Shown here: positions 1-64,000 of the stretch, piece after piece
Position numbering within the stretch: position 1 is the stretch's first letter
Layout: every line of letters starts with the position of its first letter
Source: Marilutibacter spongiae
GTDB lineage: Bacteria; Pseudomonadota; Gammaproteobacteria; Xanthomonadales; Xanthomonadaceae
Assembly (NCBI RefSeq): GCF_014145325.1
Contig: NZ_JACHTF010000005.1
Coordinates: forward strand, 124,001 to 188,000
DNA length: 64,000 nt
Direction: 5' to 3'
Notes under the pieces: generated by a model
The model's database searches: none
The model's input: only the letters and a program-made list of their open reading frames with translations
What the model was told of the DNA's origin: nothing
Program-made: the position numbers and the translations under genes

Positions 1-159
1 ATGCAGGCCGCGCTCGATGAAGCAAGCGCGGCCCAGTACCACGCCTGCATGCGGACCCTCAAGCTGGCCGCGACCGCCGCCTGCATGCACGCGATGATCG
101 CCGACGTGGGCCAGGCCGAGGCCTATGCCAGCGTGCTCGACGTCATTCGCCGGGAATGA
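1..159 (+). CDS. 3' end of an unrecognised gene, or a 52-aa protein
   Basis: An open frame enters at the window edge and ends at a TGA at 157-159. The first codon happens to be ATG, so I cannot tell whether this is the true start or an internal methionine of a longer gene. The 52 visible residues are alanine-rich, predicted helical, and contain three cysteines spread between His, Met and Ala residues. I see no motif that gives a function. The gene converges on the methyltransferase ending at 229. Confidence 0.4.
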   Translation: MQAALDEASAAQYHACMRTLKLAATAACMHAMIADVGQAEAYASVLDVIRRE

Positions 160-228
160 GCCCATCGCCAAAGGGCCCGCACCGGACATCGCGCCACGCG
201 GCTCGCACGACGTGAGGCGGCGCCGGCG

Positions 229-1059
229 CTAACGGCGTGCGAGCAGCACCCACTGTCCCTGTGGCAAACCGGCCGACGCTACCTGCACGCGATGGGCCAC
301 CGCCTGAGCGAAGCCGGCCGTGCGCAGGTCGTCCAGCAATTGCCAGCCGAAGTGGTGGAAGCAGACGATGCCCCCGCTGAGCGGGTCGCCATGGTATTCG
401 GGCGGACCGAAGTGTTCGATGCTGCCGTCGGCGCGGGGACGGGCGATGCACCGGTTGTCCAGCTGGCCTTCGTAGAAGGGCACCGTGAGGGCGAGGACGC
501 CGCCCGGCCGCAGCACCCGCGCGAACTCGCGCAGGGCCGCTTCATGGGCAGGGACGTGTTCGAGCACGTCCAGGCTCAGCACGGCGTCGCAGGACGCCCC
601 GGCATCGCCCAGTGCAGTCACGTCGCCATGACGGGCCAGCCCGGCCACGCCATGCCGCCATAACCAGGCGCTCAACCGCAGCCGCTGCCATCGCCCCTGC
701 AGGTACTCGCTTCCGCGCAGGCCACCGATGCGGGGGCGCAGGGCGAGAAACAGTCGGCTGGCCTGCTCGGTAATGCGCACCGTCGACGTCGCCGGATCGG
801 CCAGCGATGCCAGCATCACGCGGGCTGCCGCCCGCTGCCTGGCATTGCAGCCGCAGGAAAGGCACGCGAGGCCCTCTCGCATGTTCCCGTCCGGGTTGGC
901 GAACCCACGCGTCGCCCCGCACAGATCGCATTGGCCCGCGAGGTGGCGACGCCGCGCGGCGTCGGCGACGGCCGCGGCTTCGGCCGCGATGACACCGGAT
1001 GCATCGGGGTGCCAATCGGCCAGGCCCGACCAGCCATGCATGCCAACAGGTCCGCCCAT
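229..1059 (-). CDS. class I SAM-dependent methyltransferase with N-terminal zinc-ribbon-like motif
   Basis: A predicted 276-aa enzyme. The N-terminal third carries two paired-cysteine knuckles (CDLCG and CLSCGC) that look like a zinc ribbon. The C-terminal half has the class I methyltransferase signature: an acidic strand end, then LDVLEHVP, then RVLRPGGVLALTVPF, typical of the Methyltransf_11 group. The substrate cannot be read from the sequence. I chose ATG 1059 because a GAGG lies about 9 bases before it; an in-frame GTG at 1089 would overlap the end of the upstream RNA methyltransferase gene and lacks a ribosome site. The gene follows the trmH-family gene closely and is probably co-transcribed with it. 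Confidence 0.8.
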   Translation of the reverse strand: MGGPVGMHGWSGLADWHPDASGVIAAEAAAVADAARRRHLAGQCDLCGATRGFANPDGNMREGLACLSCGCNARQRAAARVMLASLADPATSTVRITEQASRLFLALRPRIGGLRGSEYLQGRWQRLRLSAWLWRHGVAGLARHGDVTALGDAGASCDAVLSLDVLEHVPAHEAALREFARVLRPGGVLALTVPFYEGQLDNRCIARPRADGSIEHFGPPEYHGDPLSGGIVCFHHFGWQLLDDLRTAGFAQAVAHRVQVASAGLPQGQWVLLARR

Positions 1060-1070
1060 CCGTGCGGGCC

Positions 1071-1922
1071 TCAGTGACGCATCCGCCACGCCGCCATCAG
1101 CACGGCGCTGGCGGCGGCCACGTTGAGGCTTTCCACCGCGCCCGTGCCGGGGATCGAGAGCTCCAGCTCGCAGGTCCGCGCGAAGTCGCGGTCCATGCCT
1201 TCTCCCTCCGCGCCCAGCACCAGGACGAGGCGCTCGGGCAGCGCCGCGTCGAACACGCTGCGGCCGCCGGCGACGACCGTCCCCGCGAGCTGGAAGCCGG
1301 CGCCGCGCAACGGCGCCAGCCCGTCCTCCGGGCGCCCCATGCGGACCTCCGGCACCGCTTCCGCGCCGCCTTCGGCCACCCGGGCCGCCGCACCGGAAAG
1401 TGCGAGCGTGGAATGCCGCGGCAGCAGGATGGCGGATGCGCCGAAGTGGGCAGCCGAACGCAGGATCGCGCCATAGTTGTGGGGATTGCCGACGCCGTCG
1501 AGCCAGATCGCAAGCTGGGGACCGGCGTCCAGCGACGCCAGCCAGTCCGAAAGCGCAAGCGCGGGCGTGCGCAGGACGTCGGCCACCACGCCTTCATGGT
1601 GGCTGCTGGCCGCCAGCCGGCGCAGGTCGTCCTCGGCGACGACCCGATACCCGATGCGATGGGCCGCGCACCACTTCAGCAGCGGCTGCAGGTCGGGGAT
1701 GCGCGACTCGGCCAGGTACAGCTTGCGCAGCGCGTCGGGACGCCGGGCGAACATCGCGCGCACGGCGTTGAGTCCGTACAGGCGGAGTTCGCGCTGCGCG
1801 CCGGGCGCTTGGCTCGCGTCGTCGACGGGCTGCGGTCGCTTCGCCGCGGGACGACGGGGCCCATCGGCCGGGGCACGCTCGCGGCGGCCACCACGACCCC
1901 AGGGGGAGCCGGGCTCAGCCAT
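1071..1922 (-). CDS. TrmH/SpoU-family RNA 2'-O-methyltransferase
   Basis: A 283-aa member of the SPOUT superfamily, which transfers methyl from SAM to a ribose 2'-OH in rRNA or tRNA. An Arg/Pro-rich N-terminus (about 40 residues) precedes a substrate-binding domain starting at YGLNAVRAMF. The catalytic domain shows all three SpoU motifs: NPHNYGAILRSA, LVLGAEGEGM, and IPGTGAVESLNVAAASAV, which form the deep trefoil knot. ATG 1922 is preferred over an in-frame TTG at 1928. It starts 21 bases after the AGCS symporter stop on the same strand, so the two may share a message. The exact modified nucleotide cannot be assigned; a YfiF-like role is possible. Confidence 0.85.
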   Translation of the reverse strand: MAEPGSPWGRGGRRERAPADGPRRPAAKRPQPVDDASQAPGAQRELRLYGLNAVRAMFARRPDALRKLYLAESRIPDLQPLLKWCAAHRIGYRVVAEDDLRRLAASSHHEGVVADVLRTPALALSDWLASLDAGPQLAIWLDGVGNPHNYGAILRSAAHFGASAILLPRHSTLALSGAAARVAEGGAEAVPEVRMGRPEDGLAPLRGAGFQLAGTVVAGGRSVFDAALPERLVLVLGAEGEGMDRDFARTCELELSIPGTGAVESLNVAAASAVLMAAWRMRH

Positions 1923-1943
1923 GGGCAAGCGACCCCGGGCGGT

Positions 1944-3386
1944 TCATCGGGATGCCTTCCGCTCGACCCAGAAGTCGGCGTTGCGGATACCCAGCGCCTC
2001 GGGGTCGAATTCGGGATCGAGGCCCGCCTTCTTCTGCCGCTCGTAATCGCGCAACGCAAGGAACGCCGGCTTCTGCAGGATCAGGATGGCGATGATGTTC
2101 AGCCAGGCCATCAGGCCGACGCCGATGTCGCCCAGGCCCCAGGCCAGCGCCGCGCTCTTGATCGCGCCGTAGCCCACCGCCGCCATGATGCCGATGCGCA
2201 GCAGCAGGGTCAGCCACGGACGGTGCACGCGGCGATTGATGTAGGTGACGTTGGTTTCGGCCATGTAGTAGTAGGCCACGATCGTGGTGAAGGCGAAGAA
2301 CAGCAGCGCCAGCGCCACGAAGGGCGCGCCGAAGCCCTGCAGGAAGGTTTCCACCGCCGCCTGCGCGTAGCCCGGGCCCGCTTCGACGCCCGGCAGTTCG
2401 TTGACGATCATGCTGCCGTCCGGTGCCTGCACGTTGTACATGCCGGTCGACAGGATCAGGAAGGCCGTCGCCGAACACACCAGCAGCGTATCGACATAGA
2501 CCGAGAAGGCCTGCACGTAGCCCTGCTTGGCCGGGTGCGAGACCTCGGCCGCGGCCGCCGCATGCGGGCCGGTGCCCTGCCCGGCTTCATTGGAATAGAT
2601 GCCCCGCTTGACGCCCCATTCGACCGCCAGGCCGGCCACCGCGCCGAACGCCGCCTCGCGACCGAACGCGCTGTTGAAGATCAGCGCGACCATGTCGGGC
2701 AGCATCTGCACGTTCAGTACCACGACCACCAGGGCGATGACCATGTAGGCGGCCGCCATGAAGGGCACCACGACCTGGGCGAAGTGGGCGATGCGCTTGA
2801 CGCCGCCGAAGATGATGAAGCCCAGCGCCAGCACTACCGCCGTCGCGGTGATCCACGGTTCGATGCCCCAGGCCGTCTGCATGCCCTGGGCGATGCTGTT
2901 GGCCTGGACGCCCGGCAGCAGCAGGCCGGTCGCGACCACGGTGACCAGTGCGAACAGCCAGGCGTACCAGCGCTGGCCCATCGCCTTCTCGATGAAATAG
3001 GCCGGGCCGCCGCGGTACTGGCCCTTCTCGTCCTTCTCCTTGTAGATCTGCGCCAGGGTCGACTCCACGTAGGCGGTCGAGGCGCCGAGGAAGGCCACCA
3101 TCCACATCCAGAACACCGCGCCCGGCCCGCCGAAGGTGATCGCGGTGGCCACACCGGCGATGTTGCCGGTCCCCACGCGACCCGACAGCGACATCGCCAG
3201 GGCCTGGAAGGACGACACGCCGGCCTTGGAGGACTGGCCCGAGAACAGCAGGCGGATCATCTCGCCGAAGCCGCGCACCTGCATGAAGCGGCTGCGGATC
3301 GAGAAATAGAGGCCGGCGCCCAGGCACAGGTAGATCAGTGCGCGGCTCCAGATGATGTCGTTGAGTGCTGTGACCAGTGCTTCCAC
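1944..3386 (-). CDS. sodium/alanine (AGCS-family) symporter
   Basis: A 480-aa polytopic inner-membrane protein with the hallmarks of the alanine or glycine:cation symporter family: IWSRALIYLCLGAGLYFSIR at the N-terminus, GRVGTGNIAGVATAI, the GGPGAVFWMWMVAFLGAST segment and the NEAGQGTGPHAAAAAEV loop. It is expected to import small neutral amino acids with Na+. I place the start at GTG 3386 because GGGGAGAG lies 4-5 bases upstream; a more upstream ATG at 3440 adds an Arg/Pro-rich stretch that does not fit the family. It is probably the first gene of a short run followed by the TrmH-family gene. Confidence 0.88.
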   Translation of the reverse strand: MEALVTALNDIIWSRALIYLCLGAGLYFSIRSRFMQVRGFGEMIRLLFSGQSSKAGVSSFQALAMSLSGRVGTGNIAGVATAITFGGPGAVFWMWMVAFLGASTAYVESTLAQIYKEKDEKGQYRGGPAYFIEKAMGQRWYAWLFALVTVVATGLLLPGVQANSIAQGMQTAWGIEPWITATAVVLALGFIIFGGVKRIAHFAQVVVPFMAAAYMVIALVVVVLNVQMLPDMVALIFNSAFGREAAFGAVAGLAVEWGVKRGIYSNEAGQGTGPHAAAAAEVSHPAKQGYVQAFSVYVDTLLVCSATAFLILSTGMYNVQAPDGSMIVNELPGVEAGPGYAQAAVETFLQGFGAPFVALALLFFAFTTIVAYYYMAETNVTYINRRVHRPWLTLLLRIGIMAAVGYGAIKSAALAWGLGDIGVGLMAWLNIIAILILQKPAFLALRDYERQKKAGLDPEFDPEALGIRNADFWVERKASR

Positions 3387-3580
3387 GTATCTCTCCCCGG
3401 GACAAGGCCGCATGGCGGCGAAGCGGGGGCCGGTGGGCACCCGCCCGCCTCCCCGCGAATCAGGCGCCCACGATACCCGGAATCGGCGCCGCGGTCGTGC
3501 GGCCGCACGACGCCCCGTCCTTCGTGACGCCAGTCACGGCGCGCGGTCCAGGTCGGGTCGGGTGCGCGCAAGCGACCCGC

Positions 3581-6500
3581 TCAGGCCAGGCCGCCGGCCT
3601 CCGGGGTGCTGGACTCGAGCTTTTCCAGTTCGTGCTTCACCGCGTCCGGCGAGCGCGTGTAGCGCGCAAGCAGCACGTAGAACACGGGCACGATGAACAG
3701 CGACAGCAGGGTCGAGAACGAGACGCCGAAGATCACCACGACGCCGATCGTCGCGCGGCTGGCCGAGCCGGGTCCGCCGGCCAGCACCAGCGGCAGCGCA
3801 CCGGCGACGGTGGCGATCGAGGTCATCAGGATCGGCCGCAGCCGCACCGCCGATGCCTCGACGATCGCTTCGTGGATGCTCCGCCCGGCATCGCGCAACT
3901 GGTTGGCGAACTCGACGATGAGAATGCCGTTCTTCGCAGCAAGGCCGACCAGCATGACGATTCCGATCTGGCTGAACAGGTTCAGCGTGCCCCCGGTCAC
4001 CAGCAGTCCCAGCAGCGCGCCGAGCACGCCCAGCGGCACCGTCAGCATGATCACGAAGGGATGGATGAAGCTTTCGAACTGCGCCGCCAGCACCAGGTAG
4101 ACGATCAACAGCGCCAGCACGAAGGTCAGCAGCACCGCGCTGCCGGCCTTCTGGTACTCGCGCGACTCGCCCTTCCAGTCGATCTGCGCCTGCTCGGGCA
4201 GCTCCTCGCGCACCACCTGGTTGAGCCAGGCGATCGCGTCGCCCAGCCGGTAGCCGTCGGCGAGGCCCGCGCTGATGGTGATCGCGCGCAGGCGGTTGAA
4301 GCGGTTCAGGCTGCCCGCTTCGGCCAGCTCGGTCAGGCTGACCAGGTTCGACAGCGGCACCAGCTCGCCGTTGCGGGCCCGGACCTGGATCGCCTGGAGG
4401 TCGGCCGGCGTCGCCCGCGCGGGCTTGTCGGCCTGCAGGACGACGTCGTACTCCTCGCCGTCCTGGACGAAGGTGGTGACCCGGCGACTGCCCATCATGG
4501 TTTCCAGCGCGCGACCGATCGAGGAGACGCTCACGCCCAGGTCGGCCGCCCGCTGGCGGTCGATCTGGACGCGCATCTGCGGTCGGGTCTCCTTGTAGTC
4601 GGAGTCGGCGCCGTACAGGTTGGGATTGTCGTCGATCCGCTTGAGCACGCGGTCGCGCCACTCCGCCAGTTCGGCGTAGTCGGGGCCGCCGATGACGATC
4701 TGCAGCGGCTGGCCGCCACTGCGCACCAGGCCGGTACGGACCCGCGGGAAAGCGCGCACGCCGGTGAGCTTGTCCAGTTCGCCGCGCAGTTGCTCGACCA
4801 CGTCGTTGGTGCTGACGTCGCGCTTGTCCCAGTCCTGCAGGAACACGATGACGTTGCCGGTGTGCATTTCCTCGCTGGCGCCCCAGCCGCCCGGCACGCG
4901 CGTGTTGGCGCGCAGGATCGGCCGGTCCTCCTCGCCGGGCTTGGCGATCTGCTCGTCCATGATCGCCTCGACCTGGTGGATCTGCCCGACGGTGTAGTCG
5001 AAGCCCGCGCCCTCCGGCCCTTCGACCGAAACGAAGAACACGCCGCGGTCCTCCGGCGGCGCCAGCTCGGTGGGCATCCAGCGGAACAGGCCGAAGATCG
5101 CCACCAGCGACACCACCATCAGCAGCCCGAAGACCCAGGGATGCTCGACGCTGCGGTCCAGGAAGCGGCGGTAGCGCTCGCCGAGCCGGTCCAGGCGCGC
5201 GGTGATCCACCGATGCACGGGGTTGGACTTCTCCTCGCTGTGCGGCCGCAGCAGCTTGGAGGCCATCATCGGGCTCAGGGTCAGGGCGACGAAGGCGGAG
5301 ATCGCCACCGCGCTGGCCAGCGCGACCGAAAGCTCGCGGAACAGGCGCCCGGTGTTGCCCTCCATGAAGCCCACCGGCAGGAACACCGCCACCAGCACCG
5401 CGGTGGTGGCGATGACGGCGAACGCAACCTGTTTGGTGCCGCGCGAGGCGGCGACCAGCCGCGGTTCGCCCAGGTCGGTCCGGCGCTGGATGTTCTCCAG
5501 CACCACGATGGCGTCGTCGACCACCAGGCCGATGCACAGCACCAGCGCCAACAGGGTCAGCAGGTTGATCGAGAAGCCGAACAGGTAGAGCGGGATGAAC
5601 GCCGCCACCAGGCAGACGGGCACCGTCAGGGCCGGGATCAGCGCGGCGCGGAAGCTGCCCAGGAACAGCCAGATCACCAGCAGCACGAGGACGATGGCCT
5701 CGGCCAGGGTGTGGTAGACGCGCTCGATGGCTGCCTCGATGAACAAGGTGCTGTCGTAGGCGACGAAGATGTCCGTGCCCTGCGGCAGGGTCGGCTGGAT
5801 GCGCTCGGCTTCCTCGCGCGCCGCCCGCGCCACTTCCAGCGCGTTGGCGGTGGAGGTCTTGTTGATGCCCAGGCCGATGTTCGGCTCGCCATTGCTCCGG
5901 TAGTAGGCGCGGCGCTCGGCGGACTCGAGTTCGACGCGGGCGACGTCGCCCAGGCGCACGACGTAACCGTCGTCGCCCTTGCGCAAGGGGATGCGCGCGA
6001 AGTCCTCCGGCGCCTGGTAGCTGCGCGCCAGGCGCAGGGTGAAGTCGCGGCTGTCGGACTCGATGCGCCCGGCCGGCAGTTCGACGTTCTCCGCGCGCAA
6101 CGCGTCCTCGACGTCGTTGGCGGTGATGCCGCGTGCGGCCATGGCATTGCTGTCGAGCCAGATCCGCATGGCGTAGCGCTGCTGCCCGCCGATGCGCACC
6201 GTGGACACGCCGTCCAGGCTGGACAGACGGTCGACGATGTAGCGCTCGGCATAGTCGCTCAGCTCCAGCGCGTCCATCGTGGTGCTGTTCATGTTGAGCC
6301 AGATGACCGTGTCCGAATCGCTGTCGGCCTTCTCCACTTCCGGCGGATCGGCCTCGTCGGGCATGCGGTCGGCGACGCCGCTGATCGCGTCGCGCACGTC
6401 GTTGGCGGCGGCTTCGATGTCGCGTTCCAGGGTGAACTCGATGGTCACCGACGAACGTCCGTTGACGCTGCGCGATGAAATCGTCTCCACGCCCTCGATG

Positions 6501-6718
6501 CCCGACAGCGCGTCCTCCAGCACCTGGGTGATGCGGGTCTCGACCACCGCCGCCGAAGCGCCGGGATAGCTGACGTCCACCGATACGATCGGCGGGTCGA
6601 TCGCCGGCAGCTCGCGCAGGGTCAGGCGGCTGAACGCCATGATGCCCAGCACGATCAGCAACAGGCTCATGACGGTGGCGAACACCGGGCGGCGGATCGA
6701 CAGCTCGGAGAAATTCAT
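3581..6718 (-). CDS. RND multidrug efflux permease (HAE1/AcrB-type)
   Basis: A 1045-aa inner-membrane proton/drug antiporter of the resistance-nodulation-division family, the usual length. It opens with MNFSELSIRRPVFATVMSLLL, the first transmembrane helix, followed by the large periplasmic pore/docking domain. TM4 carries the paired aspartates of the proton relay in CIGLVVDDAIVVLEN. TM5-6, a second periplasmic loop and the C-terminal bundle (GLAAKNGILIVEFANQLRD) follow. The adaptor gene ends 2 bases before this start, so the pair forms an operon. No outer-membrane channel gene lies nearby, so the pump presumably borrows a TolC-type protein encoded elsewhere. Substrates are unknown. Confidence 0.93.
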   Translation of the reverse strand: MNFSELSIRRPVFATVMSLLLIVLGIMAFSRLTLRELPAIDPPIVSVDVSYPGASAAVVETRITQVLEDALSGIEGVETISSRSVNGRSSVTIEFTLERDIEAAANDVRDAISGVADRMPDEADPPEVEKADSDSDTVIWLNMNSTTMDALELSDYAERYIVDRLSSLDGVSTVRIGGQQRYAMRIWLDSNAMAARGITANDVEDALRAENVELPAGRIESDSRDFTLRLARSYQAPEDFARIPLRKGDDGYVVRLGDVARVELESAERRAYYRSNGEPNIGLGINKTSTANALEVARAAREEAERIQPTLPQGTDIFVAYDSTLFIEAAIERVYHTLAEAIVLVLLVIWLFLGSFRAALIPALTVPVCLVAAFIPLYLFGFSINLLTLLALVLCIGLVVDDAIVVLENIQRRTDLGEPRLVAASRGTKQVAFAVIATTAVLVAVFLPVGFMEGNTGRLFRELSVALASAVAISAFVALTLSPMMASKLLRPHSEEKSNPVHRWITARLDRLGERYRRFLDRSVEHPWVFGLLMVVSLVAIFGLFRWMPTELAPPEDRGVFFVSVEGPEGAGFDYTVGQIHQVEAIMDEQIAKPGEEDRPILRANTRVPGGWGASEEMHTGNVIVFLQDWDKRDVSTNDVVEQLRGELDKLTGVRAFPRVRTGLVRSGGQPLQIVIGGPDYAELAEWRDRVLKRIDDNPNLYGADSDYKETRPQMRVQIDRQRAADLGVSVSSIGRALETMMGSRRVTTFVQDGEEYDVVLQADKPARATPADLQAIQVRARNGELVPLSNLVSLTELAEAGSLNRFNRLRAITISAGLADGYRLGDAIAWLNQVVREELPEQAQIDWKGESREYQKAGSAVLLTFVLALLIVYLVLAAQFESFIHPFVIMLTVPLGVLGALLGLLVTGGTLNLFSQIGIVMLVGLAAKNGILIVEFANQLRDAGRSIHEAIVEASAVRLRPILMTSIATVAGALPLVLAGGPGSASRATIGVVVIFGVSFSTLLSLFIVPVFYVLLARYTRSPDAVKHELEKLESSTPEAGGLA

Positions 6719-6720
6719 GC

Positions 6721-7890
6721 TCAGGCTCCGCGATCGGGGGCGGCGTCCGTGCCTTCGTCGGTGGGGACCGCGTCATCGGGGGCGGCATCGGCGCCCCGCA
6801 CCGGGCCGCCTTCGCTGACCAAGGCGCCCGGGCGCAGCTTGCCGGTGCCGTCGACCACGATGCGATCGCCCGCGGCGGCGCCGTCCAGGACCTCGGCCAG
6901 GCCTTCGCGGCGCGCGCCGACCTCGACGTCGACGCGCTCGACGGTGTCGTCGTCCTTGACCCGGAACACGTACGAGGTGTTGCCGACCTGGACGATCGAG
7001 ATCTCCGGCAGCACCAGGGCCTCGCGTTCGGGCCGGCTCAGGACGACCTGCAGCAGCATGCCCGGGCGCAGCGCGCGGTCGGGATTGTCGAAGTCGCCGC
7101 GGACGGTGACCGCACGGGTGGCGGCATCGATGCGGTTGTCGATGGTGCTCACCACGCCGCCGAACCTGCGGCCCGGGTAAGCCTCGCTATGGCCTTCCAG
7201 GGTCTGGCCGACGGCCAGGTGCGCGAGTTGCGACTCGGGCACCGGGAAATCCACGTAGACGCGGTGGGTATCGTCGAGGGTGGCGATCGGCGTGCCGGGG
7301 GTGACCAGCGCGCCCGGACTCACCTGGCGGATCCCGAGCACGCCGGCGAACGGCGCGCGCACCACGCGGTCGCTGAGCTGGGCACGGATCTGCGCCACCC
7401 GTGCCCGCGCCGCGTCGCGAATGGCGCGCTGGGCATCGAACTGCGAACGGGAGATCAGTTTCTGCTCGACCAGTTCGTTCTGCCGGTTGAACAGCTGGCT
7501 GGCCTCCTCCGCGGCGGCGAGCGCCTCGTTGAGCGCCGCCTGCTGCGCCTGCCCGCTCAAGGTCACCAGCGGCGCGCCGGCGGCGACCTCGTCGCCGCTC
7601 TCGAAATGCACGTCCTGGACGATCTCGCTGACCTTGGCGGTCACGGTGATGGATTCGCGCGCCTTGACCGTGCCCAGGGCCTGCACGGTGTCGCTCCAGG
7701 GCCGCGGCTCGAGGACCTGCGTGCTCACCGGCGTCGCACGCGGCCCCTTCTCCTGTTCAGCCCGGTTGTCGCCACATCCGGCCAGGGCCACCAGCAGGAA
7801 CGGCACGATGAGTGCGCCCGCCAGGCCAAATGGGTGCCGACGTACACGGCGCGATGGGCGGGAGGCGGGGCGATCGGGGTATCGGGGCAT
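6721..7890 (-). CDS. RND efflux periplasmic adaptor lipoprotein (membrane fusion protein)
   Basis: A 389-aa HlyD/AcrA-type adaptor that bridges the RND permease and an outer-membrane channel. After an Arg-rich start, a hydrophobic stretch ends in a lipobox (ALAGC), so the mature protein should be a lipoprotein. Order: lipoyl/barrel-sandwich half, an alpha-helical hairpin rich in Ala/Gln (AALNEALAAAEEASQLFNRQ), second lipoyl half, then beta-barrel and membrane-proximal domains. The Asp/Ala-rich tail is low complexity. I use ATG 7890, which fits the signal peptide; reading frames open further upstream but encode no sensible N-terminus. It is the promoter-proximal gene of the efflux pair. Confidence 0.9.
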   Translation of the reverse strand: MPRYPDRPASRPSRRVRRHPFGLAGALIVPFLLVALAGCGDNRAEQEKGPRATPVSTQVLEPRPWSDTVQALGTVKARESITVTAKVSEIVQDVHFESGDEVAAGAPLVTLSGQAQQAALNEALAAAEEASQLFNRQNELVEQKLISRSQFDAQRAIRDAARARVAQIRAQLSDRVVRAPFAGVLGIRQVSPGALVTPGTPIATLDDTHRVYVDFPVPESQLAHLAVGQTLEGHSEAYPGRRFGGVVSTIDNRIDAATRAVTVRGDFDNPDRALRPGMLLQVVLSRPEREALVLPEISIVQVGNTSYVFRVKDDDTVERVDVEVGARREGLAEVLDGAAAGDRIVVDGTGKLRPGALVSEGGPVRGADAAPDDAVPTDEGTDAAPDRGA

Positions 7891-7963
7891 GCGGTTCTCT
7901 GGACGTCTGTACGGCGCGGACACGGGCAATCGGCAAGGATAGCCATCCCCATGAACGCTCACC

Positions 7964-7980
7964 TGTCCCATAAGTTGACA
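7964..7980. promoter_or_regulatory. imperfect dyad with perfect -35-like TTGACA between efflux and macrodomain genes
   Basis: The 137-bp divergent gap holds a TGTC-N9-GACA dyad whose right arm overlaps TTGACA (7975-7980) reading toward the macrodomain gene. I found no good -10 box at 16-18 bases, so this is a weak candidate for either a promoter element or a repressor site for the efflux pair. Confidence 0.25.
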
Positions 7981-8027
7981 CCGGTGTGCTCCTCGCCCCG
8001 TGACGACGGGCGGCCTGGAGACGCGCC

Positions 8028-8579
8028 ATGACCCGCGACGCGCCCGTGCCGGGGTCCTGCCGGGTGGCACGGGGCGACATCACCGCTTTGGCGGTGGAGG
8101 CCATCGTCAATGCCGCCCAGCCCGCGCTGCTGGGCGGCGGCGGGGTCGACGGCGCGATCCACCGGGCCGCGGGCCCCGGCCTGCTGGCCGAATGCCGCGG
8201 CCTGCCCGAGTCGCGGTCCGGCGTCCGCTGCCCGACCGGCGAGGCCCGGATCACCGGCGGCCACCGGCTGCATGCGCGCCATGTCATCCACGTGGTCGGA
8301 CCGGTCTGGCGGGGCGGCGACCATGGCGAGGCGGCCCTGCTCGCCAGCTGCTACCGCCGCGCGCTCGACCTGGCGCGCCGGCATGCCGTCGCCTCGATCG
8401 CGTTCCCGGCCATCAGCTGCGGGGTGTACGGCTACCCGCCGGACCACGCGGTGCCGGTGGCCGTGTCCACCGTCCTGCGCTGGCTGGAGGACACCGGCAC
8501 TCCGATGGACGTGGTCTTCAGCTGCTTCGACGCCGCCATGGCGGCGCGCTACCGGACCGCCCTCGCGACGCCGGACTGA
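8028..8579 (+). CDS. macrodomain protein, O-acetyl-ADP-ribose deacetylase (YmdB-like)
   Basis: A 183-aa single macrodomain. It binds ADP-ribose and, in its close relatives, removes acetyl from O-acetyl-ADP-ribose or ADP-ribose from proteins. Signature blocks are in order: [20 protein letters not shown], the [14 protein letters not shown] catalytic loop with the Asn and Asp of the active site, [22 protein letters not shown], and [17 protein letters not shown]. Length and layout match the family. It faces away from the efflux operon and stands alone; the ATG at 8028 has a modest GGAG-type site about 9 bases upstream. The class is clear; the biological substrate is inferred from the family. Confidence 0.88.
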
Positions 8580-8732
8580 GGCCACCTTGCCGGGCCAGCG
8601 CCTGTCCGGCGAGTGATCGGGCGACGTCGGCGCCGCGCTCGAAGCCGCGTTCCGACCTGCGCAGCCGGGTGACGTCCAGGCGCGCGCCCGACGCCTCGCC
8701 GGGAGCGCCAGGGCGGTTGCCGCCCTACAGCG

Positions 8733-8763
8733 AAAAAAAACGCCGGCACGTGGCCGGCGTTTC
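8733..8763 (-). terminator. Rho-independent terminator of fba
   Basis: Read on the minus strand, a GC stem (CGCCGGC / GCCGGCG) is followed directly by eight T residues (the A run at 8733-8740). It lies 22 bases beyond the fba stop codon. Confidence 0.85.
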
Positions 8764-8784
8764 CAGAAGCGTGGCGCGCCCGGG

Positions 8785-9795
8785 TCAGGCGGCCTTGCTC
8801 CACTCGCCCAGGGCGGCCAGGCCGTTGGCACGCGCGCGCTCGTACACCGTGGCCTGGGCCTCGGCGACGTTCCTGGCGATGTCCTGCGACCACAGCTTCA
8901 GCGCCGCCGACTGCATGGCGCGACCGTACGAGAACGACAGCGGCCACGGGTTGGGGCCCATGCGGTTCATCGCGTCCAGGTGGGCGGTCGCGGCTTCGTC
9001 GCTCTGGCCGCCGGACAGGAACACGATGCCCGGCAGCGTCGCCGGCACGGTCGACTTGAGGCACTGCAGCGTGGCCGCGGCCACTTCCTCGACCGAGGCG
9101 TCGTCGCCGCTGGTCGTGCCCGGCAGGACCATGGAGGCCTTCAGGATGGTGCCCTCGAGCATGACGTTCTGCTCGTACAGCGATGCGAACAGCGAGCGCA
9201 GCGTGACTTCAGTGACTTCGTAGCAGGTGTCGATGTCGTGGTTGCCGTCCATGATGACTTCCGGCTCCACCATCGGCACCAGGCCCTGCTCCTGGCACAG
9301 CGCGGCATAGCGGGCCAGCGCATGGGCGTTGGCGTCGATGCAGGTGCCGGAAGGAATGTCGTCGCCGATGTTGATCACCGCGCGCCACTTGGCGAAGCGG
9401 GCGCCGAGCTTGTAGTACTCCTCCAGGCGCGCGCGCAGCCCGTCCAGGCCCTCGGTCACCACCTCGCCCGGGAAGCCGGCCAGGGCATGGGTGCCCTTGT
9501 CGACCTTGATGCCGGGGATCATGCCGTTGTCGGCCATGAGCTTGGCGAAGGGCACGCCGTCGCGGGTGGACTGGCGGATGGTCTCGTCGAACAGGATCGC
9601 GCCGGAGATGTAATCGCTCAGCTTCGGCGTGGCCAGCAGGAGCTCGCGGTAGGCACGGCGGTTCTCTTCGGTGCATTCGATGCCGACACCATCGAAGCGC
9701 TTCTTGATGGTGGCATTCGACTCGTCGATGGCGATGATGCCCTTGCCCGGGGCGACCATGGCCAGGGCGGTTTCGGCAAGCTGTTCGATGCTCAT
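8785..9795 (-). CDS. fructose-bisphosphate aldolase, class I
   Basis: A 336-aa class I (Schiff-base) aldolase interconverting fructose 1,6-bisphosphate with glyceraldehyde 3-phosphate and dihydroxyacetone phosphate. Visible hallmarks: APGKGIIAIDESNATIKKRF at the N-terminus, KWRAVINIGDDIPS, the VPMVEPEVIMDG strand, and LEGTILKASMVLPG, whose lysine is the predicted Schiff-base residue, then FLSGGQSDEAATAHL. No class II zinc-binding histidines are seen. ATG 9795 has an AGGA about 7 bases upstream and its own TATAAT box further up. A frame remains open back to 10143 but only by running over the pyk 3' end. It lies just downstream of pyk on the same strand. Confidence 0.95.
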   Translation of the reverse strand: MSIEQLAETALAMVAPGKGIIAIDESNATIKKRFDGVGIECTEENRRAYRELLLATPKLSDYISGAILFDETIRQSTRDGVPFAKLMADNGMIPGIKVDKGTHALAGFPGEVVTEGLDGLRARLEEYYKLGARFAKWRAVINIGDDIPSGTCIDANAHALARYAALCQEQGLVPMVEPEVIMDGNHDIDTCYEVTEVTLRSLFASLYEQNVMLEGTILKASMVLPGTTSGDDASVEEVAAATLQCLKSTVPATLPGIVFLSGGQSDEAATAHLDAMNRMGPNPWPLSFSYGRAMQSAALKLWSQDIARNVAEAQATVYERARANGLAALGEWSKAA

Positions 9796-9828
9796 TGCGG
9801 GTCCTGGGGATGGGGTGGGAAGCCGCGC

Positions 9829-9834
9829 ATTATA
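9829..9834 (-). promoter_or_regulatory. -10 box for fba
   Basis: A perfect TATAAT on the minus strand, 33 bases before the fba start codon. I see no good -35 box; a preceding GGC does not make a full extended -10. It suggests fba has its own promoter besides any read-through from pyk. Confidence 0.5.
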
Positions 9835-9955
9835 GCCCCAGCCCCGGCGGTCCGCCTCCCCTCGGGGACCGACAATCAATGACTTGCAGGCCAGACACCC
9901 CGAAAAACAATACCAGTGGCGGCGCCCGGCGCAGGAGCGGACGCCACCCGGGGGC

Positions 9956-11422
9956 TCACAGTTCGCCCAGGCCCTCGGCCTGGCCGTTCGCGCCGACCTG
10001 CAGCAGGCGCAGGGTATTGGTGGCGCCGCGGTGCTCCATGTGGTCGCCGCTGGTGAAGATGATCCGCTCGCCGGCATCCAGCAGGCCGGCGTCGAAAAGC
10101 TGCCGGATCGCGCTGCGGGCGGCATCGCGCGAGGCCAGTCCACGGCTGTCGAAGTCGATCGGGAACACGTCGCGCATCATCGCCATCTTGCGGCGCGAGC
10201 CGTCATGGCGCGACAGGCCGAAGATGGGCACCGAGGACCGGAAGCGCGACAGGAAGCGCGCCGTGCCGCCGGACTCGGTCATCGCCACGATCGCGCGCAC
10301 GCCGATGTGCTCGGCCAGGAACATCGCCGACATCGCGATCGCCTGGTCGGCGCGCTCGAGGTTGCGCGGCGCGGCCTCGAAATCGGTGTCGTGGGCGAAC
10401 TGGCGCTCGGCGCCCAGGCAGATGCGCGCCATGGCCTCGACCGCCTTGATCGGGTAACGCCCGGCCGCGGATTCCGCCGACAGCATCACCGCGTCGGTGC
10501 CGTCGATGACCGCGTTGGCCACGTCGAGCACCTCGGCCCGGGTGGGGATGGGACTCTCGACCATCGACTGCAGCATCTGCGTCGCCGTGATCACCACCTT
10601 GTTGCGCTCGAGCGAGACGCGGATGATCTTCTTCTGCAGGCCCGGGAGCTCGGCATCGCCGATCTCCACGCCCAGGTCGCCGCGCGCGACCATCACCACG
10701 TCGCTGGCATCGACGATCTCGACCAGGTTCTCGATCGCCTCGGCGCGCTCGACCTTGGCGACCAGCGCGGCTTCGCTGCCCGCCTCGCGGGCGACGCGGC
10801 GCGCTTCGTTCATGTCCTCGGCGTTGCGGCAGAACGACACCGCGATGAAATCGGCGTCGGCCTTGGCGGCGTACTGGATGAGCGCGCGGTCGTGCTCGGT
10901 CAGCGCGCCCAGCGACAGGCCGCCGCCGAGCTTGTTGAGACCCTTGCGATCCGACAGCACGCCGTCGTTGAGCACCACGCAGGCGATGCGCGGGCCCTCG
11001 ACCTTTTCGACCCTCAACTGCATCAGGCCATCGTCCAGCAGCAGGACGTCGCCGGGCGCGACGTCGCCGGGCAGGCCGAGGTAGCTCACGCCGACCGAAC
11101 GCGCAGTGCCCGGGGGCGCATCGTCGCTGGCGATGAGGTCGAATGCATCGCCGCTCTTGAGTTCCACCTTGCCTTCGGCGAAGCGCTCGATGCGGATCTT
11201 CGGGCCCGGCAGGTCGGCAAGGATGCCGACCTCGACGCCGACGCGGCGCGCCGCCGCACGAACGGCCTCGGCGCGCTCGAGTTGGGAGGCCGGATCGCCA
11301 TGGGAGAAGTTCAGCCGCACCACGTCGACACCCGCCTTGAGCAGCGCGTCCAGCACGCCCGGGGGGTCGGTGGCCGGGCCGAGGGTGGCGAGTATCTTGG
11401 TGCGGCGTTGTTGTGCGCTCAT
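9956..11422 (-). CDS. pyk: pyruvate kinase
   Basis: A 488-aa enzyme making pyruvate and ATP from phosphoenolpyruvate and ADP. Landmarks: RRTKILATLGPATD at the N-terminus, VRLNFSHGD, the ADLPGPKIRI segment, DVVMVARGDLGVEIG, and the signature block NKVVITATQMLQSMVESPIP followed by RAEVLDVANAVIDGTDAVML. A C-terminal domain of about 120 residues closes the protein, as in allosteric bacterial isozymes. The start at ATG 11422 fits the family; a TAGTTT -10-like box lies at 11451-11456. fba follows after 160 bases on the same strand. The two plus-strand genes at 11.6-13.5 kb separate it from pgk. Confidence 0.95.
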   Translation of the reverse strand: MSAQQRRTKILATLGPATDPPGVLDALLKAGVDVVRLNFSHGDPASQLERAEAVRAAARRVGVEVGILADLPGPKIRIERFAEGKVELKSGDAFDLIASDDAPPGTARSVGVSYLGLPGDVAPGDVLLLDDGLMQLRVEKVEGPRIACVVLNDGVLSDRKGLNKLGGGLSLGALTEHDRALIQYAAKADADFIAVSFCRNAEDMNEARRVAREAGSEAALVAKVERAEAIENLVEIVDASDVVMVARGDLGVEIGDAELPGLQKKIIRVSLERNKVVITATQMLQSMVESPIPTRAEVLDVANAVIDGTDAVMLSAESAAGRYPIKAVEAMARICLGAERQFAHDTDFEAAPRNLERADQAIAMSAMFLAEHIGVRAIVAMTESGGTARFLSRFRSSVPIFGLSRHDGSRRKMAMMRDVFPIDFDSRGLASRDAARSAIRQLFDAGLLDAGERIIFTSGDHMEHRGATNTLRLLQVGANGQAEGLGEL

Positions 11423-11631
11423 GCGTGCGAGTCTGGCGTCGATCCCGCCGAAACTAGCACAGCGCCGCGGCGTTTCGCCCCACGCGCCGCCGCCGAACGG
11501 CGAATGGCGCCGGGCGTGTGCACAGTGGTATGAAATGTCCTCGGCCAAAGCAGACCAGTGCACGGCGCCACGCGAACGGCATGGCGGCCGGTTGCGCGGC
11601 GCCGACCGCCCCGAACAAGACAGGCCCCTCC

Positions 11632-12936
11632 ATGCTCAACCGTCTCTCGCGTCCCGCCGTCCGCCTCGTCGAGCGCTACCTGCCGGACGCCTACCTGCTG
11701 GTGCTGCTGCTCACCCTGGTGGCCGCCGCTTCCGCGATGCTGGTCGAGCGGCAGACGCCGGTCGCCGTGCTGCGCATGTGGGGCGAGGGCTTCTGGGGCC
11801 TGCTGGCATTCTCGATGCAGATGCTGCTGGTCCTCGCCACCGGCTTCATGCTCGCCAGCACGCCACTGGTGAAGGCATGGCTCGCGCGCCTGGCCGCGCT
11901 CGCGCGCGGCCCGGGCAGTGCCATCGTGATGGTGAGCCTGGTGTCGCTGGCGGCGAGCTGGATCAACTGGGGTTTCGGCCTGGTGGTCGGTGCGCTGTTC
12001 GCGCGGGAACTCGCCGCCCAGGTGCGCGTGGACTATCGCCTCCTGGTCGCGAGCGCCTACTCCGGTTTCGTCGTCTGGCACGGCGGCCTCGCCGGCTCGA
12101 TCCCGCTGACGATCGCCACCGAGGGGCATTTCATGGCCGACGCGATGGGGGTCGTGCCGACGACGCGCACGATCTTCGCGCCCTACAACCTCGCCATCGT
12201 CGCCCTGCTGTTCGTCGTCGTGCCGTTGGTGAACCGCTGGATGTTGCCGCCGTCCGGCGAAGCGGTGCTGCACGTCCCCGAAGCGGAACCATCGGCCCCG
12301 CCACACGCGGACGCTGCCTCGCCGGCCGACCGCCTCGAGGACAGCCGCTGGTTGTCCTGGCTGGTTGGCCTGGCCGGCATTGGCTTTCTGGCCGACCATT
12401 TCATCGGCGGCGGCGGGCTCGACCTCAACATCGTCAACCAGGCCTTCCTGATGCTGGCGATCGTGCTGCACGGGACGCCACGGCGGCTGCTGGCGAGCCT
12501 GCAACAGGCCGTGCGCGGCGGCGCGGGGATCGTCATCCAGTTCCCCTTCTATGCCGGCATCATGGCGATCATGGTCGACTCCGGCCTCGCGGCGACCCTC
12601 TCGCAAGGCTTCGTCTCGATCGCCACGGAGCGCACGCTGCCCTTCTGGAGTTTCATCGCCGGCGGCGCGCTCAATCTCTTCGTGCCCTCCGGCGGCGGCC
12701 AATGGGCGGTGCAGGCACCGATCATGGTCCCGGCGGCGGAGACGCTGGGCGCGGATGTCGCCAAGGTCGCGATGGGCGTGGCCTGGGGCGACGCCTGGAC
12801 CAACCTGGTGCAGCCCTTCTGGGCGCTGCCGGTGCTGGCGCTGGCCGGCCTGAAGGCCCGCGACATCATGGGTTTCTGCCTGGTGCAATTGCTGGCCACC
12901 GGCCTGGTGATCGGCGCCTGCCTGCTCTGGCTGTGA
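11632..12936 (+). CDS. short-chain fatty acid transporter (AtoE-type)
   Basis: A 434-aa polytopic membrane protein of the AtoE short-chain fatty acid transporter family. Features: an N-terminal amphipathic stretch and a first helix (YLLVLLLTLVAAASAML), ASWINWGFGLVVGALFAREL, a GGLAGSIPLT loop, a hydrophilic acidic loop around residues 205-235 between membrane halves, PFYAGIMAIMVDSGLA, LNLFVPSGGGQWAVQAPIM, and GDAWTNLVQPFWALPVLALAG. These Pro/Gly loops are the family signature. I chose ATG 11632; a frame open from 11518 adds an implausible Cys/Pro-rich leader. It interrupts the glycolytic gene run on the other strand. The exact substrate (acetoacetate, butyrate and similar) is a family inference. 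Confidence 0.85.
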   Translation: MLNRLSRPAVRLVERYLPDAYLLVLLLTLVAAASAMLVERQTPVAVLRMWGEGFWGLLAFSMQMLLVLATGFMLASTPLVKAWLARLAALARGPGSAIVMVSLVSLAASWINWGFGLVVGALFARELAAQVRVDYRLLVASAYSGFVVWHGGLAGSIPLTIATEGHFMADAMGVVPTTRTIFAPYNLAIVALLFVVVPLVNRWMLPPSGEAVLHVPEAEPSAPPHADAASPADRLEDSRWLSWLVGLAGIGFLADHFIGGGGLDLNIVNQAFLMLAIVLHGTPRRLLASLQQAVRGGAGIVIQFPFYAGIMAIMVDSGLAATLSQGFVSIATERTLPFWSFIAGGALNLFVPSGGGQWAVQAPIMVPAAETLGADVAKVAMGVAWGDAWTNLVQPFWALPVLALAGLKARDIMGFCLVQLLATGLVIGACLLWL

Positions 12937-12959
12937 CACATCGACCTGGAAACGCAACG

Positions 12960-13532
12960 ATGACGACCCGGCCCGCATACCAGCCCCCCGTCCTTGAAGG
13001 CACCCGCGTCCGCCTTCGCCCCTACCGCGACGGGGACCTGCCGGCCTTCTTCGGCCTGCATGCCGACCCGGAGGTGATGCGCTACGGCAGCCATCCCGCG
13101 TGGACGCACCCGGACCAGGCCCGCGACAAGTTCGAGTCCAGCCGGCACGGCAATGCGCCCGACCGCCAGGTCTGCTGGGCCATCGCCGATCGCGACGACG
13201 ACCGCATGCTGGGCGGCGTCACGCTGTTCCACGTCAACGCCGCGCAGCGGATGGCGGACTTCGGCTACATGCTGGAGCGCGCATCATGGGGACGCGGCCT
13301 GGCCGCGGAGGCGACGACGCTCGCCCTGGACCACGCGTTCGCGGTGCTCGGCCTGCGCCGGATCGAGGCCGACATCGACCCGCGCAACAGCGGTTCGTGC
13401 CGACTGGCCGAACGCCTGGGCTTCGTCCACGAAGGCCGTCTGCGCGAACGCTGGGAGATCGCCGGCGAGACCTGCGATACCGCGTTCTACGGCCTGCTCG
13501 CGCGCGACTGGAAGACGGCGCGGCCTGCCTAG
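12960..13532 (+). CDS. GNAT-family N-acetyltransferase (RimJ/RimL type)
   Basis: A 190-aa acetyl-CoA-dependent acetyltransferase. It begins with the RimJ/RimL-like pattern (LEGTRVRLRPYRDGDLPAFF), continues with a beta-strand block GYMLERASWGRGLAAEATTL carrying the acetyl-CoA pyrophosphate loop, and ends with IEADIDPRNSGSCRLAERLG and LGFVHEGRLRERW. These features suggest N-terminal or small-molecule amine acetylation; the target is unknown. It starts 23 bases after the AtoE-type gene on the same strand, so the two are probably co-transcribed. Its last 4 bases overlap the end of gph, which comes from the opposite strand. Confidence 0.85.
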   Translation: MTTRPAYQPPVLEGTRVRLRPYRDGDLPAFFGLHADPEVMRYGSHPAWTHPDQARDKFESSRHGNAPDRQVCWAIADRDDDRMLGGVTLFHVNAAQRMADFGYMLERASWGRGLAAEATTLALDHAFAVLGLRRIEADIDPRNSGSCRLAERLGFVHEGRLRERWEIAGETCDTAFYGLLARDWKTARPA

Positions 13533-14185
13533 GCCACCATGCGCAGCAGGGCCGACGGTGCGTCGGCGATGCGCTCCGCGCCCGCCGCGACCAGCTCGGC
13601 CTCGCCACCGAAGCCCCAGAGCACGCCGATGTTGCGCAGGCCGTGGTGGCGCGCGCCTTCGATATCCATCCGCCGGTCGCCGATCATCACGCAGGCCCCG
13701 GCCTCGAGCCCGAGCCGTGAAAGCGCCTCTGCGACCAGTTGCGGCTTCTCGCTGCGCGTACCGCATGGCGTCGCCCCGACGACGTCCACGAAGCGCTTGC
13801 CGAAGGGCAGGTGGTCGACGATCCGGCGCGCGTGCTCTTCGTTCTTCGCGGTCACCACGGCCAGGCGATGCCCGCGGCCGTGGAGGGCCTCGACGACGTC
13901 GGCGATGCCCGGGTAGACCTGGTGCTCGGTCCAGCCGACCCGGTCGAAGCGCTCTCGGTAGTGTTCCACCGCGGCCTCCACTCGTTCGGGATCCACCAGG
14001 GCCGGACCGAAGCTGGTGCGCAGCGACGGGCCGATCCAGCCCCGCAACTCGGCCTCGGGCGGCGCTTGCAGGCCCATGCGCGCGAACGCATGCGCGACGC
14101 AGCGGGTGATGCCGACCGCCGAGTCGATCAGCGTGCCGTCCAGGTCGAAGAACAGCGTGGCCGGTGCGTCGCCCGCGGCGCGCAT
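13529..14185 (-). CDS. gph: HAD-family hydrolase, phosphoglycolate phosphatase type
   Basis: A 218-aa HAD-superfamily phosphatase. Motif I is FFDLDGTLIDS with the nucleophile Asp14 and acid/base Asp16. A helical cap of about 70 residues follows, then AVVTAKNEEHARRI (motif II Thr and nearby Lys), SEKPQLVAEAL (motif III Lys) and CVMIGDRRMDIEGARHHG (motif IV acids). This matches Gph/PGP-like enzymes that detoxify 2-phosphoglycolate, but related HAD enzymes act on other phosphate esters. Its ATG shares one base with the pgk stop (TGATG), implying translational coupling to pgk. It converges on the GNAT gene. Confidence 0.82.
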   Translation of the reverse strand: MRAAGDAPATLFFDLDGTLIDSAVGITRCVAHAFARMGLQAPPEAELRGWIGPSLRTSFGPALVDPERVEAAVEHYRERFDRVGWTEHQVYPGIADVVEALHGRGHRLAVVTAKNEEHARRIVDHLPFGKRFVDVVGATPCGTRSEKPQLVAEALSRLGLEAGACVMIGDRRMDIEGARHHGLRNIGVLWGFGGEAELVAAGAERIADAPSALLRMVA

Positions 14186-15360
14186 CAGGCGGCGCGCGCC
14201 TTGAGGGCGGCGACCGCCGGCAGCTCCTTGCCTTCCAGGAATTCCAGGAACGCCCCGCCGCCGGTGGAGATGTAGCCGACCCGGTCGGCGATGCCGTACT
14301 TGTCGACCGCGGCCAGGGTGTCGCCACCGCCCGCGATCGAGAACGCCGGACTGGCGGCGATCGCACGCGCCAGCGCTTCGGTGCCCTTGCCGAAGGCATC
14401 GAACTCGAACACGCCGACCGGCCCGTTCCAGACCACCGTGCCCGCCTTCGCGATCAGTTCGGCGTAGGCCTTGGCGGTCTCCGGCCCGATGTCGAGGATC
14501 ATGTCGTCGGCGCCCACCGCGTCCACGGGCTTGACCGTCGCCGGCGCATCGGCGGCGAAGGCCGGCGCCACCACCACGTCGGTCGGCAGCGGGATGCTGG
14601 CGCCGCGCGCCCGGGCGTCGGCGATGATCTTCTTCGCAGTGTCGACCAGGTCCATCTCGACCAGCGACTTGCCGACGCCGTGGCCCATCGCGGCGATGAA
14701 GGTGTTGGCGATGCCGCCGCCGACGATCAGCTGGTCGACCTTGGACACCAGCGAGCCGAGCAGTTCGAGCTTGGTGCTGACCTTGGAGCCGGCGACGATC
14801 GCCAGCAGCGGGCGCGCGGGCGCATCGAGTGCCTTGCCCAGCGCATCCAGCTCGGCCATCAGCAGGGGGCCGCCGGCAGCGACCGCGGCCGCCCGGATCA
14901 CGCCATGGGTGGAGGCCTGGGCGCGGTGCGCGGTGCCGAAGGCGTCCATCACGAACACATCGCACAACGCCGCGTACTTCTTCGACAAGGCCTCGTCGTC
15001 GGCCTTCTCGCCGACGTTCATGCGGCAGTTCTCGAGCAGGACCACCTGTCCCGGCGCCACCTCCACGCCATCGACCCAGTCGCGCACCAGCGGCACGTCC
15101 ATCCCCAGCATTCCGGACAGGCGCGCGGCGACCGGCGCCAGCGAGTCGGCCTCGCTCCATTCGCCCTCGCTCGGACGACCGCGGTGCGAGGTCACCATGA
15201 CCGCCGCCCCCTTCTCCAGCGCCAGCCGGATCGTCGGCAGGGCGGCCGTGATGCGCTGCTCGGACGTGATCCGGCCCTCGGTGATGGGCACGTTGAGGTC
15301 CTCGCGGATCAGCACGCGCTTGCCGCTGAGGTCGAGGTCGGTCATGCGGAGGATGGACAT
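14185..15360 (-). CDS. pgk: phosphoglycerate kinase
   Basis: A 391-aa glycolytic kinase that moves phosphate from 1,3-bisphosphoglycerate to ADP. Hallmarks: [20 protein letters not shown] (the usual RxDxNVP block, here with Glu in the second position), [48 protein letters not shown], the substrate helix [14 protein letters not shown], the hinge/nucleotide block [15 protein letters not shown] and [14 protein letters not shown]. Length is typical. ATG 15360 is the family start; the frame stays open upstream through non-homologous residues. gph follows by a one-base overlap. Its likely promoter lies at 15457-15485, back to back with the nrdA promoter. Confidence 0.95.
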
Positions 15361-15456
15361 GGGGAGGCTTCCGGGGTCGGGTGGGGGGAGGCGGCGGCAG
15401 TGGCCGGCGCAGGGCACGCCATTGTCCGGTGCGAGGCCGGCGCCGGCAAATGCCGT

Positions 15457-15485
15457 CGTATAGGCCTTTCCGGCCACCAGCACAA
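15457..15485 (-). promoter_or_regulatory. predicted pgk promoter
   Basis: On the minus strand TTGTGC (15485-15480) and TATACG (15462-15457) are separated by 17 bases, giving a leader of about 90 nt. The -35 hexamer lies inside the first NrdR box of the divergent nrdA promoter. Confidence 0.45.
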
Positions 15486-15495
15486 CATATGGTGT
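15480..15495 (+). promoter_or_regulatory. NrdR box 1
   Basis: GCACAACATATGGTGT matches 13 of 16 positions of the NrdR-box consensus acaCwAtATaTwGtgt. NrdR is the ATP/dATP-sensing repressor of ribonucleotide reductase genes. Its right end touches the predicted nrdA -35 box (TTGACG, 15495-15500). Box 2 begins exactly 31 bases further on, about three helical turns, the spacing usual for paired NrdR boxes. Confidence 0.7.
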
Positions 15496-15510
15496 TGACG
15501 ACAGGAGAAA

Positions 15511-15526
15511 ACAGGTTATGTTGTGC
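15511..15526 (+). promoter_or_regulatory. NrdR box 2, over the nrdA -10 region
   Basis: ACAGGTTATGTTGTGC matches about 11 of 16 NrdR-box positions, weaker in the left half. It overlaps the predicted -10 box TATGTT (15517-15522), which lies 16 bases after TTGACG. A repressor bound to both boxes would cover the whole core promoter. Transcription would start near 15529, right at the 5' edge of the riboswitch. Confidence 0.6.
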
Positions 15527-15527
15527 C

Positions 15528-15800
15528 CGTCGGTGCCGCACCCGCTTCGCGCGGGGACGGCTTAAAAGGGAAGTCCGGTGCGGCGGGTCGATGACCCCCC
15601 AAGGCCGGCGCTGCCCCGCAGCGGTAGTGGAAACGAACTCCGTCATGGCACTGGGGACCCTCCCCGGGAAGCGACGGACAGTAGGCCGAGCCGGACGCGA
15701 ACAACGCGGCGTGGAACCCGGGACGAAGGCCCTGCCCGGCCCGACCCACCACCCGCCCGCCGCGACCGCTCCCGTCCAGAGCCCGAAGACCTGCCGACAG
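15528..15800 (+). ncRNA. cobalamin (adenosylcobalamin-type) riboswitch upstream of nrdAB
   Basis: The stretch contains the conserved B12-aptamer blocks in order: CGGTGCC opening (15531), TTAAAAGGGAAGTCCGGTGC (J2/3 and P3 region, 15552-15571), the core B12 box GCCGGCGCTGCCCCGCAGCG near 15603-15622 followed by the GTAGTGGAAACGA segment, TGGCACTGGGG with partner CCCGGGAAGCGACGGACAG, and the closing GCCCGAAGACCTGCC (15781-15795) matching the usual CAGGAGACCTGCC end. Riboswitches of this class normally lower expression when adenosylcobalamin is high. Placement before a B12-independent class Ia reductase fits the known logic that a B12-dependent class II enzyme (not in this window) takes over when the cofactor is plentiful. 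Confidence 0.9.
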
Positions 15801-16078
15801 CCGCGCGATGCACACCGCGCGGTGACCGGCCAGGGAGTCTCCGGGGGGAGACGGTCGGTGTCGCGGCGGATCGCAGCTTGCAGCGGTCCGCCGGTCGACC
15901 GGTGGTCGCCGGTCCTTCGCCGCCGTCTCGGGCTGCGCGACACCCCGCCTCCATCCTGTGGATTCCGCGCCCGCGGGGGCGTGGCGGGACCGATGCCCTG
16001 GCATCGATTCCATCGCCTCCCGTGCGCCGTCCCCGAGGGAGGGGCGGCGACCCGTGCGCCCTGCACTGGAGCCCCGCC
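15801..16078 (+). other. long nrdA leader after the riboswitch (expression platform)
   Basis: There are 278 bases between the aptamer and the nrdA start. It holds three simple hairpins: CCGCGCG/CGCGCGG at 15801-15822, GTCTCC/GGAGAC at 15837-15852, and CGATGCC/GGCATCG at 15991-16006. None has a U run, so an intrinsic terminator is not visible. A five-codon upstream reading frame starts at 15808. How the aptamer controls expression (Rho, translation, or RNA stability) is not evident. Confidence 0.5.
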
Positions 16079-18562
16079 ATGACCACCGACAGCCTCGACA
16101 CCGCCCCCCCCGCGACCGCCGCCGCGGAGGGCGCCGGCCCCGACGTCCATCCAGACCCGTCCCCGGCGACAGCGCCGCCCGCGCGCGCGGGCTTCACCCT
16201 CACCGCGCCCGCCAGCGCGCTCAGCATGAGCGTCACCAAGCGCAACGGCAGCCGCGAGCCCGTGGACCTCAACAAGATCGTCCGCGCCATCACCCGCTGC
16301 GCCGAGGGCCTGCATGCGATCGATCCGATGCGCGTCGCCACGCGTACGATCTCGGGCCTGTACGACGGCGCCAGCACCCGGGAGCTGGACGAACTCTCCA
16401 TCCGCACCGCCGCCCTGCTCACCGCCGAGGAACCCGAGTACGGACGCCTCGCGGCGCGCCTGCTGGCCGGCGTGATCGAGAAGGAAGTCGCCGCGATCGA
16501 CATCAACGCCTTCTCGCAGTCGGTGCAGCGCGGCCACGAGCTGGGCGTGATCAATGCGCGCCTGCTGGGCTTCGTGCAGGCCAATGCGCGCAAGTTGAAC
16601 GACGCGATCGACAACAGCCTCAACCAGGGCTTCGACTACTTCGGCCTGCGCACCCTCTACGACCGCTACCTGCTGCGACACCCGACCGCGCGCACGGTCA
16701 TCGAGACGCCGCAGCAGTTCTTCCTGCGCATCGCGTGCGCGCTGAGCGAGGACGTCGGCGACGCGCTGGCGCTGTACCGGCGGATGGCGCAGCTGGACTA
16801 CATCCCCTCCTCGCCCACGCTGTTCAACGCCGGCACCACGCACGAGCAGCTGTCGAGCTGTTTCCTGCTCGACTCGCCCGAGGATTCGCTGGAAGGCATC
16901 TACAAGCGCTACATGGACGTGGCCAAGCTGAGCAAGTTCAGCGGCGGCATCGGCCTGAGCTACTCCCGCATCCGCGCCCACGGCTCGCTCATCCGCAGCA
17001 CGAACGGCCTGAGCAACGGCATCGTGCCGTGGCTCAAGACCCTCGATGCTTCGGTGGCGGCGGTCAACCAGGGCGGCAAGCGCAAGGGCGCGGCCTGCGT
17101 CTACCTGGAGCCCTGGCACGCCGACGTGGAGGCCTTCCTGGAGCTGCGCGACAACACCGGCGACGAGGCGCGGCGCACGCACAACCTCAACCTGGCCAAC
17201 TGGATCCCCGACGAGTTCATGCGCCGCGTCGAGGCCGACGGCGAGTGGTCGCTGTTCGATCCGCACGCGGTCCCGCAGCTGACCGACCTGTGGGGCGAGG
17301 CGTTCGACACCGCGTATCACGCCGCCGAGGCGGCGGGACTCGCGCGCAAGCAGGTCCGCGCGCGCGAACTTTACGCGCGGATGATGCGCACCCTGGCCCA
17401 GACCGGCAACGGCTGGATGAACTTCAAGGACAAGTCCAACCGCGCCTGCAACCAGACCCTGCGCGAGGGCAACGTGGTCCACCTGTCCAACCTGTGCACG
17501 GAGATCCTGGAGGTCACCTCGCAGGACGAGACCGCGGTATGCAACCTGGGGTCGATCAACCTCGCCCACCACGTCGAACTCTTCGAGGAGGGCCCCGTCC
17601 ACGGGCAGGCCGGCCGCTTCGACTTCGAGCGCCTGGCCGAAACCGTGCGCCTGGCCGTGCGCCAGCTCGACCGGGTGATCGACCTGAACTTCTATCCGAT
17701 CGAGACCGCGCGCCGCGCCAACCTGAAATGGCGCCCGGTCGGACTCGGCGCGATGGGCCTGCAGGACGTGTTCTTCAAGCTCCGCCTGCCCTTCGACTCC
17801 GAGCCGGCCCGCGCGCTCTCGCGCGAGATCGCCGAGGCCATCTACTTCCATGCGCTGTCGGCTTCCAACGAGCTGGCCATCGAGCGCGGGCGGCATCCCG
17901 GCTTCGCCGACACACGCGCCTCGCAGGGCGAGTTCCAGTTCCAGGCCTGGGGCGTGGAGCCGGCGGACGCGTCGCGCTGGGAAGCCCTGCGCGCACGCAT
18001 CCTCGACCATGGCCTGCGCAACTCGCTGCTGGTGGCGATCGCCCCGACCGCGACCATCGCCTCGATCGCCGGCTGCTACGAGTGCATCGAGCCGCAGGTG
18101 TCCAACCTGTTCAAGCGCGAGACCCTCTCGGGCGACTTCATCGTGGTGAACCGCTACCTGGTCGAGGAGCTCAAGGCGCTCGGCCACTGGACGCCCGAGT
18201 TGCGCGACCGTATCAAGATGGCCGAAGGCTCGATCCAGGGCATCGACGAGATCCCGGCATCGCTGCGCCAGGTCTACCGCACCGCCTGGGAGCTGCCGAT
18301 GCGCTCGTTGGTCGACATGGCGGCCGACCGCGGCGCCTTCATCGACCAGAGCCAGTCGCTGAACCTGTTCATCGAGAGCCCCAACATCGGCCAATTGTCC
18401 TCGATGTACATGTACGCCTGGAAGAAGGGCCTGAAGACCACCTACTACCTGCGTTCGCGCCCGGCGACGCGGATCGCCAAGTCGACGGTCGGCGCGGCCG
18501 CGCCGGTCGCAGCGGTGAGCTGTTCGCTGGAGAACCCCGAGTCCTGCGAGGCCTGCCAGTAA
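16079..18562 (+). CDS. nrdA: class Ia ribonucleoside-diphosphate reductase, alpha subunit
   Basis: The 827-aa catalytic subunit, reducing ribonucleoside diphosphates with a thiyl radical supplied by NrdB. An Ala/Pro-rich 50-residue extension precedes an ATP-cone (about 51-145, SVTKRNGSREPVDLNKIVRA), the allosteric activity site. Active-site residues: Cys261 and Cys488 (redox pair), Asn471, Cys473 and Glu475 in HLSNLCTEILEV. A C-terminal Cys-x-x-Cys (C823, C826) is the tail that accepts electrons from thioredoxin or glutaredoxin. ATG 16079 has a GGAG 8-11 bases upstream; Met50 is an alternative start but would leave the cone without a leader. Transcription is under NrdR boxes and a cobalamin riboswitch. 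nrdB follows after 144 bases. Confidence 0.95.
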   Translation: MTTDSLDTAPPATAAAEGAGPDVHPDPSPATAPPARAGFTLTAPASALSMSVTKRNGSREPVDLNKIVRAITRCAEGLHAIDPMRVATRTISGLYDGASTRELDELSIRTAALLTAEEPEYGRLAARLLAGVIEKEVAAIDINAFSQSVQRGHELGVINARLLGFVQANARKLNDAIDNSLNQGFDYFGLRTLYDRYLLRHPTARTVIETPQQFFLRIACALSEDVGDALALYRRMAQLDYIPSSPTLFNAGTTHEQLSSCFLLDSPEDSLEGIYKRYMDVAKLSKFSGGIGLSYSRIRAHGSLIRSTNGLSNGIVPWLKTLDASVAAVNQGGKRKGAACVYLEPWHADVEAFLELRDNTGDEARRTHNLNLANWIPDEFMRRVEADGEWSLFDPHAVPQLTDLWGEAFDTAYHAAEAAGLARKQVRARELYARMMRTLAQTGNGWMNFKDKSNRACNQTLREGNVVHLSNLCTEILEVTSQDETAVCNLGSINLAHHVELFEEGPVHGQAGRFDFERLAETVRLAVRQLDRVIDLNFYPIETARRANLKWRPVGLGAMGLQDVFFKLRLPFDSEPARALSREIAEAIYFHALSASNELAIERGRHPGFADTRASQGEFQFQAWGVEPADASRWEALRARILDHGLRNSLLVAIAPTATIASIAGCYECIEPQVSNLFKRETLSGDFIVVNRYLVEELKALGHWTPELRDRIKMAEGSIQGIDEIPASLRQVYRTAWELPMRSLVDMAADRGAFIDQSQSLNLFIESPNIGQLSSMYMYAWKKGLKTTYYLRSRPATRIAKSTVGAAAPVAAVSCSLENPESCEACQ

Positions 18563-18572
18563 GGCATCCATG

Positions 18573-18690
18573 CCCCTCTCCCCCGGGAAAGGGGTTGGGA
18601 CGAGGGTCCGGCGAAACGGCCTGGACCCCACTTCTCCGCCGCCCCCCATCCGCCCTTCGGGCACCTTCTCCCGGAGGGAGGAGGGATAGA
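18573..18690. repeat. palindromic intergenic repeat-like element between nrdA and nrdB
   Basis: Two adjoining hairpin-prone units fill the gap: CCCCTCTCCCCCGGGAAAGG with a downstream GGTCCGG/CCTGGACC pairing, then CGCCCTTCGGGCACCTTCTC with CCGGAGGGAGGAGGG. This wording resembles short dispersed intergenic repeats common in xanthomonad genomes (recalled from general knowledge). Only this one clear copy lies in the window, so repeat status needs a genome-wide count. Being inside a transcribed operon, it could affect mRNA stability or the NrdA:NrdB ratio. Confidence 0.5.
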
Positions 18691-18706
18691 ACACAAGGCA
18701 ACAGAC

Positions 18707-19714
18707 ATGTCCAACCACCTGCTCGACCCGGGCTTCGACCTGACCCTGCGACCGATGCGCTACCCGCGCTTCTACGAGATGTACCGCGACGCGATCCGCA
18801 ACACCTGGACCGTGGAGGAAGTGGACTTCTCTCTGGACGTCAACGACCTGCGACACAAGTTCGGTCCCGCCGAACGCCACCTGGTCGAGCGCCTGGTCGC
18901 GTTCTTCGCCACTGGCGACTCGATCGTCGCCAACAACCTGGTGCTGAACCTGTACCAGCACATCAATGCGCCCGAAGCGCGGATGTACCTGTCGCGCCAG
19001 CTCTACGAGGAAGCGCTGCACGTGCAGTTCTACCTGACCCTGCTCGACACCTACCTGCCGGACCCGGTCGCGCGGGCGAAGGCCTTCGCCGCGGTCGAGA
19101 ACATCCCCTCCATCCGCGCCAAGGCCGATTTCTGCTTCCGCTGGATGGACTCGATCCAGGACCTGCGCCGGATCGAGACGCTCGAACAGCGCCGCCGCTT
19201 CCTGCTCAACCTGGTGTGCTTCGCCTGCTGCATCGAAGGCCTGTTCTTCTTCGCTGCGTTCGCCTACGTGTACTACCTGCGCTCGCGCGGCCTGCTGCAC
19301 GGGCTCGCCTCGGGCACCAACTGGGTGTTCCGCGACGAGAGCTGCCACATGGCGTTCGCGTTCGAGGTCATCGACACCGTGCGCAAGGAAGAACCCGCCC
19401 TGTTCGACACCGAACTGCAACAGCAGGTGGTCACCATGCTCGAGGAGGCGGTCGACTGCGAAATGCGCTTCGCCGAGGACGTATTGTCCGGCGGCGTGGT
19501 CGGCCTCTCGATCCGCGACATGCGCCAGTACCTGGAGTACTGCGCCGACCAGCGACTGGCCCAGCTCGGCATGCCCCGGCACTTCGGCGCGACCAACCCG
19601 TTCGGCTTCATGGACCTGCAGGACGTGCAGGAAGTGACCAACTTCTTCGAGCGCCGCGTGTCGGCATACCAGGTCGGCGTCAGCGGAGAGGTGGCCTTTG
19701 ACGCGACTTTCTGA
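18707..19714 (+). CDS. nrdB: class Ia ribonucleoside-diphosphate reductase, beta subunit
   Basis: A 335-aa ferritin-like diiron protein that holds the tyrosyl radical used by NrdA. The ligand pattern is intact: Asp71 in FATGDSIVANN, then Glu102, His105 and Tyr109 in EEALHVQFY. The tyrosine is spaced from the histidine as in E. coli Tyr122, so this looks like a true Tyr-radical (class Ia/b) protein and not a Phe-substituted class Ic type. Later ligands lie in CCIEGLFFFAAF and RDESCHMAFAFE. Its C-terminal tail ends GEVAFDATF, compatible with the NrdA-docking peptide. It shares the nrdA message across a 144-bp repeat-like spacer. Confidence 0.95.
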   Translation: MSNHLLDPGFDLTLRPMRYPRFYEMYRDAIRNTWTVEEVDFSLDVNDLRHKFGPAERHLVERLVAFFATGDSIVANNLVLNLYQHINAPEARMYLSRQLYEEALHVQFYLTLLDTYLPDPVARAKAFAAVENIPSIRAKADFCFRWMDSIQDLRRIETLEQRRRFLLNLVCFACCIEGLFFFAAFAYVYYLRSRGLLHGLASGTNWVFRDESCHMAFAFEVIDTVRKEEPALFDTELQQQVVTMLEEAVDCEMRFAEDVLSGGVVGLSIRDMRQYLEYCADQRLAQLGMPRHFGATNPFGFMDLQDVQEVTNFFERRVSAYQVGVSGEVAFDATF

Positions 19715-19960
19715 CGTAATAGGGACGCTGGTACCACATTGACGTGGGCCGGCCGGCGGCAGGATGCCGTCCGGGGGCTGGATGCCCACTGCATGGATGC
19801 CCATGACGACACGGCCGTCGTCATCAGCGGCAGGACGCCACCAAGGAAACGGAACATCCCCTGTTCCAATGGCTCGACTGGCGGCACGGATGCCGCCCCG
19901 CCATTGCGCCTCCCATTCCCCCAGCGGTCCCGGTGCGAACGCATCGCGGAGGCGCCCGCC
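19715..19960 (+). other. non-coding stretch after nrdB
   Basis: No convincing gene was found. Frames are open on both strands but encode low-complexity Arg/Pro/Ser sequence. I saw no terminator with a T run after nrdB. Confidence 0.4.
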
Positions 19961-20311
19961 ATGCCCACGCACCCCACGCCGACGACCGGGACCGCCCCCG
20001 CGCCCACCGAGGCGCACATGGTGTCCACCGGACGCAGCTCGATGCAGGCCGACGTGGAAATGCACACCGAAGACCTGCTGACCTGCGCACGCCTGCTGGC
20101 GACGCGCGGCGGCTTCACGATGATCGCGCTGGATGCCGACGGGCGGCCGACGCCCATCCGCCCCCTGCAGGATCGGACAGGACCCGAAAGCGGCGCCTGG
20201 AACCGGCGCCCCGCAGGGCCCGCGCGCGCCCATGTGAATACGCGAACCCGATCACATCCGGACGGGCGGCGCCCCACCCGCGAATTGCCCGCAAAGCCCG
20301 TCACACGGTAG
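19961..20311 (+). pseudogene. remnant of a hotdog-fold acyl-CoA thioesterase
   Basis: The frame from ATG 19961 contains a stretch, codons covering about 20015-20170, that reads like the C-terminal half of YciA/BFIT-type acyl-CoA thioesterases: STGRSSMQADVEMHTEDLLT, then LATRGGFTMIALDADGRPTP. In full-length relatives this follows an N-terminal hotdog half with an HGG active-site turn. Here that half is missing: upstream sequence in all three frames is Pro/Thr/Arg-rich and lacks the motif. The tail after the homologous block is also foreign, Arg/Pro-rich. I infer a decayed, N-terminally deleted gene. An expressed 116-aa protein cannot be excluded, but it should lack catalysis. Confidence 0.55.
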
Positions 20312-20314
20312 TTT
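20285..20314 (+). promoter_or_regulatory. predicted promoter of the diguanylate cyclase gene
   Basis: TTGCCC (20285-20290) and TAGTTT (20309-20314) are separated by 18 bases. The predicted start near 20321 leaves a leader of about 27 nt before the TTG start codon. Confidence 0.4.
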
Positions 20315-20347
20315 AGGCACTCCACCGACCGGAGCGCGCCCGTTTCC

Positions 20348-22054
20348 TTGGCACACCCTGCCCGCCAATGGACATTGCGCCGCCGCTTCACGCGCCTGTT
20401 GCTGTTCGCAGCGCTGATCCCGGCCCTGCTCTTCAGTGCGGTGATGCTCTGGCAGCAGTACCGCGCCTCGCGCACGTCGCTCGGCGAACGGGTGGGCCTG
20501 TCGGCAAGCCTGACCTCGACGAGCATCGACGATTTCATGCGCAGCCGCCTGGCCGGCCTGACGCTTCTGGCCAGCACGCGCGACGCCCCGCTCGCCGACT
20601 GGTCGCCGGACCTGGACCGCCTCCGCCAGGCCTATCCCGGCCTCACCAGCGCACTGGTCGTGGACGCCACCGGCCACGTCGTCGCCGCATCGCCGGCGCC
20701 GCCGCCGGGCGTGCTGGGCACGCCGGCGAGCCGGGTGGACGACCGCGACTACTTCACCGTGCCGGCGCGGACGCGCAAGCCGCACGTGTCCGATGCCTTC
20801 CGCGGGCGCGTGGTCGGCAACACCCCGCTGGTGGCGATCTCCGCCCCGATCGTCCGCAACGACGAACTGGTCGGGGTGCTCGAGGCCTCCATCAACGTCG
20901 AGAGCTTCGCGCGCCAGCGCGGCGAGGCCTTCCGCATGAACGGCTACGAGATGCTCCTGCTCGACCGCGGCAACCACGTCATCCATGCCACCGGCGGGCT
21001 GCCCTACGGGTTCATGGACGCGGTGAGCGACCCCCGCCTGACGATCGAGGCCGATGCGCCCAGCAACACCGCGCGGACGCGTTTCGAGCACGACATGCTC
21101 GACGGTTCGGCCGGCTACGTCGCGCGTGCGCGCATGAGCAGTGGCTGGACCCTGGTCCTGGTCGCGCCGGTACGCAACCTGTTGCTGTCGGTCGGCCGCA
21201 ACACCCTGGTCCTGCTGGCCCTGCTCATGCTGGTGAGCCTGGGCGTGCTCGCCGCGACCTGGCTGCAACTGCGCGACCTCGCCCAGGGCACCGGGCACCT
21301 GCTGGACACCTTGCGCAAGTTCGCCCTGGGCGACCCGCTCGACACCGGCGAGCAGGCGCCCATGCCGCGCGAGCTGCAACCGGTCGCCTCGGCGATCCGC
21401 GACATGTCCGGGCGCCTGAACACCGCCTACGGCGAGCTGAGCAACGCGCTGATCACGCAGCGCGACCTGGCGGCATCGCTGCAACGGGTGGTGGACGACC
21501 GCGACCAGGAGATCGCCGATCGCACCGCGGAACTGCGCAACGCGGTCGACGAGCTCGAGAAACTGGCCAGCATCGACGCCCTGACCGGGGCGCTCAACGT
21601 CCGCGGGTTCCGCCGCGACATCGGCGCACTGGTGGAGGATCCCGAGTGCGAGGACATGTCGGTGGGCGCGCTGATCATCGACATCGACCACTTCAAGGCC
21701 TACAACGACCGCTACGGACACCCGGCGGGCGACACCGCGCTGCGTCGCGTGGTCGGCGCGATGCAGAGCTGCATGCGCGGCGCATCGGACACCCTGGCCC
21801 GCGTCGGCGGCGAGGAATTCGCCATCCTGCTGCGCGACGCGGACATTGCCCTGGCCATCGAGGTCGCGCAGCGCATCTGCGACACCGTCCGCGATGCCCG
21901 CATCCCGCATGCCGACGGCATCGATGGCGTCATCACGATCAGCATCGGCATCGCGGCGCAACCGTCGCCCGAACTCATGGACCACCTGTTGTCGCAGGCG
22001 GACGAGGCCCTTTACCGGGCCAAGCGTGCGGGGCGGGGACGCATCAGCCGCTGA
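20348..22054 (+). CDS. membrane-bound diguanylate cyclase with periplasmic Cache-like sensor
   Basis: A 568-aa sensor protein predicted to make cyclic di-GMP. TM1 is at about residues 17-36, a periplasmic dCache-like domain at about 40-275 (VDDRDYFTVPARTRKPHVSD is the typical block), TM2 at about 285-305, a HAMP-like linker, a coiled coil at about 370-405, and GGDEF at 406-568. The active-site signature is GGEEF (487-491) in LARVGGEEFAIL, compatible with catalysis. The residues where the inhibitory RxxD site should be read GASD (478-481), so product inhibition through that site is probably lost. The start is TTG; no in-frame ATG gives the membrane anchor. Confidence 0.88.
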   Translation: MAHPARQWTLRRRFTRLLLFAALIPALLFSAVMLWQQYRASRTSLGERVGLSASLTSTSIDDFMRSRLAGLTLLASTRDAPLADWSPDLDRLRQAYPGLTSALVVDATGHVVAASPAPPPGVLGTPASRVDDRDYFTVPARTRKPHVSDAFRGRVVGNTPLVAISAPIVRNDELVGVLEASINVESFARQRGEAFRMNGYEMLLLDRGNHVIHATGGLPYGFMDAVSDPRLTIEADAPSNTARTRFEHDMLDGSAGYVARARMSSGWTLVLVAPVRNLLLSVGRNTLVLLALLMLVSLGVLAATWLQLRDLAQGTGHLLDTLRKFALGDPLDTGEQAPMPRELQPVASAIRDMSGRLNTAYGELSNALITQRDLAASLQRVVDDRDQEIADRTAELRNAVDELEKLASIDALTGALNVRGFRRDIGALVEDPECEDMSVGALIIDIDHFKAYNDRYGHPAGDTALRRVVGAMQSCMRGASDTLARVGGEEFAILLRDADIALAIEVAQRICDTVRDARIPHADGIDGVITISIGIAAQPSPELMDHLLSQADEALYRAKRAGRGRISR

Positions 22055-22073
22055 AGCGCGTGGCGTCGCCCGC

Positions 22074-22505
22074 TCAGGACACGTCCACGAGGGGGAGGCC
22101 CAGGCCGCGGGTGCGCTCGCCGATCCCGACGCCATAACGCAGGCTGCGACCGATGCGCGTGGCATGGCCCACCATGCGCTCGGCCTGCACCGCCGGCAGC
22201 AGTTCCGACGCCGTGGCCTGCCACAGGTCCAGCCACTGCTCGAAATGCGCGGCATGGATCGGCAGCCCGCGATGCTTGGCCATCGGGTTGCCCCGGTAGC
22301 TGCGGGTGCCCAGGGCCACCGAGGACCAGAACGAAACCAGCAGGGCCTTGTGGCCCGGCCAGTCGTCGATCGCGGCATTGAACACCGGGCCGAGCGTGGG
22401 GTGGACGCGGACGCGGTCGTAGAAGCGGTCGACCAGTACGGCCAGCTGCGCTTCGGTCAGGGCGGCGTCGCCGGCGGTGTCGGTGGGGACGTTCGAGGCA
22501 GTCAT
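22074..22505 (-). CDS. group III truncated haemoglobin
   Basis: A 143-aa haem protein of the 2-over-2 globin group III. Recognisable pieces: LVDRFYDRVRVHPTLGPVFN with the distal B10 tyrosine, then WPGHKALLVSFWSSVALGTR, RGNPMAKH, and HFEQWLDLWQATASEL with the proximal histidine. Group III globins have been tied to oxygen or nitric-oxide chemistry; the role here is not shown. ATG 22505 is the family start; a TATCCT box lies 8 bases before it, so its leader would be very short. It converges on the diguanylate cyclase gene with a 19-bp gap. Confidence 0.88.
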   Translation of the reverse strand: MTASNVPTDTAGDAALTEAQLAVLVDRFYDRVRVHPTLGPVFNAAIDDWPGHKALLVSFWSSVALGTRSYRGNPMAKHRGLPIHAAHFEQWLDLWQATASELLPAVQAERMVGHATRIGRSLRYGVGIGERTRGLGLPLVDVS

Positions 22506-22621
22506 CGCGCGACAGGATACCGCGCCCGACCGTCCGATTCCGCGTACGCCGGCATGCGCGCACCCCCCGTGCAGCGGGCCTTCACCTGCCGCGCCGGGGT
22601 GCGCCAGAGTGCGCCGGGGCG

Positions 22622-22831
22622 TCAGTGTTCGCGCGGCGCATGCGCCCGGCGGGACCGGACCCAGCCGCCGGCGAGCAGCGCGGCGCCCAGCACGATGGCC
22701 AGACAGCCCAGCGGAACGAGGGCGAACGGCTCGTGCAGCACGCCATCGGGACCCACCTGGCCGCCGATCAGGCGGAAGGCGACGAGGCCGTCCACGCCGG
22801 CGAGAACTGCAAGGATGCCCAGGCGGTACAT
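22622..22831 (-). CDS. small two-helix membrane protein
   Basis: A 69-aa protein with two predicted membrane helices (about residues 3-21 and 33-54), a short loop containing GGQVGPDGVLHEPF, and a basic His/Arg tail. GGAG lies 8-11 bases before ATG 22831. I do not recognise the family. It lies between the truncated haemoglobin and gap, on the same strand as both, and could be read through from gap if the terminator at about 22990 leaks. Hypothetical, but the clear hydrophobic pattern and ribosome site make it a likely real gene. Confidence 0.6.
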   Translation of the reverse strand: MYRLGILAVLAGVDGLVAFRLIGGQVGPDGVLHEPFALVPLGCLAIVLGAALLAGGWVRSRRAHAPREH

Positions 22832-22974
22832 GACGTGACTCCGGATTCGCGAGACCCCAGCGTGCTGCCCCGGGGTGAGGGCACGATGAAGCGGGGTGGC
22901 GCCAGGGGACGGGCGACGGCCGCCGCCCACTCGCATCGCGCCACCCGCGCAATCAGCGCGAACGGCGTCGCCCG

Positions 22975-23012
22975 AAAAAAGAAAAGACCGGGCAGGCCCG
23001 GTCTTTTCTTCT
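22975..23012 (-). terminator. terminator of gap (bidirectional shape)
   Basis: A 12-bp perfect stem (arms 22982-22993 and 22996-23007, core GACCGGGC/GCCCGGTC) is flanked by T runs in both directions. On the minus strand the tail reads CTTTTTTCGGG. It lies 34 bases beyond the gap stop codon. Confidence 0.85.
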
Positions 23013-23045
23013 CGTTCCTTGTCGCCGCGGGCGGCGATGCCCGGA

Positions 23046-24104
<1,059 letters not shown>

Positions 24105-24143
24105 GCAGGCCCGCGGGGCGGGCTCTTCCGGGGCACGGCGGAT

Positions 24144-24157
24144 TTGAGCGGGGTCAA
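24144..24157 (+). promoter_or_regulatory. FNR/ANR-like site upstream of ompW-like gene
   Basis: TTGAGCGGGGTCAA fits the TTGA-N6-TCAA half-site arrangement of FNR-type regulators, though the two inner bases differ from the full TTGAT-N4-ATCAA consensus. A -10-like GATAGT lies at 24179-24184, predicting a start near 24191, which puts the dyad centre at about -40.5, the standard class II activator position. Confidence 0.5.
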
Positions 24158-24212
24158 GTCGCGGGCGACGCGAATGCCGATAGTGGCGCCACTCCCAACC
24201 CGAGCCCTGCCC

Positions 24213-24836
24213 ATGCGACATCCGCTGAACACCACCGCCCTCGCCCTCGCCCTGGCCGCCTGCGCGGCCCCCGCCCTGGCCCAGTCCCGCGGCGACTGGA
24301 CCCTGGGCCTGGGCGCCCACGCGGTGGCGCCGTCTTCCGACAATGGCCGCCTGGCCGGCGGCACCCTCGCGGTGGAGGTCGACGACAACGTCCGGCCCAC
24401 CGTGACCTTCGAGTACTTCCTGCGCGACAACCTCGGCCTGGAGGTGCTGGCCTCGGTGCCCTTCCAGCACGACATCGCGATCCGCGGCCTGGGCACGGTC
24501 GGCAGCACCCGCCAGTTGCCGCCGACGCTGTCGCTGCAGTACCACTTCAACGACGACGGCCGCGTGCACCCCTTCGTCGGCGCCGGGCTGAACTACACGC
24601 GTTTCTTCGACGAGGACGCGCGCGGCGCCCTCGCCGGCAGCCGGCTGGCGCTCGACGACTCCTGGGGCCTGGCCGGCCACCTGGGCCTGGACGTGGACGT
24701 CGGCGCGCGGAGTTCGATCCGCGTGGACGCACGCTGGATCGACATCGACACCGGGGTCCGCCTGGACGGCACTGACCTGGGCACCGTCGCGATCGACCCC
24801 TGGGTCTACGGCGTCGCCTACGTCCTGCGTTTCTGA
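24213..24836 (+). CDS. OmpW-family outer membrane protein
   Basis: A 207-aa predicted eight-strand beta-barrel of the OmpW group. A signal peptide ends at AAPALAQS. Diagnostic stretches are WTLGLGAHAVAPSSDNG at the mature N-terminus, TFEYFLRDNLGLEVLASVPF, PPTLSLQYHFNDDGRVHPFV, GAGLNYTRFFDED, and the terminal phenylalanine (AYVLRF) that the BAM machinery recognises. OmpW proteins form narrow hydrophobic channels. I use ATG 24213; an in-frame ATG at 24177 would add 12 residues before the signal peptide. An FNR-like site lies upstream, consistent with the oxygen control known for E. coli ompW. Confidence 0.9.
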   Translation: MRHPLNTTALALALAACAAPALAQSRGDWTLGLGAHAVAPSSDNGRLAGGTLAVEVDDNVRPTVTFEYFLRDNLGLEVLASVPFQHDIAIRGLGTVGSTRQLPPTLSLQYHFNDDGRVHPFVGAGLNYTRFFDEDARGALAGSRLALDDSWGLAGHLGLDVDVGARSSIRVDARWIDIDTGVRLDGTDLGTVAIDPWVYGVAYVLRF

Positions 24837-24889
24837 GCCGCGTCGCCAGCCCGCCAGATCCGGTCATCGGGGATGCGGTCGGCGTCGGC

Positions 24890-24895
24890 TAGAGT
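24890..24895 (+). promoter_or_regulatory. -10 box placed for a leaderless mRNA
   Basis: TAGAGT ends 6 bases before the ATG of the S1/P1 nuclease gene. A start 7 bases after the hexamer would fall exactly on the A of ATG. No Shine-Dalgarno sequence fits in the remaining space. Confidence 0.5.
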
Positions 24896-24901
24896 AGGTG
24901 C

Positions 24902-25699
24902 ATGAACCTGCGTACCGCACTGGCCGCCACGGCGCTGGCCGCCGCCCTCGTCCTGCCCCCTCCCGCCCACGCCTGGGGCGCGATGGGCCACCGCCTGGTG
25001 GCCGACCTCGCCTGGGACGCGATGACGCCTCGGGCGCGCGCCGGCGCCCGGGACCTGCTCGCGCTCGAAGGCGATGCACGCCTGGCCGACGTCGCCAGCT
25101 GGGCCGACGAGCTGCGCGCGAGCGACCCCGACCTGGGCCGGCGCAGTGCGCGCTGGCACTACGTCAACATCGCCGAAGGCGACTGCCACTACCGCGCCGG
25201 ACGCGACTGCCCAGGCGGCGACTGCGTGGTCGCCGCGATCGAGGCGCAGGCGGCGATCCTCGCCGATCCCGGCCAGTCGCGCGCGGCGCGCCTGCAGGCA
25301 CTGAAGTTCGTGGTCCATTTCGTCGGCGACGTCCACCAGCCGCTGCACGCGGGCCGCGCCCACGACCGCGGCGGCAACACCTATCAGCTCAACATCGACG
25401 GGCGCGGCAGCAACCTGCATGCGCTGTGGGACAGCGGCCTGCTCGCCCAGGCGGGCCTCGACGAGACCGGCTGGCTCGCGCGCCTGCGGCGCTTGCCCGC
25501 GATCGGTGCCACGCCTGCATCGATACCGGCCGACTGGGCCGAAGCCTCCTGTGGCATCGTCGAGCGCCCGGGCTTCTATCCGCCCAAGGGCACGCTGGAT
25601 CCGGCCTATGCCGGGCCGTGGCTGCCGGTGGCCGAGCAGCAGCTGCGCCTGGGCGGCCAGCACCTGGCCGAGGTGCTCAACCGCGCGCTCGGCGGCTGA
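24902..25699 (+). CDS. secreted S1/P1-type nuclease
   Basis: A 265-aa zinc-dependent nuclease of the S1/P1 family, cutting single-stranded nucleic acids outside the cytoplasm. The signal peptide ends PPPAHA, leaving WGAMGHRLVADLAW as the mature start: the N-terminal tryptophan is itself a zinc ligand in this family. Further ligands are expected in LADVASWADELR, RWHYVNI, FVVHFVGDVHQPLHAG and GGNTYQLNIDGRGSNLHALWD, all present. Four cysteines (two in DCHYRAGRDC, one in GGDC and one in ASCG) probably form disulfides. The gene stands 65 bases after the ompW-like gene and has its own -10 box placed for a leaderless message. Confidence 0.92.
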   Translation: MNLRTALAATALAAALVLPPPAHAWGAMGHRLVADLAWDAMTPRARAGARDLLALEGDARLADVASWADELRASDPDLGRRSARWHYVNIAEGDCHYRAGRDCPGGDCVVAAIEAQAAILADPGQSRAARLQALKFVVHFVGDVHQPLHAGRAHDRGGNTYQLNIDGRGSNLHALWDSGLLAQAGLDETGWLARLRRLPAIGATPASIPADWAEASCGIVERPGFYPPKGTLDPAYAGPWLPVAEQQLRLGGQHLAEVLNRALGG

Positions 25700-25712
25700 C
25701 GCCGGGCAGGCG

Positions 25713-26282
25713 TCACTCGGCCGGCAGGCCGAGCTGGCGTCGCACCTGCGGCTCGGCCATGCCCAGGCCCGCGCGGCGCCCCAGCTCGACCGCTTCTCCG
25801 GCAGGCATGCCGTCCAGCGCCGCGGCCAGCGCCACCAGGCCGCCGACACGGTTGCCGGAGGCGCAATGCACGAGCACCGTGCCCTCCGACCCGGCGAGCA
25901 GCACGCGCAGGCGTTCGGCATTCGCGGCGTCGATCCCGGCCCCACCCTCCACCGGTATCGCGTCGTAGGCCATCCCGGCGGCCGCCACCTCGGCCGCCTC
26001 GTCGCGACCGGCCATTTCCGTGTCGGTGCGGAGGTTGACCACCCGGGTCACGCCCATCGCCCTGAGCCGGTCCCAGTCCTCCGGCGCGGGCTGGCCGGCC
26101 GCCAGCAGGCCGCTCCTGGCCAGGCGCAGGTGGGGGATACCGGTCGCGGACGGATCCGCCGGCGGAGAAGTAGGCTCGACGTGCATGGACATGTTCATCG
26201 CGGCGGTTCCGTTGGGGGGCGATGTGCCGCAGGCCACCAGGGCTGCGGACAAGGCCATTGGAGGGAAGAGCGCGGCGTTCAT
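25713..26282 (-). CDS. DUF442-type sulfurtransferase/phosphatase-like protein, probable lipoprotein
   Basis: A 189-aa protein. Residues 1-18 look like a short lipoprotein signal (lipobox LVAC, Cys18), though the start lacks the usual positive charges. The rest matches the DUF442/tyrosine-phosphatase-like fold: SGLLAAGQPAPEDWDRLRAM, VVNLRTDTEM, and the active loop VHCASGNRVGG with Cys140 and Arg145. The CX4R spacing is like rhodanese loops and the DUF442 domain that is fused to the dioxygenase in Blh proteins. The start codon overlaps the stop of the upstream arsR-type gene by 4 bases (ATGA), so the two are translationally coupled. A periplasmic sulfur-transfer role is inferred from this context. 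Confidence 0.65.
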   Translation of the reverse strand: MNAALFPPMALSAALVACGTSPPNGTAAMNMSMHVEPTSPPADPSATGIPHLRLARSGLLAAGQPAPEDWDRLRAMGVTRVVNLRTDTEMAGRDEAAEVAAAGMAYDAIPVEGGAGIDAANAERLRVLLAGSEGTVLVHCASGNRVGGLVALAAALDGMPAGEAVELGRRAGLGMAEPQVRRQLGLPAE

Positions 26283-26617
26283 CGCGCCGACGGCCCGCAG
26301 TAGATGTCGTGCAGGGTTGCCATGACCTGCTGCGCCGGCCCCGGCTGCAGGCGATAGAACACCTGCACGCCTTCCCGGCGGGTGTCGACGATCCCGGCCT
26401 CGCGCAACACGGCCAGGTGCTGGGACAGCGCCGACTGCGAGAGCGCGAGGCGCGCATGGAGCTCGCCGACCGCCAGTTCGCCCTCGACCAGGTGGCACAG
26501 GATCATCAGGCGCTGCGGATTGCCGAGCGTGCGCAACAGGGTCGAGGCATCGGCGGCATGCACCTGCATCCGTTCGAGATCGAGGTCGCCGGTGGACATG
26601 GGAACGGCAGCGTTCAC
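26279..26617 (-). CDS. bigR: ArsR-family repressor, BigR/SqrR-like sulfide sensor
   Basis: A 112-aa winged-helix repressor. The helix-turn-helix is VGELHARLALSQSALSQHLA (about 50-69), followed by the wing VDTRREGVQVFYRL. Two cysteines, Cys41 in ILCHLVEG and Cys107 in HDIYCGP, sit where BigR of Xylella and relatives keeps its redox pair (about 42 and 108), which forms a disulfide or polysulfide bond in response to sulfide. The start is GTG 26617, with AAGGAGAG ending 4 bases upstream; ATGs further upstream fall within the predicted promoter. It is transcribed away from the persulfide dioxygenase operon and should repress both directions through the shared operator at 26635-26697. Confidence 0.85.
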   Translation of the reverse strand: MNAAVPMSTGDLDLERMQVHAADASTLLRTLGNPQRLMILCHLVEGELAVGELHARLALSQSALSQHLAVLREAGIVDTRREGVQVFYRLQPGPAQQVMATLHDIYCGPSAR

Positions 26618-26634
26618 TGCGCTCTCCTTTGCTT

Positions 26635-26697
26635 GGAATGCCGTCATTATATCACTACTTGCTAATTTAGCAATAGCTAATATAATGACGGCATTCC
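26635..26697. promoter_or_regulatory. nested palindromic operator with mirror-image divergent promoters
   Basis: Two perfect inverted repeats share one axis at base 26666. The outer arms are 18 bp (26635-26652 and 26680-26697); the inner arms are TTGCTAA and TTAGCAA (26659-26665, 26667-26673). The outer arms carry a perfect TATAAT in each direction (26681-26686 plus; 26651-26646 minus), the inner arms a TTGCTA as -35, each 16 bases from its -10. Predicted starts are near 26693 and 26639, each giving a leader of about 21-22 nt with a good ribosome site. This is the expected place for a BigR-type repressor to bind. Confidence 0.85.
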
Positions 26698-26713
26698 CGA
26701 CAGGAGATGTCGA

Positions 26714-27580
26714 ATGAACACCTTGGTCCATCCCTTCTTCCACGCCGATACCAATACCTGGACGTACCTCGTCCACGCCGAAGGCGCCCACGAAGCCGCG
26801 GTGATCGATCCGGTCCTGGACTTCGACCCCAAGTCCGGACGCACGGACAGGCACTCGGCCCAGGCCCTGGTCGATGCCGTCGCGGCAGCCGGCCTGGACG
26901 TGCGCTGGATCCTGGAAACCCATGCCCACGCCGACCATCTCAGCGCCGGCCACTGGCTGAAAGCCCAATGGCCCGGCGCCACCCTCGCCATCGGCGAAGG
27001 CATCCGCGCCGTGCAGGAGACGTTCCGCTCGATCTTCAACCTGGGCGACGGCTTCCCGATCGACGGTTCGCAGTTCGACCGCCTATTGAGCGACGGCGAG
27101 ACCTTCGACATCGGCCCCCTCCAGGCGCGGGTGATCGCCGTGCCGGGACACACCCGCGACAGCAACGCCTTCCTGGTCGGCGATGCGCTGTTCACCGGCG
27201 ACTCGATCTTCATGCCCGACGGCGGCACCGCCCGCTGCGACTTCCCGGGCGGCAATGCGCGCACCCTCTACCGCTCGATCCACAAGCTGTTCGACACCCT
27301 GCCCGACGACACGCGGGTGTTCGTCTGCCACGACTACGGTCCGGGGGGCCGCGCCTTCGCCTGCCAGAGCAGCATCGGCGACCAGAAGCGCGACAACATC
27401 CACGTCGGCCAGGGCATCGACGAAGACCGCTTCGTCGAGATGCGGGAGACGCGCGACGCCACCCTGGCGATGCCCACGCTGATCCTGCCGTCGGTGCAGG
27501 TCAACATCCGCGCCGGCCAGCTGCCGCCGGCCGAGGACAACGGCGTGCGCTATCTCAAGCTTCCCCTCGACCTGCTGTGA
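26714..27580 (+). CDS. blh: ETHE1-like persulfide dioxygenase (Blh type), metallo-beta-lactamase fold
   Basis: A 288-aa MBL-fold protein predicted to oxidise glutathione persulfide to sulfite using one iron. Metal ligands: ETHAHADHL gives His70, His72, Asp74 and His75; VPGHTRDS gives His146; LFTGDSIF gives Asp163; VFVCHDYGPGG gives His206. The sequence is the stand-alone dioxygenase part of Blh; the DUF442 half found in Xylella/Agrobacterium Blh is absent here and is encoded across the promoter. AGGAGA lies 6-11 bases before ATG 26714. It is first in a four-gene operon with two YeeE/YedE-type proteins and a TauE/SafE exporter. Confidence 0.9.
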   Translation: MNTLVHPFFHADTNTWTYLVHAEGAHEAAVIDPVLDFDPKSGRTDRHSAQALVDAVAAAGLDVRWILETHAHADHLSAGHWLKAQWPGATLAIGEGIRAVQETFRSIFNLGDGFPIDGSQFDRLLSDGETFDIGPLQARVIAVPGHTRDSNAFLVGDALFTGDSIFMPDGGTARCDFPGGNARTLYRSIHKLFDTLPDDTRVFVCHDYGPGGRAFACQSSIGDQKRDNIHVGQGIDEDRFVEMRETRDATLAMPTLILPSVQVNIRAGQLPPAEDNGVRYLKLPLDLL

Positions 27581-27595
27581 CGCGGAGCACCCGGC

Positions 27596-28027
27596 ATGAG
27601 CGTAGCCACTGAGTTCACCCCCCTCGCGTCGCTGGCGGGCGGCGCCCTGATCGGACTGGCGGCGACCTGGCTGCTCGCGTCCATCGGCCGCATCGCCGGC
27701 ATCAGCGGCGTGCTCAACCAGGCGGTCGAGCAACGCGACGGCCGCGCCTGGCGGCTGGCGTTCCTGGCCGGACTGGTCGTCGCCGCCGGCGCCTGGTTCC
27801 ATGCCACCGGCGTACTGCCGCGCGCCGGTTTCCCGCTGCCGCTGCTGGTGGCGGCGGGCCTGCTGGTCGGCTTCGGCACGCGTCTGGGCAACGGCTGCAC
27901 CAGCGGCCATGGCATCTGCGGGCTGGCGCGTCTGTCCCGGCGATCGCTGGTTGCAGTCGCGGTCTTCATGGCCTGCGGCTTCGCGACGGTGTACATCGTC
28001 CGCCACCTTGCCGGGGGCGCGCCATGA
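27596..28027 (+). CDS. YeeE/YedE-type membrane protein (N-terminal half unit)
   Basis: A 143-aa protein with about four membrane helices. The hallmark [17 protein letters not shown] (about 99-115) carries the cysteines that conduct thiosulfate or related sulfur compounds in YeeE/YedE-family transporters. In many genomes two such small proteins act together as one transporter; here the second overlaps this one by 4 bases (ATGA). It follows the dioxygenase gene by 15 bases. A role in moving sulfur oxyanions or persulfide sulfur across the membrane is inferred. Confidence 0.85.
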
Positions 28028-28440
28028 GGCCCGCACTGCATGCGCTGCTCGCCGGGGCCCTGTTCGGACTCGGCCTGGCGGTCTCGGGCATGACCAACCC
28101 CGACAAGGTGCTGAACTTCCTCGACATCGCCGGCACCTGGGACCCTTCGCTGGCCCTGGTCATGGGCGGTGCCCTCGCGGTGAGCCTGCCCGGCTATGCC
28201 TGGGTCCGCCGGCGCAATCGCACCTTCTGCGACACGCCCTTGCCGGACGCGCCATCCACGCGCCTGGACGGCCGCCTGCTGGGCGGCAGCGCCCTGTTCG
28301 GCGTGGGCTGGGGCCTGGCGGGCTTCTGCCCGGGACCGGGACTGGCCAACCTCGCGCACGGCAGCCTCGAAGCGGTTGTGTTCATGCTGGCCTTGCTGGC
28401 AGGCTCGGCACTGGCCCGCTTCATGGTTCCCCCCAATTGA
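28024..28440 (+). CDS. YeeE/YedE-type membrane protein, DUF6691-like second half
   Basis: A 138-aa membrane partner of the preceding gene. The N-terminal segment [25 protein letters not shown] and the later [20 protein letters not shown] are typical of the second half of split YeeE/YedE transporters; the cysteine in GFCPGP is the conserved conduction residue. It overlaps its upstream neighbour by 4 bases, and its stop overlaps the TTG start of the TauE-type gene by 3 bases, so the three are expected to be translated together. Confidence 0.82.
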
Positions 28441-29186
28441 GCGAAACCGAACTGATCCTCGCCGTGCTGCTGCTCGGCGTGGCCGCCCTCTATTCCTCGG
28501 TCGGCCACGCCGGCGCCAGCGGTTACATCGCGATGATGGCGCTGATGGGCCTCGCGCCGGAGCAGATCCGTCCGACCGCCCTGACCCTCAACCTGCTGGT
28601 GGGCGGCATCGGGCTGTTCCGCTTCTGGCGCAACGGCCACGTCCGCTGGCGCAACGTGCTGCCCTTCGTCCTGGCGTCCGCACCGGCGGCCTTCTTCGCC
28701 GCGCAGGTGCGCTTGCCGAAAGAGAGCTACTCCATCCTCCTGGGCGTGGTGCTGCTGGTGGCCGCGATCGGCGTGTTCCGCCACGCGTCGCGCGCCGAGG
28801 AAGAGGACGCGGCCACGGCGGGCCGTCGCGTGCCATGGGTACCCGGGCTGCTGACCGGGGCCGTGATCGGCGTGCTGTCGGGACTGACCGGCACCGGTGG
28901 CGCGATCTTCCTGACGCCGCTCCTGCTGTTTGCGCGCTGGATGCCCACGCGCGAGGCCAGCGGCACCTCGGTGGCCTTCGTCTGGATCAACTCGCTCACC
29001 GCGCTCGCCGGGCTCCTGCACGCCACCGGCAGCCTGCCGACGGCGCTGCCCCTGTGGCTCGGGGCGGTGGCGGTAGGCGCCCTGGTCGGCACCCAGATGG
29101 GCCTGCGCTGGGTCCCGGTGCGTGGCCTGCGCCTGCTGCTGGGATTCGTCCTGCTGATCGCGGCCGGGAAGCTGTTCTTCGCCTGA
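28437..29186 (+). CDS. TauE/SafE-family sulfite/anion exporter
   Basis: A 249-aa polytopic protein of the TauE/SafE (TSUP) group. Repeated family elements appear at both halves: LYSSVGHAGASGYIAMMALM with LRPTALTLN-like text near residues 18-55, and VIGVLSGLTGTGGAIFLTPLLL with SGTSVAFVWINS near residues 140-185. Such proteins export sulfite or organosulfonates, which fits a locus whose dioxygenase makes sulfite. The start is TTG 28437, whose last two bases belong to the preceding gene's TGA; the N-terminus ([17 protein letters not shown]) leads straight into a membrane helix. Last gene of the operon. Confidence 0.85.
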   Translation: MSETELILAVLLLGVAALYSSVGHAGASGYIAMMALMGLAPEQIRPTALTLNLLVGGIGLFRFWRNGHVRWRNVLPFVLASAPAAFFAAQVRLPKESYSILLGVVLLVAAIGVFRHASRAEEEDAATAGRRVPWVPGLLTGAVIGVLSGLTGTGGAIFLTPLLLFARWMPTREASGTSVAFVWINSLTALAGLLHATGSLPTALPLWLGAVAVGALVGTQMGLRWVPVRGLRLLLGFVLLIAAGKLFFA

Positions 29187-29250
29187 TCGCCCTCCGCCCC
29201 GCTCCGCCCGCGACCGGCGTCCGTCACCTGCCCGCCATGCGCAGGCGCGT

Positions 29251-29256
29251 TAGGCT
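29251..29256 (+). promoter_or_regulatory. -10 box placed for a leaderless mRNA
   Basis: TAGGCT ends 6 bases before the ATG of the acetyl-CoA hydrolase gene, the same geometry as at 24890 and 60173. No ribosome site is present upstream of the ATG. Confidence 0.45.
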
Positions 29257-29262
29257 GTCGCC

Positions 29263-31227
29263 ATGACCGATGCCAGCCCCGGGCGGCCGACGCCCGCCAC
29301 CCACCTCGACGATGCCGTGTCGAAGATGCTCGAGCGGATCGAGGGGCCGCTGCGGATCGGCGCCCCACTCGGCCTGGGCAAGCCGCACCGGCTGCTCAAC
29401 GCGCTGTACGAACGCATGGCCGCCTCGCCCGAACGCGGCCTGCACCTCTACACGGCGCTCTCGCTGGACCCGCCCGGGCCCGCCAAGGGGCTGGAGGGTC
29501 GTTTCCTCGGCCCCTTCGTGGCCCGCCATTTCGGCGACGATTTCCCCCGCCTGGCCTATGTCCAGGCGCTGCGGCGCAACGCGCTGCCCGCGCACATGGA
29601 GGTCGAGGAGTTCTACATGCAGTCCGGCGCCATGCTCGGTTCGCGGCAGGCGCAGCGTCGCTATGCCAGCCTGAACTACACGCACGTGGCCCGGGCCCTG
29701 GCCGACCGCCGGATCAATGCCATCGTGCAGAAGGTCGCGCGCGAGCCGGGCGGCGAACGCCTGTCGCTCTCGTGCAATACGGACCTCACGTTCGACGCCC
29801 TGGCCGCGGTCGCGTCGCGCGGCCTGCAGCGTCCGCTGATGGTGGCCGAGGTCGACCCCCAACTGCCCTGGCTGGGCGGCGGCGCGGCCGTGGATGCTGG
29901 CTTCTTCGACATCGTGGTCGACCCGCCCGGGCCGCATCCGCGCCTGTTCGGCCTGCCGCGCCAGCCCGTCACCGACGTCGACTACGCGATCGGCTTCCAT
30001 GCCAGCACCCTGGTCAAGGACGGCGGCACGCTGCAGATCGGCATCGGCGCACTGGCCGACGCCCTGTGCCACGCCCTGGCGCTGCGCCACGCCGACAATG
30101 CCACCTATCGACGCGTGCTCGCCGCCCTGGGCGCGGATGCCGCGGAGGACCCTGCGCTGGGGCCTTTCGACACCGGCCTGTACGGCTGCAGCGAAATGCT
30201 CAACGAGGGCTTCCGCCGACTCGTCGATGCCGGCGTGATCCGGCGCAAGGTCGTGGACGACCTGGCGCTGATGCAACGCGATGCCGAGGACCGCCTCACC
30301 ATCGCGGACCGCGAACGGCTCGCGCGCGAGGGCCAGTTCCTGCACGGCGCCTTCTACCTGGGTTCGCCCGACTTCTACCAGTGGCTGCGCGACCTTCCCG
30401 AGGCCACGCGCGCGGCGATCGGCATGTGCCCGGTGAGCGCGGTCAACGAGCTGTATGGCGGCAACGAGACGCTCGAGCGCCTGCAGCGACGCGACGCGCG
30501 ATTCTTCAACAGCTGCATGATGGCGACCGCGCTCGGCGCGGCGGTTTCCGATGCGCTGGAAGACGGCCGGGTGGTATCGGGCGTCGGCGGCCAGTACAAC
30601 TTCGTGGCGATGGCCCACGCGCTGCCCGATGCGCGCTCGGTGCTGATGTTCCGCGCCACCCGCGACAGCAGTGGCCGGCGCAGCTCCAACGTGGTCTGGC
30701 GCTACGGCCATGCGACGATCCCGCGCCACCTGCGCGACGTCTACATCACCGAATACGGCATTGCCGACCTGCGCGGCGCCACCGACGAAGACTGCATCGC
30801 GGCGATGGCGGGCATCACCGACGCCGACTTCCAGCCGGCGCTGCTGGCGCAGGCGAAGTCGGCGGGCAAGATCGCCCGGGACTTCGCGCCGCCGCCGACC
30901 GCCTCGCGCAACACCCACGAAGCGCTACGCGCGCGGCTGGCACCGCTGCGCCGCGACGGCACCCTGCCCGACTACCCGCTCGGCAGCGATTTCACCGTGG
31001 TGGAGCAACGCCTGGTCGCGGCGCTGGGCTGGCTGAAGGCGGCAACCGCCTCGCCACCGGGCAAGCTCGGTACGGTGCTGCGAGCACTCGTCGCAGGCGC
31101 CCCGCGCGACCGGGAAGCGCTGCAGCGCATGGACCTGCAGGCGCCCGACGGGGTTGCCGCGTGGCTGGAGTCGCGGCTCCTGTCGCTCGCCCTGGACAAG
31201 GCCTCCGGTGCCGCGACGGCGCCTTAG
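29263..31227 (+). CDS. acetyl-CoA hydrolase/CoA-transferase family protein
   Basis: A 654-aa protein of the acetyl-CoA hydrolase/4-hydroxybutyrate CoA-transferase group, the longer bacterial subfamily. The N-terminal CoA-transferase half spans about 20-300 (LRIGAPLGLGKPHRLLNALY; STLVKDGGTLQIGIGALADA). The C-terminal half holds ARFFNSCMMATALGAAVSDA, GVGGQYNFVAMAHALPDARS and YITEYGIADLRGATDEDCIA, with the expected catalytic glutamate in the EYG motif. It should move CoA between acids or cleave acyl-CoA; the true substrate cannot be read. It is separated from the sulfide operon by 76 bases with its own -10 box. A -10-like TATACT for the next gene lies just after it. Confidence 0.85.
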   Translation: MTDASPGRPTPATHLDDAVSKMLERIEGPLRIGAPLGLGKPHRLLNALYERMAASPERGLHLYTALSLDPPGPAKGLEGRFLGPFVARHFGDDFPRLAYVQALRRNALPAHMEVEEFYMQSGAMLGSRQAQRRYASLNYTHVARALADRRINAIVQKVAREPGGERLSLSCNTDLTFDALAAVASRGLQRPLMVAEVDPQLPWLGGGAAVDAGFFDIVVDPPGPHPRLFGLPRQPVTDVDYAIGFHASTLVKDGGTLQIGIGALADALCHALALRHADNATYRRVLAALGADAAEDPALGPFDTGLYGCSEMLNEGFRRLVDAGVIRRKVVDDLALMQRDAEDRLTIADRERLAREGQFLHGAFYLGSPDFYQWLRDLPEATRAAIGMCPVSAVNELYGGNETLERLQRRDARFFNSCMMATALGAAVSDALEDGRVVSGVGGQYNFVAMAHALPDARSVLMFRATRDSSGRRSSNVVWRYGHATIPRHLRDVYITEYGIADLRGATDEDCIAAMAGITDADFQPALLAQAKSAGKIARDFAPPPTASRNTHEALRARLAPLRRDGTLPDYPLGSDFTVVEQRLVAALGWLKAATASPPGKLGTVLRALVAGAPRDREALQRMDLQAPDGVAAWLESRLLSLALDKASGAATAP

Positions 31228-31274
31228 CGACTTTGCCTATACTGGCGCCTGGCACGCAGCAGGTCCCTCGCCGG

Positions 31275-31961
31275 ATGTCCGCAGACAACGTCTACAAGCA
31301 CTTCTACCGCACCATGCGCCTGGCCGCGACCGAGCTCAGCGACGGTGGCGGACCGTTCGGTTTCGACATCACCACCGCCCTGGAATTCGACTTCCTGGTC
31401 GAGCGCTACCAGTGCGACGCGATCATCGAGACGGGCAGCAACATGGGCGATACGACCGACTACCTCGCCCGCACCTATCCGCACCTGCAGATCATCACCT
31501 GCGACGTGGTCGACAAGTACGTCGACATCGTCAAGCGCCGCGTGGGCTTCATGCCGCACACCCACGTGGAGAAGATCGATTCGCCCGAGCTGATCGCGAA
31601 GTTCAAGGACGCGTTCCGCTGCCCGCTCTACTACCTCGACGCACACTGGTACGAGGACTGGCCGCTGGAACGGGAACTGGGCCTGATCGAGAACGGCGTG
31701 GTCTGCGTCGACGACTTCAACATCGGCCATCCGCGCTTCGGTTTCGACAAGTACGGCGAGGTCGAATGCGGGCCGCGGATGCTGTCGCGCTTCATCGACA
31801 AGGTGCCGCACTTCTACACCAACAATCCCGACGCCCAGCACGAACTGCCCTGCCTGCAGACCGGCCGCCGCGGCGGCAAGGCCTACTTCGCGATCAACCA
31901 GTTCGACCACATGAAGCACCACCGCTATTTCCGCCGCTTCGAGACCCCGCGGCCGGACTGA
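31275..31961 (+). CDS. class I methyltransferase-like protein
   Basis: A 228-aa protein with a Rossmann-like methyltransferase core: DAIIETGSNMGDTTDYLA (motif I-like), LQIITCDVVDKYVDIVKRR (acidic residue after strand 2), and LYYLDAHWYEDWPLERELGL (strand 4 region), followed by VVCVDDFNIGHPRFGF. The Asp-Ala-His-Trp block resembles sugar or macrolide O-methyltransferases of the CmcI/TylF kind, but I cannot fix a substrate. A TATACT box at 31238-31243 lies 31 bases before the ATG, so it may be expressed separately. It converges on transketolase. Confidence 0.6.
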   Translation: MSADNVYKHFYRTMRLAATELSDGGGPFGFDITTALEFDFLVERYQCDAIIETGSNMGDTTDYLARTYPHLQIITCDVVDKYVDIVKRRVGFMPHTHVEKIDSPELIAKFKDAFRCPLYYLDAHWYEDWPLERELGLIENGVVCVDDFNIGHPRFGFDKYGEVECGPRMLSRFIDKVPHFYTNNPDAQHELPCLQTGRRGGKAYFAINQFDHMKHHRYFRRFETPRPD

Positions 31962-31987
31962 AGCCGGCGCGTCCCCCAGACATGCGA

Positions 31988-32007
31988 ACGGCGCCCGCAG
32001 GCGCCGT
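31988..32007. terminator. hairpin between converging genes
   Basis: An 8-bp GC stem ACGGCGCC/GGCGCCGT with a CGCA loop lies between the methyltransferase-like gene and tkt. There is no T run, so it is a weak terminator candidate for either side. Confidence 0.4.
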
Positions 32008-32028
32008 CCGTGGTCGAACCCGCCGGCC

Positions 32029-34020
32029 TCAGGCCAGCGCGCGCGCCGCCTCGACGACCTTGTCGACGGTGAAGCCGAAATGCTCCATGAGCGGCTTGAT
32101 CGGCGCGGAGGCGCCGAAGGTGTCGATGCCGACCACCGCGCCGTCGAGGCCGACGTACTTGCGCCAGAAGTCGGACACGCCGGCCTCCACCGCGACGCGG
32201 CGGCGGCAGGCGCGCGGCAGGACCGACTCGCGATAGGCTTCGTCCTGGCGGTCGAAGACGTCGGTCGAGGGCATCGACACCACGCGGACCGAATCGCCGA
32301 GGCGTTCGGCGGCCTGCATGGCCAGCCCGACTTCCGAGCCGGTCGCCAGCAGGATCGTCGCGGGTGCGCCCACCGAGTCCTTGAGCACGTAGCCACCGCG
32401 CGCGATGTCGGCGACCTGGGCCGCGTCGCGCGCCTGGTGGTCCAGGTTCTGGCGCGAGAACACCAGGCAGCTGGGGCCGTCGTGGCGCGTGATCGCGGCC
32501 TTCCACGCAACCGCCGACTCGACCGCGTCGCACGGACGCCAGACGTCGTTGTCCGGGATGTAGCGCAGGCTGGCGAGGTGCTCGATGGGCTGGTGGGTCG
32601 GACCGTCCTCGCCCAGGCCGATCGAGTCGTGGGTGTACACGTGGATCGCCTGCGCGCCCATCAGCGCGCTCATGCGCACGGCGTTGCGCGCGTAGTCGCT
32701 GAACACCAGGAAGGTGGCGTCGTAGGGAATGAAACCGCCGTGCAGGTTGAGGCCGTTGCTGATCGCGGTCATCGCGAACTCGCGCACGCCGTAGTACACG
32801 TAGTTCGCGTCGGCAGCATCGGAGGCGACCGACTTGCTGCCCTTCCACAGGGTCAGGTTGGAATGCGCGAGGTCGGCCGAACCGCCGATCAGTTCCGGCA
32901 GCAGCGGGGCGAAGGCCTCGATGGCCATCTGCGAGGCCTTGCGCGACGCCACTACCGGGCCGTCCGCCTGCAGGCGCGCGATGTAGGCGTCGGCCTCGGC
33001 CACGAAACCCTCGGGCAGCTCGGCGTGCGAGCGCCGGGTCAGCTCGGCGGCCTCGGTGGGGAACTGCGCGGCGTAGGCGTCGAAGAGGGTGTTCCACTGG
33101 TCTTCGCGGACCAGGCCGGCGTTGCCGGCGTGCCAGCCATCGAGAAGCGCCTGCGGGATGTCGAAGGCGCCATGGGGCCATCCCAGCGCCTCGCGGGTGG
33201 CGGCCACCTCATCGGCGCCCAGCGGCGCGCCATGGCTCGATTCCTTGCCGGCCTTGGCCGGCGAGCCGTAGCCGATGGTGGTCCGGCAGCAGACCAGGGT
33301 CGGCTTGTCACTGGACGCCAGCGCGGCCTCGATCGCCTGTTTGATGGCATCGGCGTCATGGCCATCGACGCCGCGCACGACGTTCCAGCCGTAGGCCTCG
33401 AAGCGCGCGGGCGTGTCGTCGGTGAACCAGCCCTGGGTGTCGCCGTCGATGGAGATGCGGTTGTCGTCCCAGAACGCGACCAGCTTGCCCAGGCCCCAGG
33501 TGCCGGCGAGCGAGGCGGCCTCGTGGGAAATGCCCTCCATCAGGCAGCCATCGCCCATGAACACCCAGGTACGGTGGTCGACGACCTGGAACTCGGGACG
33601 GTTGAAGCGCTGGGCCAGCAGCTTCTCGGCCAGCGCCATGCCCACGGCGTTGGCGAAGCCCTGCCCGAGCGGACCGGTGGTGGTCTCGATGCCCGGGGTC
33701 ATGAAGTTCTCCGGGTGGCCGGGCGTCTTGTAGCCGAGCTGGCGGAAGTGCTTCAGGTCCTCGATCGAGAGGTCGTAGCCCGACAGGTGCAGCAGCGCGT
33801 ACTGCAGCATCGAGCCGTGGCCGTTGGACAGCACGAAGCGGTCGCGGTTGAACCACTTCGGGTTGTTGGGGTTGTGGCTGTAGTAGTCGTTCCAAAGCAC
33901 TTCGGCGATGTCGGCCATGCCCATGGGCATGCCGGGATGGCCGGAGTTGGCGGCCTGGACCGCGTCGATGGCAAGGAATCGGATGGCGTTCGCGAGGTCG
34001 CGGCGGCTGGGCGTCGTCAT
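32029..34020 (-). CDS. tkt: transketolase
   Basis: A 663-aa thiamine-diphosphate enzyme of the pentose phosphate pathway. Landmarks: [20 protein letters not shown] at the N-terminus, [34 protein letters not shown], the ThDP/Mg block [18 protein letters not shown] ending near WDDN, the middle Pyr domain with [20 protein letters not shown] (activating glutamate region), and a C-terminal domain with [16 protein letters not shown]. Length is typical. ATG 34020 agrees with the family start. It is the most upstream of five central-carbon genes on this strand between 8.8 and 34 kb. Confidence 0.96.
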
Positions 34021-34188
34021 GGCGTCGAGGGCAGTCTTGGAAGCGGCAGGAGGCGCCCGGGACGCGGCTGGCCGGCCTGGACGCGGGTCCAGGGCGGCCG
34101 TGCGGGGGCGACGGGCGCGCTATTGTCCCATCCGGCGGCCCCGCTGTCGCCCTCCCTGCGCCCGGAGCGTCCGCCCGGGCGCCAGCGT

Positions 34189-35508
34189 TCAGCCTGGCCG
34201 GCTGGCGGCGCGGGCTTCGGCGGCCGCTTCACTGCGGCCGATCACCACCGATCCGGCCATGTCGCCGCCGACATTGACGACGGTCCGGCACATGTCGAGC
34301 AGGCGGTCCACGCCGAGGATCAGGCCGATGCCCTCGGGCGGGATCTTGAACATCACCAGGATCATCGCGATGACCGGGAGCGAGCCACCCGGCACGCCGG
34401 CCGCGCCGATCGAGCCCAGGATGCACATCACCAGGATCATGACCTGCTGGAACAGGCTCAGGTCGACGCCGAAGAACTGCGCCAGGAACAGCACCGTGAT
34501 GCCCTCGAACAGGGCCGTGCCGTTCATGTTGGCGGTGGCACCCAGGGTGCAGACGAACCGGGCGACGCGGCGCGGTACGCCCAGGGCTTCCTCGGTCACC
34601 TTCAGCGTGGTGGGGAGGGTCGCGCTGGACGAGGACGTCGAGAAGGCCGTCAGCAGGGCGGGTTCCGCGCCGCGGAAGAACGCCCTCGGCGACATCCCGC
34701 CGAACAGCTTGAGCAGGATCGGGAACACCACGAAGAAATGGATCGCCAGGGCCAGGATCACCGTGCCCACGTAGCGGGCGAGCTGCACCAGCACGTCGAC
34801 GCCCAGCTTGGCGGTGATGGAGAACAGCAGCGCGGCGACGGCGTACGGCGCCAGCTCGATGACCCAGCCGATGAGCTTCAGGCAGATGTCGTAGATGCCC
34901 TGCACGGTGGAGACGAAGCTGCGGGTGCCGTCGGTCTGCAGCACCGTCGCGGCCACGCCGAACATCAGTGCGAAGAACATGACCGCGATGAGGTCGCCGT
35001 TGGCCGCGGCGGCGACCGGGTTCTTGGGCACGATGTTGAGCAGGATGTCGATGCCCGAGACGCCCTCGCGCTTGCTGGCGACGTCCGCCGCGCGCTCCGA
35101 GCCGGCGGCCAGCAGGCTCTGGCCGACGTCCTGGGACAGGCCCGTGCCCGGCTGCAGCACGTTGACGCAGACCATGCCGATCAGCACCGCGAAGGCCGTC
35201 ACCACGAGGATCCAGACCAGCGTCTTGCCGCCGATGCGGCCCAGGGACTTGGCGTCGCCGATCTCGACCACGCCCAGCACCAGGGCGGAGAAGACCAGCG
35301 GGATCACCAGCATGAACAGCAGGCGCAGGAACAGCTGGCCCACCGGGTCGGTGACGTAGTGGATGAGGGCGTCCACCCAGCCCGCCTCGCCGATGAAGAA
35401 ATTGACCAGCAGGCCGGCGCCGGCACCGACGATGAAGCCCAGCAGCATGCGCGTGTGCAGGGACAGGCCGGGGCCGCTGGAGGTGTGCGAGGCGTTTTGA
35501 TCGGTCAT
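34189..35508 (-). CDS. dicarboxylate/amino acid:cation symporter (DAACS, GltP/DctA-type)
   Basis: A 439-aa transporter with about eight membrane helices and two re-entrant hairpins. HP1 contains the serine-rich motif TAFSTSSSSATLPTTL; TM7 contains GATANMNGTALFEG, whose NMNGT block coordinates Na+/H+ and substrate; HP2 contains GAAGVPGGSLPVIAM; TM8 contains GVDRLLDMCRTVVNVGGD, with the aspartate that selects acidic substrates. This supports uptake of C4-dicarboxylates, glutamate or aspartate. It sits alone between tkt (168 bases downstream) and the bat operon's last gene. Confidence 0.92.
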   Translation of the reverse strand: MTDQNASHTSSGPGLSLHTRMLLGFIVGAGAGLLVNFFIGEAGWVDALIHYVTDPVGQLFLRLLFMLVIPLVFSALVLGVVEIGDAKSLGRIGGKTLVWILVVTAFAVLIGMVCVNVLQPGTGLSQDVGQSLLAAGSERAADVASKREGVSGIDILLNIVPKNPVAAAANGDLIAVMFFALMFGVAATVLQTDGTRSFVSTVQGIYDICLKLIGWVIELAPYAVAALLFSITAKLGVDVLVQLARYVGTVILALAIHFFVVFPILLKLFGGMSPRAFFRGAEPALLTAFSTSSSSATLPTTLKVTEEALGVPRRVARFVCTLGATANMNGTALFEGITVLFLAQFFGVDLSLFQQVMILVMCILGSIGAAGVPGGSLPVIAMILVMFKIPPEGIGLILGVDRLLDMCRTVVNVGGDMAGSVVIGRSEAAAEARAASRPG

Positions 35509-35571
35509 GGTGCGATTCCGTCGGGACGCGGCGAGCTTATCAAACCGGGCACCCGCGCCCGCCTGGACCGC

Positions 35572-37302
35572 TCAGCGCTGCGGATAGAGTGGCGGCAGGA
35601 TCGACTCGCCGGCGGCGTGTCCGGGCACCGTCCAGCGGGGACCGTCGGCGAAGGCCTCGCGCAGCAGTGCCCGCGCCGACGGCCCGTCGCCATCGCCCCA
35701 GCGCGCCTGCTGCATGGCCTCCAGCGCCCGTCGCTGCGCAGGATTGTCGAGGCGTTCGAGCAGCGCATCGACGCTCTTGACCGGCGGTTCCGCCATCGCC
35801 CCGAGCACCTGCACGAAATCTTCGAAACTCCCTGTGTCGAGCGCCTTGCGCAGGGCCGCGGGCGTGGGACGCGCTCGCGCGTCCGGCGCATGCGCGGAGG
35901 TCGGACCACCGGCGGGGGTCGCCGGGCGCTGGTGGCGCCAGTGCAGTGCCAGCAACAGGGTCAGCAGCCACAGGACGGCGAACAGGACGGTGGCCGCCAC
36001 CCACGCCGCGCGGTCCCCTTGCATGCCCGGCAGCGGGAGCGCCGCACTTTCAGCGGGTGCAATGGCGCCATCGCCTGGCCGCGCGGTCGAAGGCCCGGCG
36101 CCCGCGGGAATCGACGGCAAGGCCGCCGTTGCCGCGGGTGGATCGAATCCCGCGGCGCCCGGCTGCACGTTCCATTGCAGCGGTGGGAGACGTGCCTCGC
36201 GCGCCTCGCCCGCCTTGACGTCCCACCAGCCCATCCTCACGCCGGACAGCGCGACGGCGCCGGTCCTGCCGGGCACCAGCGAGAAGCTGCGCGTGACGGT
36301 GGCGCGGGGCCGGCCATCGACGAAGCGCTCATCGACCTGCGCACGTTCGGGGAAGACCTGCACGCCGTCGCTCGGCGGCAGTTCGAGCTCGGGCATTTGC
36401 GCGCCGGTGGCGCCGTCGGCGACGGCCTCGACGGTCAGCGTGGCCGCGAGACCCTGCCGCAATTCGGCCGGATTGGCGCGATAGCGCAGCTTGAGATCGT
36501 GCAGGGGCAACCAGGGTTGCGGTGCCTTGTCCGGGACCGGTTGCACCTGCAGGGTGCGCGGCCCCACCTGGGCTCCCAACCTGCCGCCGCGTCCACCGCC
36601 GAACATGTCGTCGAACAGGCCGCTCGTGCCCCGCCCCTCGAAGCTGGCGCCGGGTATCTCCAGCGGCCCGCTGCGCTCGGGTACCAGCATGAAGCGCCGC
36701 TCCACGATCTGGTACTGGCGACCGTTGATCGTCCGCGAATACTGCGCGTCGTCGCCGACGCGCTGGAACGACGCGCCCTCCGGCGCCGGCTGGTCCAGGG
36801 TGCCCGAGACGATCGGGACCGCCGAGAACAGGCGGACGACCCAGCCCACCGATTGCTGCACGTAGGGGCGTGTGTCATCGGGCACGCTTTCGATGAAGAC
36901 GTCGCCCCGCGCCTGCGCCGGCGTCTGCTGCGGCGCCGGCTCGACCACGAGGGTCAGCGGTGCCGTGCGCTCGTTGCCGACCGACAGCGCCGGGATCGTC
37001 AACACACCATCGCGCAGCGGCCGCAGGGCCACCGCGAAGAGGGTGTAGGACGAGGTCTGGCCCGTGCCGCCGGAGAAGCCGCGCTGGCTGGAATGCCCAC
37101 TGAGCCGGAAATCGCCTTCCAGCGGCGAGTAGTCCGGCGCCGAGGACAGCAGGCCGGCCTCCACGTTCAGCGTGACCGTCTCGCCCAGCACGATCCGGTC
37201 GCGGTCCAGCCACGCGCGCGGCGCGGCGGATGCCATCGTCGCGAACAGCATCAACATGAGCCATGCGCCCCAGCGCACGCGGGTCCGAGTCTCGGGTGTC
37301 AT
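35572..37302 (-). CDS. batD: BatD-like protein, last gene of the bat operon
   Basis: A 576-aa envelope protein. A signal peptide (ends near MASAAPRA) precedes a long, mostly beta, extracytoplasmic region with repeated Ig-like modules (RIVLGETVTLNVEAGL; GRQYQIVERRFMLVPERSG; PAELRQGLAATLTVEAVA), a membrane helix at about residues 440-460 (ATVLFAVLWLLTLLLALHW) and a cytoplasmic tail of about 110 residues. This is the layout of BatD in aerotolerance operons. The exact role is unknown, but it is thought to act with VWA proteins BatA/BatB. Its ATG overlaps the batBC stop by 4 bases. Confidence 0.85.
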   Translation of the reverse strand: MTPETRTRVRWGAWLMLMLFATMASAAPRAWLDRDRIVLGETVTLNVEAGLLSSAPDYSPLEGDFRLSGHSSQRGFSGGTGQTSSYTLFAVALRPLRDGVLTIPALSVGNERTAPLTLVVEPAPQQTPAQARGDVFIESVPDDTRPYVQQSVGWVVRLFSAVPIVSGTLDQPAPEGASFQRVGDDAQYSRTINGRQYQIVERRFMLVPERSGPLEIPGASFEGRGTSGLFDDMFGGGRGGRLGAQVGPRTLQVQPVPDKAPQPWLPLHDLKLRYRANPAELRQGLAATLTVEAVADGATGAQMPELELPPSDGVQVFPERAQVDERFVDGRPRATVTRSFSLVPGRTGAVALSGVRMGWWDVKAGEAREARLPPLQWNVQPGAAGFDPPAATAALPSIPAGAGPSTARPGDGAIAPAESAALPLPGMQGDRAAWVAATVLFAVLWLLTLLLALHWRHQRPATPAGGPTSAHAPDARARPTPAALRKALDTGSFEDFVQVLGAMAEPPVKSVDALLERLDNPAQRRALEAMQQARWGDGDGPSARALLREAFADGPRWTVPGHAAGESILPPLYPQR

Positions 37303-39089
37303 TCGTCCCAGTCTCCCTGTCGACGACGGCGTTCGTGTTCGATCCTGAATTTCTCGCGCAGCAGGCCGCCCGGATCGTCGGGCACGCGCCGCAACCAGGC
37401 CTCGTTGGCGACGCGACGTTCACGTTCGGCGGGGGTTTCTCCGGCCGGTCCAGCGAGCGGTTCGCCGTCGTCGCCCGGCTCGCCACCGTCCGCCTGGCGT
37501 GCCTGCCCCAGGGCCTGCCGCATGCGCTCGCGCTGGGCGGCGTCGGCTGCGTCCTGCTCGGCGGAACCCTTGGCTTCCGGCGCCTCCGGCGTGGAGCCTG
37601 TCGCCCGGCCCTCGTCGGCATCGTCGGGCCGGGGTGCCGGGCCCTTGGGCGGGTCGTCCCCGGCCTGCTGCCGTGACGGCGCGCCGTCCCCGCCGTCGTC
37701 GCCCGACGACGCCTCCTGTCCGCCGGACGGGTCCGACTGCGACGAGGGCTTGCCGTCCTGGCCGCCCTCGCCCTGGCCACCCGTGCCCTCGCCATCCTGC
37801 TTCCGCTTCACGGCCGCCTCGACGGCGCGCTTGTTGGCGATGGCGTCCTCCATGCCGGGCTGGATCGCCAACGCCCGGTCGTAGGCTTCGATCGCCTGCT
37901 GGAACTGCCCGGCCTTGGCCAGTGCGTTGCCCCGGTTGTAGTGGCCATCGGCCGATTCGACGCCCGCATAGCCGCTGGCCGCGCGGGCGTAGTCGCCCTG
38001 CCGGAAGGCGTTGGCGGCCTCGACCATTCGCTTGTGCTCGACCTGGTCGTCGCGCCGCCACCAGTCCGCGGCCTGCGCGGGCAACACCGGCAGCCACAGC
38101 ACGAGCGCCAGCGCGGCGACGGCCGCTCCCCTGCGGAAGGCGAACAGCGCCAACAGCATGAGCGGCGGGATGAGCCAGAAGCCTTCGTCCTGCCAGGTGC
38201 GCCCGGCCTCGCCATCCTCGCTGACCGCATCGCCCGGACCGGGCGACAACACGCCGAGCGCCCGCAGGTCGGCCTCATCGGCCGCGAGGCCGACGTAGCG
38301 ACCGCCGCCGCGTGCGGCGACCGCCTGCAGCCGGGCCTGGTCGAAGCCCGCGACCCCGGTATCGCCATCGACGGTCCGGTACGCCACCCCCCCTGCCCGG
38401 CCGATACCCAGGACGCTGGTCTCGAAACCGCTCGAGCGCGCCTCGGCGGCGGCCGCGGCCGCGTCGGCATCGGCCTGGCCGGCAAGCAGCAGGATCTGGC
38501 CGCGCTCGAAGCCCGCCTGGCGCATCAAGCGCGTCGACCAGGCGATCGCCCGGCTGGCGTTCGCACCGTCGCGCGGCATGATGCTTGGGGACAAGGCATC
38601 GAGGAACAGGGCCAGGTTGGCCGCATCGTCGGTCAGCGGCGCCACCGTGTAGGCATCGTCGGCGTACACCACGAGCCCGACCGGGCCATCGCCGCGAAGC
38701 TCCAGCAGCCGCGCCAGTTTGGCCTGGGCCTGCGCGAGGCGCGAGGGCGGCGGGTCGGCCGCGGCCATGGCGCTGGACAGGTCGAGCGCGACCATCAGCG
38801 GCACCTGGCCGCGCCAGAGCGGTTGCTCGACCTGCCGCCAACTGGGACCGGCCAGGGCCATGACCGCCAGGACATACCCCAAGGCAGCGAGCCATGGGCC
38901 TGGCTGGATGCGCCGCCCGACACGGGCGTCCAGCAGATGGGGGAGCAGGTGCGGATCGACGACGTCGTGCCAGACATTGGCGCGGCGGCGGCGCACGATC
39001 CACAGCGCGGCCAGGACCGGGAGCGCGAGCAGCCCCCACAGCCACTCGGGGCGGAGCAGGTGCAGGCTGGACGGGTCGAAGCCGTTCAT
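37299..39089 (-). CDS. batB: fused BatB-BatC: VWA domain plus TPR and acidic low-complexity tail
   Basis: A 596-aa protein. Two N-terminal membrane helices (about 14-32, 62-78) precede a von Willebrand A domain with the MIDAS motif DLSSAMAAADPP (DxSxx, the last Ser replaced by Met-Ala) at about 94-105, so metal binding may be weakened. A further helix lies at about 318-345, then TPR-like repeats (GHYNRGNALAKAGQFQQAIE; AYDRALAIQPG) and a Gly/Ser/Asp/Glu-rich tail of about 130 residues. Elsewhere batB and batC are often separate genes; here they are one frame. It overlaps both neighbours by 4 bases (ATGA). Confidence 0.85.
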   Translation of the reverse strand: MNGFDPSSLHLLRPEWLWGLLALPVLAALWIVRRRRANVWHDVVDPHLLPHLLDARVGRRIQPGPWLAALGYVLAVMALAGPSWRQVEQPLWRGQVPLMVALDLSSAMAAADPPPSRLAQAQAKLARLLELRGDGPVGLVVYADDAYTVAPLTDDAANLALFLDALSPSIMPRDGANASRAIAWSTRLMRQAGFERGQILLLAGQADADAAAAAAEARSSGFETSVLGIGRAGGVAYRTVDGDTGVAGFDQARLQAVAARGGGRYVGLAADEADLRALGVLSPGPGDAVSEDGEAGRTWQDEGFWLIPPLMLLALFAFRRGAAVAALALVLWLPVLPAQAADWWRRDDQVEHKRMVEAANAFRQGDYARAASGYAGVESADGHYNRGNALAKAGQFQQAIEAYDRALAIQPGMEDAIANKRAVEAAVKRKQDGEGTGGQGEGGQDGKPSSQSDPSGGQEASSGDDGGDGAPSRQQAGDDPPKGPAPRPDDADEGRATGSTPEAPEAKGSAEQDAADAAQRERMRQALGQARQADGGEPGDDGEPLAGPAGETPAERERRVANEAWLRRVPDDPGGLLREKFRIEHERRRRQGDWDE

Positions 39090-40111
39090 CGGCGCCACCT
39101 GGGCGGCCACAGGAAGGCCAACAGCCCCATCGACACCGCCAGGCCGAGCGGCCATGCGTAGCGTTCGATGCGCGGGCGCACGGCCGGGCCGGGACGCTCC
39201 ACCGGTTCGAGACGGTCGATCTCGGCATAGATCCCCGCCAGTTGCGCGGTATCCCGCGCGCGGAAGAAACGCCCGCCGGTTTGTTCGGCGATGCGGCGCA
39301 GGGTGGCTTCGTCGATCTCGTCGCCACCGCCCGGCATCGGCAACTGGAAACCGAACACGGACATCGCCCCGTCGCCGCCGAACGCCACGGTGTGCACGCG
39401 CACGCCATGGTCGTGCGCCAGTTGCGCGGCCTTTTCCGGCTCCAGCAGGCCCGCGGTGTTGACCCCATCGGTCAGCAGGATCAGGACGCGCTGGCCTTCG
39501 GGCTGGTCGCGCAGTCGCTTGACCGCCAGGCCGATGGCATCGCCGATGGCGGTTTCCTGGCCGGCGAGGCCGACGACGCTGTCCTGCAACTGCTGGCGCA
39601 CGGATTCGCGGTCCGGGGTCAAGGGCGTCAGGGCATAGGCACGACGCCCGAAAACCAGCAGCCCCACGCGGTCGCCGCTGCGACGGTCGAGGAAGTCGGC
39701 CAGCACCGCCTTGGCCGCTGTGAGACGGTCGACCGGTCGCCCCCCCAGTTGCATGTCGGGCTCGTCCATGCTGCCGGACAGGTCGAGGGCCAGCATCAGG
39801 TCGCGTCCGGACTGGGGCGGCTCGACGGCTTCCCCCAGTTGCTGCGGGCGCGATGCGGCCAGGCACAGGAGCATCCACGCCAGCAGCAAGAGCGGACTGG
39901 GAAGACGGCCCGCGCGTCCGCGGCCCGGCGCGTCGGCCAGGCCGGCCAGGCGGCCCAGCCGGGGCATCCGCACCGCGGGCGACGTCGATCGCGTGGCAGG
40001 CAACACCCACCAAGCCAACAGCGGCAGCGGCAGCGCCCACAGCCAGGCCGGCCATGCCAGCGCGATGGCGCCGGGATCGAAGGCGTCCATGAACGAGGCG
40101 GCGAAGTTCAT
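39086..40111 (-). CDS. batA: BatA-like VWA-domain membrane protein
   Basis: A 341-aa inner-membrane protein. N-terminal membrane helices (about 20-38 and 72-86) flank a VWA domain of about 220 residues. The MIDAS metal site is intact: LALDLSGSMDEPD (DxSxS) with RVLILLTDGVNTAG further on. One C-terminal helix (YAWPLGLAVSMGLLAFLW) anchors the end. BatA/BatB-type proteins are linked to aerotolerance and envelope stress in other bacteria, acting with MoxR chaperone ATPases. It overlaps DUF4381 and batBC genes by 4 bases each, so translation is coupled. Confidence 0.88.
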   Translation of the reverse strand: MNFAASFMDAFDPGAIALAWPAWLWALPLPLLAWWVLPATRSTSPAVRMPRLGRLAGLADAPGRGRAGRLPSPLLLLAWMLLCLAASRPQQLGEAVEPPQSGRDLMLALDLSGSMDEPDMQLGGRPVDRLTAAKAVLADFLDRRSGDRVGLLVFGRRAYALTPLTPDRESVRQQLQDSVVGLAGQETAIGDAIGLAVKRLRDQPEGQRVLILLTDGVNTAGLLEPEKAAQLAHDHGVRVHTVAFGGDGAMSVFGFQLPMPGGGDEIDEATLRRIAEQTGGRFFRARDTAQLAGIYAEIDRLEPVERPGPAVRPRIERYAWPLGLAVSMGLLAFLWPPRWRR

Positions 40112-40566
40112 CGCACCTCCATCCATTCCACGAAGCGCAGCCGCGCGGCGCGGGCGACGGCCTCCACCTCGCCGGGGTCTGGATCGGGACGGAAGCTGCC
40201 GTCGAGCAACAGGTCGCCCAGATGACCGGAGAAACGCGGCGGCTGCACGCCCTTGTCCAGGCAGCGCCGCCAGGCCTCGCCCTGCAGGCGGTCGGCGTGG
40301 CGCTCGTGCCGGCGCGCGGCACGCCGGAGCAGCTCGGAAATGGCCGCCAGGCGCGCGGCGGCGTCGGGTGCGTCGGCGAGGGCCGTGTCGAACAGGCGTT
40401 CGATCCGTCGACGACGCTTCTTGCGCCAGGCATGCCAGGCCCATGCGGCGATGCCGCAGGCCAGGATCGCCCCTGCCAGCAGCCACCAGCCAGGTGCGGG
40501 GGGCCACCAGCCGGGCGCGGGGGGCTGGTGGATGTCGCGCAGGACGATGGTCGCCAGGCCGGTCAT
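40108..40566 (-). CDS. DUF4381-domain membrane protein
   Basis: A 152-aa protein with one membrane helix (about 27-46, GWWLLAGAILACGIAAWAWH), an Arg-rich linker, and a helical cytoplasmic domain ending in EVEAVARAARLRFVEWMEVR. The N-terminus IHQPPAPGWWPPAPGWWLL is typical of the DUF4381 members that sit between DUF58 and BatA in moxR operons. Function is unknown. ATG 40566 comes 2 bases after the DUF58 stop at 40569; the stop overlaps batA. Confidence 0.85.
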   Translation of the reverse strand: MTGLATIVLRDIHQPPAPGWWPPAPGWWLLAGAILACGIAAWAWHAWRKKRRRRIERLFDTALADAPDAAARLAAISELLRRAARRHERHADRLQGEAWRRCLDKGVQPPRFSGHLGDLLLDGSFRPDPDPGEVEAVARAARLRFVEWMEVR

Positions 40567-40568
40567 GC

Positions 40569-41510
40569 TCAGGCCACCTGGTGCCAGGGAAGGCCCAGCA
40601 GCGGCAGCCAGGCATCGCTGCCGTCGTTCGTCGACAGCGCCGCCACGCGCACGCCGCGCGCCGGCAACTGGGCCAGCGCGGTGGCGACCGGTGCGCCGAA
40701 GCACTCGCGCCAACGCGCACGCACCCGTTGCGTGCCCAGGTCGAGTTCAAGACGGGATGCGCCCTCGCCCGCGCCGTCGGCCAGCGGCAGCAGCGCCTTC
40801 GGCGGCGAAACCTCCAGCGGGTCGACCAGCATCAGCAGGATCACCTCGTGGTGCTGTGCCAGCACCGGCCAACGCTGCGCCGGCGTGTCGGCGACGCTGC
40901 CAGCGTCCGCCAGCACGATCAGTCGCGAACCCGGGCGAAGTAGGCGTTGGGCATGGTCGAGCGCCATGCCCAGCCCGCCGTCGTCCGAAGGAGGACGCGC
41001 ATACCAGCGCACCAACGCATCGAGGGTGCGCAGGACGCCACGCGTACCCGCCGCCGGTGGCACTGGCGGCTCGTGCAGGCTGCCGCGCAATGCGGCGATG
41101 CGGTCGCCGTCGCGCGCGGCGACCCAGGCGGCGATCGCGCCGGCACGGGCGGCCTGGACCGACTTGAACCGCACGCGCGTGCCGAAATACAGCGCCGGCG
41201 CGGTGTCGCCGACGATCAGGGTCAAGCGCTCGCGCTCGGCCTGGAACATCTTGGTGTGGGCACGACCGGTGCGCGCGGTGAGCTTCCAGTCGATGTGGCG
41301 CGCATCGTCGCCGGCCACGTATTCGCGGGACTCGGCGTAATCCATGCCACGGCCCCGCAGGGGGGACAGTGCCGGACCGGCAATGCCGTGGCGTCCGGAC
41401 CTCGGCGTCCGCCTGGCGCCGGCGAGCGACTTGAGTGACAGCAGTTCGGCAAGGGTAGGCGCGATACCGTCCCCGGCCGGCTGCGCCTGCGATGGACGTG
41501 CCCTGGCCAT
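40569..41510 (-). CDS. DUF58-domain protein of the moxR-bat operon
   Basis: A 313-aa protein with the DUF58 signature GRGMDYAESREYVAGDDARH followed by IDWKLTARTG, and a VWA-like C-terminal half (SRLIVLADAGSVADTP; EVILLMLVDPLEV). Proteins of this kind always sit next to MoxR ATPases and are presumed partners or clients. No membrane helix is seen, so it should be cytoplasmic. ATG 41510 follows the moxR stop by 5 bases. Confidence 0.88.
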   Translation of the reverse strand: MARARPSQAQPAGDGIAPTLAELLSLKSLAGARRTPRSGRHGIAGPALSPLRGRGMDYAESREYVAGDDARHIDWKLTARTGRAHTKMFQAERERLTLIVGDTAPALYFGTRVRFKSVQAARAGAIAAWVAARDGDRIAALRGSLHEPPVPPAAGTRGVLRTLDALVRWYARPPSDDGGLGMALDHAQRLLRPGSRLIVLADAGSVADTPAQRWPVLAQHHEVILLMLVDPLEVSPPKALLPLADGAGEGASRLELDLGTQRVRARWRECFGAPVATALAQLPARGVRVAALSTNDGSDAWLPLLGLPWHQVA

Positions 41511-41515
41511 CGTCG

Positions 41516-42526
<1,011 letters not shown>

Positions 42527-42644
42527 TCGATCCTCGAGTTTCTTGTGTACGGGCAACTGTCCAGGCGTTCGACCAGTGGACGGCCGGATTGGTTCCAGCC
42601 TGCCCCGGCCACCATTCAGCCGGTCTACCCGCCCAAGCATTGCA

Positions 42645-42676
42645 CAAACGAAGAGAGGGCCTTGCGGCCCTCTCCA
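42645..42676 (-). terminator. terminator of the pilMNOPQ operon
   Basis: A 9-bp perfect stem GAGAGGGCC/GGCCCTCTC with a 4-base loop lies 52 bases after the pilQ stop; the minus-strand tail reads TTCGTTTG, a modest T run. Confidence 0.65.
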
Positions 42677-42725
42677 CATTTATCGCCGTTGCCGGGTCGT
42701 CGTGTCCGACCCGAGCCGAATCGGA

Positions 42726-44702
42726 TCAGCGCTGTTCGACGCGCAGGACCTTCGGCGTGACCATGATCAGCAGCTCGGCCTTGTCCTTGGAACGTCCCTT
42801 CTTCTTGAACAGGTTGCCCAGGAAGGGGATATCGCCCAGGAAGGGGACCTTGCTGATGTCGCTGCGATCGCGGAACTCGTAGACACCGCCGACCACGACA
42901 GTCTGCCCATCCTCGACCAGGATGGCGGTGTTCACTTCGCGCTTGGCGATCTGCGGCACGCTGCCGATCGACGTGTCGGTGAAGCCTTCGACCTCGTCTT
43001 TCTTGATGGCCATGTTCAGGAACACGCGGCCGTCGTGGGTGATCGTCGGCGTCACCTTGAGCTCGAGCAGCACGTCCTTGAACTGGACGTTCGGGATCGG
43101 GATGCTGTTGCCGCCCTGCTGGGGCGAGATGGTCACGTAACCGACTTCCTGGCCCTGGCGGATGACCGCCTCGCGCTGGTTGCTGGTGACGACGCGGGGG
43201 TTGGAGATCACTTCGCCGCGACCCTCTTCCTGCATCGCAGACAGCTCGACGTCGAGCGCATAGCCGGCGTTCAGGATCGACAGTGCGACGGAACCGGCGG
43301 GGTTGGTGACGCCCAGGTTGCTCATCAGGCTACGGGTGACGTCGAAGGTGCGATCGCCGCTCATCACCGCGTCGGCACGCGAGGACGCGTTGTCGCCCGA
43401 TGCTCCGATGTCGCCGCCATAGCCCAGGGAGCTGCGGTCGCCATCCTTGCCCGAAGCGCCGCTGATGCCGAACCGGGCGCCAAGTTCACGCGCGAACGTG
43501 TCGGTGGCGATGACGACCCGGGCCTCGATGACGACCTGGTCGACCGGGCGATCGATGACCTTGATCAGCTCGCGCATCTGCACGACTTTCTTCGGGATGT
43601 CGCTGATCATGAGCGTGTTGGTGCGCTCGTCGGCGACGAGGCGGCCGCGCGGCGAGAGGAAACCGTTCTCGTCGCTGCCCGAGCCACCCTGGCCGCCACC
43701 CTGGCCGCCGATGCCCTTGGCTTCGGTCAGGGCTTTGAAGATCTGCGCGGCATTGTGGTAGTTGATCTGCACGTATTCGGTGACGAGGTCGACGCGGTTG
43801 TCGAGCGCGATACGCGCGTCTTCCTTGTCCTGCTCGTACTTCGCGATCTCGGCCTGCGGCGCGATCCAGATGACGTTGCCGCTGCGGCGCTTGTCGAGCC
43901 CCTTGGCCTGCAGGACGATGTCCAGCGCCTGGTCCCACGGCACGTTGATCAGGCGCAGGGTGACATTGCCCTGCACCGTGTCGGCGGCGACGACGTTCAG
44001 GCCGGACTCTTCCGCGACGAGCTGAAGCACCGTGCGCACCGGGACGTCCTGGAAGTTGAAAGTCACCGGGCGGCCGGAGTAGCCGCGGCTGGAACCCGTG
44101 CTGCTGGTGGCGCCAACGGCGCGACCGGCGCCGACCGCGCCCGTGGCCGCGGTCGAAGCGGTCGCGGCACGGGGCACGATCTCGACGATGTAGTCGCTGC
44201 CGGTCTGGTAGGCCATCGACTCGAAGTTGCCCCGGGTATCCAGGGTCAGGAGCGTGCCGCCGCCCGAGCGGCGCGCATCGATGCGCTCGACCGGGGTCGC
44301 GAAGTCGGTCACGTTCAACGGCCGCTGCAGGCTGGCGGGCAGCTCGGCGTTGCCGACGTTGATGGTGACGGTCGAACCCACGCTGCGCAGGTCGGGGCTG
44401 GCACCCTCGCCGCTGAAGCTCAGGATCAGGCGCCCGGCGCCACCGTCGCCTCGCTTGAAGTCGATCTTCGAGACTTCGATCGCTCCAGGCAGGCGCTTGG
44501 CCGGGTCCACGCTGGGCGCGGGCGCGACGGACTGGCCTGCAGCCGGCGCCGCGGCGGGCGCCTGCTGGGCATGGACGGCACTGAAGGCCGCGATAGCGCC
44601 CACCGCGATGCCGACACCGGCAGTGCGCAGGAGCATTGAGCGCCGGGCGGGCCGCGGGCTGTTGGCGTTGTTAACGGTCATCGTGCTATCCCCCAAACTC
44701 AT
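42726..44702 (-). CDS. pilQ: type IV pilus secretin PilQ
   Basis: The 658-aa outer-membrane secretin through which the pilus passes. A signal peptide ends near AVHAQQAP. One AMIN domain (about 70-160, KIDFKRGDGGAGRLILSFSG) should bind peptidoglycan; an STN/N0 domain follows (VTFNFQDVPVRTVLQLVAEE), then an N1 domain (YVQINYHNAAQIFKALTEAK) with a Gly-rich loop, and the secretin barrel with VPFLGDIPFLGNLFKK near the C-terminus. It is somewhat short for PilQ because only one AMIN domain is present. The start at ATG 44702 overlaps the pilP stop by 4 bases. Last gene of pilMNOPQ. Confidence 0.93.
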   Translation of the reverse strand: MSLGDSTMTVNNANSPRPARRSMLLRTAGVGIAVGAIAAFSAVHAQQAPAAAPAAGQSVAPAPSVDPAKRLPGAIEVSKIDFKRGDGGAGRLILSFSGEGASPDLRSVGSTVTINVGNAELPASLQRPLNVTDFATPVERIDARRSGGGTLLTLDTRGNFESMAYQTGSDYIVEIVPRAATASTAATGAVGAGRAVGATSSTGSSRGYSGRPVTFNFQDVPVRTVLQLVAEESGLNVVAADTVQGNVTLRLINVPWDQALDIVLQAKGLDKRRSGNVIWIAPQAEIAKYEQDKEDARIALDNRVDLVTEYVQINYHNAAQIFKALTEAKGIGGQGGGQGGSGSDENGFLSPRGRLVADERTNTLMISDIPKKVVQMRELIKVIDRPVDQVVIEARVVIATDTFARELGARFGISGASGKDGDRSSLGYGGDIGASGDNASSRADAVMSGDRTFDVTRSLMSNLGVTNPAGSVALSILNAGYALDVELSAMQEEGRGEVISNPRVVTSNQREAVIRQGQEVGYVTISPQQGGNSIPIPNVQFKDVLLELKVTPTITHDGRVFLNMAIKKDEVEGFTDTSIGSVPQIAKREVNTAILVEDGQTVVVGGVYEFRDRSDISKVPFLGDIPFLGNLFKKKGRSKDKAELLIMVTPKVLRVEQR

Positions 44703-45256
44703 TGATCTTCCAATGCAACGGACGCCGGGCGTTCAAGCCAGCCACCCGCGCCATCCGGCACCAGTTCCACCAGTTCGATGCGGTCTTCATGGACGCTGGT
44801 CACGCGACCGTCGCTTTGACCCATGTACGCACCGGGCCTGACGCGGTATGTCACCTTGTCGGGCGCCATCACCAGGGCGACGATGCCACTACCGGCCCCC
44901 AGGGTTCCCACCATGTCGAGGCTGTCGAGCGGGAACTGCTCCAGCGTCTGCTTGCGACGGGACGAGTCCGGTCGCGGGCCACTGCCGCCATCCTGGTCGC
45001 GGAACGCGCGACTGAACGGATCACGCAGGGCCTGGGCGTTGTACTCGAAGCTCTCGAACTGCTGCATGACCGGGAGCGGATCCAGCGGCGGCGCGGGACG
45101 CGCCTTCACTTCGTCGATCCACTTCTCCAGGTTCGGGGCTTCCCCGGGCGTGCTGGTGATGCCACGCGAGCACCCGGCCAGGGCGACGAGCATCAGGCCC
45201 GCCGCGATGGCGCGAGAGAGAGTGTGGTGGCTCTGCATACGTGCTGCACTGCGCAT
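44699..45256 (-). CDS. pilP: type IV pilus assembly lipoprotein PilP
   Basis: A 185-aa lipoprotein linking the inner-membrane PilMNO platform to the PilQ secretin. The signal ends with the lipobox ALAGC. A flexible Pro-rich linker (PAPPLDPLPVMQQFESFEY) leads to a beta-sandwich with LDSLDMVGTLGAGSGIVALV and VRPGAYMGQSDGRV, the conserved PilP fold. It starts 2 bases after the pilO stop and overlaps pilQ by 4 bases. Confidence 0.93.
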   Translation of the reverse strand: MRSAARMQSHHTLSRAIAAGLMLVALAGCSRGITSTPGEAPNLEKWIDEVKARPAPPLDPLPVMQQFESFEYNAQALRDPFSRAFRDQDGGSGPRPDSSRRKQTLEQFPLDSLDMVGTLGAGSGIVALVMAPDKVTYRVRPGAYMGQSDGRVTSVHEDRIELVELVPDGAGGWLERPASVALEDQ

Positions 45257-45258
45257 GC

Positions 45259-45927
45259 TCAGGACCCTCCCATGGTGTTGTCCTGGCTCGCTCCCGCTTC
45301 CTGGTCGGCGACTTCGTCCTCATCCAGGTAACGGTAGGTCTTCACGGTGCCGACCAGTTCCAACGGACTGTTGGACGTGATCACCGCGTCCGTGCCGCCT
45401 CGCGGCTTCAGGGAGATGTCATGCATGGTCATGATGACCACGCGGGGCAACGAAGCCACGCCGCTGACGAAGGCACCGAACTGGTGGTAGGTACCCACCA
45501 TGCGCAGCGCGATCGGCTTCTCGGCGTAGAACTCCTTGGGCTGTTCCGCACCGGGCTGGAACAGCTCGTTGTTGATGCCAGTGGCGAGCGCCGTCTGCGA
45601 GATGTCGACGATCAGGTCCGGCATTTCGGTCTTGCTCGGCAACTGCCGCAGCATCTGCTGGAGCTGCTGTTCCATCTGTGCGAGCTGCTGCTTGAGCGGT
45701 TCGAGATTCGCGGCACGACCCTGCTTGGTCTCGAACTCGCCGCGAAGTTCCTTCTCGGTGCGCTCGAGTCCCGCGAGTTGGTCCTTCTTGTCGCTGACGA
45801 AGAGGTACCAGGTCAGGCCGACGATGAGCAGGCCGATGATCACGCAGAAGCCGATCTTGGCCTGCTTGGGCCAGGAGCCCATATTGTTGAAATCGAGCTC
45901 GCGAAGGGACATTTTCTTCTGGCTCAT
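45259..45927 (-). CDS. pilO: type IV pilus assembly protein PilO
   Basis: A 222-aa inner-membrane protein that pairs with PilN. A cytoplasmic start (LRELDFNNMGSWPKQAKIGF) matches the family, one membrane helix spans about 25-44, a coiled coil follows (about 47-100, rich in Gln, Leu and Glu), and a ferredoxin-like periplasmic domain closes with PIALRMVGTYHQFGAFVSGV. Its start overlaps the pilN stop by 4 bases. The C-terminal tail is acidic. Confidence 0.93.
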   Translation of the reverse strand: MSQKKMSLRELDFNNMGSWPKQAKIGFCVIIGLLIVGLTWYLFVSDKKDQLAGLERTEKELRGEFETKQGRAANLEPLKQQLAQMEQQLQQMLRQLPSKTEMPDLIVDISQTALATGINNELFQPGAEQPKEFYAEKPIALRMVGTYHQFGAFVSGVASLPRVVIMTMHDISLKPRGGTDAVITSNSPLELVGTVKTYRYLDEDEVADQEAGASQDNTMGGS

Positions 45928-46757
45928 GACGCAGCTCCCGTGGCAGGCGCGGCGGCTTCGGTACCCGCCGCGTCGGTCGTATCAGCGTCTGCCGCAGGTG
46001 CACCGTTGCCTCCGGGCGCCGGCGCCGGGTAGGCATCCGAGCCCTCAGCCGGGGCAGCGGCGTCGGCACCGTCCGCGGCAGGCGCGGCGCCTTGCGCGTC
46101 GACGGGTGCGAGCAGCGAAGGAGCTTCCTCGCCTTCGCCACCTTCGACGGCGGCATCGCCAGTCATCGCCGCAGGCTGGTCCGGAATCCCGTCACCGTCC
46201 TCGTCGACCGGCGCGTTCGGGTTGGCAAGCTGCACCTGCAGGCTGAACTCGTAGGGCAAGCCCTTGTCCGAGCCCTTCGCTTCGATGATCGACAGGTCGG
46301 GCTTGGTCATCCAGCCAGACCCCTCCAGGTTGCGCATGTAGGTACTGACGCGTGAGTTGGACTGCGAGCGCCCGGTCAGGGTCAGGGTCTGCGCATCCTG
46401 CTTGATCGCGGTCAGGACCACGCCATCGGGGATCGTGCGGACCAGCGAGTCGAACAGGTGCACCATCTGCGAACGGTTGGCCTGCAGTTCCTCGATGACT
46501 TCCTTCCGCGCGAGCAGCTTGCCCTTCTTCCGGTCGAGTTCCTCGATCTCGGCGATCTGCTTGTCGACCTCGACGATCTGGGCCCGCAGGTAGTCGTTGC
46601 GCGTGTTCTGACCGCTGATCTGGCCGTTGTAGTAACTCACGATCAGGAAGGACACGATGACCGCGGCGAGCGCCGAAAGCGCCGCCATGACACCGAATTC
46701 CTTCTGTCGCTGCTTGCGCCGCTCGGCGCGCCACGGGAGCAGATTGATCCTTGCCAT
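45924..46757 (-). CDS. pilN: type IV pilus assembly protein PilN with extended tail
   Basis: A 277-aa inner-membrane protein. The N-terminal MARINLLPWRAERRKQRQKE is the conserved PilM-binding peptide; one membrane helix (about 22-42), a coiled coil, and the PilN fold (about 70-180, with LVRTIPDGVVLTAIKQDAQT) follow. About 95 extra residues at the C-terminus are Ala/Pro/Asp-rich and include the calcium-loop-like DEDGDGIPD. Usual PilN proteins are about 180-210 aa, so this is a periplasmic extension. Its ATG shares a base with the pilM stop (TGATG). Confidence 0.93.
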   Translation of the reverse strand: MARINLLPWRAERRKQRQKEFGVMAALSALAAVIVSFLIVSYYNGQISGQNTRNDYLRAQIVEVDKQIAEIEELDRKKGKLLARKEVIEELQANRSQMVHLFDSLVRTIPDGVVLTAIKQDAQTLTLTGRSQSNSRVSTYMRNLEGSGWMTKPDLSIIEAKGSDKGLPYEFSLQVQLANPNAPVDEDGDGIPDQPAAMTGDAAVEGGEGEEAPSLLAPVDAQGAAPAADGADAAAPAEGSDAYPAPAPGGNGAPAADADTTDAAGTEAAAPATGAAS

Positions 46758-47815
46758 CAGTCGAAGCTCCTCAATGCCAGGCCGCAGGCGATCATGAGCG
46801 CCGGCGCGTCCTGCGCCAGGGCATGTGCCTGGACGCGCGGGCCGAGGGTCATGTTCGCGAGCGGGTTCGCGGTCACGGTCGGAACGCCGAGCTGCTCCTC
46901 CACCATCTGGGCGATGCCCGGGATCGAGGCACAACCACCGGCCAGGACGATCTGGTCGACGCGATTGAACTCGCTACCGGCATAGAAGAACTGCAGGAGT
47001 CGGCTGACCTGTTGCGCCGTGGCTTCCTTGAAGGGCTCGAGCACCTCGACCTCGTAGCTCTCGGGAAGGCCACCCTGCCGCTTGGCCAGGCCGGCCTCCT
47101 CGTAGCTGAGGCTGTAGCGCCGCATGACTTCGTCGGTGAGCTGCTTGCCGCCGAAGACGTTCTCGCGGTGGTAGATGCTGCGGCCCTTGCGGATGACATT
47201 GAGCGTCGTCATGGTCGCGCCGATGTCGATCAGGGCCACCAGCCCGTCGCGCGCGGCGCTGAGCTGTTCCGCCATCAGGGCGAAGGCGTTCTCGACCGCG
47301 AAGGCCTCGACGTCCATCACCCGCGGGATGAGGCCGCCCAGCTCCAGGGCAGACGCCCTGACCTCGACGTTTTCGGCGCGGGACGCGGCAAGCAGGACCT
47401 GGACCGTCTCGCTGGTCCCGGGGGTCGGTCCCAGCACCTCGAAGTCGAGGTTCACTTCCTCGATCGGATACGGGACGTAGTTGACCGCCTCCAGCTCGAT
47501 GGCCGACTCCATGTCGTCGTCGTCGAGGTCGGCCTGCATCGGGATCACCTTGGTGATCACCGACGAGCCGGCCACGGCGGCGGCGGCATGCCGGGCACGG
47601 GTCCCGGAGCGCGCGACGGCCCGCTTGATGGCTTCGCCCACCGCCTCGACTTCGACGAGGTTCTTCTCGACGACGGCGTTGGGGGGCAGAGGTTCAACCG
47701 CGTAATGGTCCACGCGATAGCGATTTCCCGACCGCGAAAGCTGCAACAGCTTCACGGCAGTCGAACTGATATCCACACCGACGAGCGCCGGCTGGCTTTT
47801 TGTGATGACACCCAC
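46757..47815 (-). CDS. pilM: type IV pilus assembly ATPase-like PilM
   Basis: A 352-aa actin/FtsA-like cytoplasmic protein that binds the PilN tail. Phosphate 1 is LVGVDISSTAVKLLQLSRSG, phosphate 2 is LVALIDIGATMTTLNVIRKG, and the adenosine loop is IVLAGGCASIPGIAQMVEEQ. I place the start at GTG 47815, with GGGGAGA ending 5 bases upstream; an ATG at 47836 lacks a ribosome site. Predicted promoter at 47868-47896. First gene of pilMNOPQ, divergent from mrcA as in other gammaproteobacteria. Confidence 0.93.
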   Translation of the reverse strand: MGVITKSQPALVGVDISSTAVKLLQLSRSGNRYRVDHYAVEPLPPNAVVEKNLVEVEAVGEAIKRAVARSGTRARHAAAAVAGSSVITKVIPMQADLDDDDMESAIELEAVNYVPYPIEEVNLDFEVLGPTPGTSETVQVLLAASRAENVEVRASALELGGLIPRVMDVEAFAVENAFALMAEQLSAARDGLVALIDIGATMTTLNVIRKGRSIYHRENVFGGKQLTDEVMRRYSLSYEEAGLAKRQGGLPESYEVEVLEPFKEATAQQVSRLLQFFYAGSEFNRVDQIVLAGGCASIPGIAQMVEEQLGVPTVTANPLANMTLGPRVQAHALAQDAPALMIACGLALRSFD

Positions 47816-47867
47816 GATTTTCTCCCCATACCACAAGCGCTTACGCGCACTTCGTGTGGCCCCGTCT

Positions 47868-47896
47868 TAGATAACGGACTTTTGAATGGCTGGCAA
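47868..47896 (-). promoter_or_regulatory. predicted pilMNOPQ promoter
   Basis: On the minus strand TTGCCA (47896-47891) and TATCTA (47873-47868) are 17 bases apart. The predicted start near 47861 gives a leader of about 46 nt to the GTG. Confidence 0.45.
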
Positions 47897-48030
47897 CCAC
47901 TTCGTGCGGAAATTGCCCCTCCCCGTCACTTTAACCCCGTGTCGATCCATCTGGAAGCCCGGTTTTCGCCCCCGACCGGCCCCTTCCCCCCTGGACCCAC
48001 CCCTGCCGCCCCCGGGGGCGGCACACCTCT

Positions 48031-48036
48031 TATACT
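48031..48036 (+). promoter_or_regulatory. -10 box for mrcA
   Basis: TATACT on the plus strand, 39 bases before the mrcA start codon. The region 17 bases upstream is C-rich and gives no -35 match. Confidence 0.4.
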
Positions 48037-48074
48037 GCCCGTTCTTGAAGACAGAAACCCGGAACCGGATCTAG

Positions 48075-50594
48075 ATGTCACGAATTCGACGCTTGCTGCG
48101 CTGGGCGCTGGTCGCCCTCGTGGGCGCAGCGGTGCTGGGCGCCATCGCCCTGGGCACCTTGTACTACGTGATCGTCCCCAAGCTGCCGGATGTGGAGACC
48201 CTCCGCACCGTCGAACTGCAGGAACCCATGTACGTCTATACCCGCGACGGGCGCCTGATGGCCCAGTTCGGGGAGATGCGCCGGTCGCCGGTCACCATCG
48301 CCGAGGTACCCAAGCGCCTCAAGGACGCCTTCATCGCAACCGAGGACGCCCGCTTCTACGAGCACCACGGCGTCGACTACAAGGGCGTGGCGCGGGCCGT
48401 GTGGCTGCTGGCGACCACCGACGACAAGCGCGTGCCCGGCGGGTCGACCATCACCCAGCAGGTCGCCCGGCAGTTCTTCCTGGACTCCGAGTACAGCTAC
48501 ATGCGCAAACTGCGCGAGATGCTGCTGGCCATGCGGATGGAGCGGGAACTGAGCAAGGACGAGATCCTGGAGCTCTACCTCAACAAGAGCTTCTTCGGGC
48601 ACCGCAACTACGGCGTCGGCGCGGCGGCCCAGTTCTACTACGGCAAGCCCCTCGCCGAGCTCGACCTCGACGAGATGGCCTCGCTGGCCGGCATCCCCAA
48701 GTTCCCCTCCAGCGGCAACCCGCTGAGCAACCCCGAGCGCGCCCGCGAGCGTCGCGACTACATCCTGCAGCGCATGGGCGACCTGGGCTTCGCCAGTGCC
48801 ACCGAGGTCGCCGCCGCGAAGGCGGTGCCGATGCACGCAGCACCGCACGAGCCGCCGATCGAGGTCTACGCGCCCTACATCGCCGAGATGGTGCGCCAGG
48901 AAATGGTCGCCCGCTTCGGCGCCGAGGCCCTCACCCAGGGCTACAAGGTCACCACCACCATCGATCCGACCCTGCAGGCCGCGGCCGACAAGGCCCTGCG
49001 CGACGGCCTGCTGACCTACGACGTCCGCCATGGCTGGCACGGCGTCGAGCAGCACTTCGAGCTGGCCCCGGGCGAGGACGCCGCCACTGCCGGCAAGCGC
49101 CTGGCGGACATCCCGGCCCAGGCCAACCTGCTCCCGGCCGTGGTCGTGGGCGTGGAAGGCGGCCGCGCCGAGCTGGCGCTGAGCGACGGGCGCGTGGTGG
49201 AGGTCACCAAGAAGAACAGCTTCGCCTCGCGCGACCCGGCCACGCTGCTCAAGCGCGGCGACCAGGTCCGGCTCCGGGCCACCGTGGAGGCGCCCGAGGC
49301 GAGCGCCGAGGTGCCGGAGGGCGAAGCGCTGCCCTTGCCGCCCGGGAAGACGAGCTACGCGCTGAGCCAGTTGCCGCGCGCCCAGGCCGCGCTGGTCTCG
49401 ATGGACCCGTCCAATGGCGCCCTGCGCGCACTCTCGGGCGGCTTCAGCTTCGCCGGCAACGAGTTCAACCGCGCCACCCAGGCACGTCGCCAACCCGGTT
49501 CGAGCTTCAAGCCCTTCGTCTACGCCGCGGCGATGGAGCGCGGCTACAACCCGGCCTCGATCGTGCTCGACGCCCCGGTCGTGTTCAAGCAGCGCAACGG
49601 CAAGGTCTGGCGGCCGCAGAACTCCAGCGGCAACTTCGCCGGGCCGATGCGCCTGCGCGAGGCACTGGTGCAGTCGCGCAACCTGGTGTCGGTACGCCTG
49701 CTCGATGCGATCGGCGTCGACTTCGCGCGCGACTACATCAGCAAGTTCGGCTTCGAGAAGGACCAGCTCCCGCCCAACCTCTCCATGTCGCTGGGCACCG
49801 CGTCGCTGACGCCGCTCTCGGTTGCGCGGGGCTACGCGGTCTTCGCCAATGGCGGCTTCCGGGTCGACCCCTGGTTCATCGATACCGTCCGCGATCGCAA
49901 CGACGCCGTGCTTTTCCAGGAGAACCCGCCCACCGCCTGCCTGAGCTGCAGCGTCAGCGGCCGCGCCTCGAGCGTGCGCCATGTCGTCGACGGGTTCAAC
50001 CTCGGCCCGGTCGCGGCGCCGGCACCGGCGGCCCCGACCCCCGAGCCCGAGCCGCAGGCGCCGGAACAGCCCCGGCTGGCGGCCGACGGCACGCCGCTGG
50101 AAACGGTCGACGCGCCGCGGGTGATCGACAACCGGGTCGCCTACCAGGTGATCTCGATGCTGCGCGACGTGGTCCTGCGCGGCACCGGCACGGCGGCCAA
50201 GGTGCTCGGCCGCGAGGACATCGGCGGCAAGACCGGCTCGACCAACGACTACCGCGACGCATGGTTCTCCGGCGTCGGTGGCCAGTTCGTCACCACCGTA
50301 TGGGTGGGGCGCGACAACTTCCAGTCGCTGGGTCGCGGCGAATACGGCGGCCGCGCCGCGCTGCCGATCTGGATCGACTACATGCGGGTGGCGACGAAGG
50401 ACCAGCCGATCACCCCCAACCTGCCGCCAGCGGACATGGTCAAGGTCTCGGTGTCTGCCGACGGCCGGCTGCTGCCCGACGGCAGCGGCGGGGTGACCGA
50501 GTGGGTCAAGACCGAGGACCTGGAACGCATGCAGACCTACGTCCAGTACGACGACGACAGCGTGCCGGCGGAAGAGTCCTTCGACATTTTCTGA
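48075..50594 (+). CDS. mrcA: penicillin-binding protein 1A (bifunctional transglycosylase/transpeptidase)
   Basis: An 839-aa class A PBP that polymerises and cross-links peptidoglycan. A short cytoplasmic start and one membrane helix (about 10-33) precede the GT51 domain: catalytic Glu90 in [28 protein letters not shown], and [18 protein letters not shown]. An OB-like insert follows at about 330-425. The transpeptidase has SSFK with Ser476, SRN (534-536) and KTGS (719-722). Between them lies a Pro/Glu-rich insert (about 640-680) preceded by a Cys-x-x-Cys (TACLSCSV). The C-terminus is acidic. ATG start; divergent from pilM with a 259-bp gap. Confidence 0.95.
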
Positions 50595-50743
50595 ACGCCG
50601 GCATGACGGTGCGTGGCCGTACCCGGTCCGGGCCGGCCACGCCTTTCCCCTGTCGCGAAGGGCGTGATAGCGTTGTCCCGTCGGCCCCTCGGCCGACCTC
50701 GGCGGCTCCCGGCCGCCCGAGCCGTGCCGCTGCGGAGGTTCCC

Positions 50744-51412
50744 ATGCCCCACGCCCGACAGCACGCGCATGCCCACCAGCATGCCCAGACCCGTACCCGC
50801 GAACGCCGGCACCGCCTGGCCCACGAGGCCGCGCGACTGATGGCCGAGGGCGGCATCCGCGACTACCACCAGGCCAAGCTGAAGGCCGCGCATCGCCTGG
50901 GCATCCACGACGACGCCTCCCTGCCCCGCAACCGCGAGATCGAGAACGCCCTGCGCGAATACCAGCGTCTGTTCCAGCCCGACAACCGGGTGGCCCTGCG
51001 CGAACGACGCGAGGCGGCGGTGCACGCCCTGGCCTTCTTCGCCGCCTTCGCACCGCGCCTCGTGGGGCCGGTCCTGGAGGGCACGGCCGACGCCCACAGT
51101 CCGGTCTGCCTGCACCTGCACGACGACGATCCGGACGCCGTGGCCCGCTTCCTGCAGCAGCACCGCATCCCCGCCGAATCACGCAGCCGGCATCTTCGGC
51201 TGGACCGCGAGCGCGAAGGCGACTTCCCGGTCTGGGTGTTCGCCGCCGACGCCATCAGCTTCGACCTGACCGTGCTGCCACGGGCCGTGTTGCGGCAGGC
51301 GCCGCTGTCCGGGATCGACGAGCGGCCAATGGCGCGCGCCTCGGCCAGCCACGTCGAACAGTTGCTGGCGGACGTCGACGCCGGGGACGGCATCCCCGCC
51401 AGGCCCGCCTGA
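50744..51412 (+). CDS. conserved protein of unknown function, His-rich start
   Basis: A 222-aa predicted soluble protein. The first 16 residues are unusually rich in His, Ala and Gln (HARQHAHAHQHAQ). A helical block follows (RLAHEAARLMAEGGIRDYHQ; AKLKAAHRLGIHDDASLPRN), then a mixed alpha/beta C-terminal half with VCLHLHDDDPDAVARFL and VWVFAADAISFDLTVLPRAV. The blocks look conserved, and I recall similar proteins across beta/gamma proteobacteria without an assigned function; I would not name one. GGAGG lies 5-9 bases before ATG 50744. It follows mrcA by 149 bases and may be co-transcribed. Confidence 0.65.
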   Translation: MPHARQHAHAHQHAQTRTRERRHRLAHEAARLMAEGGIRDYHQAKLKAAHRLGIHDDASLPRNREIENALREYQRLFQPDNRVALRERREAAVHALAFFAAFAPRLVGPVLEGTADAHSPVCLHLHDDDPDAVARFLQQHRIPAESRSRHLRLDREREGDFPVWVFAADAISFDLTVLPRAVLRQAPLSGIDERPMARASASHVEQLLADVDAGDGIPARPA

Positions 51413-51487
51413 CCGGCGGAGCGTGTCCGCCCGGAGCCGGGCGCCGCGTTGCCCCCAATGACTCCTTAGCCATGCCGGGGCCATGTC

Positions 51488-52318
51488 GTGGACGCGCAGC
51501 TGGTCTGTCGCCTGATGGAACTGCCGGGCGCCCGGCTGCTCGCGCGCCCGGCCTACCGGCGTTACTTCCAGCGCCCCTACCGGCACGGCAACATCTATTT
51601 CGGGATCTACAAAAGCCATGCCGACGCCCTGCGCGCCGCCGTGGCCTTCGGATCCGAACGCCTGCCCCCGACCTACGACGTGGCCGACGCCGCGCGGATG
51701 TACCGCACCCAGCTCCGGCAGCTGCGAAGTTGCGACTATGCCGCGCTGCTGTGGCTGGAGCACGCGATGGCCGAAGGCGCTCGGCGGATCTTCGACCTGG
51801 GCGGGCACATCGGCCTGGCGTACTACGGCTTCGGGCGGCGGGTCGCCCTCCCCGACGACCTCGACTGGTGCGTGCACGACCTGGGTGCGGTGATGGCCGC
51901 CGGCCGCGACTGGGCCGCGGGCCACGACCCTGCCAGGCGCCTGCGCTTTTCCGGTTCGCCGCGCGACGCGGACGGCAGCGACCTGCTGATCTGCAGCGGC
52001 GCGCTGCAGTACCTGGACTATGCCTTGCCGGACCTGCTGGCCGGCCTCCACGCCGCGCCACGGCATGTGCTGGTGAACCTGTCGCCGATCCATCCCGAGC
52101 AAGGTTTCTTCACCCTTCAGAACCTGGGCATCGCGGTCTGCCCCTACCGGGTCGTGGGCCTGCCGGACTTCCGGGCACGCATGGAAGGGCTGGGCTACGC
52201 CCTCCACGACCACTGGGAGCTTCCGGAACGCCAGCTGCGCGTGCCGTTCGCGCCCTCGCACCGGCTGGACCATTACTCGGGGCTCTATTTCAGGCGTCCT
52301 GCGCCGACACGGCACTGA
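51488..52318 (+). CDS. TIGR04325-like putative methyltransferase
   Basis: A 276-aa protein with the pattern of the TIGR04325 (LIC12133-type) methyltransferase-like group: an N-terminal YHGNIYFGIYKSHADALRA-like segment, YDVADAARMYRTQLRQLRSC, then DYAALLWLEHAMAEGARRIF, the motif I block FDLGGHIGLAYYGFGRR, and DWCVHDLGAVMAAGRDWA. LLICSGALQYLDYALPDLLA and HVLVNLSPIHPEQGFFTLQN follow. Family members often lie in surface polysaccharide clusters; none is nearby. The start is GTG 51488; a weak one. It ends 90 bases before gltA, which comes from the other strand. Confidence 0.6.
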   Translation: MDAQLVCRLMELPGARLLARPAYRRYFQRPYRHGNIYFGIYKSHADALRAAVAFGSERLPPTYDVADAARMYRTQLRQLRSCDYAALLWLEHAMAEGARRIFDLGGHIGLAYYGFGRRVALPDDLDWCVHDLGAVMAAGRDWAAGHDPARRLRFSGSPRDADGSDLLICSGALQYLDYALPDLLAGLHAAPRHVLVNLSPIHPEQGFFTLQNLGIAVCPYRVVGLPDFRARMEGLGYALHDHWELPERQLRVPFAPSHRLDHYSGLYFRRPAPTRH

Positions 52319-52350
52319 GTGCGCCACGCTGCGGGGTGCGGGCCCTGCCC

Positions 52351-52384
52351 CGAAAACGACGACGCCCCGCGAAGGCGGGGCGTC
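52351..52384 (-). terminator. terminator of gltA
   Basis: A 10-bp perfect stem GACGCCCCGC/GCGGGGCGTC with a 4-base loop, 25 bases after the gltA stop. The minus-strand tail is GTCGTTTTC, a short T run. Confidence 0.7.
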
Positions 52385-52408
52385 GGGTCCGGTCCGGCGG
52401 TTGCCGGA

Positions 52409-53713
52409 TCAGCGCTTGTCGGCGTCGACGTAGTCGCGCGATGCCGAGCCGGTGTAGATCTGGCGCGGACGGCCGATCTTGTTCTCGGGGTCTTCCTGCT
52501 GCTCCAGCCAGTGCGCGACCCAGCCGGCGGTGCGGCCGATGGCGAACATGACCGTGAACATCTCGGTCGGGATCTTCAGCGCCTTGTAGATGATGCCGCT
52601 GTAGAAATCGACGTTGGGATAGAGCTTGCGCTGCACGAAGTAGTCGTCCTTCAGCGCGGCCTCCTCCAGCTTCAGCGCCACGTCCAGCAGGGGATCGTTG
52701 ACGCCCAGTTCGCCGAGGACCTTATGGGTCATCTCGCGGATGATCTTCGCGCGCGGATCGAAGTTCTTGTAGACGCGATGGCCGAAGCCCATCAGGCGGA
52801 AGCTGTCGTTCTTGTCCTTGGCCCTGGCGACGGCCGCGTCGACCTTGTCCGGGGTGCCGATCTCGGCCAGCATCTTCAGCACGGCCTCGTTGGCGCCGCC
52901 GTGGGCGGGACCCCACAGCGCGGTGATGCCCGCGGCGACCGACGCATACGGATTGGCACCGGTCGAGCCGACCAGGCGCACCGTCGAGGTCGAGGCGTTC
53001 TGCTCGTGGTCCGCGTGCAGGATGAAGAGCAGGTCGAGCGCCTTGGCGACGACCGGGTTCATCTCCAGCGGTTCGCTGGGCACCTCGAACATCATGTGCA
53101 GGAAGCGGTTGACGTAGTCGAGGTTGTTGCGCGGGAAGCGGATCGGCCAGCCGATCGAGTAGCGGTAGGCGGCGGCGGCCAGGGTCGGCATCTTCGCCAG
53201 CAGGCGGATCGCCGCGAGGCGGCGCTGCTCGGGGTCTTCGAGGTCGAGCGTGTCGTGGTAGAACGCCGACAGCGAGGCCGTGGTGCCGGCCAGCATGGCC
53301 ATCGGGTGGGCGTCGTACTGGAAGCCCTGGAAGAAGTTCTTCAGGCGCTCGTGCATCATCGTGTGATGCGTGACTTCGTGCTCGAACGCGCTGAACTCGG
53401 CCGGGGTCGGCAGCTCGCCGTTCATCAGCAGGTAGGCGACTTCGAGGAAGCTGGACTTCTCGGCCAGCTGCTCGATCGGGTAACCGCGGTACAGCAGCAC
53501 GCCGGCGTCGCCGTCGATGTAGGTGATCGCCGACTTGCAGCTCGCGGTCGCGGTGAAGCCCGGGTCGTAGGTGAAGCAGCCGGTTTCCTTCGGCAGGCGG
53601 GCGATGTCGATGCACGGCGCACCCAGGGTCGGATGCTGCACGGGCAGGACGACGTTCTTGTCGCCGGCGGCAAGGGTGACCTCGCTCAGGCCAGACTTGT
53701 TCGAATCGGACAC
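52409..53713 (-). CDS. gltA: citrate synthase
   Basis: A 434-aa type II citrate synthase joining acetyl-CoA and oxaloacetate. Landmarks: [20 protein letters not shown] near the N-terminus, [39 protein letters not shown] with the first active-site histidine, [18 protein letters not shown] with the second, and [20 protein letters not shown] with the third plus substrate arginine. The start is GTG 53713, with GAGGAG 6-11 bases upstream; an upstream GTG-initiated frame lacks a ribosome site. A GATAAT box at 53812-53817 may be the -10. Confidence 0.95.
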
Positions 53714-53927
53714 GGAACACTCCTCATGTCGACGTGCGGACGCAGGGCCGCGCACGGATGGGGGGACAGGGATCGCGAAGCGCCCCCGGGGGAGCGGCCT
53801 GCAACCTGCTGATTATCGCATACGGGCCCGGCAACGGCCCCCGGACCAAAGGACCAGGCCCGGCGCACCCGGCCGCCGCCGACCGCCATACGGCGAGCGC
53901 GCGACAGGTACGGACGCGATGCCAGAA

Positions 53928-53960
53928 ACGACAACGGCCGCCTTTCGGCAGCCGTTGTGC
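53928..53960 (-). terminator. terminator of rpmE2
   Basis: Arms ACAACGGC and GCCGTTGT (53931-53938, 53951-53958) with an inner GCC/GGC pair form a hairpin 23 bases after the L31 stop. The minus-strand tail CGTTTCT is only weakly T-rich. Confidence 0.6.
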
Positions 53961-53980
53961 GGACACACGCGTTGAAGCGC

Positions 53981-54226
53981 TTACTTCTTCGCGTAGCGGT
54001 TGCGGAACTTGTCGATGCGACCGCTGGTATCCATGATCTTGTGCTTGCCCGTGTAGAACGGGTGCGACGCCGACGAGATGTCGACCTTGATCAAGGGGTA
54101 TTCGTTGCCGTCGTCGAACTTCACCGTCTCCTTGCTGTCGAGGGTGGAACGAGTCAGGAACTGGAAGTCGGTGGTCACGTCTTGGAACACGACTTCGCGG
54201 TATTCGGGATGGATGCCGGCCTTCAT
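53981..54226 (-). CDS. rpmE2: 50S ribosomal protein L31, type B
   Basis: An 81-aa ribosomal protein. It has no cysteine at all, so it lacks the zinc-binding CxxC of the other L31 form and is the zinc-independent type B. The family start [16 protein letters not shown] is complete, and [16 protein letters not shown] ends it. A GGTGAG lies about 5-10 bases before the ATG. A promoter with TTGCCT and TATACT 17 bases apart lies at 54262-54290. In several bacteria type B is induced under zinc limitation through Zur; I see no obvious Zur site here. Confidence 0.95.
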
Positions 54227-54261
54227 GGCACTCACCAATCGGTATCGGAGGGAAGCAGCGC

Positions 54262-54290
54262 AGTATAGCGGCGGTTTTCTCCGCAGGCAA
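54262..54290 (-). promoter_or_regulatory. predicted rpmE2 promoter
   Basis: TTGCCT (54290-54285) and TATACT (54267-54262) on the minus strand with a 17-base spacer; start near 54255. Confidence 0.5.
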
Positions 54291-54329
54291 GTCCGGGGGC
54301 CGGCGCGGTTGCCGGCCCCGCGCATCCGT

Positions 54330-55268
54330 TCAGTCGCCCGCGCCGACCGCGCCGCGCACCTGGACCTCGAAGTCCGCCTGGTCGAAGCGCATCAGGATCC
54401 GGACATTGTCCGGCCGGCCGCCCTGCCGGCGCCAGTCGACCACGGTGGCGCCCCGACTGTGGCGCCCCTCCAGGGCCACGGCCATGGGCCGTGCCTCCAC
54501 CCGTTGCGCCGCATCGGGACGCAGCACCCAGGCCATCGCCAGTGCGTCGGCACAGAACCAGCGGTCGCCGCGGCGATCGGCCGACCACTCACGGGTCTGG
54601 CGCGAGATGGCATCGTAGAAGCGGGCCTTGTCGGTGTCGGCCGACAGCCAGCGGCCCACCTCGGCGTGGTCGAGGCTGTGCGCGACGGTGGCCTCCCAGT
54701 CGGCCAGGTCGGTCATCGGGAACGCCTCGAAGACGATGTGCGCCGCCTCCGGGTCGAAGTGGATGTTGAACTCGGCCGCCGGGGTGATGTTGCCCTGCGA
54801 GGTCACCGCCCCGCCCATGACCACGAAACGCGCCACGCGCGACGGCAACGTGGGGTCGAGCCGGAGCGCCAGCGCGATGTTGGTCAGCGGTCCCAGCGCG
54901 ACCAGCACCAGGCGACCGGCATGCTGGTGGGACAGACGCAGGATCGCGAGGGCGGCATGCTCGGCCTCCGCCTGCCGGGGCGACGGCGCGTAGCCGGTAT
55001 CGCCCAGGCCATCGGCACCGTGCACGTCGGCCGCGTCCGGCGCGGGATGCAACAACGGCGTCGGGCAACCGGCGAACACCGGCACTTCGACGCCCGCGAC
55101 TTCGCACACCTTCAGCGCATTGCGGACGGTGTGGTCCAGGCCGACGTTGCCGGCGGCGATGGTCAGGCCCACGACCTCATGGCCGGGATCGTTGAATGCC
55201 ATGAGCAGGGCGAGGGCGTCGTCGACGCCCGGGTCGGTATCAATCAGGAGTGGGATCTTGTTCGTCAT
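54330..55268 (-). CDS. inosine/uridine-preferring nucleoside hydrolase
   Basis: A 312-aa calcium-dependent enzyme that splits nucleosides into base and ribose. The metal-binding start [20 protein letters not shown] contains the conserved aspartates. [57 protein letters not shown] and [15 protein letters not shown] are standard family blocks. The C-terminus [18 protein letters not shown] is less conserved. The preferred nucleoside cannot be deduced. A CATACT box ends 6 bases before the ATG, so the message may be leaderless. Confidence 0.93.
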
Positions 55269-55331
55269 GGACCGAGTATGCCCATGCGCGGCGATGCCTG
55301 CATGGCACGCCGGGAATCGCGTCGACGCGGA

Positions 55332-57449
55332 TCACGCCGCCGCGTAGCGCGCGGCGCTGCCCACCCAGCGCTCCACCAGGCGGCCCGCGAGCGCCGGCGC
55401 ATCGGCCAGCAGGCGTTCGCCGATCTCGTGCACGCGCGGCAGCAGGTCGGCGTCGCGCGCGAGGTCGGCGACGCGGAACCCGGCGATGCCGGTCTGCCGC
55501 GTGCCCAGCAGCTCGCCGGGGCCGCGCAGTTCGAGGTCCTTCTCGGCGATCACGAAGCCGTCCTGCGTCTGCCGCATGGTTTCCAGGCGCTGGCGCGCGA
55601 GCGCTGACAGGGGCGCCTGGTAGAGAAGCACGCAATTGGAGGCCGCGCTGCCGCGTCCGACACGGCCCCGCAGCTGGTGCAGCTGGGCGAGGCCGAGGCG
55701 CTCGGCGTTCTCGATGATCATCAGCGAGGCATTGGGCACGTCGACGCCGACCTCGATGACGGTGGTCGCCACCAGCAGGTCGGTTTCGCCGGCCTTGAAG
55801 GCACGCATGGCCGCCTGTTTGCCGGCCGCCTTCATGCGACCGTGCACCAGGTCGACGCGCAGCTCCGACAACTGGCTCGACAGGCCTTCGAACGTGGTCT
55901 GCGCGGCCTGCGCGACCACCTCGTCGCTGTCGTCGATCAGCGTGCACACCCAATAGGCCTGGCGTCCTTCGGCGCACGCGGCGCGGATGCGCTCGATCAA
56001 CTCCGGGCGGCGCTCCGCGCTCAGTACGATGGTCTGCACCGGCGTGCGGCCCGGCGGGAGCTCATCGATCGCCGAGACATCCAGGTCGGCATACGCGGCC
56101 ATCGCCAGCGTGCGCGGGATCGGCGTGGCGGTCATCACCAGCTGGTGCGGGACGATGGCCCCCGGGCCGACGCCGCCCCCGGCGCCCTTGTCGCGCAGCG
56201 CCAGGCGCTGGTGCACGCCGAAGCGGTGCTGCTCGTCGACGATCGCCAGCGCGAGGTCATGGAACACGACCCCCTGCTGCATGAGCGCATGCGTGCCGAC
56301 CACCACCTGCGCCTCGCCCGATGCGACCTCCTCGAGGACCCGGCCGCGGGCGCGGCCGGTGACCTTGCCCGCCAGCCATGCAACGCGGATCCCCAGCGGC
56401 TCAAGCCAGCCCCGTAGATTGGCCAGGTGTTGTTCGGCCAGCAGTTCGGTCGGTGCCATCAACGCCGCCTGCTTGCCGCCCTCCACCGCCAGCATCGCCG
56501 CCAGCGCGGCGACCACCGTCTTGCCCGAGCCGACGTCGCCCTGCACCAGCCTGAGCATGGGGCGCGGCTGCGCGAGATCGGCTCGAATCTGCTCGAAGAC
56601 CCGCTGCTGCGCGCCGGTGAGCTCGAACGGCAAGGCGGCCTGGAGGCGACGCGACAGCGCGCGCTTGCGCAGCGCAGGCGCGGCATGGGCCTGCTGCGCG
56701 AGCCTTTGCCGGCGCAGGCTGAGGTGGTGGGCGAGCAGTTCCTCGATCGCCAGGCGTCGCTGCGCCGGGTGCGTGCCCGCGGAGAGGGCCTGCAGATCGG
56801 CGTCGGCCGGGGGACGGTGCACGGTCAGCAGGGCATGGCGCAGGGACGGCAGGTGCAGGTGTTCGAGCAGGCCCGCCGGCAACAGCTCGAGCGCGCCCTC
56901 GTCCGGCAGGCGGTCCAGTGCCAGCCCGATCAGGCGCCGCAGCGACGCCGGCCCCACCCCTTCGATCGCGGGATAGACCGGATCGAGGCGATCGGCAAGG
57001 GCATCGTCGGCGCGCGGATCGAGGACGCGGTAGCTGGGATGGACGATTTCCAGGCCGTGCTGGCCCGGCCTTGGCGTGCCGAAGCAACGCACGCGGGCGC
57101 CGGGCTGGAACTGCGCCACCTGCGCGGCGCGGAAATGGAAGAAGCGCAGCACCAGCGTGCCATGGCCTTCGTCGCCGATCGCGACCCGCAGCATCGGCCG
57201 GTACCGGAACCCGCGCTCCACCGCCTCGACCCGGCCCTCGACCTGGGCGGGCACGCCGGGCGACAGGGCGCGGATCGGTGTCAGCGCGGTGCGGTCCTCG
57301 TACTGCCGGGGCAGGTGGAACCACAGGTCCTGCACATGGAACAGGCCGCGGGCGGCGAGCTTTTCGGCAAGCTTGGGCCCCACGCCCGGAAGCGCGGTGA
57401 GGGCTTGCTGCAGGGGATCGACGGCAGGTCCGTCCTTGCGCTTGGGCAT
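55332..57449 (-). CDS. recG: ATP-dependent DNA helicase RecG
   Basis: A 705-aa branch-migration helicase that remodels stalled replication forks and Holliday junctions. An N-terminal wedge/OB region (ALPGVGPKLAEKLAARGLFH; DLWFHLPRQYEDRT) binds branched DNA. Helicase motifs: LVQGDVGSGKTVVAALA (I), APTELLAEQHLANL (Ia), VDEQHRFGVHQRLAL (II, DEQH), LVMTATPIPRTLAM (III), VEVGVDVPNASLMIIEN (V) and HQLRGRVGRGSAASNCVL (VI). The C-terminal segment LRGPGELLGTRQTGIAGFRV is the RecG wedge-contact region. ATG 57449 is preferred over an in-frame upstream ATG. It follows ridA beyond a terminator. Confidence 0.96.
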   Translation of the reverse strand: MPKRKDGPAVDPLQQALTALPGVGPKLAEKLAARGLFHVQDLWFHLPRQYEDRTALTPIRALSPGVPAQVEGRVEAVERGFRYRPMLRVAIGDEGHGTLVLRFFHFRAAQVAQFQPGARVRCFGTPRPGQHGLEIVHPSYRVLDPRADDALADRLDPVYPAIEGVGPASLRRLIGLALDRLPDEGALELLPAGLLEHLHLPSLRHALLTVHRPPADADLQALSAGTHPAQRRLAIEELLAHHLSLRRQRLAQQAHAAPALRKRALSRRLQAALPFELTGAQQRVFEQIRADLAQPRPMLRLVQGDVGSGKTVVAALAAMLAVEGGKQAALMAPTELLAEQHLANLRGWLEPLGIRVAWLAGKVTGRARGRVLEEVASGEAQVVVGTHALMQQGVVFHDLALAIVDEQHRFGVHQRLALRDKGAGGGVGPGAIVPHQLVMTATPIPRTLAMAAYADLDVSAIDELPPGRTPVQTIVLSAERRPELIERIRAACAEGRQAYWVCTLIDDSDEVVAQAAQTTFEGLSSQLSELRVDLVHGRMKAAGKQAAMRAFKAGETDLLVATTVIEVGVDVPNASLMIIENAERLGLAQLHQLRGRVGRGSAASNCVLLYQAPLSALARQRLETMRQTQDGFVIAEKDLELRGPGELLGTRQTGIAGFRVADLARDADLLPRVHEIGERLLADAPALAGRLVERWVGSAARYAAA

Positions 57450-57477
57450 CCCCCAAGCATGCCGGGAAGCGGCGCAA

Positions 57478-57506
57478 AACAAAAACCCCGCGCACGTGCG
57501 CGGGGT
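57478..57506 (-). terminator. terminator of ridA
   Basis: A 20-base perfect palindrome CCCCGCGCACGTGCGCGGGG is followed on the minus strand by TTTTTG. It lies between the ridA stop and the recG start, so recG must have another promoter or depend on read-through. Confidence 0.85.
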
Positions 57507-57530
57507 CGCGGGAGGCGAAACGCGCCGGAC

Positions 57531-57914
57531 TCAGCCCAGCGCGAGGATCGCGTCGACTTCGAAGGCCGCACCCTTGGGCAGGCCGGCGACTTCGATGGTG
57601 GAGCGCGCCGGGTACGGCGCCTGGAAGTAATCGGCCATCACCGCGTTGACGGCGGCGAAGTCGCCCAGGTCGGTGACGTAGAGGCCCAGGCGCACGACCT
57701 GCTCGAGCGAGCCGCCGGCGGCTTCGCAGACGGCCTGGAGGTTGTCGAACGCGCGACGCGCCTGCACGCTGATGTCGCCGGCGACGAGTTCGCCGCTGGC
57801 GGGGTCGAGCGGGATCTGGCCCGAGAGGAACACCATGTCGCCGGCGCGGACGGCCTGCGAATACGGTCCGATGGCGGCCGGCGCCTGGTCGGTCTGGACG
57901 ATGGTACGGGGCAT
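57531..57914 (-). CDS. ridA: RidA-family 2-iminobutanoate/2-iminopropanoate deaminase
   Basis: A 127-aa YjgF/YER057c/UK114 protein that destroys reactive imines from PLP enzymes. Signature blocks: APAAIGPYSQAVRAGDMVFL, SGQIPLDPASGELVAGD, and the C-terminal PYPARSTIEVAGLPKGAAFE with the catalytic arginine and glutamate-adjacent strand. CAGGAGAG lies about 7 bases before ATG 57914; a TACACT box at 57945-57950 may be its -10. It sits 62 bases after spoT on the same strand. Confidence 0.93.
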   Translation of the reverse strand: MPRTIVQTDQAPAAIGPYSQAVRAGDMVFLSGQIPLDPASGELVAGDISVQARRAFDNLQAVCEAAGGSLEQVVRLGLYVTDLGDFAAVNAVMADYFQAPYPARSTIEVAGLPKGAAFEVDAILALG

Positions 57915-57976
57915 GCGGGGGCTCTCCTGGAGATACTGGGCCGCAGTGTACCGGCGGGGGCACGCCAGGGGAGTGA

Positions 57977-60166
57977 CTACATGCGCTGGACGGCCAGCAC
58001 GACATTGAGGCGGCGGACGCGGCGGATCACGTTGGCCAGGTGCCGGCGGTCCGACACCTCGATCGAGAAGCGCATGGCCGCGACGTGGGTGTCGCGCTCC
58101 AGGTACTCCACGCGATCGATGTTGGACTCGGCGTCGGCCACCGCGGCGGCCACCTGGGCCAGCGCGCCGGGGCGGTTGTCGACGTCGATCTTCAGTGCCG
58201 CGGCGAAGTCGCCCGAGACCTCGCGGTCCCAGCCGATCGGCACCCAGCGGTCGGGCGACTTGCGGTACTCGGCGACGTTCGGACAATCCAGCCGGTGCAC
58301 CACCACGCCCCGGCCCGCGGTGTGGTAGCCCATGATCTCGTCGCCAGGCACCGGCAGGCAGCATTGGGCGAAGCTGATGACGCCGCGCTCGGCGCCGGTG
58401 ATCAGGATCTTTTCGTCGGGCAGGCGCGCGCGCACCGCCTGGCGACGCTCGGGACCGCCCGGGGTCTCGCGCGCGAGCGCCTGCGCGACCTGGCTGGGCA
58501 TGCGGTTGCCCAGCGCGATCTCGGCCAGCAGGGCCTCCAGGCGCGGGTAGCGATGCTCGGCGAGATAAGCATCGATGCGCACCTGCGGCACGCGGTCGAG
58601 CGAGGTGTCCAGGCCTTCCAGCGCGCGGTCGAGCATGCGATGGCCCAGTTGCACGGCGTCCTCGTGGCCGATCTGCTTGAGCTGCTGGCGGATCGCGGTG
58701 CGCGCCTTGCCCGAGACCACGAACTCCAGCCACTGCGGCTTGGGCGTGGAGGAACGCGCGGTGATCACCTCCACGCGCTGGCCGCTGGCCAGTCGGGTGC
58801 GCAGCGGCGAGAGCTTGCCGTCCACGCGCGCGGCCACGGCCATGTTGCCCACGTCGGTATGCACCGCATAGGCGAAGTCCAGCGCGGTCGCGTTGCGCGG
58901 CAGCGACAGGATGTCGCCCTTGGGCGTGAACAGGTAGACCTCGTCGGGGAACAGGTCGACCTTGACGTTCTCCAGGAATTCGAGCGACGAGCCGGTGTCG
59001 TGCTGCGACTCGACCAGCCCGGTGATCCAGTGGTGGGCGCGGCTCTGGGCGCTGTTGGGGCCCTCCGCGCCATCCTTGTAGGACCAGTGCGCGGCGACGC
59101 CCTTCTCGGCGACCAGGTCCATCTCCTCGGTCCGGATCTGCACTTCCACCGGCGAACCGTAGGGCCCGAACAGCACCGTGTGCAGCGACTGGTAGCCGTT
59201 GGCCTTGGGGATCGCGATGAAGTCGCGGAAGCGCGCGTCCAGCGGTTTGTAGGTGGCATGCACCACGCCAAGCGCGTGGTAGCAGTCGGGCACCGTGCGC
59301 ACGACCACGCGGAAGCCGAACACGTCCATCACCTGGGTGAAGTTCTTGTTCTCCGCGCGCATCTTCGTATAGATGCTCCACGGCGACTTGACCCGGCTCA
59401 CCAGGCGGTGCTGCAGCTTCTCCTTGGCCAGCCGCTGGGCCAGGTTGGCCTCGATCTGCACCAGGGCCTCGCGCCGGACCACCGGCTGGGTGCGGATGCG
59501 CTTCTCGATCACCGCGTGGCGCCAGGGGTGCAGCGCGCGGAAGCCCAGGTCCTGCAACTCGGCCTTGATCAGGTTCATGCCCAGGCGCTGGGCGATCGGC
59601 GCGTAGATGTCCAGGGTCTCGCGGGCGATGCGGTGCCGCGCCTCGGCGCCCTGGGCGCCCAGCGTGCGCATGTTGTGCAGGCGGTCGGCGAGCTTGATGA
59701 GGATGACGCGCAGGTCGCGCGACATCGCCAGCAGCATCTTGCGGAAGCTCTCGGCGGTGGCCTCGGCGCGGTCGCGGAACTGGAGCTTGTCGAGCTTGGT
59801 GACGCCATCGACCAGTTCGGCCACCGTCTCGCCGAATTCGTCGGCCAGGCACTCGCGGGTGACCGGGGTGTCCTCGATGGTGTCGTGCAGGATCGCCGCG
59901 ATCAGCGTCTCTGCGTCCAGGCCCTGTTCGGCCAGGACCTGGGCCACCGCCACCGGATGGGTGATGTAGGGCTCGCCGGACTTGCGCGTCTGGCCCGCGT
60001 GGGCGGAGGCACCGACCGCCCAGGCCCGCCTCAGCCGCACCCGCTGGGACTCGTCCAGGTACCCGGCCGCACGCTCCATCGCCTGCATGTAGTCGGGCAG
60101 CGAATCGAAGTCGCTGGACGGCGGCGCAAGCACGTTCAGGTTGGCGGTGTCGGGGCGGGCTGACAT
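57977..60166 (-). CDS. spoT: bifunctional (p)ppGpp synthetase/hydrolase SpoT
   Basis: A 729-aa stringent-response enzyme. The HD hydrolase domain is intact: AHAGQTRKSGEPYITHPVAV, LIAAILHDTIEDTPVTR and LADRLHNMRTLG. The synthetase domain has VMDVFGFRVVVRTVPDCYHA and AIPKANGYQSLHTVLFGPYG. A TGS domain (VYLFTPKGDILSLPRNATAL) and C-terminal helical/zinc-finger-like (FAQCCLPVPGDEIMGY, CPNV) and ACT (VDNRPGALAQVAAAVADAES) domains follow, so it should both make and degrade (p)ppGpp. TAGATT ends 6 bases before the ATG, the leaderless geometry. It lies downstream of rpoZ. Confidence 0.96.
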   Translation of the reverse strand: MSARPDTANLNVLAPPSSDFDSLPDYMQAMERAAGYLDESQRVRLRRAWAVGASAHAGQTRKSGEPYITHPVAVAQVLAEQGLDAETLIAAILHDTIEDTPVTRECLADEFGETVAELVDGVTKLDKLQFRDRAEATAESFRKMLLAMSRDLRVILIKLADRLHNMRTLGAQGAEARHRIARETLDIYAPIAQRLGMNLIKAELQDLGFRALHPWRHAVIEKRIRTQPVVRREALVQIEANLAQRLAKEKLQHRLVSRVKSPWSIYTKMRAENKNFTQVMDVFGFRVVVRTVPDCYHALGVVHATYKPLDARFRDFIAIPKANGYQSLHTVLFGPYGSPVEVQIRTEEMDLVAEKGVAAHWSYKDGAEGPNSAQSRAHHWITGLVESQHDTGSSLEFLENVKVDLFPDEVYLFTPKGDILSLPRNATALDFAYAVHTDVGNMAVAARVDGKLSPLRTRLASGQRVEVITARSSTPKPQWLEFVVSGKARTAIRQQLKQIGHEDAVQLGHRMLDRALEGLDTSLDRVPQVRIDAYLAEHRYPRLEALLAEIALGNRMPSQVAQALARETPGGPERRQAVRARLPDEKILITGAERGVISFAQCCLPVPGDEIMGYHTAGRGVVVHRLDCPNVAEYRKSPDRWVPIGWDREVSGDFAAALKIDVDNRPGALAQVAAAVADAESNIDRVEYLERDTHVAAMRFSIEVSDRRHLANVIRRVRRLNVVLAVQRM

Positions 60167-60172
60167 GAAATC

Positions 60173-60178
60173 AATCTA
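60173..60178 (-). promoter_or_regulatory. -10 box of spoT placed for a leaderless mRNA
   Basis: TAGATT on the minus strand is separated by GATTTC from the spoT ATG, so transcription would start at the A of ATG. No Shine-Dalgarno is present. Confidence 0.5.
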
Positions 60179-60311
60179 AGGGGCGGACTGCCCCCTTGCA
60201 ATGCGGCGCGGTGCGGGAAACGGCGCCGTCGGCGCCCGTTCAGCCCCTGTTTTCGACCGGCGGGAGGGATTCCGCCCCGAACGACCGGTCACCCGGCCGC
60301 CGCAAACGCGA

Positions 60312-60335
60312 ACGGCCCCGCCAGGGCGGGGCCGT
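60312..60335 (-). terminator. hairpin after rpoZ
   Basis: An 11-bp perfect GC stem (ACGGCCCCGCC/GGCGGGGCCGT) 42 bases after the rpoZ stop. The minus-strand tail TTCGCGTTTG has few T residues, so this may only attenuate read-through into spoT. Confidence 0.6.
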
Positions 60336-60376
60336 CGGGAGCCGTCCCGGGACGGGGCGGCCAAGCCTGGGCAGGC

Positions 60377-60676
60377 TTATTCGTCGTTCTTGGACATGTC
60401 CTCGTCCGCCACCACTTCGGCGGCGGCCCACTCCAGGGCCTCGCGCTCCTTGCGCTCGCGCTCGGACTTCTCGACGGCCTCGATGTAGGTGGCGTCGACC
60501 TCGCGCGCGGCGATCTCGCGCAGCGCCAGCACGGTCGGCTTGTCGTTGGACTCGGAGTTGTCGAGCATCGGCTCGACGTTGTTGGCCAGCTGGCGCGCGC
60601 GCTTGGCGGCCAACATGACCAGTTCGAAGCGGTTGTCGACCACTTCCAGGCAATCTTCAACGGTGATGCGGGCCAT
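60377..60676 (-). CDS. rpoZ: RNA polymerase omega subunit
   Basis: The 99-aa omega subunit, which helps assemble RNA polymerase and in gammaproteobacteria forms part of a ppGpp site. The start [20 protein letters not shown] and the following [17 protein letters not shown] are diagnostic. [20 protein letters not shown] continues the helix; the C-terminus is acidic. ATG 60676 has GGGAG about 4-8 bases upstream. Its promoter is at 60723-60752. Followed by spoT as in other proteobacteria. Confidence 0.96.
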
Positions 60677-60722
60677 GGGGCTCCCAACGGCTGACGCCGT
60701 AATGCGGACAAATCGGCCGGCC

Positions 60723-60752
60723 ATTATAGGGACCCACCGGCCCCGTCGGCAA
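60723..60752 (-). promoter_or_regulatory. predicted rpoZ promoter
   Basis: TTGCCG (60752-60747) and a perfect TATAAT (60728-60723) on the minus strand with an 18-base spacer; start near 60716 and a leader of about 40 nt. Confidence 0.6.
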
Positions 60753-60802
60753 GTCCAGCCTTGGGAATCAGGCAGTTACGGTCCCGGCACCGCAGGGGGC
60801 GT

Positions 60803-61423
60803 TCAGCCTTGCAGCAGGCCGCCGATCAGCCGGCCATGGCGGGCGACCTGCATCTCGCGCCGCAGCCGGCTGGCGGTGAAGATCGCGCACATCTCGTCGA
60901 CGGCCACGGCGAAGTGTTCGTTGACGATCACGTAGTCGAACTCGCCGTAATGCGACATTTCCTCGCGGGCGGCCGCCAGGCGCTGGGCGATGACGTCGTC
61001 GCTGTCCTGGCCGCGGTTGCGCATGCGCTGCTCCAGCGCCTCGCGCGAGGGCGGCAGGATGAACACGCTGATCGCGCCGGGCACCTGCCGGCGGACCTGG
61101 CGCGCACCCTGCCAGTCGATCTCCAGCAACACGTCGCGGCCGGCGGCCAGCTGCGGCTCGACCGACTGCCGGGCGGTGCCCTTCCAGTCGCCGTGGACGC
61201 GGGCGTGTTCGAAGAAGTCGCCGGCGGCGACCATGCGTTCGAACTCGGTTTCGTCGACGAAGTGGTAGTGCTCGGCATGGCGCTCGCCCGGCCGCGGGCG
61301 GCGCGAGGTGAAGGAGATCGACAGGCAGATGTTGGGATCGCGCGCGAGCACCGCGTTGACGATGCTGGACTTGCCCGCCCCGGAAGGCGCAGCGACGATG
61401 AAGAGGGTGCCTCGCATGGTCAT
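60803..61423 (-). CDS. gmk: guanylate kinase
   Basis: A 206-aa kinase making GDP from GMP and ATP. The P-loop is FIVAAPSGAGKSSIVNAVLA. The GMP-binding block is LSISFTSRRPRPGERHAEHY with HYHFVD, and DVLLEIDWQGARQVRRQVPG plus ISVFILPPSREALEQRMRNR complete the family picture. ATG 61423 overlaps the yicC stop by 4 bases (ATGA), so translation is coupled. rpoZ lies 126 bases downstream with its own promoter. Confidence 0.96.
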   Translation of the reverse strand: MTMRGTLFIVAAPSGAGKSSIVNAVLARDPNICLSISFTSRRPRPGERHAEHYHFVDETEFERMVAAGDFFEHARVHGDWKGTARQSVEPQLAAGRDVLLEIDWQGARQVRRQVPGAISVFILPPSREALEQRMRNRGQDSDDVIAQRLAAAREEMSHYGEFDYVIVNEHFAVAVDEMCAIFTASRLRREMQVARHGRLIGGLLQG

Positions 61424-62280
61424 TCGATGTTCTGCACCTGTTCGCGGATCTGGTCGATCAGGACCTTCAGGTCGACCGCGGCGGCGGTGCTGCGCGCGTC
61501 GACCGACTTCGAGCCCAGGGTGTTGGCCTCGCGGTTGAACTCCTGCAGGAGGAAGTCCAGCCGCCGTCCCACGGCTTCGCGCAGGCCGAGCACGCGGCGC
61601 GCTTCGCCGACGTGGGTGGCCAGGCGGTCGAGCTCCTCGTCGACGTCGAGCTTCTGCAGCCAGATCACCAGTTCCTGTTCCAGCCTGCCGGGATCGACCG
61701 GCTGCGGCAGGTCGGCCAGGCGGGCCTGGAGCTTGAGGCGCTGGGCGTCGCGAATCTGCGGCACCAGGGTGCGCAGGGTGGCGACATGGCCGTCGATCAG
61801 GCCCAGGCGTTCGCCGATGGCATCGGCCAGCTTGGCGCCCTCGCGTTCGCGGGCCGCGACGAACTCGTCCAGCACCGCGTCCAGCAGGGACAGCGCCTCG
61901 GCCTGCAGGGCGGCGGGATCGGCGACGGGCGCCTGCAACACACCGGGAAGCTGGAGCAACTGGCTGAACTCGGTGTGCAGGCCCGGGAACCGCGACGAGA
62001 GGTCGATCGCCAGCTCCCCCAGTTCGCGCAGCCGGGTGGGATCGACCCGCAGCGCACCCTCGCCCTCGGGACTGCGCAGGCGCAACACCAGGTCGACCTT
62101 GCCGCGCGACAGGCGCGCGGCGACGCGCTCGCGCAGGGCCGGCTCCAGGGAGCGCAGGTCGTCGTGCAGGCGGGTACCGACCTCGAGGAACCGGTGGTTC
62201 ACCGAGCGCAGCTCGCAACCCAGGGTGCCCCAGGGCGTGGCGCGTTCGCCGCTGGCGAAGGCGGTCATGCTGCGGATCAT
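61420..62280 (-). CDS. yicC: YicC-family endoribonuclease
   Basis: A 286-aa YicC/YloC protein. The start MIRSMTAFASGERATPWGTL is the family hallmark, followed by ELRSVNHRFLEVGTRLHDDL and, at the C-terminus, GRRLDFLLQEFNREANTLGS and KVLIDQIREQVQNIE. YicC of E. coli has been reported as an endoribonuclease acting on the sRNA RyhB; the role here is inferred from the family. An upstream frame to 62406 is not conserved. AGGA lies about 10-13 bases before ATG 62280. Divergent from rph, coupled to gmk. Confidence 0.93.
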   Translation of the reverse strand: MIRSMTAFASGERATPWGTLGCELRSVNHRFLEVGTRLHDDLRSLEPALRERVAARLSRGKVDLVLRLRSPEGEGALRVDPTRLRELGELAIDLSSRFPGLHTEFSQLLQLPGVLQAPVADPAALQAEALSLLDAVLDEFVAAREREGAKLADAIGERLGLIDGHVATLRTLVPQIRDAQRLKLQARLADLPQPVDPGRLEQELVIWLQKLDVDEELDRLATHVGEARRVLGLREAVGRRLDFLLQEFNREANTLGSKSVDARSTAAAVDLKVLIDQIREQVQNIE

Positions 62281-62382
62281 GCGGGTCGTCCTGCCGTCGT
62301 CGGGAAGCCTTGCGGCCGTGAAGTATGCCATCGCCACGCCGCCGTCGCCGCCCCGGCGGCGGTCCGGGCGCCGCCAAACCGC

Positions 62383-62388
62383 TAGAAT
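62383..62388 (+). promoter_or_regulatory. -10 box for rph
   Basis: TAGAAT on the plus strand, 29 bases before the rph start codon; predicted start near 62395. No strong -35. Confidence 0.4.
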
Positions 62389-62417
62389 CGTGGCCTTGAC
62401 CGACACACGTCTCCTAC

Positions 62418-63173
62418 ATGACCGACACCCCCGCCCCCATCGCCCGCCCCAGCGGCCGCCTGCCCGACCAGCTGCGCGAAGTGCGCATCGAACGCGGCTT
62501 CACCCGCCATGCCGAGGGCTCGGTGCTGATCAGCTTCGGCGACACCCGGGTGCTGTGCACCGCCAGCGTCGAGAACCGCGTGCCGGCGTTCCTGCGCGGC
62601 AAGGGCGAGGGCTGGGTCACCGCGGAATACGGCATGTTGCCGCGCGCGACCCACACCCGCAGCGACCGCGAGGCCACCCGCGGCAAGCAGGGCGGGCGCA
62701 CGCTCGAGATCCAGCGCCTGATCGGCCGCTCGCTGCGCGCGTGCGTCGACCGCAGCCTGCTCGGCGAACGCACCATCACGCTCGACTGCGACGTCCTCCA
62801 GGCCGATGGCGGCACCCGCACCGCGGCGATCACCGGCGCCTATGTCGCCCTGGTGGACGCGGTCCAGGGCCTGGTCGCCTCGCGCGCCATCAAGTTGCCG
62901 CAATGCGGACGATCGCCCATCTTCGGCGCAGTGGCGGCGGTCTCGGTCGGCGTCTACCGCGGCGTCCCCGTGCTCGACCTCGACTACGCCGAGGACAGCG
63001 ACTGCGACACCGACATGAACGTGGTCATGAACGACGGCGGCGGCTTCATCGAGCTGCAGGGCACCGCCGAGGGCCATGCCTTCCGCCGCGAGGAACTGGA
63101 GGCGATGACGGCCCTGGCCGAATCGGGCATCCGCACGCTGATCGCCCGCCAGCGCGAAGCCCTGGACGCCTGA
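62418..63173 (+). CDS. rph: ribonuclease PH
   Basis: A 251-aa phosphorolytic 3'-5' exoribonuclease that trims tRNA 3' ends. It begins with [20 protein letters not shown] and [20 protein letters not shown], then [20 protein letters not shown] with the tRNA-binding arginines, [38 protein letters not shown] with the catalytic aspartates, and [20 protein letters not shown]. About 10 extra residues precede the usual start. It opens a plus-strand run: VOC protein after 1 base, then rdgB. Confidence 0.96.
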
Positions 63174-63174
63174 C

Positions 63175-63606
63175 ATGGCCACGCCGCGCCCCACGCGCCA
63201 GTCCATCGGCAGCGTCACCGTCGTGGTCCGCGACTACGACGAAGCGATCGACTGGTACACCCGCGTCCTGGGATTCCTGCTGCTCGAGGACACCGACCTG
63301 GGACACGGCAAGCGCTGGGTGCGGGTCGCGCCGGTGGGCACCGACGACGGTTGCGCGCTCCTGCTCGCCCTCGCCTCGGACGATGCGCAACGGCGTTGCG
63401 TCGGCGCCCAGACGGGCGGCCGCGTGGGATTCTTCCTGCATACCAGCGACTTCGCCCGCGACTTCGCGGCGCTGGACGCGCGCGGCGTTCGTTTCACCCA
63501 AGCCCCGCGCCACGAGTCCTACGGCAGCGTGGCGGTGTTCGAGGACCTGTACGGCAACCGCTGGGACCTGCTGGGTCTGAAGGAAGACGCCGATGACGCA
63601 GGTTGA
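63175..63606 (+). CDS. VOC-superfamily (glyoxalase-like) protein
   Basis: A 143-aa vicinal-oxygen-chelate fold protein with paired beta-alpha-beta-beta-beta modules. [20 protein letters not shown] and [20 protein letters not shown] make the first module; [20 protein letters not shown] and [20 protein letters not shown] make the second, ending in the typical DxxGNxW strand. Metal-ligand candidates are limited, so catalytic type (lyase, dioxygenase or resistance) is not assignable. It starts 1 base after rph and overlaps rdgB by 14 bases. Confidence 0.85.
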
Positions 63607-64000
63607 GGGCGAGCGCTGGGTCATCGCCAGCAGCAACGCCGGCAAGCTGGCCGAGTTCCGCGACCTGCTCGGCGACGCGGGTCCCACATGCGTGCCGCAG
63701 CAGCAGCTGGGCGTGGTCGACGCCGAGGAAACCGGCCTGAGCTTCATCGAGAACGCCCTGCTCAAGGCACGGCACGCCGCCCAGGCCACCGGCCTGCCGG
63801 CGCTCGCGGACGACTCCGGGCTGTGCGTCGATGCGCTCGACGGCGCGCCCGGCCTGTACTCGGCACGCTACGCCGGCGGCCACGGCGACGCCGGGGCCAA
63901 CATCGCCAAGCTGCTCGCCGCGCTGGCCGCCCGACCGGGCACGGATCGGCGCGCGCGCTTCGTCGCGGTGATCGCCTGGCTGCGCCACCCGCTCGATCCG
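63593..64000 (+). CDS. rdgB: RdgB/HAM1-type non-canonical purine NTP pyrophosphatase, 3' end beyond window
   Basis: The first 136 residues of a pyrophosphatase that removes dITP, dXTP and [23 protein letters not shown] is the Ser/Thr-x-Asn-x-x-Lys nucleotide block; [20 protein letters not shown] and [20 protein letters not shown] supply the catalytic Glu/Asp residues; [19 protein letters not shown] follows. Only about the last third is missing beyond 64000. The ATG lies inside the end of the VOC gene (14-bp overlap), suggesting coupling. rph-rdgB neighbourhoods are common. Confidence 0.93.

Follow-up and report, generated by a model that had tools for sequence, protein, structure and literature searches.

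How are two genes that face away from each other, and that together match a single two-domain enzyme, held under one control? The question is raised by a 63-bp quasi-palindrome at 26635-26697 of the 64-kb stretch of DNA analysed here (the window). The initial annotation described mirror-image promoters in this element and proposed that a single repressor dimer on its axis shuts both. Judging from the sequence, we think it likely that the element serves as a common control region for a sulfide and persulfide detoxification locus, on which two dimers of a persulfide-sensing ArsR repressor would sit side by side, one per promoter.

Two pairs of exact arms share an axis at base 26666. The outer arms (26635-26652 and 26680-26697) pair at 18 of 18 positions and the inner arms (26659-26665 and 26667-26673) at seven of seven; the nested palindrome claimed at the outset holds. 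Between them (26653-26658 against 26674-26679) one pair of six is symmetric, and over the whole element 52 of the 63 positions are self-symmetric. GC content is 37%, against 70% for the window. On a gapless-palindrome score of our own, the element ranks first in the window (16; the runner-up has 13). Among the exact inverted repeats listed (at least 16, within 100 bp), it alone has arms that are separate; the rest are short palindromes that overlap themselves. Shuffling the element's own letters 200,000 times never produced 18-bp terminal arms. Folded as single-stranded DNA, it reaches -22.5 kcal/mol, compared with a shuffle mean of -3.85. The second-best palindrome of the window, at about 22979-23010 (axis 22994.5), lies just past the end of an open reading frame at 23046-24047 and is perhaps a terminator.

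Each half of the palindrome contains a promoter-like site. A consensus scan of 25500-28000 found two where 0.2 would be expected, both TTGCTA-16-TATAAT, confirming that two divergent promoters overlap here (Table 1). They had been called near-identical. This is true of the hexamers and of the spacer length, but a TG extending the -10 element stands before the minus (arsR-side) promoter only and is missing from the plus promoter. With starts predicted 7 nt past each -10 hexamer, the two transcripts would begin 54 bp apart; the -35 hexamers are separated by 3 bp. The initial annotation held that two polymerases cannot initiate at once. By this geometry, probably only one polymerase at a time could use the paired promoters. 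The 5' sequence supposedly common to both transcripts, GGCATTCC, has to be replaced: the predicted shared start is ATTCC. After it the leaders run for 21 nt on the plus strand and 22 nt on the minus strand, both with AGGAG-type sites.

Table 1. Features of the locus, in positions of the window
Feature	Position	Strand	Basis or remark
Quasi-palindrome, 18-bp outer and 7-bp inner arms	26635-26697	none	repeat search, palindrome score, fold, shuffles
Putative promoter of the persulfide dioxygenase operon	26659-26686	+	consensus scan; -10 positions kept in aligned loci
Parts of the plus promoter	TTGCTA 26659-26664; 16 bp; TATAAT 26681-26686; predicted start 26693	+	start inferred
Putative promoter of arsR	26646-26673	-	consensus scan; aligned loci
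Parts of the minus promoter	TTGCTA 26673-26668; 16 bp; TATAAT 26651-26646; predicted start 26639	-	start inferred
Candidate operator O1, TTAGCAATAGCTAA, perfect TTAG-N6-CTAA	26667-26680	none	in plus-promoter spacer; kept in relatives
Candidate operator O2, TCACTACTTGCTAA, 6/8 match to TTAG-N6-CTAA	26652-26665	none	in minus-promoter spacer
BigR/SqrR/HlyU-like ArsR regulator, 112 aa, GTG start, AAGGAG upstream	26279-26617	-	profiles, structure-sequence alignment
DUF442/TIGR01244 sulfurtransferase-like protein, the Blh N-terminal half, behind arsR	25713-26303	-	Blh profile positions 7-127
ETHE1-like persulfide dioxygenase, the Blh C-terminal half, first gene of the plus operon	26714-27580	+	Blh profile positions 143-423
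Two small proteins of sulphur-transport (YeeE-like) and DUF6691 kind, next downstream	27596-28440	+	profiles

In the available text of PMC5823870, Blh of Xylella and Agrobacterium is a single two-domain protein. Here the halves of the Blh profile (NF040641) are matched by separate genes flanking the element; the two domains of the single protein therefore correspond to separate genes on either side of it. The small proteins encoded downstream on the plus strand match PF20398 above its cut-off, PF04143 just below it and TsuA weakly, below cut-off. By eye, a possible lipoprotein signal (LVAC) can be made out close to the N terminus of the sulfurtransferase-like protein, provided that translation begins at an upstream ATG.

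Profile search confirms that the regulator adjoining the promoters is of ArsR type; it matches Pfam HTH_5. Its best NCBIfam family by E-value is BigR (NF040642), yet it scores 111 bits against a cut-off of 155, so by the NCBIfam rule it is BigR-like and not BigR proper. The best matches among solved structures are HlyU and BigR. Two cysteines, one in helix alpha2 and one near the C terminus, align with those of BigR (3pqj). The recognition helix is identical to that of HlyU (chain 4k2e) and differs from that of Xylella BigR. Persulfide sensors of this family are recognised by an ArsR winged helix with cysteines in alpha2 and near the C terminus and by linkage to sulfurtransferase and persulfide dioxygenase genes; both traits are present here. 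The low BigR score, the helix unlike that of Xylella BigR and the imperfect O2 nevertheless count against the paired-dimer reading.

How far is the element kept in relatives? We searched 395 genomes of the family for the core motif GCTAAWTTAGCAANNNCTAATA, allowing up to two mismatches. It occurs in 33, compared with two for the backwards control, and a BigR-like arsR gene adjoins the site in all 33. One extra site, in genome G187, has no adjoining arsR. Among the named relatives found, Lysobacter aestuarii is closest, with 97% identity in ArsR and 94% in the dioxygenase; genus g11 supplies nine of the 33 loci. All 31 regulators that can be read by pattern, out of 33, have the recognition helix SQSALSQHL with cysteines at -19/-20 and +47 from it. 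In 11 of these readable loci (L085, L086, L096-L100, L102-L104 and L081), an in-frame arsR ATG falls at the predicted start, 27 bp from the axis, and the arsR mRNA is predicted to be leaderless there. The genus member at L072 (G065) keeps the dioxygenase at 75% identity, and neither arsR nor the motif was found within 1.5 kb of it. In Parapusillimonas granuli (L064) the core motif flanks arsR on both sides, at 3499-3531 and 3918-3939, with two to four mismatches.

The facing gene is a divergent dioxygenase in 15 of the 33 genomes. The sulfurtransferase gene lies right behind arsR in ten of these and further off in two, and is absent from the roughly 1.5 kb examined in three. In 18 genomes the facing gene is something else, which also counts against the paired-dimer reading. 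Seventeen of them were read by eye and encode a flavoprotein with a weak sulfide:quinone-reductase match, an AhpD/CMD-type protein or a HlyD-like protein, the types being profile-checked on one example each (L076, L085 and L105).

A class-wide search with a longer pattern, again allowing up to two mismatches, matched four of 274 genomes and left the window's own genome unmatched. One match (G010) is a member of the family. G608, from outside it, has arsR beside the site, and no arsR was found beside the matches in G423 and G412, also outside the family. In G608 (L142/L144), which belongs to another family of the class, the same double element stands next to an arsR of about 51% identity.

Alignment of the 33 loci, with three further rows (two of Parapusillimonas and the second site of G187) left out of the statistics, shows CTAA at -4 to -1 in 32 and TTAG at +1 to +4 in 30. 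CTAA at +11 to +14 is found in 26, and the TTAG at -14 to -11 is degenerate, being exact in eight. Both -10 hexamers are kept, with A at -15 in 31 rows, T at -19 in 29 and T at +17 in 26. Because the search pattern forces one near-perfect box, part of the conservation at -5 to +7 and +11 to +16 is built in; the arsR-side -10 and distal half are free of this in the 26 rows whose better box is opposite. The comparison with related genomes that the initial annotation called for thus has two outcomes: the box and the -10 sequences are conserved, and the outer arms are not.

Which sequence would the repressor recognise? Of the upstream regions of 43 loci with an arsR match, a set in which some places are counted twice, 16 contain the 14-bp box TTAG-N6-CTAA without mismatch and seven contain it with a single one. 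In these loci, three control palindromes of like shape had no exact match, and two, two and five with one mismatch. In the 3.63-Mb genome the exact box occurs once, as O1, with no second copy elsewhere, and the backwards control pattern occurs in four places. The other candidate is the axis sequence TTGCTAATTTAGCAA, on which one dimer would shut both promoters. This we consider unlikely. Conservation across the 33 aligned loci peaks at CTAA-W-TTAG, partly since the search pattern contains it, but CTAAWTTAG is exact in only nine of the 43 loci and always accompanies a TTAG-N6-CTAA of at most one mismatch, whereas seven other loci have the exact box without it. In these sequence comparisons the conserved unit is the 14-bp box and not the axis palindrome.

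Published operators bear on the same choice. The NolR consensus (A/T)TTAG-N9-A(T/A), given in the available text of PMC12445080, is matched, read directly, at 26666-26681 on the plus strand and 26666-26651 on the minus strand, that is by the 14-bp boxes and not by the axis; O1 does not match the stricter form (A/T)TTAG-N8-GA(T/A)G. An oligonucleotide of the hlyA operator bound by HlyU, as given in the part of PMC10509353 available, contains CTAAATTAG and hence CTAA-W-TTAG, in favour of the axis; by our reading it also holds TTAA-N6-CTAA. Because both sequences are present, the oligonucleotide is neutral between the two models. The published SqrR site, ATTC-N8-GAAT, is unlike the box, which tells against the paired-dimer reading, and inspection of 26600-26720 by eye for exact matches found none.

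The two boxes of the window differ in quality. They stand one base apart, 15 bp from centre to centre, and the centre of O1 is 7.5 bp away from the axis. The distal half of O2 reads TCAC in place of TTAG, and for this reason a strict paired pattern misses the window genome, a further point against the paired-dimer reading. O2 matches at six of eight positions, and in many relatives the sequence of its distal half is degenerate; it may therefore be a weak site, or one that is bound only when O1 assists. The better box is on the target-gene side in 24 of the 33 loci, with four ties and five cases of the reverse; the pattern demands one good box and leaves the side free. Together with the TG on the arsR side, this would fit a target-gene promoter that is kept tightly shut and an arsR promoter that leaks more.

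How are paired boxes spaced? We scanned the 395 genomes for box pairs, with CTDA permitted and any gap of 0-14 bp. Such pairs occur at 109 places, spread over 107 genomes, and by our count the backwards control has matches in 13 genomes. The gap is 1 bp in 30 places, 2 bp in 73 and 4 bp in six, and no pair occurs at any other gap in this range. Neighbourhoods were inspected for 30 of the 109 places, and 27 of these 30 have an arsR match within 1.5 kb. A 2-bp example reads TTAG-N6-CTAA-TA-TTAG-N6-CTGA. At the 4-bp loci L136-L138 the ArsR is more distant, at about 41% identity, and may be a different regulator that follows a pairing rule of its own. Because the box keeps its length while the junction varies between 1, 2 and 4 bp, the box behaves as the unit, and two dimers side by side are likelier than one on the axis. 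With O1 centred off the axis and the junction shifting in relatives, the single axial dimer of the initial annotation is not sustained.

The 21 gap-2 loci inspected (L110-L114, L117-L122, L124-L130 and L133-L135) mostly have the pair between a flavoprotein resembling sulfide:quinone reductase and either a rhodanese-like frame or arsR, as judged by eye. Could these pairs be one-way promoters? We rejected this idea: in 15 of the 21, again by eye, a flavoprotein-like frame lies opposite and faces away, and most gap-2 pairs are therefore divergent too. Gaps of 1 and 2 are set apart by their gene sets and promoter sequences rather than by a one-way or two-way layout, and this suggests that each gap has its own gene set. 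One could go further and postulate that the persulfide-sensing ArsR regulators of the family read a fixed two-box code, with gaps of 1, 2 and 4 only and a gene set for each, with cooperative dimers at gap 1 and with symmetry selected as a stoichiometry device. We hold this extension to be doubtful. The same tentative proposal would have the mirrored, mutually exclusive promoters deliver matched output of the split Blh halves.

Why, then, are the outer arms perfect? Strict symmetry over 63 bp, stressed in the initial annotation, is a property of the window genome and mostly disappears as an excess over 33 loci. There we compared each locus's own left and right arms with arms exchanged between loci in 2000 shuffles. 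The observed symmetry was reached in 1081 shuffles at +/-5 to 7, 436 at 8 to 10, 1957 at 11 to 14, 132 at 15 to 20, 29 at 21 to 26, 531 at 27 to 31 and 1608 at 32 to 40. Thus most stretches show no excess over exchanged arms in the 33 loci, and a weak one exists at +/-21 to 26 only. Selection across the family for the whole 63-bp symmetry is rejected by this exchange, and the perfect outer arms are special to the window genome. It is the most symmetric of the 33, with 26 of 31 pairs, ahead of G214 (24) and of L. aestuarii and G121 (23 each).

The arms may owe their identity to template switching during replication of a quasi-palindrome rather than to regulatory selection, an origin to which we give somewhat less than an even chance and which is compatible with the paired-dimer reading. 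Mutation by this route at quasi-palindromes is documented in E. coli in the available text of PMC7202029, and the near-chance symmetry at +/-27 to 31 in the 33 loci (0.303 against 0.279 expected) agrees with it, as does the lead of the window over the next-best locus. The weak family-wide excess at +/-21 to 26 speaks against it. So does the hexamer at +/-26 to 31, which is fully symmetric in three members of the genus (the window, L. aestuarii and G121) in two sequences: GGAATG/CATTCC in two of the genomes and GGGACG/CGTCCC in the third, two positions having changed on both arms. In these three genomes the pattern fits both template switching and selection on the first transcribed bases. That the palindrome acts as a cruciform, or through an RNA hairpin in read-through transcripts, is very improbable. 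Its strong single-strand fold is in favour, but a scan of 25500-28000 found no terminator-like site, searching 26200-27200 against Rfam gave nothing at the gathering threshold, and the long stem would be formed by outer arms that are not conserved, whereas the box and the -10 sequences are.

Several known systems resemble the arrangement in part. According to the available text of PMC5823870, BigR recognises the -10 region of its own promoter and is released by H2S and polysulfides. The bigR operon of Xylella fastidiosa and Agrobacterium (BigR, Blh and a TauE-like exporter) has, as proposed here, a two-cysteine ArsR-type repressor in control of a DUF442 sulfurtransferase and an ETHE1 dioxygenase; there Blh is one protein, whereas here its parts are on opposite strands behind mirrored promoters. 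HlyU of Vibrio is described, in the available text, as an activator of hemolysin transcription, unlike the candidate repressor here, and that description of hlyA includes no divergent mirrored promoter. NolR, also a solved-structure relative, shares half-site and operator length with both O1 and O2, but lacks cysteines (PMC8960804, as far as its available text goes), and the boxes here differ from its sites in being paired at fixed gaps. The 12-2-12 operators of SmtB/ArsR proteins likewise bind dimers at short inverted repeats close to promoters, with one or two in each control region; their sequence is different, and the available part of PMC8790569 describes no fixed pairing gap.

Divergent transcription from symmetric sequence also has precedents. 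In the Tn10 tetA/tetR region, overlapping divergent promoters are combined with two near-identical repressor operators, as is proposed here, although the repressor is of another family and the operators are further apart. In the bidirectional promoters of Warman, Grainger et al. (PMC12825309, available text), polymerase binds symmetric sequence in either of two exclusive orientations, using one shared -10 element, with starts commonly 10, 18 or 23 bp apart. The element here is not of that type, in which starts lie about 10-23 bp apart: its -10 hexamers, 26646-26651 and 26681-26686, are separate, and two complete promoters meet at their -35 ends. In the full-text literature searched, which lay mostly outside subscription papers, we found no description of paired TTAG-N6-CTAA boxes.

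Taking the promoter-like sites, the boxes with their conservation and pairing, the gene layout and the cysteines as read in the sequence, family knowledge and geometry suggest how the locus might work. Two sigma70-type promoters would lie back to back, with a box between the -35 and -10 of each, and each box would receive a single dimer of the BigR/SqrR/HlyU-like ArsR repressor encoded next to it. Because the box sits in the spacer, a dimer on it should keep that promoter shut; since the boxes are one base apart, the dimers would touch, bind side by side, perhaps cooperatively, and block both promoters. Persulfide would link the two conserved cysteines and cause the dimers to leave the DNA. 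Polymerase could then start in either direction, but not in both at once, making the dioxygenase half of Blh from the plus side and the repressor with the sulfurtransferase half from the minus side. Because the halves lie on opposite sides of a shared element, we propose that both are induced together.

The element is thus real, with a conserved core, and on the sequence evidence it probably combines two back-to-back promoters with a double operator to which a persulfide sensor of the BigR/HlyU type would bind. It is a tidy variant of a familiar type of control region. It suggests a route to co-induction of a two-domain enzyme that has been split over two strands, and it would offer a natural pair of near-identical promoters that compete for polymerase. 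For this clade of persulfide-sensing repressors, the paired boxes may amount to an operator code that can be tested.
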